Shown one piece after another: positions 1 through 39,223 of a stretch of 39,223 bases of DNA (its first letter is position 1; each line of letters starts with the position of its first letter). A model generated the notes under the pieces. The model was not told the origin of the DNA and did not search any database. It worked only from the letters and a program-made list of their open reading frames with translations. The stretch spans positions 1 through 39,223 of the forward strand of contig JAGXOG010000008.1 in assembly GCA_023660015.1 (NCBI GenBank), given 5' to 3'. Source of the DNA: Elusimicrobia bacterium LH_S2. Lineage in GTDB: Bacteria; CG03; SLGR01; JAGXOG01. The position numbers and the translations under genes were made by a program.

Positions 1-255
1 AAGTTTTCTATATGCCGGGACCTAAACAAGGAGTGAAAGTTATTAAATACCAATAAAGCAAAAAACAGAAAAACTATCCTTGCCAATCGAACTGCTACGA
101 TGATTTATACTCATATTATTGATAATAAACTGGAGATGGCTATGAAGAATTTTCAGAGCCAATCAATCGAAAATTGATTTTGTTTTGTTGGTGGGTTTTG
201 ATAAAATTAAAAAAACATTTTAGGACGAATTAGGATTCCAGAAGATATTTCCCAA
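1..255. other. Degraded region upstream of the restriction island
   Basis: No intact gene is visible. Positions 3-56 read as an open tail ending MPGPKQGVKVIKYQ-stop, which could be the last residues of a gene entering from the left; it is too short to identify. A recombinase-like tail (37-177) is listed separately. Positions 178-255 hold nothing I recognise, although the frame of the following ORF stays open back to about 211. Confidence 0.4.
37..177 (+). pseudogene. C-terminal remnant of a tyrosine recombinase (integrase/XerD/IntI-like)
   Basis: The frame beginning at 37 and stopping at 175-177 contains TATMIYTHII followed by about 18 residues. This matches the catalytic-tyrosine box of tyrosine recombinases, typically TTMIYTHV, where the Tyr attacks DNA. 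Only this last portion survives: a stop lies at 34-36 in the same frame, and the conserved GH(x) segment just upstream is not recognisable. I infer the decayed end of an integrase, perhaps the enzyme that once brought in the neighbouring restriction island. The match rests on one short motif, so confidence is moderate to low. Confidence 0.4.
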
Positions 256-480
256 ATGATTAAGCCATCTATTGAAGCTAAACTAAATGAAAATCAAAGA
301 AAAATTATGAAAGGAGTAATTTTAAACGGTTCAGTAACTACATCTTGGTGTATTGAAAATTTAGGAATAGTAAAGGATACAACGAGAAGGTATTTTAACG
401 AATTAATTGAATTAGGATTTTTAAAAAGAGTCGGTAAAGGCAGAGGTGTTAAATATATTCTAAATGAAAACGACCGATAA
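256..480 (+). CDS. Small winged-helix DNA-binding protein, probably the C-terminal piece of an AlbA/RecG-like regulator
   Basis: This 74-residue ORF reads as a single winged helix: NENQRKIMKG (helix 1), then a helix-turn-helix around residues 25-50, then the wing ELGFLKRVGKGRGVKYIL. That ending is typical of the last domain of large predicted regulators with an AlbA_2/divergent AAA N-terminus (COG2865-type), which often neighbour type I restriction systems. The N-terminal catalytic part is absent and no good ribosome site precedes the ATG; the frame is open back to about 211. It is either a remnant or a minimal controller of the downstream hsd genes. It ends inside an 11-bp tandem repeat 41 bases before hsdR. 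Confidence 0.45.
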   Translation: MIKPSIEAKLNENQRKIMKGVILNGSVTTSWCIENLGIVKDTTRRYFNELIELGFLKRVGKGRGVKYILNENDR

Positions 481-502
481 ACGACCGATAAACGACCGAT
501 TA
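470..502 (+). repeat. Three tandem 11-bp repeats (ACGACCGATAA)
   Basis: Perfect copies lie at 470-480 and 481-491; a third at 492-502 has one mismatch (ATTA end). A weaker echo, TGACGATAA, follows at 504-512. The first copy contains the stop codon of the winged-helix ORF, and the block sits 20 bp upstream of the hsdR start. It could be an operator for the winged-helix protein or simple slippage; the sequence alone does not decide. Confidence 0.75.
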
Positions 503-521
503 TTGACGATAAATATTTAAG

Positions 522-3032
522 ATGAAAAAAGAAGCTAAGGCAAGAATAAAGATTAATAAGCTCCTAAGAGAAGCCGGCTGGCGGTTTTTTGATAATGAAA
601 ACGACCCTGCAAATATTCAATTAGAACCGAATGTAAAAATACAAGAAAAAGACATTGATGAATTCGGAAAAGATTTTCAAAAAACGTCAAACGGATATGT
701 TGATTTTCTTTTGCTTGATAAACGCAAATTTCCATTTATAGTTCTGGAAGCAAAGTCAGAGGATAAAGACCCGTTGTCAGGTAAAGAGCAGGCAAGGCGG
801 TATGCTCAAACTTTGGATGTAAAACTTATAATCCTATCAAACGGCAATCTTCATTATTTTTGGAACCTTGAACATGGAAATCCTCAGATTATTACAAAAT
901 TTCCCACCCCGGAATCTGCCAATCATTTTAAATATTACAAACCGGATCCAAAAAAACTTGCAGAGAAAGAAGTCCGGGAAGATTATATTGCCTTAACTCA
1001 ATATCCCGGATATAAGGAAGACCCCAGGTGGGATGACAAAATCCAGCGAGAAGCGCTTATTAATGAAAGGAACTTGGTTTTCTTAAGGCCCTATCAGCTT
1101 GGAGCAATTAAAGCATTACAGAATGCAGCAAAACAGGGACAGGAAAGATACCTCTTTGAAATGGCTACCGGCACCGGAAAAACTCTTGTGTCAGCGGCCG
1201 TAATAAAATTATTCTTAAAGACCGGTAACGCTAAAAGAATTCTTTTTCTCGTTGACCGGCTTGAACTTGAAAATCAGGCGTACAAGAATTTTATCGATTA
1301 TTTAAAGAATGATTTTTCGACTGTTATATATAAAGAAAACAGAGACGACTGGAATAAAGCGGAAATCGTCGTTTCAACTGTTCAGAGCTTGTCTTCAAAT
1401 AATAAATATCAGAAATTATTTTCTCCCACAGATTTTGACATGATAATATCTGATGAAGCTCATAGGTCTATAAATGGTAACAGTCGGGCGGTATTTGAAT
1501 ATTTTGTTGGTTATAAACTTGGATTGACTGCTACACCAAAGGATTACATTAAAAATATTGAAGATATAAGTGAACTTGATCCTCGTAAATGGGAAAGGCG
1601 GCAGTTGCTGGATACCTATAAAACTTTTGGTTGTGAAAGCGGTGACCCTACTTTTCGGTACAGTCTATTAGATGGCGTTAAAGGTAGCTATCTTGTAAGT
1701 CCTGTCGTTGCTGATGCCAGAACAGAGATATCAACACAGCTGCTGTCGGATAAAGGGTATTCCGTTATGGTTCCTAATGAAGAAGATGATGATGAAGAAC
1801 GGACTTTTTATCAGAAAGATTTTGAGAAGAAATTTTTTTCTGAAAAAACAAATAGAATGTTCTGTAAAACTTTTATGGAAAATGCATTAAAAGATCCTAT
1901 CAGCGGTGAAATCGGAAAAAGTATTGTTTTTTGTGTAAGCCAAAATCATGCATCAAAAATCACACAGATTCTTAATGAATATGCAGATGAGATGTTCCCG
2001 GATAAATACAGTTCAGATTTTGCAGTGCAGGTTACTTCTGTAATTCCTAATGCGCAGCAGTTTACCATTAATTACGCCAATAATCATCTTAATGGCTATA
2101 CCAATATATTAGAGAACTATAAATCAAGTAAAACCCGGGTCTGTGTAACCGTGGGTATGATGACAACTGGTTATGACTGTAAAGATATAATGAATCTTTG
2201 CCTTATGCGGCCTATATTTTCACCGACTAATTTTGTTCAAATAAAGGGAAGGGGAACAAGAAGATTTACCTTCAAATACACAAAGCAAAAAGGGGACTAT
2301 AAGGAAGAAATTGAGATAGAAAAAAAGAAATTTAAGCTGTTTGATTTCTTTGCCAATGTAGAATATTTTGAGGAAAAATATAATTATGATGAAGTCCTTA
2401 AAGTACCTCAAATTAGTGGCTCCGGCGGTTTAAGCGAAGAACCAACTATATCACTGGATGAAATTAAGATATTTAAGCCAGACCCCTTGAAATCTTTGAA
2501 TGTAGAGGCTGTGGGGCTACAGGGAATGAGAGTTGACCGGGAATTATTTGACAGGTTTAAAGAGCAGGTTAAAAAAGATGGTTTCATTAAAGAAAAATTT
2601 AAAAAAGGCGATATACATGCGGTAGAAGATTATGTCAGAGAAGAAGTTTTTGATAAACCGGAAGATTTTTTTAATCTTAAAAAATTAAGGAAAGCAGTTA
2701 AAACAGATAGGCGGGTATCACTAAGAGAATTTATTGATTATATATTTGGCGGCATTACAAAATTTAAATCAAAAGATGAAATGCTTGAGGAAGAATTTGA
2801 CAAATTTATTTCAATTTACAAGCCTGAAAGCAAATATGTACCTTATATAAAAAATTATCTTAAGGCCTATGTAACAGATAGTAATATAAGAGAAATAATT
2901 GAAAATAAACAGTACGCAAAATTTGCTCATAACGCAAAAATAAGTTTGGAAGAATTCAAAGCTTTAAATAGTTGGCGCGACACAGTGCCGGAATATGTAA
3001 AAGATTACATTTCAATAAATGCTTATATTTAA
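522..3032 (+). CDS. hsdR: Type I restriction enzyme R subunit (EcoEI-like HsdR)
   Basis: This is the translocase and nuclease subunit of a type I restriction-modification complex. An N-terminal PD-(D/E)xK nuclease is visible: Asp61 in GYVDFLLL and Glu76/Lys78 in VLEAKS. A superfamily-2 motor follows, with Walker A ATGTGKT (about 215-221), DEAH box (311-314), LTATPKD and motif VI QIKGRGTRR (about 573-581). The C-terminal third fits the EcoEI_R_C region that docks to the methylase. At 836 residues it is close to the usual EcoEI-family size and has no internal stop. The gene is followed after 14 bp by the methylase/specificity gene, so the two are probably cotranscribed. The ATG has only a weak ribosome site (TTTAAG). 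Confidence 0.93.
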   Translation: MKKEAKARIKINKLLREAGWRFFDNENDPANIQLEPNVKIQEKDIDEFGKDFQKTSNGYVDFLLLDKRKFPFIVLEAKSEDKDPLSGKEQARRYAQTLDVKLIILSNGNLHYFWNLEHGNPQIITKFPTPESANHFKYYKPDPKKLAEKEVREDYIALTQYPGYKEDPRWDDKIQREALINERNLVFLRPYQLGAIKALQNAAKQGQERYLFEMATGTGKTLVSAAVIKLFLKTGNAKRILFLVDRLELENQAYKNFIDYLKNDFSTVIYKENRDDWNKAEIVVSTVQSLSSNNKYQKLFSPTDFDMIISDEAHRSINGNSRAVFEYFVGYKLGLTATPKDYIKNIEDISELDPRKWERRQLLDTYKTFGCESGDPTFRYSLLDGVKGSYLVSPVVADARTEISTQLLSDKGYSVMVPNEEDDDEERTFYQKDFEKKFFSEKTNRMFCKTFMENALKDPISGEIGKSIVFCVSQNHASKITQILNEYADEMFPDKYSSDFAVQVTSVIPNAQQFTINYANNHLNGYTNILENYKSSKTRVCVTVGMMTTGYDCKDIMNLCLMRPIFSPTNFVQIKGRGTRRFTFKYTKQKGDYKEEIEIEKKKFKLFDFFANVEYFEEKYNYDEVLKVPQISGSGGLSEEPTISLDEIKIFKPDPLKSLNVEAVGLQGMRVDRELFDRFKEQVKKDGFIKEKFKKGDIHAVEDYVREEVFDKPEDFFNLKKLRKAVKTDRRVSLREFIDYIFGGITKFKSKDEMLEEEFDKFISIYKPESKYVPYIKNYLKAYVTDSNIREIIENKQYAKFAHNAKISLEEFKALNSWRDTVPEYVKDYISINAYI

Positions 3033-3046
3033 CAGAGGAGTTATTA

Positions 3047-5518
3047 ATGTTAGATAACAAAACAAAGAAAAAAATAGATAATTGCCGGGATATACTGGTA
3101 GGTAAAATCCCGGACCCTAAAGCACAGGTTGGGCAGATAACAATAGCTTTAATGTATAAGTTTATGGATGATATGGATAAAGAAGCTGTTGAAATAGGGG
3201 GTAAACCTACATTTTTTGTAGATGAATATGAGCAGTATTCCTGGACAAAATTGATGTCCCCTAAACTTGGCGGGAAGGAAAAGGTTAATCTATATGCAGA
3301 AGCAATAACAAAAATGCCTCAAAATCCTCATATCCCTCAACTTTTTAGGGATATTTTTAAAGGTGCCGATCTTCCCTACAGAGCGCCGGAGACAATACGT
3401 ATGTTCTTAAAAGAAATAAACGAATTTACGTACGATTACAGTGAAAGACTGGGGGATGCCTATGAATATCTTCTTTCAATAATGAGTTCTCAAGGGGATG
3501 CCGGTATGTTTCGAACTCCAAGAAATATTATTGATTTTATTGTCAAAGTAGTTGACCCTAAAAAAGATGAAAGTGTTTTAGACCCTGCCTGTGGTACTGC
3601 CGGATTTCTTATCGCAGGATATAAACATATTCTTAAAAATAACAAGGACAAATTGACACCATCAGAAAAAGAAAAACTGATGAATAATTTTGGCGGTTAT
3701 GATATTTCGCCAGATATGGTTAAAATGGCTGAAGTAAATATGTATCTCCATAAATTTCCAAATCCAAAAATTTATGAATATGACACACTTTCAAGTCAAA
3801 AAAAATGGGATGAAACTTTTGACGTCATTATGGCTAATCCTCCGTTTATGACACCAAAAGGGGGAATAATACCGCACAACAGGTTTACAATAAAATCAAA
3901 AAGAGCCGAAGCATTATTTGTAGATTATATTAAAGAACATTTAAATATTGACGGTCGTGCCGGAGTTATTGTTCCTGAAGGAATAATTTTTAAAAATGAA
4001 AATGCTATAAAAACATTAAGAAAAAATCTTATTGAAGAAAATTATCTATACGCAGTAGTTTCTTTGCCAGCAGGAGTATTTCAGCCATATGCCGGTGTAA
4101 AAACAAGTATATTGTTAATGGATAAAAAACTCGCGAAGAAAACTGACAAAATTCTTTTTGTGAAGGTTGAAAATGATGGTTTTGATTTGGGGGCGACAAG
4201 AAAGCCGATAGACAAAAACGATCTGCCGCAAGCCTTGGAGATTATTAATGCCTGGAAAGTCGGGAAGAAAATAGATAGCAAAATAGCGGTCTATGTAAAG
4301 AAAGCAAGAATTTTTGAAAATAGTGACTATGATTTATCATGCAAGCGTTATAAAGAAACAATTGATTACTCTAATGTCAAATGGCCGATGATAGAGTTGG
4401 GGGAAATATGTGAGATTGTAAGGGATAAGCCAAATGCTTTTGAAGGTAATAAAAAATACTATCCCACTGGTTCAATTGACAATAATTCAAAAAATAATGG
4501 ATTTAAATTAGTAACTTTCGATAAAAAACCGAGTAGAGCAAATATTCTCCCCAAAAAAGAAGATGTTGGGTTTGCTGTTATGAAAGGGACTAAAAAAATA
4601 GTTTATGTCAATGATGATTATATAGGGTCCATTTTTTCAACAGGATTTACTTTTTTAAGATGTTCTAAGAAGTTAATTTCGCAGTTTTTATATTATCTTG
4701 TAAAAGATGAGCATTTCCAAAATGTAAAAGATGAAAAAGCTGTTGATGGGATTATGGGAGGAATAAGAAAGTCAGATATTTTAAAAATAAGAATCCCTAT
4801 CCCACCGCTTGAAATACAACAGCAGATTGTCGCGGAGCTGGACGGCTACCAAAACATAATCTCCGGCGCTCGTCAGGTGGTTGAAAATTGGAAACCCACA
4901 ATTGACTTCGTCCCTAACTGGGGAAAGGTAAAAATGGGTGATAAAAAATATATTCAAATTGTTGATGGAGACAGAGGAACTAATTATCCAAAGAAAGCAG
5001 AATTCACCCCTGAAGGATTTTGCTTGTTTTTGAATACAAGCAATGTCCGAAAAGGGGAATTCGATTTTTCAAAATGTGATTTTGTTACTCAAGAAAAAGA
5101 TAATGCTTTGCGAAAAGGAAAACTAATTCGTGAAGATGTGGTTTTGACAACACGGGGGACAATAGGAAACACGGCACACTATTCAAACAGCATTGCGTTC
5201 GAAAATATCAGAATTAATTCTGGAATGGTTATTTTAAGAAGCAATTTGGATAAAATTTCCCCGAGCTTTTTATTACAATTTATGAATTCATTAGAGTTTG
5301 CAGCACAGGTTGCAAATTTTATATCTGGCAGCGCTCAGCCGCAATTACCGATAAGGGTTCTTAACGAAATCGAAATCCCTCTCCCTCCGCTCAAAATCCA
5401 AAAGCAAATCGTAGAAAAAATTGAAGCCGAACGCGCACTGGTCGAATCAGCTAGAAAATTAATTGAACTTTACGAACAAAAAATAAAAGATCGAATTGCA
5501 AAAATATGGGGAAAATAA
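3047..5518 (+). CDS. hsdM: Type I modification methylase fused to specificity subunit (HsdM-HsdS)
   Basis: This is an adenine-N6 methyltransferase joined to its own DNA-recognition subunit in one 823-residue chain. The start at 3047 is chosen because GAGGAG lies at a proper distance before it; a longer in-frame reading from 2972 would overlap hsdR. The N-terminal helical domain is followed by SAM motif I DPACGTAGF (about 179-187) and catalytic NPPF (about 264-267). From about residue 443 two HsdS-type target-recognition domains follow, each ending in a conserved helix: IPPLEIQQQIVAEL (about 585) and LPPLKIQKQIVEKI (about 777). Both half-sites are therefore present, and no separate hsdS gene exists nearby. 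Fused M-S enzymes are known but less common than separate subunits. Confidence 0.92.
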   Translation: MLDNKTKKKIDNCRDILVGKIPDPKAQVGQITIALMYKFMDDMDKEAVEIGGKPTFFVDEYEQYSWTKLMSPKLGGKEKVNLYAEAITKMPQNPHIPQLFRDIFKGADLPYRAPETIRMFLKEINEFTYDYSERLGDAYEYLLSIMSSQGDAGMFRTPRNIIDFIVKVVDPKKDESVLDPACGTAGFLIAGYKHILKNNKDKLTPSEKEKLMNNFGGYDISPDMVKMAEVNMYLHKFPNPKIYEYDTLSSQKKWDETFDVIMANPPFMTPKGGIIPHNRFTIKSKRAEALFVDYIKEHLNIDGRAGVIVPEGIIFKNENAIKTLRKNLIEENYLYAVVSLPAGVFQPYAGVKTSILLMDKKLAKKTDKILFVKVENDGFDLGATRKPIDKNDLPQALEIINAWKVGKKIDSKIAVYVKKARIFENSDYDLSCKRYKETIDYSNVKWPMIELGEICEIVRDKPNAFEGNKKYYPTGSIDNNSKNNGFKLVTFDKKPSRANILPKKEDVGFAVMKGTKKIVYVNDDYIGSIFSTGFTFLRCSKKLISQFLYYLVKDEHFQNVKDEKAVDGIMGGIRKSDILKIRIPIPPLEIQQQIVAELDGYQNIISGARQVVENWKPTIDFVPNWGKVKMGDKKYIQIVDGDRGTNYPKKAEFTPEGFCLFLNTSNVRKGEFDFSKCDFVTQEKDNALRKGKLIREDVVLTTRGTIGNTAHYSNSIAFENIRINSGMVILRSNLDKISPSFLLQFMNSLEFAAQVANFISGSAQPQLPIRVLNEIEIPLPPLKIQKQIVEKIEAERALVESARKLIELYEQKIKDRIAKIWGK

Positions 5519-5717
5519 ATGGCAAGGATATTTGAATTAGAGATAAAAAATTATCGGGGAATAAAACAATTTTCAGAAAGATTTGACAAAGACATTATTT
5601 GCCTTATTGGCTGGGGTGATACTGGGAAAACTACCATATTGGAAGCTATTTCTTAGTTTTATCACATAGATGGAACCTGACATTTTATGATAATGATTTC
5701 TATAATGGAAATATTAT
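5519..5717 (+). pseudogene. Broken OLD/SMC-like ATPase gene, frameshifted and truncated
   Basis: An ATG directly follows the hsdMS stop and encodes MARIFELEIKNYRGIKQF, then a Walker A motif GWGDTGKTT and ILEAIS before TAG at 5654-5656. This is the canonical N-terminus of OLD-family/AAA_15-23 ATPases (the YRGIK and GxxDSGKTT signatures). In another frame, right at the stop, the text resumes as LVLSHRWNLTFYDNDFYNG, which I recognise as the expected continuation (typically LALSPRWN..FYDxDFYN). A frameshift near 5650 therefore broke the gene. Homology stops at about 5717, where an inverted repeat begins. An intact copy may once have formed an accessory module of the restriction island. Confidence 0.75.
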
Positions 5718-5773
5718 AAAAAGGGGACGGTTCTGTTTTTTACCAAGAAATTACTTAGATCCGTCCCCTTTTT
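5718..5773. repeat. 17-bp inverted repeat (REP-like element or bidirectional terminator)
   Basis: The arms AAAAAGGGGACGGTTCT (5718-5734) and AGATCCGTCCCCTTTTT (5757-5773) are reverse complements with one mismatch, around a 22-nt loop. Runs of A and T flank the GC-rich core on both sides, so it could terminate transcription from both directions, between the broken ATPase (plus) and the 5801-6538 gene (minus). Short GGGGACGG/CCGTCCCC palindromes are also typical of dispersed REP elements; only a genome-wide copy count can separate these options. Confidence 0.65.
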
Positions 5774-5800
5774 TAGTTTTAGAAGTAATATAATTACTTT

Positions 5801-6538
5801 CTAATATTGATTTGGTGGGTCTTGATCTCCAGTACCGGGCTCCTCATCCGACGGGAATTCATCCTTCTCATCAGGATTAATATCATCAGGAACATCAATA
5901 TTATCCATGCCATCCGGGCCATCCAGGTCCTTTAATTTATCCATATTCTCTTTTCGTGTTCTTTCTCTTATTGTTTCTTGCTCCATCATCTCTCTTACTG
6001 CGCCCGGTTCAAGCATTTCCCGCAATTCTACTCTATCACGGCCTTCTTTTATCGTCTTATTTACTGCATTACAAGCTTTCTCAACAGGGACACCTTTCTC
6101 TATTAATTTTTCTAATACTTCTACGGCAGTTTCTATATCCTTTTCAATACGTTCCCTTAATTGAGTCTCAGTCTCTTCTTTCGCAATCCGGGTCATTATT
6201 CTTTCAATATTTTCTTCCTCTGCCACTTCTTCAATTCTTTTTCTTTTTCTGGTTCTTACAGCTTCACATACTTCTTCATAGGCTCTGTTTACGGGTATCC
6301 CGGCGTCTACCAATTTTTCCAGGATTTCCTGAGCCCTGTCGGCTTCTTTTTCTTTAAGACGATATGTTTTGTTATCGTCCTTGAGCCTGGCCTGAGCTTG
6401 GTCCATAGTCATTGTCTCAGATATCAGATCCATATCTATGTCAACCGGAAGTTCGTCTTCTACTTCTTCTGCTTTAACCGGAAACACCGCCAATCCAATT
6501 ACTAAGTATAAAACTGCAAAAGCATTGAATTTAAACAT
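5801..6538 (-). CDS. Secreted acidic protein with two copies of a helical motif
   Basis: I recognise no family. The 245-residue product begins with a signal peptide (MFKFNAFAVLYLVIGLAV, likely cleaved after VKA) and ends in a Pro/Asp/Gly-rich disordered tail. The middle is strongly charged and helical, with an internal duplication: AQEILEKLVDAGIPVNRAYE (about 70-90) and AVEVLEKLIEKGVPVEKACN (about 140-160). Between the copies are many Glu/Arg residues. A very strong ribosome site (AAGGAGGT) lies 6 bases before the ATG. The gene is last in the sigma/anti-sigma cluster, so it may be a target or periplasmic partner of that system; this is inferred from position only. Confidence 0.7.
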   Translation of the reverse strand: MFKFNAFAVLYLVIGLAVFPVKAEEVEDELPVDIDMDLISETMTMDQAQARLKDDNKTYRLKEKEADRAQEILEKLVDAGIPVNRAYEEVCEAVRTRKRKRIEEVAEEENIERIMTRIAKEETETQLRERIEKDIETAVEVLEKLIEKGVPVEKACNAVNKTIKEGRDRVELREMLEPGAVREMMEQETIRERTRKENMDKLKDLDGPDGMDNIDVPDDINPDEKDEFPSDEEPGTGDQDPPNQY

Positions 6539-6553
6539 TTCAATTACCTCCTT

Positions 6554-7207
6554 TTAGATTACCTTTACCTCTTGTGTAAAGACCTTCTTTACACCATTCT
6601 TTTTGAGAACACCTTTTATATTCCAGACCCCCCTCTCTCTTCCCTCTACTGTCAATAAAATGTTGTTCAAACCTTTTTTTAAGTCCCCGTGCCATTTTAC
6701 CTTATCGCTGTTATTAGAAAGTACTAAACCCGATGGCAGTGTTATCCTGATACTGACGTCTTCCATATCTTTTCTGCTTCTTATATCCAGCTTTAAATAG
6801 CTGGTTCTTCCTTCAAACAGCATAGTTGCCTTGGTATAGCTTGATAGCATAGTTTTATTATCAGGAGAAATATATCTGACCGGGGTACTAATACTGCTTT
6901 TTAACAACAAAACTATTATTACAGCAGCGCCCATTGCAAATGACGCAGCCGGAACAATAAAATTTCTTCTTTTCTTTTTCTTACTTTCCATTATTTCTAT
7001 TTTCCTTTTTAATCTATATGCAAAGCCATCCGGAGCTTCTAATTCAGGAATACTTTCCATGGCATTCAGCATATTTTTAACTTTTTCATATATTTCTCTG
7101 CAATTATTACATGAGTTAATGTGTTTTTCAACAATATTTTTTTCATTAATGTCCGCTTCTTTATCGAAAATTCCGTAAATAAGTTTTTGTATCTTTTTGC
7201 ATTTCAT
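6554..7207 (-). CDS. Zinc-finger anti-sigma factor, membrane anchored
   Basis: It probably holds the adjacent ECF sigma factor inactive at the inner membrane. The N-terminus carries the ZAS zinc motif HINSCNNC (HxxxCxxC), followed by one transmembrane helix (residues about 90-112, IVPAASFAMGAAVIIVLLL) and a periplasmic beta-rich domain of about 100 residues. I place the start at 7207 (MKCKKIQKLI) because GGAG lies 9 bases upstream and this N-terminus fits the family; a GTG at 7222 and ATGs at 7216 and 7213 are in frame. The gene follows the sigma gene with almost no gap. The periplasmic domain has an unfamiliar sequence, so the signal it senses is unknown. Confidence 0.85.
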   Translation of the reverse strand: MKCKKIQKLIYGIFDKEADINEKNIVEKHINSCNNCREIYEKVKNMLNAMESIPELEAPDGFAYRLKRKIEIMESKKKKRRNFIVPAASFAMGAAVIIVLLLKSSISTPVRYISPDNKTMLSSYTKATMLFEGRTSYLKLDIRSRKDMEDVSIRITLPSGLVLSNNSDKVKWHGDLKKGLNNILLTVEGRERGVWNIKGVLKKNGVKKVFTQEVKVI

Positions 7208-7225
7208 TTTCATCATCTCCACTAC

Positions 7226-7795
7226 TTAGACGTTTGCAGCGCCTAAAATGTTCCCTAATTTTTCCCTTAAAATACTTCTCCCCCTGTTCAAACGTGATTT
7301 CACCGTCCCCATAGGCTTTCTTATAATTCCAGATATTTCTTTGTAACTCATCCCTTCTATATCATAGTAAATAACAACCATACGCAGCTTTTTCGGTATT
7401 TTGTTGATTGTTCCATGGATTATTTCTTTTAATTCTTCTTTTTCTAACTTACTGTACATATTTGGTTCCTTATCAGTAAGTGAATGAATTTTTTCTAAAG
7501 GAACTTCAATATTTTTTTTCTTTTTTTCTGATCTAACATAATCATAAAAAATATTATGCACCACTCGATATAACCAAGTAGAGAATTTCGACCGGAATTT
7601 AAATTTTCCTATTTTTCTCCATAACTTAATAAATGCACGCTGTGCCAGTTCTTCAGCTTCTAATCTATCGCCGGTTAAAGTAAGTGAGATACTGTATACC
7701 CTATCCTGATAGTTCTTGACAATTTTCTCAAAACTCTGCTCGTCTTTCTGTTGTGCCCGCTCTATTAATTTTTCTTCATTTATATCCATCGGCAC
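7226..7795 (-). CDS. ECF RNA polymerase sigma factor (RpoE-like)
   Basis: This 189-residue extracytoplasmic-function sigma factor has region 2 at about residues 20-90 (EELAQRAFIKLWRKIGKF, then FSTWLYRVVHNIFYDYVR, which binds the -10 element) and region 4 at about 125-180 (IEGMSYKEISGIIRKPMGTV, SRLNRGRSILREKL, which binds -35). Regions 1 and 3 are absent, as expected for this group. The first in-frame start is GTG at 7795; an ATG two codons later (7789) is an equally good choice, and neither has a clear Shine-Dalgarno. The cognate anti-sigma lies immediately downstream. The outer-membrane gene 32 bp upstream may share the transcript. Confidence 0.92.
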   Translation of the reverse strand: MPMDINEEKLIERAQQKDEQSFEKIVKNYQDRVYSISLTLTGDRLEAEELAQRAFIKLWRKIGKFKFRSKFSTWLYRVVHNIFYDYVRSEKKKKNIEVPLEKIHSLTDKEPNMYSKLEKEELKEIIHGTINKIPKKLRMVVIYYDIEGMSYKEISGIIRKPMGTVKSRLNRGRSILREKLGNILGAANV

Positions 7796-7827
7796 TAATT
7801 AGACGTTATTCGATTGGTTTATGTTCC

Positions 7828-9078
7828 CTAAAAATTGTAATAGAGTGTTATGGTTGGAATACTTTTGCTCCAGTTATAATCATAAATATCACCGGCAACC
7901 ATATTAGATATGTTCTGTTCATATAGATATGCAATTTTGATATCAGTATTATGGCTTATTCTATAAATGATGTAGATTTTTAAAGCCAATCTTGAATCTT
8001 TTCTTGATTTTTTACTTTTTTCGAAAGGACTTTTTTTCCATTTTGTATTTTCCGAATCCCGATAATGCGTTATGACGTCATCGGTAGCCAGCCAGTATTT
8101 TTTATACCAGTGATTTTTGTCTGTATAAATTTTATACCGGTAACTGGAAGATACTTTAAGAGAAATCTTTTTATTTAATTTGAATCTATTCCCTATTCTT
8201 ATAAGATGCTGGTTATATGATGATGATAAAAAATATTTTACGGATTTTTCTTTAGAAAATGTATAATCTTTAGTTGTTCCCGTGGCAACATAAGCAAAAA
8301 CCTTTTTTGCGTTGGCATCAGTTATTGAATAGGAATATTCAATATCTGTGTTTCCCAGTTTCTTTAGGATACTTCCGGAAAGCATAAAGCCGGTAAGATA
8401 CTCATATTTATCATAATAGGTCCTATTAACAGCTCTAAAACCGGTTTTAAAACCAAATAATTTTTTCCTGTAGCTTATGGTTTCTGTAATATTTAGGGGA
8501 TTTCCTTTACGTGCCGAATAGGAACTTCCCACATATAATTCATTATTACCTTTATATAACTCTAATCCTAATCTATGGTTATCGTTGCTGGAAATATCAT
8601 CTGAAAAATACTGGTTTCTGCTATATGAGTAGGAAAGACTCCCAAATGGCAAAATATTATATGAAGATTTTAAATATAAGTCCGCAAAAGGCTCACCGGT
8701 TCCTTGACTACTTTCATCCGGCGAATTGAATGCATTAGAATCATAACCGAAACCGCTTGTCAATAGAAAATGCAGCATATCTTTTGCTAAATAAACATAA
8801 TTTTTGTAGGCTGCTTTTCCCCAACGGGATTTTGGAGCAATATAATAAGCAAACAAAAAATATTTTTTTGCTTTTTTTTCATTACCTGCTTTAAAGTAAG
8901 ATATGCCAGTATAATAATAAATCCTGGCATCTTTGTTTTTTATACTTTCCAATAACTTTGCAGTCTGCTCATAATTACCATTTTTGTATTGCTTGATTAT
9001 ATATTCAATATCATTGGAATAAGAATATATACTTAACATTACAATAATAATTAGTGAAGATGCTATAATTTTTTTCAT
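7828..9078 (-). CDS. Outer-membrane beta-barrel protein with N-terminal TPR-like repeats
   Basis: The 416-residue product has a signal peptide (MKKIIASSLIIIVMLSIYSYS). About 85 residues of TPR-like helices follow (YKNGNYEQTAKLLESI, YYYTGISYFKAGNEKKAKKY), then roughly 300 residues of alternating Tyr/Ser/Lys-rich strands ending ITLYYNF. The terminal Phe is the usual outer-membrane insertion signal. TPR-plus-barrel is the layout of SLAM/DUF560-like proteins, but I cannot assign that family with confidence. AGGAG lies 8 bases before the ATG, and a sigma70-like promoter lies upstream. Its place ahead of the sigma/anti-sigma pair suggests an envelope-stress or surface-export role, which is inference. 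Confidence 0.75.
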   Translation of the reverse strand: MKKIIASSLIIIVMLSIYSYSNDIEYIIKQYKNGNYEQTAKLLESIKNKDARIYYYTGISYFKAGNEKKAKKYFLFAYYIAPKSRWGKAAYKNYVYLAKDMLHFLLTSGFGYDSNAFNSPDESSQGTGEPFADLYLKSSYNILPFGSLSYSYSRNQYFSDDISSNDNHRLGLELYKGNNELYVGSSYSARKGNPLNITETISYRKKLFGFKTGFRAVNRTYYDKYEYLTGFMLSGSILKKLGNTDIEYSYSITDANAKKVFAYVATGTTKDYTFSKEKSVKYFLSSSYNQHLIRIGNRFKLNKKISLKVSSSYRYKIYTDKNHWYKKYWLATDDVITHYRDSENTKWKKSPFEKSKKSRKDSRLALKIYIIYRISHNTDIKIAYLYEQNISNMVAGDIYDYNWSKSIPTITLYYNF

Positions 9079-9137
9079 TTTATTACTCCTATTCTATAAT
9101 TTAGACATATTAAATAATTAAATTATCTTATCTCATA

Positions 9138-9166
9138 ATAATACTAAATATGGAGTCACAATGCAA
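9138..9166 (-). promoter_or_regulatory. Putative sigma70 promoter of the outer-membrane/sigma cluster
   Basis: On the minus strand TTGCAT (9166-9161) and TATTAT (9143-9138) are separated by 17 bases, about 60 bases before the 9078 start. The match is to the vegetative consensus. I did not see an obvious ECF-type AAC/CGT pair. Confidence 0.4.
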
Positions 9167-9300
9167 GAATGAGTCTTATCCAACGCAAGAAAAACCCGGG
9201 ATATTTGAAAAATATCTAATATATCCCATAATTTATAAGACTATGTCCCGGCAGGTTGGGTTCTGTCAAGTTTTTTCTGTAATTTAGCCATTGTAACCTC

Positions 9301-9622
9301 TTAATCTACAGCCATTTTCGCAGATATCGGGAACTCGACAATCTCTTTGTCGGTTTCTTTTTCCTGTTTTATATTTGACTTCCGTAAATATTTTCTCCTA
9401 CTTTCTTTCGCAAATTCAATCTTCGTGAATTTCTTTTAAAACCGCCCTAATCAATCACAGAGAGTTTTTTCTATTGACTCCGATTCCCAGATAAAGTTAA
9501 GCGCTCCCGTTAGGTCTTTACGGTCCTTTTTCTTTACCGGTTTCATCTTGTTTCTTATGAATTTCCTTATGAAATATACCTGGCATAAATTTTCAATAGT
9601 TCTCACTACCCTTCCGGATTGT
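9301..9622 (-). pseudogene. Coding-like fragments of an unidentified decayed gene
   Basis: Two minus-strand pieces look like former protein. The first (about 9622 to 9451) contains RQSGRVVRTIENLCQVYFIR and LTGALNFIWESESIEKTLCD-stop. The second (about 9438 to 9301, in another frame) contains EFAKESRRKYLRK and KEIVEFPISAKMAVD-stop. No start codon or ribosome site is evident and the frame changes between them. I do not recognise the family. A decayed transposase or phage gene is possible, given the recombinase debris next to it. Confidence 0.3.
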
Positions 9623-9901
9623 CTGAAAAGAGTCCGTCCACTTTACATTTTGCCAAACTTTTGCTAAATTTTTCTTGGGTTATTGTTTTTACCACCTTTG
9701 TAAAATTGATTTTTTACATTACGGTTAGCAATAGCCCACTTTTTTTTCAAGGAACTATTTGTAAATTACAGAAACTATTTTATATCATTTTAACTAAAAT
9801 AGAGAGAATATTTTTATAGAATTATAAAGAAAAAAGCAATTGCAATTACAAATCCGGATTTACAGCAAATAGCTGAAAAGGTAATAAAATAAAAAAGTAA
9901 C

Positions 9902-10011
9902 ACCATACTGTATATTCGAGTAAGTATCTAAGACCAGATGAAGGTGGGGTATCTCTTGAAGTTCAAAGAGGAAACAGTGAACTGATCACAATTTATGGCC
10001 GGTTCAATTAG
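9902..10011 (+). pseudogene. Frameshifted N-terminal remnant of a large serine recombinase
   Basis: The frame at 9902 reads TILYIRVSI-stop, then in another frame from 9937 DEGGVSLEVQRGNSELITIY. Together they match the N-terminus of serine recombinases (pattern YIRVSTxDQxxxGxSLExQ), in which the Ser of the RVS motif is the catalytic nucleophile. One frameshift with an in-frame stop lies at about 9929-9937, and the gene ends at a stop at 10009-10011, seven bases before miaB. Only about 35 residues survive, so this is dead debris of an integrated element. Confidence 0.7.
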
Positions 10012-10017
10012 AAATAA

Positions 10018-11292
10018 ATGACTAAATCAGTCTATATTAAAACTTTCGGTTGCCAGATGAATAAAGCCGATTCCCTGAGGCTCTCTGAGCTGTTTCAGGC
10101 GGAAGGATACGCCTGCACGGAAGAATTGGAAGAAGCCGATCTTCTTATCTACAACACCTGTTCGGTAAGGCATCATGCCGAGAATAAGGCAATGAGTTAT
10201 ATCGGGCGGCTTAAGGATTTAAAAGAACAGAAACCGGATATTAAGGTATCTGTGGTCGGATGCATGGCCCAGAGACTAAAAGGGGAGATTATTAAACGCC
10301 TGCCGTTAGTTGACTATGTGGTAGGCCCTTCCTCAATGTTTGACCTGCCGGAACTTATAAAAAAAGGTAAGGCGGGTGTATATGCCGACAGTCAGGAAAA
10401 AAGAAAAGAGTTTCCCGATGTGGAATACAGCTCTATAAATACTTCCAGCCCCTTTAGCGGTTACGTCCCAATAATGAGAGGGTGTAATAATTTTTGTGTT
10501 TACTGCATAGTCCCTTATGTAAGAGGGCGTGAACAGTATAGAACAAAAGAAGATGTTCTTAATGAATGCCGGTTGCTTGCCGAAAAAGGAATCAGTGAGA
10601 TAATGCTGTTGGGGCAGACAGTTAATTCTCATCCCGACTTTAAAGATATCTTAAAAGTTACCGCCGGTATTGACGGCATAAAAAGAGTGAGGTTTGTTAC
10701 ATCTTATCCCGGCTATATGGATAAAGAGACGGTAGATATTGTAGCTTCCACTCCGGAACTCTGCAATTATTTTCATCTTCCAGTCCAGTCCGGCTCGGAT
10801 AGGGTCTTGAAGGAAATGGGAAGAAAATACAGAGTCTCTCATTTCAGGGATATTGCATTTCATATAAGGGAAAAACTTCCTTTTGCTGCCATAACTACTG
10901 ATTTTATTGTAGGGTTTCCGGGGGAGACCGAAGCGGATTTTAACGAGACCCTTAATCTTGTCCGGGAGATTAAGTTTGACCAGTGCTTTACCTTTAAATA
11001 TTCCCCCCGGGAAGGTACTCGCTCGGCAAAGTTTGAAGACGACGTCAGCCGGGAAGTTAAAAAGAGCCGCCTCGCCGTGCTCAATGAGCTTTGGAGTAAA
11101 TTGGCTTTAAAGAGAAACAAACTTTTTGTAGGCAGGATTCTTGAACTTTTTGCCGAATCCAAAAAAAGCGGACGTAGTTCCAATTACAAGATAGTCCACT
11201 GGAAAGGAGCTCAGGCTGCTTTGGGCGGGAAAGTTAAGGTAAAGATAATCGAGGCTCTGCCTCATTCATTAAAGGGCCGGAGAATAACTTGA
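10018..11292 (+). CDS. miaB: tRNA-2-methylthio-N6-dimethylallyladenosine synthase MiaB
   Basis: This radical-SAM enzyme adds a methylthio group to i6A37 of tRNAs reading UNN codons, downstream of MiaA. The N-terminal UPF0004 domain has the three cysteines of the auxiliary iron-sulfur cluster (Cys12 in TFGCQMN, Cys48 in NTCSVR, Cys82 in VVGCMAQR). The radical-SAM motif is RGCNNFCVYC (Cys156, 160, 163). A TRAM-like RNA-binding tail covers about 360-424. Length (424) is normal. The start is fixed by MTKSVYIKTFGCQMN, yet only a poor ribosome site (TTAGAAATAA) precedes it, and recombinase debris ends seven bases upstream. The original promoter and leader may therefore have been replaced. Confidence 0.95.
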   Translation: MTKSVYIKTFGCQMNKADSLRLSELFQAEGYACTEELEEADLLIYNTCSVRHHAENKAMSYIGRLKDLKEQKPDIKVSVVGCMAQRLKGEIIKRLPLVDYVVGPSSMFDLPELIKKGKAGVYADSQEKRKEFPDVEYSSINTSSPFSGYVPIMRGCNNFCVYCIVPYVRGREQYRTKEDVLNECRLLAEKGISEIMLLGQTVNSHPDFKDILKVTAGIDGIKRVRFVTSYPGYMDKETVDIVASTPELCNYFHLPVQSGSDRVLKEMGRKYRVSHFRDIAFHIREKLPFAAITTDFIVGFPGETEADFNETLNLVREIKFDQCFTFKYSPREGTRSAKFEDDVSREVKKSRLAVLNELWSKLALKRNKLFVGRILELFAESKKSGRSSNYKIVHWKGAQAALGGKVKVKIIEALPHSLKGRRIT

Positions 11293-11317
11293 ATTATATT
11301 CAAAATATATATATAAA
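11289..11317 (+). promoter_or_regulatory. Putative sigma70 promoter for the pilZ-lapA-mutS-mutL-miaA cluster
   Basis: TTGAAT (11289-11294) and TATAAA (11312-11317) are separated by exactly 17 bases, overlapping the miaB stop codon and lying 50 bases before pilZ. No other good promoter is visible before miaA, so the following genes are probably one transcript. Confidence 0.5.
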
Positions 11318-11366
11318 AGTAAATAGCGTACTGATTTAATTGTATTAACAGAAAAAGAGGTAATAA

Positions 11367-11816
11367 ATGAGTAAAGAACGCAGACAATATAAACGTTTAC
11401 CTATGACCCTCTCCATAGCCAAACCGATGGAGATAGAGATGTCCACCGACCAGTATGAAAGAGATATCCCCGGTATTTTAGTGAACCTTTCTGCCGGCGG
11501 AATGGCACTGATAGTTTTTCACAAACTTCCACTTGAAAGCAGGGTTAATTTCGACCTGAATTTTATGGGAATAAAAAGGTCCATCAGCGGAACTATCGTA
11601 AGAAAAGAGAGCAAGTTTAAAGATACATATATGGTAGGGGTGAAGTTTGACAAAACTTCCAAAAAACTTGGCGAGCTGGTAGAGAAGATGGCCGAAGATC
11701 ACGATATATGTGATGTGAGATACCTAATCATGCAGGACAAAGCCTGTTTTCCGGGATGCAGTTTCCGGCCGCTCTGCGGAAAAAGAATTAAAAAAGATTT
11801 TAGCGATAAGGAGTAA
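11367..11816 (+). CDS. PilZ-domain protein with a C-terminal cysteine cluster
   Basis: Probably a cyclic-di-GMP effector. The two PilZ binding motifs are present: RRQYKR (RxxxR, Arg6/Arg10) and NLSAGG ((D/N)xSxxG, residues 40-45). The beta-barrel continues to about residue 100. The last 35 residues are unlike a plain PilZ domain: a short helix and a cysteine-rich end (CDVRYLIMQ, then ACFPGCSFRPLCGK), which might bind metal or be redox active. Protein length is 149; AAAGAGG precedes the ATG at good spacing. It begins a probable operon with lapA and mutS, but the functional link is unclear. Confidence 0.88.
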   Translation: MSKERRQYKRLPMTLSIAKPMEIEMSTDQYERDIPGILVNLSAGGMALIVFHKLPLESRVNFDLNFMGIKRSISGTIVRKESKFKDTYMVGVKFDKTSKKLGELVEKMAEDHDICDVRYLIMQDKACFPGCSFRPLCGKRIKKDFSDKE

Positions 11817-11822
11817 TAATAT

Positions 11823-12182
11823 ATGAAACAGTCAAAATTACTGATAGTAAGTTTATTTGCTTTTATTGTAGCCGTGCTTGCGGTTTACAACCAGGAGCCG
11901 GTAAGTATAAATTTTTTTGGTATGCAGATACTCACAAATACCCCAATGATAGTCGTAATTATAGGTTCGGTGCTTTTCGGAGTTTTAATAACCGCCATAT
12001 TAGGATTTATGGCCCAGTCTAAATTAAAGAAAAAGATAAAAACACTTGAAACGGATACAAAAAAAAAGCAAGAGAAGATAGATAAACTCCAACTTAAGAT
12101 AAGGGAATTTGAAGAAGCAAAAGAAGAAGATTCCGATTTTGAATTCAGCGAAGAATCCGGGCCGGATTTAAAAGACGAATAA
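11823..12182 (+). CDS. LapA-family (DUF1049) inner-membrane protein
   Basis: Small membrane protein of 119 residues with two transmembrane helices (about 5-21 and 38-62) around the family signature (YNQEPVSINFFGMQI) and a cytoplasmic coiled coil from about 66 to 105, then an acidic tail. LapA-domain proteins, with LapB in proteobacteria, are linked to lipopolysaccharide control; whether that applies here is unknown, and no lapB is next to it. AAGGAG lies before the ATG and overlaps the end of the PilZ gene. Confidence 0.85.
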   Translation: MKQSKLLIVSLFAFIVAVLAVYNQEPVSINFFGMQILTNTPMIVVIIGSVLFGVLITAILGFMAQSKLKKKIKTLETDTKKKQEKIDKLQLKIREFEEAKEEDSDFEFSEESGPDLKDE

Positions 12183-12198
12183 TACTTTTTAATATACT

Positions 12199-14787
12199 GT
12201 GCCCAAAGAGACCCCACTTGTAAAACAGTATAATGAAATAAAAGGTGACTATCCGGATACTTTTCTTTTCTTCCGGCTGGGGGATTTTTACGAACTTTTC
12301 GGCGATGACGCCATAAAAGCTTCCAAAATAATGGAAGTAACCCTTACCAAACGTAGAGAAATGCCCATGTGCGGAGTTCCCTACCATTCGGCAATGACTT
12401 ATATCAGAAAGATTTTAAAAAAATCTATGAGTGTGGCCATCTGCGAACAGACAGAAGACGCTTCCCGGGCAACAGGACTGGTAAAACGGGGGGTAGTGAG
12501 GGTTATAACTCCGGGAACTATTATAGAAGACGATCTGCTTTCCGAGGATTATAATAATTTTTTGGCCGGGCTTTCCCGGGAAGGCGAAAGATACGGTCTT
12601 ACGTTTCTCGATCTTTCCACCGGGGACTTTAAAGGTTGTTCTCTTTCTAACCAGGCCGAACTTGAATCCGAACTTTCCAGGATACCGGTAAAAGAGATAG
12701 TCATCGCCGAAGACGAAACCGGTCTGGAAGATTTTATATCTATTAATTTTTCCTCAATTACGGTTACTAAATTGAACTCATGGTATTTTACCGAAAATAA
12801 AGCGGAGGATATAATAGGCGGGTATTTTAACGTGGCTACTTTGAAAGGGTGGGAGATAGAGAACCTGCCTGAAGTTACCTCTTCCTGCGGGGGGCTGATT
12901 GAGTATCTGAAAGAGACCCAGAAAGACAAAAAGACTACCCTTAAAACTTTCCGGCTCTACCGGATAGAAGATAATATGGTATTAGATAGAAACGCTCAGG
13001 AAAACCTCGAGCTGGTGCGTAACCTTACAGAGGGAACAAAGAAAAACACTTTATACGATATACTTGACTATACCGATACGGCTATGGGTAAACGTAAACT
13101 GGTAAATTATATTCTGCGGCCATTAAAAGTCGTAGATGAGATACGGCGGAGATTAAACGCAGTCGAGGAGTTAACACGGAAACAGGGGATATTAAAAAGG
13201 TTGGCAGAAGAGTTTGAGTTGGTCAGGGATATAGAAAGAATTCTTTCCCGCACGGGGTTCGGAAGCTGCAACGGCCGCGACCTGGGAAGTTTAAAAGAGT
13301 CCCAGAAAGTTATCCCTGAAATAAAAGAGATTCTTGCCGGTGCGGAATCTAAAATCCTTAAAGATATCGCTTCCGGCCTTTCTCCGCTGGAAAATCTGGT
13401 AGATGAGCTGGAAAAAGGGATAGTTGACAGCCCCCCGCTTACGGTTAAAGAAGGAGGAATAATAAAGCGGGGGTACGATAAAAAACTTGATAAACTCATA
13501 GATACTGCCGCGGCCGATAAGAAATGGATAGCCGACCTTGAGAAAAACGAAAAAGAGCGGCTCAAGCTACCATCGCTTAAAGTAAGTTACAATAAGGTTT
13601 ACGGTTATTATATAGAAGTTACCAAGACCCATACGGATAAAGTCCCCGATGAGTATAACCGCAAACAGACGTTGGTAAATGCGGAACGATATATTACAAA
13701 AGAACTGAAAGAAAAAGAAAGCTCTATTCTGGGAGCCGAAGAGAAAAAGTCCTCGCTGGAATATGAAATTTTCAGGGAATTAAGAGATAAGGTCAATAGG
13801 GCTGCGCCCACCATATTAAAAAACGCCGAACTTATATCTGTACTTGATGTCTTAAAAAGCTTTGCCGAAGTCTCGGATAGAAATTCCTACATAAAACCCC
13901 GGGTTAACGACGGGGATAAGATAGAGATAAAAGACGGTCGTCATCCGGTAATAGAGCCTAATATGGGGGTGAACGAGTTTATTCCCAACGATACCCTGCT
14001 GGATAAAGAAACTAACCAGATACTTATAATAACCGGACCTAACATGGCGGGTAAATCAACCTATCTTAAGCAGACCGCAATTATTACCATAATGGCCCAG
14101 GCCGGGTGTTTTGTGCCTGCCGGAGAGGCAAATATCGGGGTGGCCGACAGAATATTTACCCGGATAGGCGCGGGAGAAAATCTAGTCGCCGGAGAATCTA
14201 CTTTTATGGTGGAGATGACCGAGGTCGCCGCAATTTTAAATAACGCCACAAAAGACAGTTTAATAATACTTGACGAGGTGGGCAGGGGCACCTCTACTTT
14301 TGACGGGATAAGCATTGCCTGGGCGGTGATTGAAAGCATATCGGAGCTTAAAAGCCGAACTCTTTTTGCCACCCATTATTTCGAGCTTACCGAACTTGAC
14401 TCTTACATGGACAGTGTTACCAATTATAATTTTGCCGTTCGGGAATGGAAAGATAGAAAGAAGATAGTTTTTCTAAGAAAACTTAAAAAAGGAAGCGGAG
14501 ATAAATCTTACGGTATTCACTGCGCCGAACTTGCCGGAGTGCCAAAAGAAGCAATCAGGCGTGCCTGGGAGATATTTAAAAAACTTGAAGAAGAAGACCT
14601 CAGAGAAAATGGACTGCCCAAGGTGGCGCCCGAGACAGCCGAAAGTAAACAGATGGGGCTCTTTAAAGATAGCATAGAATATATTGCCCGCGACAGGTTG
14701 AAAGATATAGATCTTAACAATATTACTCCCCTGGAGCTGGTAGATGTCATAAAGGAATTAAAAAGGAATATAGAAGATGACGATTAA
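12199..14787 (+). CDS. mutS: DNA mismatch repair ATPase MutS
   Basis: It recognises mispairs and small loops and recruits MutL. The N-terminal mismatch-binding domain carries FFRLGDFYELF, whose Phe and Glu of FYE contact the mismatch. Connector, lever and clamp domains follow. The ATPase has Walker A TGPNMAGKST and Walker B LIILDEVGRGTSTFDG, and a helix-turn-helix dimer end follows. Length (862) is normal. The only possible start is GTG at 12199, since an in-frame stop lies three codons before it; no Shine-Dalgarno is visible, so translation may depend on coupling to lapA 16 bases upstream. mutL overlaps the 3' end. Confidence 0.97.
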   Translation: MPKETPLVKQYNEIKGDYPDTFLFFRLGDFYELFGDDAIKASKIMEVTLTKRREMPMCGVPYHSAMTYIRKILKKSMSVAICEQTEDASRATGLVKRGVVRVITPGTIIEDDLLSEDYNNFLAGLSREGERYGLTFLDLSTGDFKGCSLSNQAELESELSRIPVKEIVIAEDETGLEDFISINFSSITVTKLNSWYFTENKAEDIIGGYFNVATLKGWEIENLPEVTSSCGGLIEYLKETQKDKKTTLKTFRLYRIEDNMVLDRNAQENLELVRNLTEGTKKNTLYDILDYTDTAMGKRKLVNYILRPLKVVDEIRRRLNAVEELTRKQGILKRLAEEFELVRDIERILSRTGFGSCNGRDLGSLKESQKVIPEIKEILAGAESKILKDIASGLSPLENLVDELEKGIVDSPPLTVKEGGIIKRGYDKKLDKLIDTAAADKKWIADLEKNEKERLKLPSLKVSYNKVYGYYIEVTKTHTDKVPDEYNRKQTLVNAERYITKELKEKESSILGAEEKKSSLEYEIFRELRDKVNRAAPTILKNAELISVLDVLKSFAEVSDRNSYIKPRVNDGDKIEIKDGRHPVIEPNMGVNEFIPNDTLLDKETNQILIITGPNMAGKSTYLKQTAIITIMAQAGCFVPAGEANIGVADRIFTRIGAGENLVAGESTFMVEMTEVAAILNNATKDSLIILDEVGRGTSTFDGISIAWAVIESISELKSRTLFATHYFELTELDSYMDSVTNYNFAVREWKDRKKIVFLRKLKKGSGDKSYGIHCAELAGVPKEAIRRAWEIFKKLEEEDLRENGLPKVAPETAESKQMGLFKDSIEYIARDRLKDIDLNNITPLELVDVIKELKRNIEDDD

Positions 14788-16567
14788 AAAGATGCCTAAA
14801 AAGGTCATTGAAAGGATTGCCGCCGGTGAGGTTGTCCAGAGGCCGGCGTCAGTGATAAAAGAGCTTGTGGAAAATTCCATAGATGCGGGTGCCGGCCGGA
14901 TAGATATTACTTTTATTGATGGCGGGATAAATTATATGGAGGTCTCCGACAACGGCAGCGGAATAACTAAAGAAGAGCTTCCCTTAGCCTTGCAGAGACA
15001 CGCCACTTCTAAAATAAGTAACGCCGAAGATTTAAATAATATAAGAACTATGGGGTTTCGGGGGGAAGCGCTGCCTTCAATTGCGGCGGTATCGGAACTT
15101 ACCGTAATTAGTTCCGCAGAGGGTGCGGACGAAGCTTTCCTTTATAAGGTGAGCGGGGCAAGTAAAGGGGAGCTGGAACCGGCCGCCCGGGGAAAAGGGA
15201 CAACAGTTAAGATAGAAGAACTTTTCTATAATGTACCGGCCCGGAAAAAATTTTTAAAGACTGTAAATACCGAAAAGAGACATATAATATCTACCGTTAA
15301 ATCTCTTGCTCTTTCCAGGCCGGATATAACTTTCAGCCTTAATGAAGAAAAAAACAATATATTTAAATATACCTCTTCAAATTTAAAGGAAAGGTTCATA
15401 GTTATAAACGGAAAAAAACTCTGGGACAAGGTGATAGAGGTAAAATTTAAAAACCCGTTTTTAAAAATAACAGGATATATAACTACTCCCGAGGTAAGTT
15501 ATTCAAATAAAAGCAAGATAAGTTTTATGGTCAACGATCGCCCGGTATATTCGCCGCTTATATTTCACGCCCTTATGCATGGATACCGGGCTTATATCCC
15601 GCCAAATAAATATCCGGCTGCCGTGCTGAATCTGGAGATAGAGCCTGCAGTAGTGGATGTAAATGTTCACCCCACCAAAAAGGAAGTAAGATTTGTTAAC
15701 CAGCAGGGCATTCATAAGATCGTATCAACAGTAGTAAAAAATATACTGCAAAATACCTCAGCAGTACTGGAAATAGACGAGCCCGCCGATATCGGCGGCA
15801 ATAATTTTAAAAGCCGTCCGGCAAAAGAGGTATTTAGAAAATCCTCTTTTAACCGTCGCCCGTCGGGTTTTCCAAGGTTCGGAAATATTGATCCGGGTAA
15901 GGTTACAAAATTTACTTTCTCTTCCGCCCAGCGCAGCAGCTCCACCTCCGACGGGGATAAAAAAACAGCAAGGCTTGCCGGCAGAATTGTCCCCAGATTT
16001 CAGCTGCTAAAAAAATTTATAGTCGGCGAAGACGAAAGAGGGCTTCTTCTTATAGACCAGCATACCGCCTGGGAGAGAATAAATTTCGAGAAACTGACAA
16101 AACAGTACCGGGACGGCTCTGTTCACAGCCAGCAGGATATGTTTCCCGAAGTTATTGAACTGACGCCGGACGACGCCGAGCTTATAAAAGGAAATGCCGC
16201 GCTTCTGGATAGGTTCGGAATTAAGGTTGAAAATTTTGGCCCCGGCAGCTTCAAAATAGTATCCACCCCGGTTATAGCCGGCAAGGAAAGCGGGGGAAAA
16301 GAAACGATAATAATGATAGAAGAGATTATAGCGCTTCTCGGCGAATACTCTTCTTCGCCAAATACGGATGATTTGTCAAATAAGATAATAGAGACCATTG
16401 CCTGCAGAAAATCAATTAAAGCTGGCGATTCGCTCAATGAAAAAGAGATAAAGACTATGATAGGCGAGCTTATGCACTGCCGGGTTCCTCACCGGTGTCC
16501 TCACGGTCGGCCGGTTATAGTGAGGATATCTGAAGACGAACTGGACAAGAGGTTTGACCGAAAATAA
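14777..16567 (+). CDS. mutL: DNA mismatch repair protein MutL with endonuclease motifs
   Basis: GHKL ATPase that couples MutS to strand incision. The N-terminal motifs are clear: ELVENSIDAGA, DNGSGI, MGFRGEALPSIAAV and GTTVKIEELFYNVPARKKFL. The C-terminal domain has the metal-dependent nicking motif DQHTAWERINFE (family DQHAxxExxxxE; the Ala is Thr here), then ACRKSIKAGD and CPHGRP, the zinc-site motifs. So this MutL should nick DNA itself, and no mutH is needed. At 596 residues the length is ordinary. Its ATG lies inside the end of mutS (11-bp overlap) and its stop shares TAATG with miaA, implying coupled translation. Confidence 0.96.
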   Translation: MTIKKMPKKVIERIAAGEVVQRPASVIKELVENSIDAGAGRIDITFIDGGINYMEVSDNGSGITKEELPLALQRHATSKISNAEDLNNIRTMGFRGEALPSIAAVSELTVISSAEGADEAFLYKVSGASKGELEPAARGKGTTVKIEELFYNVPARKKFLKTVNTEKRHIISTVKSLALSRPDITFSLNEEKNNIFKYTSSNLKERFIVINGKKLWDKVIEVKFKNPFLKITGYITTPEVSYSNKSKISFMVNDRPVYSPLIFHALMHGYRAYIPPNKYPAAVLNLEIEPAVVDVNVHPTKKEVRFVNQQGIHKIVSTVVKNILQNTSAVLEIDEPADIGGNNFKSRPAKEVFRKSSFNRRPSGFPRFGNIDPGKVTKFTFSSAQRSSSTSDGDKKTARLAGRIVPRFQLLKKFIVGEDERGLLLIDQHTAWERINFEKLTKQYRDGSVHSQQDMFPEVIELTPDDAELIKGNAALLDRFGIKVENFGPGSFKIVSTPVIAGKESGGKETIIMIEEIIALLGEYSSSPNTDDLSNKIIETIACRKSIKAGDSLNEKEIKTMIGELMHCRVPHRCPHGRPVIVRISEDELDKRFDRK

Positions 16568-17436
16568 TGAAAGACGTAATTATAATAACCGGCCCTACCG
16601 CCGGTGGCAAGACAAAACTCGCCCACCGTATAGCCCTTTCAGCGGAAGGGGAAATAATAGTCGCCGACTCGATGAAGGTCTATCGGAAGGCCGACATAGG
16701 GACTTCAAAGCCGTCGTCTGATTATATCTCCGAAATAAGATATCATCTGCTTGGGGTTATCGACCCCGGCGAAAGATATGATGTAGGTACATTTTATAAA
16801 GAGAGTTTAAATATTATTGACAGCGTCCATAAAGACGGCAAGTTGCTGGTAGTTTCTGGGGGGACGCCGCTTTATATAACCAAACTTACCGAGGGCCTGG
16901 CCGATATACCGGCCATAAAAGATGAGACGGCCGGAAAATTGAAGGATGAAGATACTGCCAAACTTTACAAAAGATTAAAAAAAGCCGACCCGGAAAGAGC
17001 AAAAAATCTCCATCCCAATATGAGAAAAAGGATTATAAGGGCGCTGGGTGTATATCTGGATACCGGCAAAAAGATGAGCGTACTTCTTGAAGAGACCCAA
17101 GTCCCGCATTATAATTTTATTAAACTTTATATAGATTGGCCCAGGGAAAAACTTTATGAGAGAATTGAAAGAAGAGTGGATAAAATGTTCGAGGCGGGCC
17201 TTGTTGAAGAAGTGCAGGGCCTTTTGGAGAGCTACGGAGAGTCCGCCCCGGTCTTTGAAGGGGTTGGTTACAGTGAGGTTGTCCGTCATTTAAAGGGGGA
17301 ATTTTCCCTTGATGCGGCTAAAGAAGAGATAAAGAAAAATACCCGCCATTACGCCCGCAAGCAGCTCACATGGTGGCGGGGCCGCCCGCTTATACGGCTA
17401 AGCGGCGAGAAATTGACCGAAGCCGGGGTTATCTGA
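16567..17436 (+). CDS. miaA: tRNA dimethylallyltransferase MiaA
   Basis: Transfers a dimethylallyl group to A37 of tRNAs, making the substrate of MiaB encoded upstream. The P-loop GPTAGGKT is at residues 9-16, followed by the conserved DSMKVYRKADIGTSKPS segment and the HLLGVIDP substrate loop. The RxxRALGVYLDTGKKMS region and the C-terminal KNTRHYARKQLTWWRG motif complete the family. Length (289) is near the usual 300. The ATG overlaps the mutL stop by one base. Confidence 0.96.
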   Translation: MKDVIIITGPTAGGKTKLAHRIALSAEGEIIVADSMKVYRKADIGTSKPSSDYISEIRYHLLGVIDPGERYDVGTFYKESLNIIDSVHKDGKLLVVSGGTPLYITKLTEGLADIPAIKDETAGKLKDEDTAKLYKRLKKADPERAKNLHPNMRKRIIRALGVYLDTGKKMSVLLEETQVPHYNFIKLYIDWPREKLYERIERRVDKMFEAGLVEEVQGLLESYGESAPVFEGVGYSEVVRHLKGEFSLDAAKEEIKKNTRHYARKQLTWWRGRPLIRLSGEKLTEAGVI

Positions 17437-17457
17437 AGTTTTTTAGGTAATTGGGTG

Positions 17458-17488
17458 TTGTAAAAATAATCTAATTTTTTATTATATT
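17458..17488 (+). promoter_or_regulatory. Weak candidate promoter before the small heat-shock gene
   Basis: TTGTAA (17458-17463) precedes the AT-rich ATTATATTAT; the best -10 candidates give 17-19 base spacing. I see no CIRCE or other heat-shock operator. Confidence 0.25.
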
Positions 17489-17519
17489 ATGGTAGGCAGG
17501 AAAAAAGGAGGAAAATATC

Positions 17520-18008
17520 ATGGCAAAAAAGAAAAAAGGTGTAAGTAAAAAAGAGACCGCTGTTCCGGTACGGAGAAAGAAAGAGCCGTTTAAAAAAGTC
17601 ACAGAACTTGGTATAGGGGGTATTGTCGATTCCGTAAAAAACGAATTCTTTAACCGGTTCCCCGAAGTGATGAAATTGGCATCCGAACCAAGGATAAACA
17701 TTAATGAGTCCGATAAGAAATTTACTGTATTTGCCGCGGTTGCCGGGATGGATAAAGAAGATTTAGATGTGGAGATAAATGAGGATTCATTGCGGATATC
17801 CGGCGAACAGCGCAAAGATGATACATTAAGTTCGGATAACTGGCTGAAAATGGAGAGGCAGTATGGGGGGTTTTCACGGGCGTTTACGCTCCCTTCACCG
17901 ATAGAGCCGGAAAAAGCTTCCGCCCGATGCGAACGGGGAGAACTTATCGTTGAACTTCCCAAAAAATCCGCCCCTACGAGAAAAAAGATAGATATTACAG
18001 GAAAATAA
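17520..18008 (+). CDS. Small heat-shock protein (Hsp20/alpha-crystallin)
   Basis: ATP-independent chaperone that holds unfolding proteins. The alpha-crystallin domain covers about residues 55-150: INESDKKFTVFAAVAGMDKE, then LRISGEQR, MERQYGGFSRAFTLP and the GELIVELPKK strand. The N-terminal arm is unusually basic (MAKKKKGVSKKE with RRKKE) compared with the hydrophobic arm of typical members. Length is 162 residues. A strong AAGGAGG lies 7 bases before the ATG, suggesting high expression. Confidence 0.93.
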   Translation: MAKKKKGVSKKETAVPVRRKKEPFKKVTELGIGGIVDSVKNEFFNRFPEVMKLASEPRININESDKKFTVFAAVAGMDKEDLDVEINEDSLRISGEQRKDDTLSSDNWLKMERQYGGFSRAFTLPSPIEPEKASARCERGELIVELPKKSAPTRKKIDITGK

Positions 18009-18278
18009 TATTATTTCTGGAAAAAGCCCCCGGGCTGAGAAGAGATATTCTGCAGATGATATACGGCGCCGGCTATAGGGGATGTTGCTTTCGGCAGTGA
18101 AGATAAACAATAGTGGTTTTTTCCGATGACCCGGAAGACGCCAACCTGACAAAACAGTTGGTAAAGAGTTCTCGGAAAGGTTCTACACTTTCGGCATATC
18201 TAAACAGGCTGTGGTTTTATCCCTTTTGTTATCTCTTTAGCCGGTCTTTCCCGGAGGCCGATAAAGGAGACTGATAAA
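18009..18278. other. Intergenic region with the dinB ribosome site and a doubtful 53-codon frame
   Basis: No recognisable gene. A GTG-started frame at 18113-18274 (VVFSDDPEDANLTKQL, then SFPEADKGD) stays open for 53 codons and its TGA lies five bases before the proposed dinB start, which could allow coupling. It has no ribosome site and no family resemblance, so I do not call it a gene. The AAAGGAG at 18263-18269 serves dinB. Confidence 0.4.
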
Positions 18279-19511
18279 ATTAATAGATATATAATTCATG
18301 TAGATATGGATGCTTTCTTTGCTTCCGTGGAACAAAAATATAATCCTGCTTACCGCGGCGAACCTGTAGTGGTCGGGGCGGCCCCTGAAGGCGGCCGCGG
18401 CCGGGGGGTAGTATCTGCCGCTTCTTATGAAGCGAGGAAATTAGGCATACATTCTGCTATGCCCATAAGTATTGCCTGGCGCAGATGTCCGGACGCAATT
18501 TTTCTTCCCGTAAATATGGAGCTTTACAGCCGGGAATCAGAAAAAATATTTGATATATTTAAGGAATTTACCCCCAAACTGGAAAAATTAAGTATAGATG
18601 AAGCTTTTCTCGATATTACCGGCAGCTTCCATCTCTTTAAAACCCCGGAAAATACCGCGCGAAAACTAAAGGAAAAGGTTAAACTTAAGACCGGCCTTAC
18701 CGCTTCGGTGGGGCTGGCTCCCAACAAGTTCATTGCAAAAATTGCCAGTGATTTACAAAAACCCGACGGGTTGGTAATAGTAACCGAGTCCGAAGTGAGG
18801 AAATTTTTAAACCCGTTAGGCGTAAATAAACTCTGGGGTGCGGGCGAAAAAACTGTAGAAAAATTAAACAGAATGGGAATATATAAAATAGGTGACCTCG
18901 CTAACTGCGGTTACTGGGAAATAGTTGATAAATTCGGTAAAAACGGTGTGCGGCTGTGGAAACTTTCCCGGGGAATAGATAAAAGACCTGTCCGGACTGA
19001 AAGTAAGGTTAAATCGGTAAGCAACGAATATACCTTTTCTGAAAATACATCTGATGAGAGCTTAATAAAATCAGTTCTTTTAAAACTGTCCGATAAAGTA
19101 TCCCGCAGATTGAGGACGGCAGGGCTTAAAGGGCGTACGGTTTCCCTGAAAATCAGGCTGGACGGATTTGAAAGTTACTCCCGGGACAGGACTCTTGAAG
19201 AAAAAGTTAACTATACCGAGGATATTTTTAATACCGTCAGCGAACTTTATGAAACTTTCTGTAAAAAAGTCAGAAAAAGCAAAAATATCCGGCTTATCGG
19301 AGTTAAAGTATCTAAATTCAAAGATGAAAACTTTCAGGGTCGGCAGCAGCAGTTAAATCTTTTTGACAAGGTTGAAGATAAAGTTAAAAATGATGAGAAA
19401 AAGGAAAATATATACCGGGCAATAGACGAAATAAGAAAAAAACACGGGGCAGGAATAATATATCCGGCCGGCGCTGAACATAAAGAAAAGAACGGCCGTG
19501 ATAAGGCCTAA
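18279..19511 (+). CDS. dinB: DNA polymerase IV (Y family), probable AUU start
   Basis: Error-prone translesion polymerase. The palm acidic residues are present only if translation starts upstream of the first ATG: IIHVDMDAFFASVEQ contains catalytic Asp9, while KLSIDEAFLD gives Asp107/Glu108. The ATG at 18306 would delete Asp9. Between the stop at 18201 and that ATG no in-frame ATG, GTG or TTG exists; AAAGGAG (18263-18269) sits 9 bases before ATT at 18279, giving (M)NRYIIHVDMD. An AUU start, as in infC, is therefore my best reading. Fingers, thumb (GAGEKTVEKLNRMGIYKIGD) and little-finger domains follow, with a Lys-rich tail. Protein length is 410. Confidence 0.88.
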   Translation: MNRYIIHVDMDAFFASVEQKYNPAYRGEPVVVGAAPEGGRGRGVVSAASYEARKLGIHSAMPISIAWRRCPDAIFLPVNMELYSRESEKIFDIFKEFTPKLEKLSIDEAFLDITGSFHLFKTPENTARKLKEKVKLKTGLTASVGLAPNKFIAKIASDLQKPDGLVIVTESEVRKFLNPLGVNKLWGAGEKTVEKLNRMGIYKIGDLANCGYWEIVDKFGKNGVRLWKLSRGIDKRPVRTESKVKSVSNEYTFSENTSDESLIKSVLLKLSDKVSRRLRTAGLKGRTVSLKIRLDGFESYSRDRTLEEKVNYTEDIFNTVSELYETFCKKVRKSKNIRLIGVKVSKFKDENFQGRQQQLNLFDKVEDKVKNDEKKENIYRAIDEIRKKHGAGIIYPAGAEHKEKNGRDKA

Positions 19512-19516
19512 GTTAA

Positions 19517-19774
19517 ATGCCGGATAAGAAAAGCTGGTTTGTCTATATTATAAAATGCTCTAACGATTCCTATTATACCGGTATTACAACTAATATTGAC
19601 AGGAGGGTAAGGGAACATAATTCCGGGCGGGGCGGGAGTTATACACGGGCTTTTAGTCCCGTAAAACTTTTATGGAGCGAATATCATAGGTCTCGTTCTT
19701 CGGCGTTAAAGAGGGAGTCGGCCATAAAAAAACTGTCCCGGAAAGATAAGAAAAACTTATTAAACAAAAGTTGA
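19517..19774 (+). CDS. GIY-YIG domain protein (UPF0213/YhbQ-like)
   Basis: Stand-alone GIY-YIG nuclease-fold protein of 85 residues. The signature is WFVYIIKCSNDSYYTGITTN (the VYI...YTG form of GIY...YIG), followed by the conserved Arg in RRVREHNSG and Glu in ALKRESAIK, which match the catalytic Arg and Glu positions of the family. The in vivo role of this group is poorly defined. It begins five bases after dinB, so it is probably cotranscribed; its ribosome site is weak. Confidence 0.9.
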   Translation: MPDKKSWFVYIIKCSNDSYYTGITTNIDRRVREHNSGRGGSYTRAFSPVKLLWSEYHRSRSSALKRESAIKKLSRKDKKNLLNKS

Positions 19775-19825
19775 ATCTTTTACGGGATTTTCCCCTGTAG
19801 TCATTGTAGAGAACTGTACCCGTTT

Positions 19826-19854
19826 TTGAATTTATCTTAATATTTAGGTAAACT
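19826..19854 (+). promoter_or_regulatory. Putative promoter of the ferritin-like gene
   Basis: TTGAAT (19826-19831) and TAAACT (19849-19854) are spaced by 17 bases, about 48 bases before the ATG. No Fur-type palindrome was seen. Confidence 0.35.
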
Positions 19855-19902
19855 AAAATAATTAAAAGATACAATAAGAACCCGGGAAAAGGAGGGGTAA
19901 TT

Positions 19903-20136
19903 ATGGCAATTGACAAAAGACTTCAGGATGCGATAAACAGACAGGTAAACAGGGAGCTATGGTCTGCATATCTCTATCTTTCCATGGCAACTTATTTTGA
20001 TTACAAAGGACTGGGCGGATTTGCTTCCCGGATGAAAGAACAAAAAGAAGATGAGTCGGCTAAAAAAGTCCTTAATAAAATAAAAAAAGCCGGTAACAAT
20101 CTTGAAGGCCTGAATCGGGACCTCGGCAAAAGATAA
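19903..20136 (+). CDS. Internally deleted ferritin (77 residues)
   Basis: The first 47 residues match ferritin helix A and the start of helix B (RLQDAINRQVNRELWSAYLY, LSMATYFDYKGLGGFASRMK). The rest matches ferritin's C-terminal end (EQKEDESAKKVLNKIKKAGN, LNRDLGKR; compare the EQxEEE...DKL...DxEL ending of FtnA). About 90 middle residues, including most of helices B, C and D and several ferroxidase ligands, are missing without breaking the frame. The junction falls at EQKEDE, where the lost helix B (QxQEE) and helix D (EQxEEE) would have had similar sequence. A strong AAGGAGG precedes the ATG, so the product is probably made, but it cannot form a normal four-helix ferritin cage subunit. Confidence 0.8.
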   Translation: MAIDKRLQDAINRQVNRELWSAYLYLSMATYFDYKGLGGFASRMKEQKEDESAKKVLNKIKKAGNNLEGLNRDLGKR

Positions 20137-20145
20137 TAAACGGCA

Positions 20146-20940
20146 ATGTTTAAAAATATAGTATTGGGAGCGGTTCAGGGGCTTACCGAGTTTTTCCCGG
20201 TAAGCAGTTCGGGACACCTGGTAATATTTAAAAATTTTTTCGGTATGACCGAACCGAGAATTTATATTGAGATTTTTCTGCATACCGGCACTTTACTGGC
20301 CGTAGCGGTAATTTTTTACCGGGAAATTGTTGATATTCTGAAAGGGTTTCTTTCTACTTTCGGTATATTTAAAGGGGGTTTAAAATACAAAAAAGCAGCC
20401 TGGCTTTTGATCGTCGCGAATATTCCAGCCGGTATTGCAGGCATACTTTTTAAAAGCCGGATAGAAAGAATTTTTGCGGCGGATTATATTGTTTTTATAT
20501 TGCTCATAACTACCGGATTTGTTCTATTTGCGGGAAAGTATTTTAAAAAGGAACTTTATGATATAAAAGATATGGGCTGGGTGCGCGCTGTAATTATCGG
20601 AATCAGCCAGGCAGTTGCGATTCTGCCCGGGATATCCCGATCAGGGCTTACCATAACTGCGGGATTTGCGTCCGGATTAAAAAAGTCGGAAGCGGCTAAT
20701 TTCTCTTTTCTTATGATGATACCCGCCGTAGCCGGAGCCACTCTGCTTGAACTTAAGGATATTTCTGTTGCCACAATAAATGCAAAAGAACTTGCCGCCG
20801 GAGTGCTGACTTCATTTATAGTCGGTTATATTTCCCTTAAGCTTTTACTGGCTCTGGTTAAAAATTACAAACTTCATTATTTTGCATATTATTGCTGGGC
20901 GGCGGGGATTCTCGGTCTGGCGGGAAAAATCTTGTTATAG
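20146..20940 (+). CDS. uppP: Undecaprenyl-diphosphatase UppP (BacA)
   Basis: Integral membrane enzyme that recycles the lipid carrier of cell-wall synthesis and gives bacitracin resistance. The two active-site motifs are intact: AVQGLTEFFPVSSSGHLVI near the N-terminus and ILPGISRSGLTITAGFASGL at about residues 160-180. Several hydrophobic helices span the 264 residues, a normal length. It starts nine bases after the ferritin-like gene with a poor ribosome site. Confidence 0.95.
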   Translation: MFKNIVLGAVQGLTEFFPVSSSGHLVIFKNFFGMTEPRIYIEIFLHTGTLLAVAVIFYREIVDILKGFLSTFGIFKGGLKYKKAAWLLIVANIPAGIAGILFKSRIERIFAADYIVFILLITTGFVLFAGKYFKKELYDIKDMGWVRAVIIGISQAVAILPGISRSGLTITAGFASGLKKSEAANFSFLMMIPAVAGATLLELKDISVATINAKELAAGVLTSFIVGYISLKLLLALVKNYKLHYFAYYCWAAGILGLAGKILL

Positions 20941-20950
20941 GAATTTTAAA

Positions 20951-21495
20951 ATGGAAAGAGTCGATATAATAAAACTTCTAAAGGAAAGGGTAAAAGGAAA
21001 GAACCTTATAAAGCATATGCTGGCCGCAGAAGCCGCGATGGGAGCACTTGCCGGGCGTTTTAACGAAAATCCGGGCAATTGGGCGGTCGCGGGGCTAGTC
21101 CATGATATCGATTACGATGCCACAAAAGATAATTTTAGACGTCACGGATTGGATTCGGCCGATATCTTGCAGAGAAAGATTTTGATGTCGGGGTGATAGA
21201 CGCAGTGAAAGCTCACGCCGGTAAAAAAGAGGCTGAAACTAAAATGGAAAAGGCGCTCTATGCGGTCGATCCCCTGACCGGTCTTATCGTAGCTGCCGCT
21301 TTGATGCATCCGGACAAAAAATTAAAGAGCCTGGATGCGGATTTTGTCATGCGGAGGTTTAACGAGAAACGGTTTGCCGCCGGCGCAGACAGAGATCAGA
21401 TCAGGTCTGCTCAAAAGCTGGGGATCTCTTTAGAAGAGTTTATAAATATAACATTGGACGCCATGAAGGGTATTGATAAGGAACTGGGATTATGA
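20951..21495 (+). pseudogene. HD-domain phosphohydrolase-like gene interrupted by a frameshift
   Basis: The first part (20951-21196, MERVDIIKLLKERVKG...) carries the HD motif GLVHDIDYDAT and then runs out of frame at KILMSG-stop. From about 21166 another frame gives LAEKDFDVGVIDAVKAHAGK and continues without stop to 21495 (DKELGL). Joined, they make a typical HDIG-type protein of about 181 residues, with the expected second helical half (ALYAVDPLTGLIVAAALMHP). A one-base loss at about 21160-21172 explains the break; no slippery run is evident. It may be a true mutation or a sequence error. The 3' end overlaps the HAD gene by four bases (ATGA). Confidence 0.82.
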
Positions 21496-22103
21496 GCAAC
21501 TCTAATAATATAAAAATGGTATTGTTCGATTACGGCGGCGTGATTGCCCCGGAAGGGTTTCAGCTCGGTATATTAAAACTCGCCCAGATTTTTGGCAAAA
21601 CTTTTGATGAAATGTATGATATAGCAGGTTACCGCTCGGGCTTGGACAACGGCTATACTGCCGGAAAATCGGACGAAGACCAGTACTGGAAATCTATTGC
21701 TGAGATACTTGGCGTGCCGGATGACCTGAAAAAATACCGTTATCTATACCTTGATAATTTCCAGCCGCGTTCGGGAATGATTGAGATAATAAAATCCATT
21801 AATGATTACCCGATTGGCATTTTTTCCGACCAGACTAACTGGATATACGAGGTGGATAAGATCTATGATTTTATGAGGTACTTTAATTATCTTTGTATAT
21901 CTTACGATAAGGGATATACGAAACATGACCTAAAATTTTACGATATACCGTCAAAAGAAACCGGAATTCCAGCCGAAAACATATTGATTATAGATGATAA
22001 ACCGAGGGTTATTAAAAATGCCCGAAACCACAGCATGAAAGGGTATTGTTTCACATCCGTAGAGGCCTGTACGGCTTATCTAAAAGAACTCAAGATAATA
22101 TAA
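21492..22103 (+). CDS. HAD-superfamily hydrolase (YihX/epoxide-hydrolase-like)
   Basis: Probably a small phosphatase. Motif I is FDYGGVI, with the nucleophilic Asp; the second acid of DxD is Gly, as in many YihX/FDxGGV members. Motif II is IFSDQTN, motif III a Lys in KHDLKFYD, and motif IV IIDDKPRV. A helical cap lies between about residues 20 and 95. The substrate is unknown. The ATG overlaps the stop of the broken HD gene (ATGA), so expression may depend on translation through that gene. Confidence 0.88.
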   Translation: MSNSNNIKMVLFDYGGVIAPEGFQLGILKLAQIFGKTFDEMYDIAGYRSGLDNGYTAGKSDEDQYWKSIAEILGVPDDLKKYRYLYLDNFQPRSGMIEIIKSINDYPIGIFSDQTNWIYEVDKIYDFMRYFNYLCISYDKGYTKHDLKFYDIPSKETGIPAENILIIDDKPRVIKNARNHSMKGYCFTSVEACTAYLKELKII

Positions 22104-22170
22104 TTTCTTAAATTTTCTGTGTGCGGGTTTTTTAGCGAAAAGATTACTCCTGTTTTTCCCCGCCAATCTA

Positions 22171-22199
22171 TTGATAAATTAGCTATTCTGTGTTATCAT
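22171..22199 (+). promoter_or_regulatory. Putative sigma70 promoter of the MEDS-domain gene
   Basis: TTGATA (22171-22176) and TATCAT (22194-22199) with a 17-base spacer, 55 bases before the ATG. It matches the vegetative consensus well. Confidence 0.5.
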
Positions 22200-22254
22200 T
22201 ATTATAAGAAATTCAACATTTATAATATTTAGGGGTTTTAGGGGAAGAAGACAG

Positions 22255-22842
22255 ATGAAATTAGAAAAAAGAAAGGAGATAGAAAAAAAAATATCTAACT
22301 TAAAGAAGCATAATCATATATGCCTGCTTTATGAAAACTCTAAAGAACAGTTTTCTGTACTTTCGGCTTTATTTAAATTTGCTTTTAACCGAAAAGATAA
22401 AATTATATACGTTAATTCCCAGACCGACGATGAGGATGTAATAGAATATATCAATAGGTACAGTATAGACATAGATGTAAAAACTTGCAGTGAAAACGGC
22501 GATATTGAAATTATATCTCATAAAAAATTATGTAAAGACGCCACCGGCCTGAATTCGGCCGGTATATGCACTGCGGTGGAAAAAGAACACCAGAAGGCTA
22601 CATCGGTAGGATATGACGGACTTACTATAACCTTAGAGATGACTAATATCGTCGGGACCGACACCAGCCTGGATAGATTCAGGTCGCACGAAACCAGGTT
22701 TCACTCTATACTTGAAAAAAATAATATAACCGGTATATGCCAATATAATATTAACCGGTTTCCTACCACTTACATAAAATATATGATATTCACCCACCCC
22801 CTGGTAATATATAAGGACTGCAGGAGAATATATGAATTATAA
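22255..22842 (+). CDS. MEDS (DcmR-like sensory) domain protein, 3' end frameshifted
   Basis: A 195-residue protein with the MEDS fold: the start HNHICLLYENSKEQFSVL is typical, and the end GICQYNINRFP, FTHPLVIYKD is also typical. MEDS domains occur in DcmR-type and histidine-kinase sensors; their ligand is mostly unknown. Here it stands alone. The annotated end KDCRRIYEL-stop is not family-like, whereas the +1 frame supplies YMNYNAICRGSPEEFELF-stop (to 22885), matching the usual ending around PPEEF. A frameshift at about 22815-22828 is therefore likely. The ribosome site AGGGGAAGAAG and a good promoter suggest it was an expressed single gene. Confidence 0.8.
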   Translation: MKLEKRKEIEKKISNLKKHNHICLLYENSKEQFSVLSALFKFAFNRKDKIIYVNSQTDDEDVIEYINRYSIDIDVKTCSENGDIEIISHKKLCKDATGLNSAGICTAVEKEHQKATSVGYDGLTITLEMTNIVGTDTSLDRFRSHETRFHSILEKNNITGICQYNINRFPTTYIKYMIFTHPLVIYKDCRRIYEL

Positions 22843-22946
22843 TGCCATTTGCAGGGGGAGCCCGGAGGAGTTTGAATTATTTTAATAATTAAGGGATAAT
22901 TAGTAATAGGAGGGAGCTTAATAATTGTAAAAAATTTGGTATCATC

Positions 22947-23181
22947 CCAAAAGTAATGGATATGTGAGAAATAGTTTTGCAAAGAGTACCTTTTTCTGCT
23001 CCGGTTGTTCTTTTGCTTGCAGCACGCAGAAGTTACGCTTGAAACTCAAAAACTCACCTGACTTATCATCAGGTTCAAAGAGTTTGAGTTCCTTCATAGC
23101 GGAACCAGCATGACTTTTGTTAAAAGAACAAAGTCGTTCAAAAGAGACTCTTTGCATAAAAGCCGATCCATTAACTTTTGG
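22947..23181. repeat. 235-bp imperfect palindrome with terminal inverted repeats (MITE-like)
   Basis: The outer ends CCAAAAGTAATGGAT (22947-22961) and ATCCATTAACTTTTGG (23166-23181) are reverse complements apart from one inserted base. Nested pairs share the same centre: TGCAAAGAGT (22978-22987) with ACTCTTTGCA (23147-23156); TTGTTCTTTT (23005-23014) with AAAAGAACAA (23122-23131); ACCTGA (23056-23061) with TCAGGT (23069-23074), extended by similar GAAACTC/GAGTTCC flanks. The whole unit can thus fold into one long imperfect hairpin. A 71-codon minus-strand frame inside it is a by-product. No clear target-site duplication was seen. Confidence 0.75.
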
Positions 23182-23322
23182 ACAACGTTAAAAATTTAAT
23201 TTAATGGATTTGTCACAAAGAGAGAAGAAAATCAATGGATGGGGGGAAATTTAACTTCCGTAACTGTTAAAGTTATGGGGTTGTGATTTACGAATAAGAG
23301 CTATTCCAAACTCACTCAGGTG

Positions 23323-23350
23323 TTGAAACCTTTCCGTAAAAGATTATAAT
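23323..23350 (+). promoter_or_regulatory. Sigma70-like promoter of the MscS-family gene
   Basis: TTGAAA (23323-23328) and a perfect TATAAT (23345-23350) with a 16-base spacer. The leader to the ATG is about 65 bases. Confidence 0.6.
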
Positions 23351-23422
23351 CAATTATAATAACAAGATAGATGTAAGTTAAATTAAGTTCAGACAGTTAT
23401 TTTATAAAAGGGACAATGATTT

Positions 23423-24442
23423 ATGCTGAATTCATTTATGATGCCTGTTATAATAATAGTTAGTTTTATATTAGCCGGGATAATCTCCCAGCAGTTTATA
23501 ATTAAATATATAATAAAAGCGTTCGCAAAATCAAAATTAAAGTGGGACAGTATTCTTTTAAAATCCGTGAGAAAGTTTCTGGTCTTTTGGTTTTTCCTTG
23601 CCGGCGCTAAATTTGCCCTGCCTTTTATTCAGTTAAGCCGGAAATGGGCTTCAATAATAAACAAGTCAATTATAGTACTTTTAATTGCTACCGTTACGGT
23701 AGTTATTGTTAAATTGGTTACAAGCATTTATATTTCTTATTCCCGGCGGGATAGCGCTAAGATAAGTTCAACTACAATTCTGGTAAATATTGTAAAAGGT
23801 TTAATATATATACTCGGACTTCTGATAATATTTCAGAGTTTGGGAATAAAGATAACCCCGCTAATAACCGCTTTGGGAGTAGGGGGCTTAGCGGTAGCTT
23901 TAGCCCTGCAGGATACCCTCGCTAACCTTTTTGCGGGACTGCAGATAATTTTTGCCGGGCAGGTCAGGATAGGAGATTTTGTTAGGCTAAATACCGGGGA
24001 AACCGGGATAATAACGGATATAACCTGGCGCAACTCGACTATAAAAACCCGGGAACAAAATATCATAGTAGTACCTAATGCAAAGTTATCCCAGGCCATA
24101 GTTACCAACTATTATTTAACTAAACGCGAGGTGGTTATACGGGTTCCGGTAGGGGTATCTTACAGCAGCGACCTGGAAAAAGTAGAGAAAGTTACCGTAG
24201 AGGTTGCCAAAGAGGTATTGTCAAATAACCCTGACGGGGTCAAAGATTTTACCCCTCGGGTTTTGTTTAATAAATTTAATGACTCTTCAATAGATATGAA
24301 TGTTATACTCAGGGTGCGTGAGCATCTTGCCGGTCGCCGAGTTATACATGAATTTATTAAAAGTCTGCATAAAAGATATAATAAGGAAGGTATTGTAATA
24401 CCATTTCCGATTCGAACGGTTGAATATATAGATAAAAAATAA
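23423..24442 (+). CDS. Small-conductance mechanosensitive channel (MscS family)
   Basis: Inner-membrane channel that opens on membrane tension to release solutes. Of the 339 residues, the first about 140 hold four hydrophobic helices. The pore helix ALGVGGLAVALALQDTLANL (about 150-170) is Gly/Ala-rich as in MscS TM3. The cytoplasmic beta domain follows (GQVRIGDFVRLNTGETGIIT, TWRNSTIKT, IVVPNAKLSQAIVTNY) and the C-terminal alpha/beta vestibule ends at VIPFPIRTVEYI. A weak AAAAGGGAC lies before the ATG. Confidence 0.94.
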   Translation: MLNSFMMPVIIIVSFILAGIISQQFIIKYIIKAFAKSKLKWDSILLKSVRKFLVFWFFLAGAKFALPFIQLSRKWASIINKSIIVLLIATVTVVIVKLVTSIYISYSRRDSAKISSTTILVNIVKGLIYILGLLIIFQSLGIKITPLITALGVGGLAVALALQDTLANLFAGLQIIFAGQVRIGDFVRLNTGETGIITDITWRNSTIKTREQNIIVVPNAKLSQAIVTNYYLTKREVVIRVPVGVSYSSDLEKVEKVTVEVAKEVLSNNPDGVKDFTPRVLFNKFNDSSIDMNVILRVREHLAGRRVIHEFIKSLHKRYNKEGIVIPFPIRTVEYIDKK

Positions 24443-24591
24443 TAGTATTTTCTGTTGGGTGAGATTATTAAAAAATTGGGATTAGTAAGTTCCCGGGAGA
24501 TATTTTTTCCGGGGAAAGTTTTTGCGTGGAAAGATAGCGGCGGCCGGTGCCGGAATACTGCAAATTATTTTATGGCGATGTGGTTGTTTGG

Positions 24592-24597
24592 TATAAT
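24592..24597 (+). promoter_or_regulatory. Possible extended -10 promoter of the FecR/barrel gene
   Basis: TGGTATAAT (24589-24597) matches an extended -10 element (TGn plus TATAAT), about 48 bases before the ATG. The -35 position (TTTATG) is poor, as extended -10 promoters allow. The rest of the interval 24443-24645 shows nothing I recognise. Confidence 0.4.
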
Positions 24598-24645
24598 AAC
24601 CCCGGTACGGCCGGAGAGTTATTGTGGAAATTTCAGGAGTAAGAT

Positions 24646-26523
24646 ATGAAAAAGATAAAATTAGTATCGTTAGTAATGTTATTAGCCCTGCAGGCGACGT
24701 TATACGCTCAGAAAATGAAAACGGGGATTAATAAGGCTGTGGTAGTAAAAAAGGCTGAGGGCAGCATAGACATACAAAGGAAAGGAGAATCCGGTTGGGC
24801 TCCGTTAAATGAAGGTGGCTCTATAAAGCCGGGAGACCAGATTGTAATTGGGTATGACGGCGAACTCGTCATTGATGTTGAGGGGAATACTCTTCAACTG
24901 TCCGGGCGGACGCTCTTTTCATTTCAAAGTCTGTCCGGGGATACTTCTGTGGACCTGTGGCGGGGGCGTTTGAGGTCCAAAGTGAAAGAACTAAGTTCAT
25001 CGGAATCCTTTGAGGTGCGTACCCCCATAGCCGTATGCGCGGTAAGGGGAACAGATTTTGAAGTAGAGACAAACGGTAAAACTCTTCTTAAAACTTACGA
25101 GGGAAGCGTAGCTTTTAAAAATATAGAGACCGGTGAAGAAGTTCTGGTTGAGGCCGGTCGGCAGTCGGTAGTTGAACCCGGAAAGGCTCCTACAAAACCT
25201 GAAATTATACCGGAGCCGGAAGAAGAGCCGGAAGAAGAGAGCATGCCTGCTCCGGAAAAAGAAAGAGAGCCGGTTAAAGTTACTGACAATCGCCGTGAAG
25301 AAAGTACTCCCCGAAGAAAGGGAGAAGGTAAATCACCTTTATCCGTAGAGGGCACCCTCGGTGCGGATGTTCTTAGGGATCCGGATAATCCACAGCAGCA
25401 GAAAGTATATTATAATTTAAGTTTAATGCCGGAACTCTCCTTATGGAAGTTTGGGGCCGGACTCGATATAAATATATATTTTGACGAAGACGGCAATATA
25501 AGGGCTGAAGAATGGAATGAATGGTCGGATATGCTGGAGAAAATATGGTATCTTCGTTTCGGAGAGCGGGAAGACCCTTTCTATATTTATGCAGGAGGAG
25601 TTAAATCATATACTCTGGGCAGCGGTATTATAGTCAGCCGTTACACCAATATGCTTAATTATCCTGAAATAAGAAAGATAGGGGTAAACACAAAAATCGA
25701 TATGGGTAAAGGTGGAATAGAGGCCTTTCTGTCCGATGTCAATGAGTATCCCATGTTCGGCGGACGTCTTTTTTACAGGCCTATGTTTTTTACGGGGATT
25801 CCCATATTGAAATCTCTTGAAGTGGGAGTTCAGGGCGCTGCCGATTATAATCCGGACAAAAAAGATGCTACCAAAAAAGACGAGATGATTTTTTACGGTG
25901 CCGACACCTTGCTCCCATTGTTTAATAATTCAGCACTCAGCGCTGATATATACGGCGGTTACGCAACCTATAAGGCCGGGGAGATATATAATATAGATAA
26001 TGCCGGCCAGGGTATGTCGGTAGGTTTAAAAGGGAATATAATTAAATTCATTAAGTACAGCATGAATTACAGCAAGGTGGATAACAATTTCGAGACCGGA
26101 TATTTTGGCAGATACTACGAAGTAAGAAGAGTTACCAGCCCGAATTTGCTTAAAGGGAAAAAAACGCCTATAAAGGAAGGCCCGAAGTTTTTACTCGGAG
26201 CTAATTTTCTTGATAAGGCGGATTTCAGCATTGAATACGAAAATTACAATATAGATACTGCAGGGCGATATCCTTATTTTCACGGGGAGTTGAATTTAGC
26301 CCCCTCTCTACTTTTAGATAAATACAGTTTAAGTATTTACTACGATAAAAGTGGTGTGGAGACGTTTAAAGATGCTGTTGACCTTACGGGAGCAATTATG
26401 ACTACGGAGATTGGCTACAATATAGCGCCCAATATTACCATGATTATAGTTCGCAAGCAGACTTTTACAGAAGACGGCAAATCCGAAAAAACTATCTCTA
26501 TGCGTACCAAATTTTCATTTTAA
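24646..26523 (+). CDS. Secreted FecR-domain protein with C-terminal outer-membrane beta-barrel
   Basis: 625 residues: a signal peptide (MKKIKLVSLVMLLALQATLYA), a FecR-like domain at about 30-165 (AEGSIDIQRKGESGWAPLNE, GELVIDVEG, SFEVRTPIAVCAVRGTDFEV), a Pro/Glu-rich linker at about 180-230, and about 390 residues of amphipathic strands ending TISMRTKFSF. The terminal Phe implies an outer-membrane barrel. Classic FecR senses iron-siderophore transport, but here the domain is periplasmic and joined to a barrel with no sigma gene nearby, so it more likely acts as a binding or assembly domain. A GGAGTAAG site precedes the ATG. Confidence 0.85.
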   Translation: MKKIKLVSLVMLLALQATLYAQKMKTGINKAVVVKKAEGSIDIQRKGESGWAPLNEGGSIKPGDQIVIGYDGELVIDVEGNTLQLSGRTLFSFQSLSGDTSVDLWRGRLRSKVKELSSSESFEVRTPIAVCAVRGTDFEVETNGKTLLKTYEGSVAFKNIETGEEVLVEAGRQSVVEPGKAPTKPEIIPEPEEEPEEESMPAPEKEREPVKVTDNRREESTPRRKGEGKSPLSVEGTLGADVLRDPDNPQQQKVYYNLSLMPELSLWKFGAGLDINIYFDEDGNIRAEEWNEWSDMLEKIWYLRFGEREDPFYIYAGGVKSYTLGSGIIVSRYTNMLNYPEIRKIGVNTKIDMGKGGIEAFLSDVNEYPMFGGRLFYRPMFFTGIPILKSLEVGVQGAADYNPDKKDATKKDEMIFYGADTLLPLFNNSALSADIYGGYATYKAGEIYNIDNAGQGMSVGLKGNIIKFIKYSMNYSKVDNNFETGYFGRYYEVRRVTSPNLLKGKKTPIKEGPKFLLGANFLDKADFSIEYENYNIDTAGRYPYFHGELNLAPSLLLDKYSLSIYYDKSGVETFKDAVDLTGAIMTTEIGYNIAPNITMIIVRKQTFTEDGKSEKTISMRTKFSF

Positions 26524-26590
26524 TTATAATAAAATACGACCGGCAGCGGGACAGATACAGAGAACGCCAGCTCGGCGGAGGAGGAACTAA

Positions 26591-26821
26591 ATGAAAGGAA
26601 TAGTTGACAGGATTGAGGACGGGAGAATAGCGGTTATTGATATAAAAGGTGGAGGGCGCATGCTTCTCCCCGCTGATAATGTTGACATAAAAATAAGCGA
26701 GGGTGACCATTTGACAATTAATTTCAAACAAGCCCCCCAAAGCAAAGAAAAAATGAGAAAGGAAATTAATGATATTAAAAAAGAACTTCTTGAAAGGACC
26801 AAAGAGGATAATTCAGAATAA
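26591..26821 (+). CDS. DUF3006-family small protein
   Basis: 76 residues; the first 55 have the DUF3006 pattern (MKGIVDRIEDGRIAVIDIKG, then RMLLPADNVDIKISEGDHL), a small beta-barrel of unknown function. A Lys/Glu-rich helix follows. The ribosome site GGAGGAGG is strong. The last 53 bases overlap the transglycosylase gene in another frame. Confidence 0.8.
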   Translation: MKGIVDRIEDGRIAVIDIKGGGRMLLPADNVDIKISEGDHLTINFKQAPQSKEKMRKEINDIKKELLERTKEDNSE

Positions 26822-28121
26822 TAAATTAGATGCTTGTATATTTTTATTTTTAATAATATTTTTATCGGGATGTTTTGTTAAAACCGGCAGGGAGATTAAT
26901 AATCAGGTAACTTTTTCGGATTTTTCCGCAGATAATATGATAAATAATATCTCCGGTAAAATTTCTTCGGCAGAAAAAGATTTTCTGGCGGGTAAACTCA
27001 GCAGTGCCCGGCAAAATTGTGACCTTGCCTTGGAAGAACTTTTATCTATAAAAAACAGATTACCTGTCAAAGAGTATGAGCAGCTTCACGGACGGATAGC
27101 GCTTATAAGGATTAAAATTAATCATTCCCCGAAATCTGAAATCTCAATAGTAGAAAGCGACCTTTTTCCACTTGTATGGAACTCAAGGGTTGAAAAATGG
27201 ATAAAATATTACAGTTCCGGCAAGGGTAAGAAATACTTTTCCGGATGGATGGAACGCTCAAAAAAATATATTGGTCTTGTGCGGGATATACTTCGGGAAA
27301 ACGAACTTCCCTTAGATCTGGCTTACGTGCCGGTTATAGAATCGGGATATTATCCTTTTGCCCGCTCATCTGCCGGGGCAGTTGGGTTGTGGCAGTTTAC
27401 GGAATCTACCGGGAAGTCGGAAGGGCTCAATATTGATTACTGGAAAGATGAGCGCAGAGACCCTTACAAAGCGACCCATGCGGCGTCGCGCCTTTTAAGG
27501 GATCTCTATAACCGGTTCGGCTCCTGGGAGATGGCTTTGGCTGCTTATAATTACGGGCCTAACGGGGTGGGCAGGAAAGTAAAAAAATGGAGAACCAGTG
27601 ATTACTGGGAACTTTATTTGCCCAGGGAAACCGAAGATTTTGTACCTAAGATAATGGCGGCGATATTTATCATAAAAGAACCCGAGCTTTTCGGCATGAA
27701 AACAATAGATACCGAGCCAATCAGGCTTAAAGAATATACGGTTAAAGATTCCGTTGATTTACGGGACGCCGCCGGATGGACAGAAATGTCTATAGGGGAA
27801 TTGCAGTTATTAAACCCAGAGCTTAAACAACTCTGCACCCCTCCCGGAAAAGAATATGGTCTTAAGCTCCCTGAAGAACATTACGAAACTTTTGTTAAAA
27901 CTTTTACTTCCCTTGACAAGGAGGATCTATATCTTACCAAGACGGAAATAGACAAAAGAATACGCCGGGTAGTTTATTACCGCGTCCGGTCCGGGGATAA
28001 TATATGGGAAATATCCCGTAAGTACGGTGTCAGTATGGGAAATATTAAAAAATGGAATAATCTCGTCGGCGATAAAATATTTCCCAGGCAAAAACTAAAA
28101 ATATACCGGCATGGCCTTTGA
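26769..28121 (+). CDS. mltD: Membrane-bound lytic murein transglycosylase (MltD-like) with LysM
   Basis: Cleaves peptidoglycan glycan strands. A lipoprotein signal FLFLIIFLSGC places Cys about residue 35 for lipidation. The SLT domain (about 175-300) has the catalytic Glu in PVIESGYYPFARSSAGAVGL, then QFTESTG and AAYNYGPNGVGR. A LysM glycan-binding repeat ends the protein (YRVRSGDNIWEISRKYGVSM). I keep the ATG at 26769 since AAGGA lies 6 bases before it, although a TTG at 26790 would give a more usual signal peptide. The start overlaps the DUF3006 gene by 53 bases, and the end overlaps the next gene by 11. Confidence 0.9.
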   Translation: MILKKNFLKGPKRIIQNNKLDACIFLFLIIFLSGCFVKTGREINNQVTFSDFSADNMINNISGKISSAEKDFLAGKLSSARQNCDLALEELLSIKNRLPVKEYEQLHGRIALIRIKINHSPKSEISIVESDLFPLVWNSRVEKWIKYYSSGKGKKYFSGWMERSKKYIGLVRDILRENELPLDLAYVPVIESGYYPFARSSAGAVGLWQFTESTGKSEGLNIDYWKDERRDPYKATHAASRLLRDLYNRFGSWEMALAAYNYGPNGVGRKVKKWRTSDYWELYLPRETEDFVPKIMAAIFIIKEPELFGMKTIDTEPIRLKEYTVKDSVDLRDAAGWTEMSIGELQLLNPELKQLCTPPGKEYGLKLPEEHYETFVKTFTSLDKEDLYLTKTEIDKRIRRVVYYRVRSGDNIWEISRKYGVSMGNIKKWNNLVGDKIFPRQKLKIYRHGL

Positions 28122-30843
28122 GTTTATAACCGGTCCGCCGGCCTCCGGTAAAAAGGAATATTTAAAAAAAACTGTAAGTAATTGCCTGGCCGGTGCCGAT
28201 AGTGCAGAAAATATAATAGTACTCACCCATAGTTCAAAAACTGCCCGTGAAATTTATGAACATATTGTGCCCGGACTTAATTCATTTAAGGAAATCAGGA
28301 TAGAAAGCGTCACCTCTTTTTGTAAAAAAATATTACGTGAAAATTATTTTAACACTGAACTAAATCCCGGCTTTAGAATAATAAGTGATTTCGAAAAACG
28401 CCTTATCGTTAGATCGGTGCTTAAGAAAGAGACAGAACTTAAATATTTTTCCGGCGGCGCCAGCCAAAATAAAGGCATGGTAAGAGAACTCTCTAATTTT
28501 ACCGATATCGCAAAAAGAAATCCCGGATGGGAAAAGAGTATAAGTAAGCTTGACGGTGTTTCAAAAATTAAATTCAATGATCTTAAAAAACTTACTAATA
28601 TATATGATAAATCGCTGACTAAATTTAATTTTTTGGATTTTGTGGATATAGAAATAGATACAGCAAAGCTGCTAAAACAGTACCCCGCCACTACTTCATT
28701 TAAAAAAGTTTTTGTATATGAAACCGAAGATATGGATCTAATAATCACCGATATTATATGTTCTTTGCTTGATAGGGCTAAAGAGGCCCTGATATCTTTC
28801 AGGGGGGATGCGGGTATATATGATTTCAGAGGCGGAAATCCGGAATATATTGAAAAAAAGTTAAAAGAACGATATGACTTTAAAGTTATAAACTTAAAAA
28901 AGAACGATCTTCAGGCGAAAGAAAATTTAATAACTGCCTCTACGCGGGATAAGCAGGCCGAAAAGATAGCGTCCCATATAGCCCTTAAATTAAAGAGCGG
29001 AGTTTCACCAGAGGATATTGCGGTAATTTCCCGTTCTGTTGGTGAGGATTTTGGGGTCTTTACCGACGCTCTTAAAAGGCGGGGAATTAATTATGTCTTG
29101 TCCGGAGGAATAGATTTTTTCCGCCAGCCGGAAATTTTAAATTTGATATCCCTTCTCAGTGTTATTTATCACCAGGCTGAAAGCAAGGATATAGATATTT
29201 ACCGCGCCGGAAAAATGATGGGATTAGCAGATGAAAATATTATCAATAAGCTTCGCCGTAAATCTCTTTTGGATTCTAAACCGGTAAAGACTGTATTTAA
29301 AGAGGATATGCCTGAACTTTATGAAGAGTTTTTTAGTATAATAAAGGGCTTCCGCGAGCGGGCAAAAAAAGATTCAATAGAAAAATTCATTTACCGTATA
29401 ATGAGAAGCTTTAAACTTTTAAAAAAGGCCTCTTACCATAAAATGGAAGCCGAATTGTATAGATATTTTTTTCATATAGTAACTGAGTTTTCCGAACACT
29501 ACGAAAAACTACTGGGTCGCCCTCTGGGCTTTAGCGAATTTATGGAAAATCTTTACGATCTTTTAAAGGGGTTCGGCAAAGATATAGACGTTCCTTTTAT
29601 TTCAGACCGTGAAGCGGTAAAAATAATGACCGTTCAGCAGTCCAAAGGGGAGCTTTTTAACTTTGTTTATATGGTAGATATGGTGGAAGATAACTTTCCC
29701 CGCGAGTTTTTTGAGAATCCGTTAATTATCGCCGAGGAATGTCGGACGCTTAATATAATACCTGAGATAGGAATTTCGGCGCGATATGAATACGAGAAGA
29801 GATTATTTAATATAGCCCGCAGCAGGGCTAATAAAAATATGATATACGGTACTTACGAAATGGAAGATTCGGGAACCCCGGCCAAACTTTCGTCTTTTAT
29901 ATCGTCGGATAAAAATATAGATGAGCTTGATACCTTAAAAGAGGCGGTAGTTGATAACTTTGACTTCTATATGAAGCTGGCTTCGGGTTATTCTAAATCT
30001 CAAAGAAATGAAATATCAGAGATTGCAGAGGGAGATATAGCCGAAGAAATAATCAGGATGGATAATATAATAAGTTTTGATGCGGCGGCGATTAATGACC
30101 GGGTAACAGAAGGGCTGCCGGATACTTATTCTTACACAAAACTTGAAAATTTTGTTAACTGTCCCCGGCAGTTTTTTTACAGGTATATAGTTGGTCTAAA
30201 GGAGCCCGAATCCATCTATAAAATTATAGGGATTGCCACTCATAAAATATTAAGCTCGCTGCATAAAAGCGGTCGGGTTACATATGAAAATATGGTAAAA
30301 CTTTTAAATCAACTCTGGACTTCTCAAGATTTTTATTCTGAATTTGAAAGCAGAAATATATATACTCTGATAAAAGATATGCTTGAAAATTATATAGCGC
30401 TGGCCGAAAATGAAAAGTTTAAAGTAGTATCGACAGAAGAATCTTTTAATGTCCGGATGGAAGGGAAGAAGTTTACAGGAAGATTTGATCGCATTGACAG
30501 GTTAAGCGATGGTTCCGAGCGGGTCGTTGATTATAAAACGGGAAAGAATATTCCCGCTATAAGAGGCCAGCTTAACGCGGTTAAAAGGGGGGAGAGTTTC
30601 CAAATACCGATTTACAGTATGGCTCGTGGGGGCAGATATTTTTCTATATACAGGTTGAGATATGGCCCGGATAAGATGAATGTGATGATAGATTTTAATG
30701 ATAAAGACGCCGCGAAAGCCCTAAGTTCTGCAGTAGAATCGATAAGAGTTACGATAAGTGAACTGGAAAAAGGGCACTTTCCCCCCGCCGCAGCATCTGC
30801 CTGCCGGGTATGTTATTTTAAAAGGATATGCCCGGTTTATTAA
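28111..30843 (+). CDS. addB: AddB-like helicase/nuclease subunit with iron-sulfur-type cysteines
   Basis: Partner of the downstream helicase in double-strand break processing. N-terminal P-loop-like GPPASGKKEYL (residues 8-18) has Lys in place of the usual Thr/Ser after GK. The helicase motif II region (YETEDMDL) is degenerate, and only remnants of motifs V (VQQSKGELFNFVYMVD) and VI (FNIARSRANKNMI) remain, so its motor is probably weak or inactive. The C-terminal PD-(D/E)xK nuclease has RFDRIDR and VVDYKTGK (about 800-810). Four cysteines, one in FVNCPRQFF (about 684) and three in CRVCYFKRIC (about 897-906), match the AddB iron-sulfur cluster. Length 910. It overlaps mltD by 11 bases. Confidence 0.85.
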   Translation: MAFEFITGPPASGKKEYLKKTVSNCLAGADSAENIIVLTHSSKTAREIYEHIVPGLNSFKEIRIESVTSFCKKILRENYFNTELNPGFRIISDFEKRLIVRSVLKKETELKYFSGGASQNKGMVRELSNFTDIAKRNPGWEKSISKLDGVSKIKFNDLKKLTNIYDKSLTKFNFLDFVDIEIDTAKLLKQYPATTSFKKVFVYETEDMDLIITDIICSLLDRAKEALISFRGDAGIYDFRGGNPEYIEKKLKERYDFKVINLKKNDLQAKENLITASTRDKQAEKIASHIALKLKSGVSPEDIAVISRSVGEDFGVFTDALKRRGINYVLSGGIDFFRQPEILNLISLLSVIYHQAESKDIDIYRAGKMMGLADENIINKLRRKSLLDSKPVKTVFKEDMPELYEEFFSIIKGFRERAKKDSIEKFIYRIMRSFKLLKKASYHKMEAELYRYFFHIVTEFSEHYEKLLGRPLGFSEFMENLYDLLKGFGKDIDVPFISDREAVKIMTVQQSKGELFNFVYMVDMVEDNFPREFFENPLIIAEECRTLNIIPEIGISARYEYEKRLFNIARSRANKNMIYGTYEMEDSGTPAKLSSFISSDKNIDELDTLKEAVVDNFDFYMKLASGYSKSQRNEISEIAEGDIAEEIIRMDNIISFDAAAINDRVTEGLPDTYSYTKLENFVNCPRQFFYRYIVGLKEPESIYKIIGIATHKILSSLHKSGRVTYENMVKLLNQLWTSQDFYSEFESRNIYTLIKDMLENYIALAENEKFKVVSTEESFNVRMEGKKFTGRFDRIDRLSDGSERVVDYKTGKNIPAIRGQLNAVKRGESFQIPIYSMARGGRYFSIYRLRYGPDKMNVMIDFNDKDAAKALSSAVESIRVTISELEKGHFPPAAASACRVCYFKRICPVY

Positions 30844-30847
30844 GTAT

Positions 30848-33775
30848 ATGAATATGAAAATAAATTTCACCCAAAGCCAGAAAAGAGCAATTAACGCCGA
30901 CGACGGGAAATTTGCGGTTAAAGCCGGGGCGGGTACCGGCAAGACCAGCGTATTGGTAAACAGATACCTGAAAATATATGATACCCTTTTTAAAGATTTA
31001 AGTCCCGAAGATATCTGTGATTCCATACTTACAGTTACATTTACAAAACGCGCTGCCCGCCAGATGAGAGACAGGCTGAGCGGGAGTATACCTGATACCG
31101 CTTTGAGGTATGCTCATATATCTACGATTGATTCTTTCTGCTCGCGCTTTTTAAAGGAAAATGCTTTTGCGGCCGGAATCGATCCGGAGTTTAAGGTTTT
31201 AGATGAAGTAGAGTCAAAACTATATTTCAGAAAGCTGGGGCTGTCAGTTTTAGAAGATGAGGTTATATGGCCCATTCAGATTGAAAAGCCCAGAGAGAGT
31301 TTTTTAAACGATGTCTATGAACTCATAAACAGTTTAAAGCAGGAACTTGTCGGGCCTGAAATGTTTATGAATAATTTAGTTGAGAATGAAGAAATACACC
31401 GGGCAATATACATGCTCTATATGCGGTACGAAGAAGCGCTTAAAAAGGATAATTATATGGATTTCGGAAGAATTTTAAACGAGACCTATCGCATAATAAA
31501 AACAAATCCCGGGATTCGTAAAAATGTTCAGGATAAATTCCGGTATCTGCTTGTGGACGAATATCAGGATACAAATCCCGCCCAGGTTGAACTTCTGGGT
31601 ATCGTCTCGGCCCCGCAGGATAATTATTTTGTTGTAGGCGATGAGCAGCAGTCAATCTTTAGATTCCGCGGAGCCCATCCCGAACATATAGTAAATCTCT
31701 TTAAAAGCCTGCCGGAAGGAAGCAAAGTGGTGCTGAAAGAAAATTTCCGCTCCGGGGCTCCCGTTCCCGAACTTGTAAATGAAGTTTTTAAAGAAGAGAT
31801 AAATGGTTATCATTCAATTGAGAGCACCATAAGCCAGGAGTCCCGCATTAAGTTGTTTTTAGGCGATAAGAGAGAAGAAGAAGCCGAATATATATCTTCA
31901 CAAACAAGGAAATTCTTAGATTCCGGTTATGACCCCGGTGATATAGTTGTTCTTTTCCGGGGAGTTAAAAACTGCGCTGTCTATGAAGAAAAGATGAGGA
32001 AATACGGTATAAAAACGGTAACTGTCGGAGGCGCCGGGTTTTACGAACAACCCGAGATAAAAGATATTATAGCCATGCTGACTGTGATGGACAATCCTTT
32101 TTCCGACCGTGAACTTATCCGTCTGCTTCAATCTCCGTATTTCGGAATTAAAGACAGTGAACTTGCCCGGATACTTTATGAGAACGACTCAACGAGTAAG
32201 GGCAGTTCTCTTTTTGAGAAAATGAAGGGCTCCGGAAACTCTAAAATTACTGCTTTTATGGAATTTATGGATTTTTTCAAGGATAAAAAAAGAAGTTTAT
32301 CTTTAGTTGAATTAATAAATTTAACCGCCGAAAAAAGCGGTTTGTTTTATCGAGCTTCTTCTCAAAACGGCGGACTTGATTCGCGTCCGATGTCCAACCT
32401 CAATAAATTTATAAGAATGGCCAGGAGCTTTGAGGGACGAAATATTTTTTCGACGCTTTATGATTTTATCAACTACCTCCGGCAGATTGAAAACGCTGCA
32501 ATAGTTGAAGCAGAGGCAAGACCATTAGTTAAAAATGTAGTAAACTTAATGACAGTTCACCAGGCAAAAGGGCTGGAATTTCCCGTGGTCTTTGTGGCAA
32601 ATGTCTCTTCCGGAAATTTTCCCACCTCAAACAGGGTGAATATCTATCATTTCTTAAAAGAGCAGGGATTAATTATTAAAGATAAAACTAAAGGCTCCCG
32701 GTATATGGAAATCTTAAATACCCGTCTTTACCGTGAGTTTTATGAAGAGGAAAAAAGGCTCTTTTATGTTGCGCTGACCCGTGCTCAAAAACATCTTTTT
32801 ATAACTGGTAATATAAATTTTCGCGGGTCAATTTCAAAATTCATGTCATTTTTTCTGAATAAAAAAGAAAAAGGAGAGTTTAAGTTAAAATCAAATTTAA
32901 AGAAGATTATTGCCAGGGATAAAATTGTTCCTGAACTAAATGTTCCTGAACTAAATGTTGGTGAATTAAATGAAGATAAAAAAATATATCAGGACAAGCA
33001 AAGTAAAGCAAAAGAATTTTTAGAGATTTCTAAGGACTTGGGAATTCCCGGTTTTATAAAAATCAGGGATATACCGGTTGAGTTTTCCGTAACTAAGATT
33101 GAAACTTATATAAGATGTCCCCGGCTCTATAAATACAGGTATTTCGTAAAGATACCACCGCCCCCCGCCGAAAAAAGTTTCTCTGCAGCGTTGTTTGGTT
33201 CTGCGGTTCACAGGATGCTTGAAGAATATTACAAAATAGCCAAACCGGGTCAAGTGGCAATGCCCGAAAAGATTAAAACCCTTATATGTTCGACAGGGAT
33301 AAGCAGCGCCGAGTTCAAAAAAAATTATTTGAAGAAATCTGAAGAAGTGATAAAATCAATACAAAGTTCCGGTATGTTAAAACCGGCAGAAGAAATATTA
33401 TATACCGAAGAGCCCTTTGTTTTGAAAGTCGGAAGCAACAGAATAAAAGGGACTGTTGACCGGATAGATAAAACTGAGGGACAAATTGAACTTATAGATT
33501 ATAAAACCGCCAAAAGTGCCGATACAGGACATTACCGGTTTCAGATAAGTATATATTTGGAGGCATTAAAAGAAATATTTAAGTTCGATAAGGTTGCTCC
33601 GTATATATATTTTGTAGCCATAAATAAAATTAAGAAAGTAAGACCGATAAAATTTATTAATTTGAGAATAAAAAGCGCGGTAAACGGAATACAGTCCGGG
33701 CGTTTTCCCGCTATTTCAGGGCAGCATTGTAAATATTGCCCGTATTTAGAAATATGCGATAAAAATAGTCCGTAA
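30848..33775 (+). CDS. addA: AddA/RecB-like UvrD helicase-nuclease
   Basis: Active helicase motor of the pair. The start at 30848 is five bases after addB; an in-frame reading from 30758 would run into addB. Motifs: Walker A AGAGTGKTS (26-34), motif II LLVDEYQDTNPAQ (about 235), TVHQAKGLEFPVVFVANVS and FYVALTRAQKHLFITG. The C-terminal nuclease has GTVDRID and ELIDYKTAK. Unusually for AddA, a cysteine pattern like AddB's iron-sulfur cluster is also present (IRCPRLYKYRY, then CKYCPYLEIC), more like AdnAB of actinobacteria. A tandem-repeat linker lies between helicase and nuclease. Length is 975 residues, rather shorter than typical AddA (about 1,200). Confidence 0.88.
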   Translation: MNMKINFTQSQKRAINADDGKFAVKAGAGTGKTSVLVNRYLKIYDTLFKDLSPEDICDSILTVTFTKRAARQMRDRLSGSIPDTALRYAHISTIDSFCSRFLKENAFAAGIDPEFKVLDEVESKLYFRKLGLSVLEDEVIWPIQIEKPRESFLNDVYELINSLKQELVGPEMFMNNLVENEEIHRAIYMLYMRYEEALKKDNYMDFGRILNETYRIIKTNPGIRKNVQDKFRYLLVDEYQDTNPAQVELLGIVSAPQDNYFVVGDEQQSIFRFRGAHPEHIVNLFKSLPEGSKVVLKENFRSGAPVPELVNEVFKEEINGYHSIESTISQESRIKLFLGDKREEEAEYISSQTRKFLDSGYDPGDIVVLFRGVKNCAVYEEKMRKYGIKTVTVGGAGFYEQPEIKDIIAMLTVMDNPFSDRELIRLLQSPYFGIKDSELARILYENDSTSKGSSLFEKMKGSGNSKITAFMEFMDFFKDKKRSLSLVELINLTAEKSGLFYRASSQNGGLDSRPMSNLNKFIRMARSFEGRNIFSTLYDFINYLRQIENAAIVEAEARPLVKNVVNLMTVHQAKGLEFPVVFVANVSSGNFPTSNRVNIYHFLKEQGLIIKDKTKGSRYMEILNTRLYREFYEEEKRLFYVALTRAQKHLFITGNINFRGSISKFMSFFLNKKEKGEFKLKSNLKKIIARDKIVPELNVPELNVGELNEDKKIYQDKQSKAKEFLEISKDLGIPGFIKIRDIPVEFSVTKIETYIRCPRLYKYRYFVKIPPPPAEKSFSAALFGSAVHRMLEEYYKIAKPGQVAMPEKIKTLICSTGISSAEFKKNYLKKSEEVIKSIQSSGMLKPAEEILYTEEPFVLKVGSNRIKGTVDRIDKTEGQIELIDYKTAKSADTGHYRFQISIYLEALKEIFKFDKVAPYIYFVAINKIKKVRPIKFINLRIKSAVNGIQSGRFPAISGQHCKYCPYLEICDKNSP
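32927..32971 (+). repeat. Three tandem 15-bp repeats in the addA linker
   Basis: Units GTTCCTGAACTAAAT at 32927-32941 and 32942-32956 are identical; a third at 32957-32971 has three changes. In protein this is VPELN VPELN VGELN, between the helicase and nuclease domains. Confidence 0.85.
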
Positions 33776-33801
33776 AACATATAAGTTAGTGCTTATTATA
33801 A

Positions 33802-33830
33802 TTGACAAGAAATAATATATTTGATATATA
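33802..33830 (+). promoter_or_regulatory. Consensus sigma70 promoter directly at secG
   Basis: A perfect -35 TTGACA (33802-33807), a 17-base spacer and TATATA (33825-33830). Transcription would start at about 33836-33838, that is 1-3 bases before the secG ATG. Confidence 0.65.
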
Positions 33831-33838
33831 TAAAAGCT

Positions 33839-34183
33839 ATGCAATTTTTATTAACAGCAATACAGATTATATCGGCGGTTCTGTTGATTCTTGTAATATT
33901 GCTTCAGCAGGGCAAAGGCGGCGGAATGGCATCTATGTTCGGCGGCGGAAGCGGCATGGACGATATGCTCTCGGCACCGGGAAGCGATGTTATATTAAAG
34001 AAAACAACCGTAACCTTGGCCACTCTGTTTTTATTTACTTCGCTTATATTGGCTATAAAGACAAGTCGGAGTACTTCTAAAAGCATTATGGATGACCAGC
34101 AGCCATCTGCTCCGGTCGAAACTGAAGCGCCTGCTCAAAATGAAGAACCTGTTCCTATTCCGGAAGATATTCCGGAGCAATAG
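33839..34183 (+). CDS. secG: Preprotein translocase subunit SecG
   Basis: Small membrane subunit of the SecYEG channel. Two hydrophobic helices flank the family signature LLQQGKGGGMASMFGGG. A Pro/Glu-rich tail follows (PAQNEEPVPIPEDIPEQ). I choose ATG 33839 (MQFLLTAIQII), the usual SecG N-terminus; the TTG at 33821 lies inside the promoter spacer. No Shine-Dalgarno is seen, in keeping with a nearly leaderless transcript from the consensus promoter. Length is 114 residues. Confidence 0.93.
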   Translation: MQFLLTAIQIISAVLLILVILLQQGKGGGMASMFGGGSGMDDMLSAPGSDVILKKTTVTLATLFLFTSLILAIKTSRSTSKSIMDDQQPSAPVETEAPAQNEEPVPIPEDIPEQ

Positions 34184-34199
34184 TTCTTTTTTATCCAGT

Positions 34200-34284
34200 G
34201 CCGAGGTGGTGGAATTGGCAGACACGCATGGTTAAGGACCATGTGGTTTATCCCGTGCGGGTTCAAGTCCCGCCCTCGGCACCA
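34200..34284 (+). tRNA. tRNA-Leu, anticodon AAG, CCA encoded
   Basis: Acceptor arms GCCGAGG (34200-34206) and CCTCGGC (34274-34280) pair fully, with A73 and an encoded CCA. Anticodon stem CATGG/CCATG encloses loop TTAAGGA, so the anticodon is AAG (codon CUU). The long variable arm (TGGTTTATCCCGT) is the class II form expected for leucine, and the T-arm is GCGGGTTCAAGTCCCGC. A34 in bacterial tRNA-Leu is unusual. The 3' end is copied twice downstream. Confidence 0.93.
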
Positions 34285-34302
34285 AAATATAATAAGCGTG
34301 AC

Positions 34303-34416
34303 TTGAAGGGTTTTTCCCGCTCCTAAATGGAGAAAAGGGCAGCGCCCGGCAGGGGAAAACCCCGGCTTTGAGAGAGCGGAAGCAAACGAAAAGAAGTCCC
34401 GCCCTCGGCACCAAAA
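34303..34416 (+). repeat. 114-bp direct repeat, copy 1
   Basis: Identical to 34542-34655, with an offset of 239. It contains self-complementary blocks (GGGGAAAACCCC; CCCGCTC with GAGAGCGG) that could fold, and ends in the tRNA-Leu 3' sequence. Minus-strand frames here give peptides typical of antisense tRNA reading and are not genes. Confidence 0.9.
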
Positions 34417-34442
34417 TATAATAGGCGGGTGCGAAGCGTTAT

Positions 34443-34465
34443 GAAAAACAGTCTAAATGACTGTT
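34443..34465 (+). repeat. Palindromic 19-mer with flank, copy 1
   Basis: AACAGTCTAAATGACTGTT is a perfect 7-bp inverted repeat around TAAAT at 34447-34465, repeated at 34503-34521. The following GAGCACACTTGTT (34475-34487) is also repeated, so the two copies form a roughly 56-bp tandem unit. Confidence 0.8.
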
Positions 34466-34498
34466 CCTCAGGTTGAGCACACTTGTTAGAAGCGTCAA

Positions 34499-34525
34499 GA
34501 AAAACAGTCTAAATGACTGTTTTTT
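34499..34525 (+). terminator. Hairpin with T-run, possible terminator
   Basis: The second palindrome copy gains flanking A and T runs: AAAAACAGTC pairs with GACTGTTTTT (10 bp, loop TAAAT) and is followed by further T. It resembles a weak intrinsic terminator, low in GC, and could end the secG/tRNA-Leu transcript. Confidence 0.4.
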
Positions 34526-34541
34526 AGCGGAGCACACTTGT

Positions 34542-34655
34542 TTGAAGGGTTTTTCCCGCTCCTAAATGGAGAAAAGGGCAGCGCCCGGCAGGGGAAAACC
34601 CCGGCTTTGAGAGAGCGGAAGCAAACGAAAAGAAGTCCCGCCCTCGGCACCAAAA
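34542..34655 (+). repeat. 114-bp direct repeat, copy 2
   Basis: Same sequence as 34303-34416 without mismatch. Exact identity suggests recent duplication or gene conversion. The interval 34656-34693 before tRNA-Cys holds nothing else recognised. Confidence 0.9.
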
Positions 34656-34693
34656 ATGTATAAGATGTCGGTGTTTGTTTAAAAAAAGTTTTT

Positions 34694-34770
34694 GGCGCGG
34701 TACCCAAGAGGCTTAAGGGGACGGTTTGCAAAACCGCTATTCGCCGGTTCAAATCCGGCCCGCGCCTCCA
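34694..34770 (+). tRNA. tRNA-Cys (GCA), CCA encoded
   Basis: Acceptor GGCGCGG (34694-34700) pairs with CCGCGCC (34760-34766); discriminator U73 is the cysteine identity base, followed by CCA. The loop TTGCAAA gives anticodon GCA. The T-arm is GCCGGTTCAAATCCGGC. Confidence 0.93.
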
Positions 34771-34782
34771 TAATATTTTTAA

Positions 34783-34859
34783 GGGCGGTTAGCTCAGTTG
34801 GTTAGAGTGCCACGTTGACATCGTGGAGGTCACCGGTTCAAATCCAGTACCGCCCACCA
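34783..34859 (+). tRNA. tRNA-Val (GAC), CCA encoded
   Basis: Acceptor GGGCGGT (34783-34789) pairs with ACCGCCC (34849-34855); A73 and CCA follow. The D-arm has TAGCTCAGTTGGTTAGA. Anticodon stem CCACG/CGTGG encloses TTGACAT, so the anticodon is GAC. The T-stem (ACCGG/CCAGT) has one C-A mismatch. Confidence 0.93.
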
Positions 34860-34885
34860 TCTTTAGCATAATTAGATAATATTAG

Positions 34886-34912
34886 ATGAAAAACAGACCA
34901 AATAAAAAATGA
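34886..34912 (+). other. Possible eight-codon upstream ORF overlapping thrS
   Basis: ATG at 34886 encodes MKNRPNKK, and its TGA (34910-34912) overlaps the thrS ATG as ATGA. No Shine-Dalgarno is clear for either. It may be chance, or it may couple translation into thrS. Confidence 0.25.
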
Positions 34913-36642
34913 GTGACAATATAGAAAAATTAAGACATTCTACTTCCCACATTATGGCCGATGCGGTTATGAAGCTTTACGACAACGTTAAAATCGGAAT
35001 AGGCCCGGCAATTGACAACGGCTTTTATTACGATTTCGACATTGAAGATAAGATATCCGAAGACGACCTACCTAAGATAGAAGAAAAGATGGCGGAAATT
35101 ATCCACAAAGGCCATGAATTTAAAAAGGAAGTAGTATCCCGCAAAGAAGCCCTGGAGATATTTAAAGACCAGCCCTGTAAAAAAGAACTCATAAACGAAT
35201 TCTCCGAAGGTGAGGTTATAAGCATATATCTCAGCGGAGATTTTGTCGATCTCTGTCGCGGGCCTCACATAAAAAAAACTTCCGATGTAAATGTGAAGGC
35301 TTTTAAGCTCCTTAAAGTAGCAGGAGCATACTGGAAAGGCGAAGAGAAAAATAAGATGCTTACCCGCATTTACGGAACTATTTTTAATACTCCCAAAGAG
35401 CTTAGAAAGTATATACATAACTACGAGCTGGCTAAAAAGCGGGACCACAGAAAACTGGGTAAAAAACTTGACTTATTTAGTATCCAGCCCCGTAATGCCG
35501 GAGCGGGACTTGTCTTCTGGCATCCGGCCGGCGCGGCAGTGCGCAGGGAAATTGAAGATTTCTGGCTAAAGGAACATAGGCAGAAAGGATATGAGTTTAT
35601 AAATATTCCGCATATAGCAAAAAGTAACTTATGGAAGACTTCAGGGCACCTGGATTTTTACAGTGAAAATATGTTTCCTAAACTTGAACTGGAAGAGGGC
35701 AGAGAAGAATATATTTTAAAACCCATGAATTGTCCGGGACATATACTTGTTTATAAGAACAATCTTCATTCTTACCGCGAATTCCCTTTAAGATGGGCGG
35801 AATTGGGAACGGTTTACAGATACGAAAAAACAGGGGTGCTGCACGGATTGATGAGGGTGCGTGGTTTTACTCAGGACGACGCTCATATATTCTGTCGCCG
35901 CAGCCAGATGAACGAAGAGATAGAAAGAGTTTTTAAGTTCACTTTAAATATTTTAAAGACTTTTAGATTTAAAGATTATAAAGTATTTTTAAGCACCCGT
36001 CCCCATAAATATGTCGGGAAAGTCGCTCAGTGGGATCTTGCAGAAAGAGCCCTGAAAAAGGGGCTGGAAAATATAGGGCTCGATTATGAAATTGATCCCG
36101 GAGAAGGGGTCTTTTACGGACCGAAGGTGGATATAAAGATAAAAGATTCCCTGGGACGCATGTGGCAGTGTTCTACTATACAGGTTGACTTTAATATACC
36201 GGACAAATTTGATATGGATTTTGTTAATAAAGACGGTAATAAGGAGAGACCGGTAATGATACACCGGGCAATTTTTGGGTCTCTGGAACGTTTTTTTGGG
36301 ATTTTAATCGAGCACTACGGCGGGAGATTCCCCCTGTGGCTTGCTCCCGTTCAACTAAAACTTATTCCTATATCGGAGGAGCAGTTTGAATATTGCGATA
36401 AACTTCGGGCCGGGTTGCTTAAGGAAAATATAAGGGTCTCTGTTAATAATAAGGACGAAAAGCTGAGCAAAAAGATATGGCAGGCCAGGGAGATGGAAAT
36501 CCCTTATATGGCGATAGTAGGAGAGAGGGAGTTAGAGTCCGGTAAACTGTCAATCCGTAAAATTTCCGAAGGGGATATAGGGAGTTTTACAGTAGACGAT
36601 TTTATTCAAAAACTTAAAAAAGAAATTACCCTGAAGAAATAA
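34909..36642 (+). CDS. thrS: Threonyl-tRNA synthetase lacking the N-terminal TGS domain
   Basis: Charges tRNA-Thr and edits mischarged serine. The protein begins almost at the editing domain (HSTSHIMADA, the HxxxH motif; LCRGPH follows with the editing Cys). The class II core has MNCPGH, motif 2 RYEKTGVLHGLMRVRGFTQD and motif 3 HRAIFGSLERFFGILIEHYG, then the anticodon-binding domain. The length, 577, is about 60 short of the usual 640: the TGS domain is absent. An in-frame TAA two codons before the ATG rules out an upstream extension. Its 3' end overlaps the convergent gene by 17 bases. Confidence 0.95.
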   Translation: MSDNIEKLRHSTSHIMADAVMKLYDNVKIGIGPAIDNGFYYDFDIEDKISEDDLPKIEEKMAEIIHKGHEFKKEVVSRKEALEIFKDQPCKKELINEFSEGEVISIYLSGDFVDLCRGPHIKKTSDVNVKAFKLLKVAGAYWKGEEKNKMLTRIYGTIFNTPKELRKYIHNYELAKKRDHRKLGKKLDLFSIQPRNAGAGLVFWHPAGAAVRREIEDFWLKEHRQKGYEFINIPHIAKSNLWKTSGHLDFYSENMFPKLELEEGREEYILKPMNCPGHILVYKNNLHSYREFPLRWAELGTVYRYEKTGVLHGLMRVRGFTQDDAHIFCRRSQMNEEIERVFKFTLNILKTFRFKDYKVFLSTRPHKYVGKVAQWDLAERALKKGLENIGLDYEIDPGEGVFYGPKVDIKIKDSLGRMWQCSTIQVDFNIPDKFDMDFVNKDGNKERPVMIHRAIFGSLERFFGILIEHYGGRFPLWLAPVQLKLIPISEEQFEYCDKLRAGLLKENIRVSVNNKDEKLSKKIWQAREMEIPYMAIVGERELESGKLSIRKISEGDIGSFTVDDFIQKLKKEITLKK

Positions 36643-37429
36643 TTTCTTTTAATCTCTTTATATTATTACGTGCGGATTTTTTTTTGCTTTCACGCTGGGC
36701 ATTATTATAAATATTTACCCATAAGTCATAAGCTTTCTTGTAATCCTTATTTTCCTGTTCGTATAGCTGGGCTAAAATAATCTTTATATTCAGCGGCGTG
36801 CCTTTTAGAAAAGCTATCTTTTCCAGCTGGGGTATTGCTTTAGAGAGTTCGTCGCGGTTCATATATATCAAAGTCGATTTCAGCAGGTAGAGCTTCCATT
36901 TCAATTCATTGAAATAAGTATCGTTTTCCACTATGAGCAGATGATATTTGTCGGTATCTCTCAGGGTTAAATTGTCAGCTTTTTTTTCTATGGCTTCAAC
37001 CGCCGCTATTCCTTCATTTAAAATTTCCATGGCTTCGCTGTAACGTTTAAGATTCCAGCCCAGCGTTGTAGGGCCTAAAAGATAGGCATTAACGAAGAGG
37101 GGGTCAAATCTTATTACCTGCTGCCAGTAATTTTTAAGTTTCGGGTAAAAAATTTTACCCCGCCGGTGTTGGCTGCCTTTGCTAAGCTCCATGCGGGTAC
37201 CCGATTTTTCTCCGTAATATTGTATGGTCTGTATCCAGACTATATCCGTTGCCAACCTTCTCATTCCCATCATCGAAGCCCAGAAAGAAATTGGAGTACT
37301 TAGTGGATAAGTCTTAGAGAATATGGGCGGGTAAGGGTTTTTATCCGGCATATTATAATAGAAGAAACCGGTTATCAAAATAAACAGACCGAGTAAAATT
37401 CCGTTTAACTTAACGGAAGTTTTTTTCAT
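36626..37429 (-). CDS. Membrane-anchored TPR-like protein of unknown function
   Basis: 267 residues: one N-terminal transmembrane helix (GILLGLFILITGFFYYNM), then a soluble helical domain with TPR-like pairs (DPLFVNAYLLGPTTLGWNLK, YSEAMEILNEG, LAQLYEQENKDYKKAYDLWV). I recognise no named family. The ATG overlaps the ABC permease stop (ATGA) with AAGGAA before it, so the two are cotranslated, and the protein may assist that transporter. The 3' end overlaps thrS on the opposite strand. Confidence 0.75.
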   Translation of the reverse strand: MKKTSVKLNGILLGLFILITGFFYYNMPDKNPYPPIFSKTYPLSTPISFWASMMGMRRLATDIVWIQTIQYYGEKSGTRMELSKGSQHRRGKIFYPKLKNYWQQVIRFDPLFVNAYLLGPTTLGWNLKRYSEAMEILNEGIAAVEAIEKKADNLTLRDTDKYHLLIVENDTYFNELKWKLYLLKSTLIYMNRDELSKAIPQLEKIAFLKGTPLNIKIILAQLYEQENKDYKKAYDLWVNIYNNAQRESKKKSARNNIKRLKEIISSG

Positions 37430-38202
37430 AGTTCCTTTTTATTAAATAAAATTATGGAGAGAGTTATAATAACTGCCGAGTAAAATATTGCGTAGCCGGC
37501 CGGATAAAAATATGCCGAAAATCCCGCGTTAGTTATATGAAAAGTGTCTTTATAATTTAAAAAACTGAAATTAGGAAGAACGTAGTAGAGAAATTGCAAA
37601 AGAGGGGTCAGTATAATGCCGGAGTCTTTTAAAAGCCGGTTAAGATGTTTTAACTCTCCCGCAAAATGTCCCAGCGCCCACAGAAAAAATATAGTGACAA
37701 AGGAAGATGCCGATGAGGTGGAAATAAGCGATAAAAAAATTGAAAAAGAAGTTATGATAAGTATCTTTAAAAATATAGTAAAAGATATAAGTATTATGTA
37801 GCTGTTAAATGTCCAACCTTTTAAAAGAAGCATTACAATAAGGGATAAAGCCATGATAATAATATATGAGGCGATAACTGATATTATACCGAAAAATCTG
37901 CCCAGAATATATGTCGCCCGGCATACCGGCCGGGAAAGTATGAGGTAGACGGTTTTTTCCTCCATCTCTTGAAGTATAAGCCGGACCGCTATAAAGGAAG
38001 CGCTTAAGAAAGCAAACATCTCTATAGCTGCGGTTCCCAAATCAAGAATTACCCGTATCTCCTGGTCCGGGGAAAGCATGGAAAAAAGCACTCCGCTGCC
38101 CAGCACAATAAATATAAAAAGAAATAATATTATAAAATTTTTCTTTTTAAGATTTTCAACGTATGTAAACTTAGCTATATTATATATCTTACTTGGATTC
38201 AA
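37426..38202 (-). CDS. ABC-2 type transporter permease
   Basis: 258 residues with six hydrophobic segments, beginning NPSKIYNIAKFTYVENLKKK and continuing with IILFLFIFIVLGSGVLFSML; the family's cytoplasmic EMEEKTVYLILSRPV loop is clear (ABC-2 family, NosY/gliding-permease type). No ATPase gene is next to it: upstream lies an IS30 transposase whose TGA overlaps the TTG start of this gene. The natural start may have been replaced by the insertion, with TTG now serving. The ATPase could lie beyond the insertion element. Confidence 0.82.
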   Translation of the reverse strand: MNPSKIYNIAKFTYVENLKKKNFIILFLFIFIVLGSGVLFSMLSPDQEIRVILDLGTAAIEMFAFLSASFIAVRLILQEMEEKTVYLILSRPVCRATYILGRFFGIISVIASYIIIMALSLIVMLLLKGWTFNSYIILISFTIFLKILIITSFSIFLSLISTSSASSFVTIFFLWALGHFAGELKHLNRLLKDSGIILTPLLQFLYYVLPNFSFLNYKDTFHITNAGFSAYFYPAGYAIFYSAVIITLSIILFNKKEL

Positions 38203-39223
38203 TGTTCTAACGCAACACCCGCCAATTTTTTAAAGGACTCATAGGGTGTTTCCCAATCCAATACTTTCCGAGGTCTGCCGTTAAGCAAGTGCTGGGCATC
38301 TTTTATTTCCTCTCGAGTCAATTTATTGAAATCTGTCCCTTTTGGAAAAAACTGTCTGATTAAACCGTTAGTATTCTCATTCGTTCCCCGTTCCCATGGA
38401 CTTGCCGGATGGGCAAAATATACCTTTATCTTTGTAGCCCAGGTAAACTTTTTATGCTCTGCCATCTCTCGGCCTTGATCATAGGTCATCGTTAATCTCA
38501 TTTGCTCCGGCAACTGTAATGCTTCTTTTGAAAATGCTTTCCTTACTTCCGTTGCTTTTTTTGACTGTAACAGAACCATTATTGTCGTTCTTGTAGTCCT
38601 TTCTACAAGAGTCCCCATCGCCGATTGTCTGTTTTTTCCTATGAGTATATCTCCTTCCCAATGTCCGGGGACAGTTCTATCAGCCACCTCAGCCGGACGC
38701 TCCTCTATACTGAGCATATCTTCCAATTTTTTCTTCGACTCTTTAGCTCTTTTACCTCGTTTACGCCGGTACTTACGCTTTTGTCTTAAACAGTTCAGAA
38801 GTTCTTTCTTTAACTGTCCACGGGGTAGCACATATAGATAACTGTAAATTGCTTCATGTGATATTTGCATAGCTTCATTATTAGGATAACTATTTTTCAG
38901 TCTATTGGCAATCTGTTCGGGTGACCATTTCAACCGTAATTTATTATAAACGTATTCTCTTAATGCTTCATTTTTCATCAGTTTCCGATTGCCGAATTTT
39001 CGGCTTTTGGCGTTTCGACTTGCTCTTTTATGTGCCCGCTGGGCCCTGTAGGTGTACTTATTACAGCTTCCCTTATGAATTTCACGGCTTATTGTACTGG
39101 GCAACCGATCTAATCGTCGGGCAATTTCTCTTATAGATAATTTCTTTGCCAAACCTCGACTTATTTCCTCTCGTTCTTCTGAACTCAATCTTTTGTAGCA
39201 ACATTTTCTCATAGTATTTCCTC
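38198..39223 (-). mobile_element. IS30-family insertion sequence, one end outside the window
   Basis: The transposase gene fills nearly the whole piece. The left end lies at or near 38198-38220, where the gene's last codons (GCGTTAGAACATTGA) probably double as the inverted repeat. The other end is beyond 39223, so the terminal repeats cannot be compared here. Confidence 0.75.
38199..39212 (-). CDS. IS30-family transposase
   Basis: 337 residues, full length. The N-terminal helix-turn-helix recognises the ends (LSSEEREEISRGLAKKLSIR, IARRLDRLPSTISREI). The DDE core has the first Asp in GHWEGDIL, the second in MTYDQGREMAEH and the Glu in WERGTNENTNGLIRQFFPKG, followed by LNGRPRKVLDWETPYESF. All catalytic residues are present and no stops interrupt it, so it may still be active. 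AGGAAATACT precedes the ATG. Confidence 0.95.
   Translation of the reverse strand: MRKCCYKRLSSEEREEISRGLAKKLSIREIARRLDRLPSTISREIHKGSCNKYTYRAQRAHKRASRNAKSRKFGNRKLMKNEALREYVYNKLRLKWSPEQIANRLKNSYPNNEAMQISHEAIYSYLYVLPRGQLKKELLNCLRQKRKYRRKRGKRAKESKKKLEDMLSIEERPAEVADRTVPGHWEGDILIGKNRQSAMGTLVERTTRTTIMVLLQSKKATEVRKAFSKEALQLPEQMRLTMTYDQGREMAEHKKFTWATKIKVYFAHPASPWERGTNENTNGLIRQFFPKGTDFNKLTREEIKDAQHLLNGRPRKVLDWETPYESFKKLAGVALEH

Follow-up and report, generated by a model that had tools for sequence, protein, structure and literature searches.

A tRNA-Leu(AAG) gene in the genome of Elusimicrobia bacterium LH_S2 is followed by two copies of a short structured unit, and we interpret this locus, with moderate confidence, as two arrayed units of a spreading repeat, palindromic and non-coding, which settles in tRNA genes. 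At this locus, the window (the whole stretch of DNA that was analysed, 39,223 nucleotides) holds the following features.

34200 to 34284, forward strand: tRNA-Leu(AAG), intact (ARAGORN, Rfam RF00005), with T54 at 34262, R57 at 34265 and A76 at 34284
34265 to 34284, forward strand: native R57-A76 block of the tRNA, copy 1 of the direct arm X (sequence, repeat family D2)
34285 to 34295, forward strand: AT-rich spacer from the CCA to the inverted arm (sequence)
34296 to 34307, forward strand: inverted arm X′ of unit 1, GCGTGACTTGAA, equal to the reverse complement of T54-C65 at 11 of 12 positions
34308 to 34393, forward strand: core of unit 1 (fold, covariance model match, covariation), with P1 formed by 34308-34318 paired with 34352-34362, P2 at 34320-34332, P3 at 34337-34347, CCGGC and a purine-rich tail GAAAAG
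34394 to 34413, forward strand: direct copy 2 of the tRNA R57-A76 block (repeat and direct-copy comparisons)
34424 to 34429, forward strand: GGCGGG, probably the left fragment of arm X′ in unit 2, which the 56-bp repeats divide (sequence, inference)
34433 to 34547, forward strand: two tandem 56-bp palindromic repeats, a separate repeat present at many genomic places (sequence comparison)
34547 to 34632, forward strand: core of unit 2, identical to that of unit 1 (repeat comparison, covariance model)
34633 to 34652, forward strand: direct copy 3 of the tRNA R57-A76 block, with identity extending to 34655

The locus is flanked by secG on one side and by tRNA-Cys, tRNA-Val and thrS on the other. 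The 3′ part of the tRNA, first found at 34265, starts again at 34394 and 34633 (spacings of 129 and 239), and the segment present in all three copies is the terminal 20 nt that run from R57, in the T-loop, to A76. When the flank is included, the exact matches of the tRNA end reach 30 bp between copies 1 and 2 and 23 bp between copies 1 and 3, and the 114-bp repeats at 34303-34416 and 34542-34655 show 100% identity. An earlier note on this DNA had reported the threefold tRNA end, the exact copies, the identical 114-bp repeats and "tandem palindromes" between them; all four observations held, the palindromes being the 56-bp repeats, which separate tRNA-end copy 2 from the second core. It contained neither the inverted left arm, which copies the T-arm of the tRNA, nor the same layout at many other tRNAs. 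The repeat region folded better than its shuffles (z = -3.5, 0 of 100), and the covariance model of the core matched unit 1 over 34305-34365 with an E value of 1.2e-22.

Among named relatives, the metagenome assembly "Elusimicrobia bacterium isolate GH52" (here G001) is the closest, with a thrS that is 86% identical. The cores of the two window units are identical to each other and match that of G001 in only 75 of 93 aligned columns, which points to a recent local duplication or to identity kept by recombination and excludes two old, independent insertions. The same comparison bears out, as local array growth, the stepwise growth by recombination that the earlier note had offered as one of its two readings.

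Throughout the family, a unit is laid out as an intact tRNA, a spacer of 6 to 46 nt, the inverted arm X′, the core and the direct arm X. Arm X′ has the reverse-complement sequence of the T-loop and T-stem of its own tRNA, from T54 to about C62-C65, and arm X repeats about 20 to 24 nt of the same tRNA, starting with R57 and reaching the 3′ end; because this direct copy stands on the right, the tRNA stays intact. In almost all type A cases, R57 is the first nucleotide of the direct copy, and simple copies without array growth have a target duplication of 20 to 24 nt. Other right copies continue beyond the CCA to include the spacer and X′, and some reach the core, as would be expected of tandem arrays ending in a partial unit. 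The core ends carry no terminal inverted repeats beyond the tRNA-derived arms.

Since the comparison of own versus other arms preselected arm matches, we relied instead on 27 cores for whose choice the covariance model was the sole criterion, without such preselection. An exact 9-nt inverse of the adjacent upstream tRNA was present in 25 of them, compared with 4.8 expected for tRNAs drawn at random from the same genome. Among 119 tRNAs of five genomes, a direct copy of 14 nt or more from the tRNA's own 3′ end lay downstream of 25 (0.085 expected from shuffled downstream regions), and 27 had an anchored inverted copy 9 nt or longer (3.8 expected). Chance does not account for the repeated tRNA ends.

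Some loci depart from this layout. After tRNA-Gly(UCC) of G011 (L136), the tRNA 3′ half is found again, inverted and nearly complete, 40 to 100 nt downstream, with a hairpin interrupting the inverted half and no core present, possibly an arm-only state. In the last repeat after tRNA-Leu(UAA) and tRNA-Ser(UGA) of G010 (L122 and L123), the inverted arm is followed by CC in place of the core; this CC is the perfect inverse of the GG that precedes TTC in the tRNA, and the last copy is perhaps the state preceding core insertion.

The core is about 85 to 180 bp long, and its helices P1, P2 and P3 make a three-way junction. Over 40 aligned matches, in an alignment that was fitted to the structure and whose figures therefore lean towards it, the covariation score was 0.413, compared with 0.124 for shuffled and at most 0.119 for slid controls; two-sided changes occupied 145 cells versus 49, and 10 of the 11 pairs of P1 had changes on both sides. 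An earlier, unfitted alignment concurred (6 of 8 pairs). The P2 block switches between CTCCTAAATGGAG and CATGCTTAAGCATG types. A scan for a terminator role found none.

We surveyed 16 genomes of one small phylum of uncultured bacteria, all of them metagenome assemblies in which copy numbers are possibly collapsed. Searched with a covariance model built from eight examples, the structured core was found downstream of many tRNAs in five of them, namely the window genome (G000), G001, G009, G010 and G011, the assemblies being 67 to 95% complete (67% for the window's own), and 11 genomes had no match. The matches numbered 14 in the window genome, 10 in G001 (the weakest with an E value of 0.07), 12 in G010 (another family of the same order), and 1 in G011 and 2 in G009 (another family of the phylum). 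Under a strict rule, 27 of the 34 non-redundant matches lie directly downstream of tRNAs; by eye, the Arg(UCU) cases missed by this rule are also tRNA associated. In these cases (L033 and L046, from G000 and G001), the core units begin right at the tRNA CCA, with the CCA end inside P1, and the tRNA 3′ half is not copied.

At other tRNA genes, where the earlier note had suggested looking for the 114-bp unit, the exact unit is found at none, but a homologous core is. The orthologous tRNA-Leu of G001 carries two diverged units, and similar units also follow its tRNA-Leu(UAA) and tRNA-Ala(CGC). G010 is the densest carrier, with about a dozen type A units. Altogether, about 20 different tRNAs carry target-matched ends, and many of the tRNA-associated units are decayed copies. 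In an Rfam search, tRNA was the only family above threshold, and phage, plasmid and viral collections gave no match to the repeat family. In the literature, for which our coverage is partial, we found tRNA-tailored palindromic repeats described nowhere. Thus, in comparison with Rfam and the phage and plasmid collections, the family appears to lack homology to any described one.

The cores that follow tRNA-Gly(GCC) and tRNA-Leu(CAA) in G009 are 96% identical over about 182 nt. Their identity begins at the GAA that mirrors T54-C56 and breaks off at the two bases that open the direct arm, and outside it each flank matches its own tRNA. The tRNA-Leu(CAG) gene carries a unit in G011 and none in its congener G012, in which the flanking gene is orthologous. 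At L165, the spacing from tRNA-Leu(AAG) to tRNA-Cys is 13 nt, the empty state of the window site. Together, the retargeted cores of G009 and the occupied and empty pair of congeners indicate that the core spreads and that its ends derive from the target. Judged from these sequences, the repeat is inserted or re-tailored repeatedly without breaking the tRNA.

The mechanism that we favour overall, and to which we give about an even chance, combines insertion into the T-loop, a duplication of about 20 nt, an inverted arm made from the tRNA by template switching, and local array growth. A new copy would enter the T-loop between C56 and R57, duplicating the 20 to 24 nt downstream. Template switching by a polymerase between short inverted repeats would either copy the inverted arm from the tRNA or homogenise the arm to the tRNA; because selection acts on the tRNA but not on the arm, the tRNA sequence would always prevail in such correction. 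Two published accounts describe template switching as homogenising the arms of inverted repeats (PMC8604942) and as studied in Escherichia coli in the form of quasipalindrome mutation (PMC7202029). After placement, the repeated segments may recombine unequally or slip against each other, which would produce tandem units and keep them identical, and unit 2 of the window would have been interrupted later by the two 56-bp palindromic repeats. Host replication or repair acting on the conserved T-loop (TTCRANYCC) would suffice, with no need for a dedicated enzyme, and tRNAs of many kinds would be targeted because this motif is conserved.

Several points weigh against this favoured mechanism. We infer the insertion from sequences, and an origin in one step would require three template switches, which is complex. 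The spacer of 6 to 46 nt between the CCA and the inverted arm has no source in the scheme, duplication lengths are mixed, with some right copies reaching far beyond the CCA, and a transposase outside the families searched (e.g., DDE) would yield much the same geometry. A fully enzyme-free version, in which a self-spreading repeat would use the T-loop of all tRNA genes as microhomology and take both ends from the new tRNA by replication template switching, strikes us as rather doubtful.

Not far behind the favoured mechanism comes a non-autonomous DNA transposon, a tentative but possible reading in which a transposase would cut tRNA T-loops with a 20- to 24-bp target duplication and the inverted arm would be a recognition end, homogenised later. 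The fixed start of the right copies at R57, the narrow length range of the simple ones and the existence of occupied versus empty sites all speak for it. However, apart from the tRNA-derived arms the core ends show no terminal inverted repeats, and among the Cas1, reverse transcriptase and Y1 families no candidate was common to all carriers. Cas1 (PF01867) had no match in any of the five incomplete carrier assemblies, reverse transcriptase (PF00078) was present in G011 only and absent from the other four, and the Y1 (IS200-like) transposase was found in four carriers and in most non-carriers, with no match in the carrier G009. Tyrosine recombinases numbered two in G010 (strong, full-length matches) and three to four in the other carriers, none of them inside a unit; the two of G010 are probably the housekeeping pair XerC/XerD. 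Given the completeness of the assemblies (67 to 95%), each of these enzyme negatives is weak singly, but together they argue against Cas1, reverse transcriptase, Y1 and tyrosine recombinases as agents. Two tyrosine recombinase matches near a tRNA gene in G009 (G009:C127:1160-3078) probably belong to an ordinary integrative element.

Three mechanisms based on these enzymes were considered and set aside. Duplication of a palindromic repeat driven by Cas1, as in a CRISPR array, is attractive in its geometry, but the carriers gave no Cas1 match. For retrotransposition primed by a tRNA 3′ fragment, reverse transcriptase is absent in four of the five carriers, and it is the 5′ side of the fragment, rather than the CCA, that the inverted arm pairs with. 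For IS200-like mobilisation, the G009 assembly gave no Y1 match.

The earlier note had also read the locus as tiny integrative units with att-like ends, and part of this reading survives: the units are bounded by tRNA 3′ ends, differ between tRNAs, and occur at orthologous sites that are occupied in one genome and empty in another. What finds no support is a dedicated integrase, which that reading implies, or an autonomous parent, and ordinary integrative elements do not remake an inverted left arm for each new tRNA. In its specific form, the units would be remnants of very small integrative elements of the T-loop class of tyrosine recombinases, with the direct copies as attL and attR, which we consider improbable. 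The R57-A76 copies are indeed shaped like sites of T-loop integrases, with the tRNA left intact, and the integrase of phage Ms6 recombines inside the T-loop and requires identity through the tRNA 3′ end (PMC1762012). Yet Ms6 integration drops steeply with single core mismatches (PMC1762012), whereas here one core serves tRNAs of different sequence. Moreover, the two tyrosine recombinases of G010 face about a dozen type A units, and the scheme gives the inverted arm no role.

Less probable still is a functional structured RNA in tRNA 3′ trailers, kept by selection for processing or for an arm that switches between the T-arm and the downstream copy. The core covaries strongly and each arm closely complements its own tRNA, which would fit such a role, but hairpin-mediated spreading explains the covariation as well. 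The distribution is patchy, the repeat being lacking at most tRNAs and in 11 of the 16 genomes, orthologous tRNAs of congeners are empty, units are interrupted by other repeats, and many copies are decayed. Finally, an assembly artefact or chance repeats, which a fragmented metagenome assembly of 67% completeness with exact 114-bp repeats might bring to mind, can hardly be credited given the same layout with diverged sequence at many tRNAs in independent assemblies of five species, the copy number in the window itself being assembly based.

Other small repeats were observed near tRNAs. After tRNA-Ala, tRNA-Pro and tRNA-Thr of G010 (L115, L119, L148, L245 and L252), a second family of small structured inserts shows the motif GGGGTGACAG-hairpin-CGYCA-GGGGC..GCCCCTATG; its direct tRNA copy (25 to 33 nt) starts nearer the tRNA 5′ end, in the T-stem or the variable loop, and there is no clear inverted arm. 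A third hairpin type, CCATGCACC-ACGTG-GGTGCATGG, stands directly after the tRNA CCA at L114, L123, L126, L148 and L249 of G010, with the tRNA's own CCA forming part of the stem. The 56-bp palindromic repeat, GAAGCGTTAAGAAAAACAGTCTAAATGACTGTTTTTTAGCGGAGCACACTTGTT, found at 34433-34547 of the window, also occurs at L002-L008, L035, L053 and L010, in both orientations and often within tRNA-associated units, and has relatives at many sites of the window genome. It lies in the P2 hairpin loop in G001 and between X′ and P1 in the window, and its insertions have no obvious target duplication. Elsewhere in the window, a perfect 11-bp tandem repeat, AAACGACCGAT, is present in three copies at 468-500, immediately upstream of the first large ORF.

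Mobile repeats normally have fixed ends, whereas this one has the ends of its target, in one orientation on the left and in the other on the right. It would be a natural record of a tiny element that changes target with neither guide nor integrase, and the set of occupied and empty sites can distinguish among template switching, transposition and site-specific recombination. Like bacterial palindromic repeats of the RPE-like and MITE-like kinds, the tRNA repeat is short, non-coding, palindromic, multi-copy and dispersed. REP and REPIN elements are short, structured, extragenic, hairpin-forming repeats mobilised by RAYT (IS200/IS605-like) transposases. In contrast to them, the target here is the tRNA T-loop, the target sequence is duplicated, and the carrier G009 has no Y1 match. 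Some casposons insert at tRNA 3′ ends with a target duplication, which here is 20 to 24 nt in simple copies, and CRISPR adaptation likewise gives an array of palindromic repeats with inserts between them; in contrast to both, the carriers have no Cas1, there are no terminal repeats beyond the arms, and the inserts are of one family. In sponge mitochondria, repetitive hairpin elements have spread between genes with a scattered distribution (PMC2800124), but those are mitochondrial, and tRNA-tailored arms are not described for them (PMC2800124).

Genomic islands and prophages of the T-loop class, such as Ms6, share with the tRNA repeat the duplicated 3′ part of the tRNA, the boundary in the T-loop and the intact tRNA (PMC4383910, PMC1762012). 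However, island sizes peak at 13.6 and 39.9 kbp, while the present units are gene-less and 85 to 180 bp long, have an inverted arm and ends that vary with the target, and come with no dedicated integrase that we could find. Duplications of tRNA 3′ ends, a marker of genomic islands, can thus come from elements of about 100 bp, which calls for caution in island calling. The Rickettsia palindromic elements (RPE) are non-coding palindromic repeats of 100 to 150 bp whose insertion does not destroy the genes that receive them (PMC3767692). The tRNA repeat resembles them in size and form, in being non-coding and palindromic, and in keeping its target gene; RPEs are described in reading frames, and the available part of their description mentions no target-matched arms, whereas the present repeat targets the tRNA T-loop and has ends that match the local tRNA.
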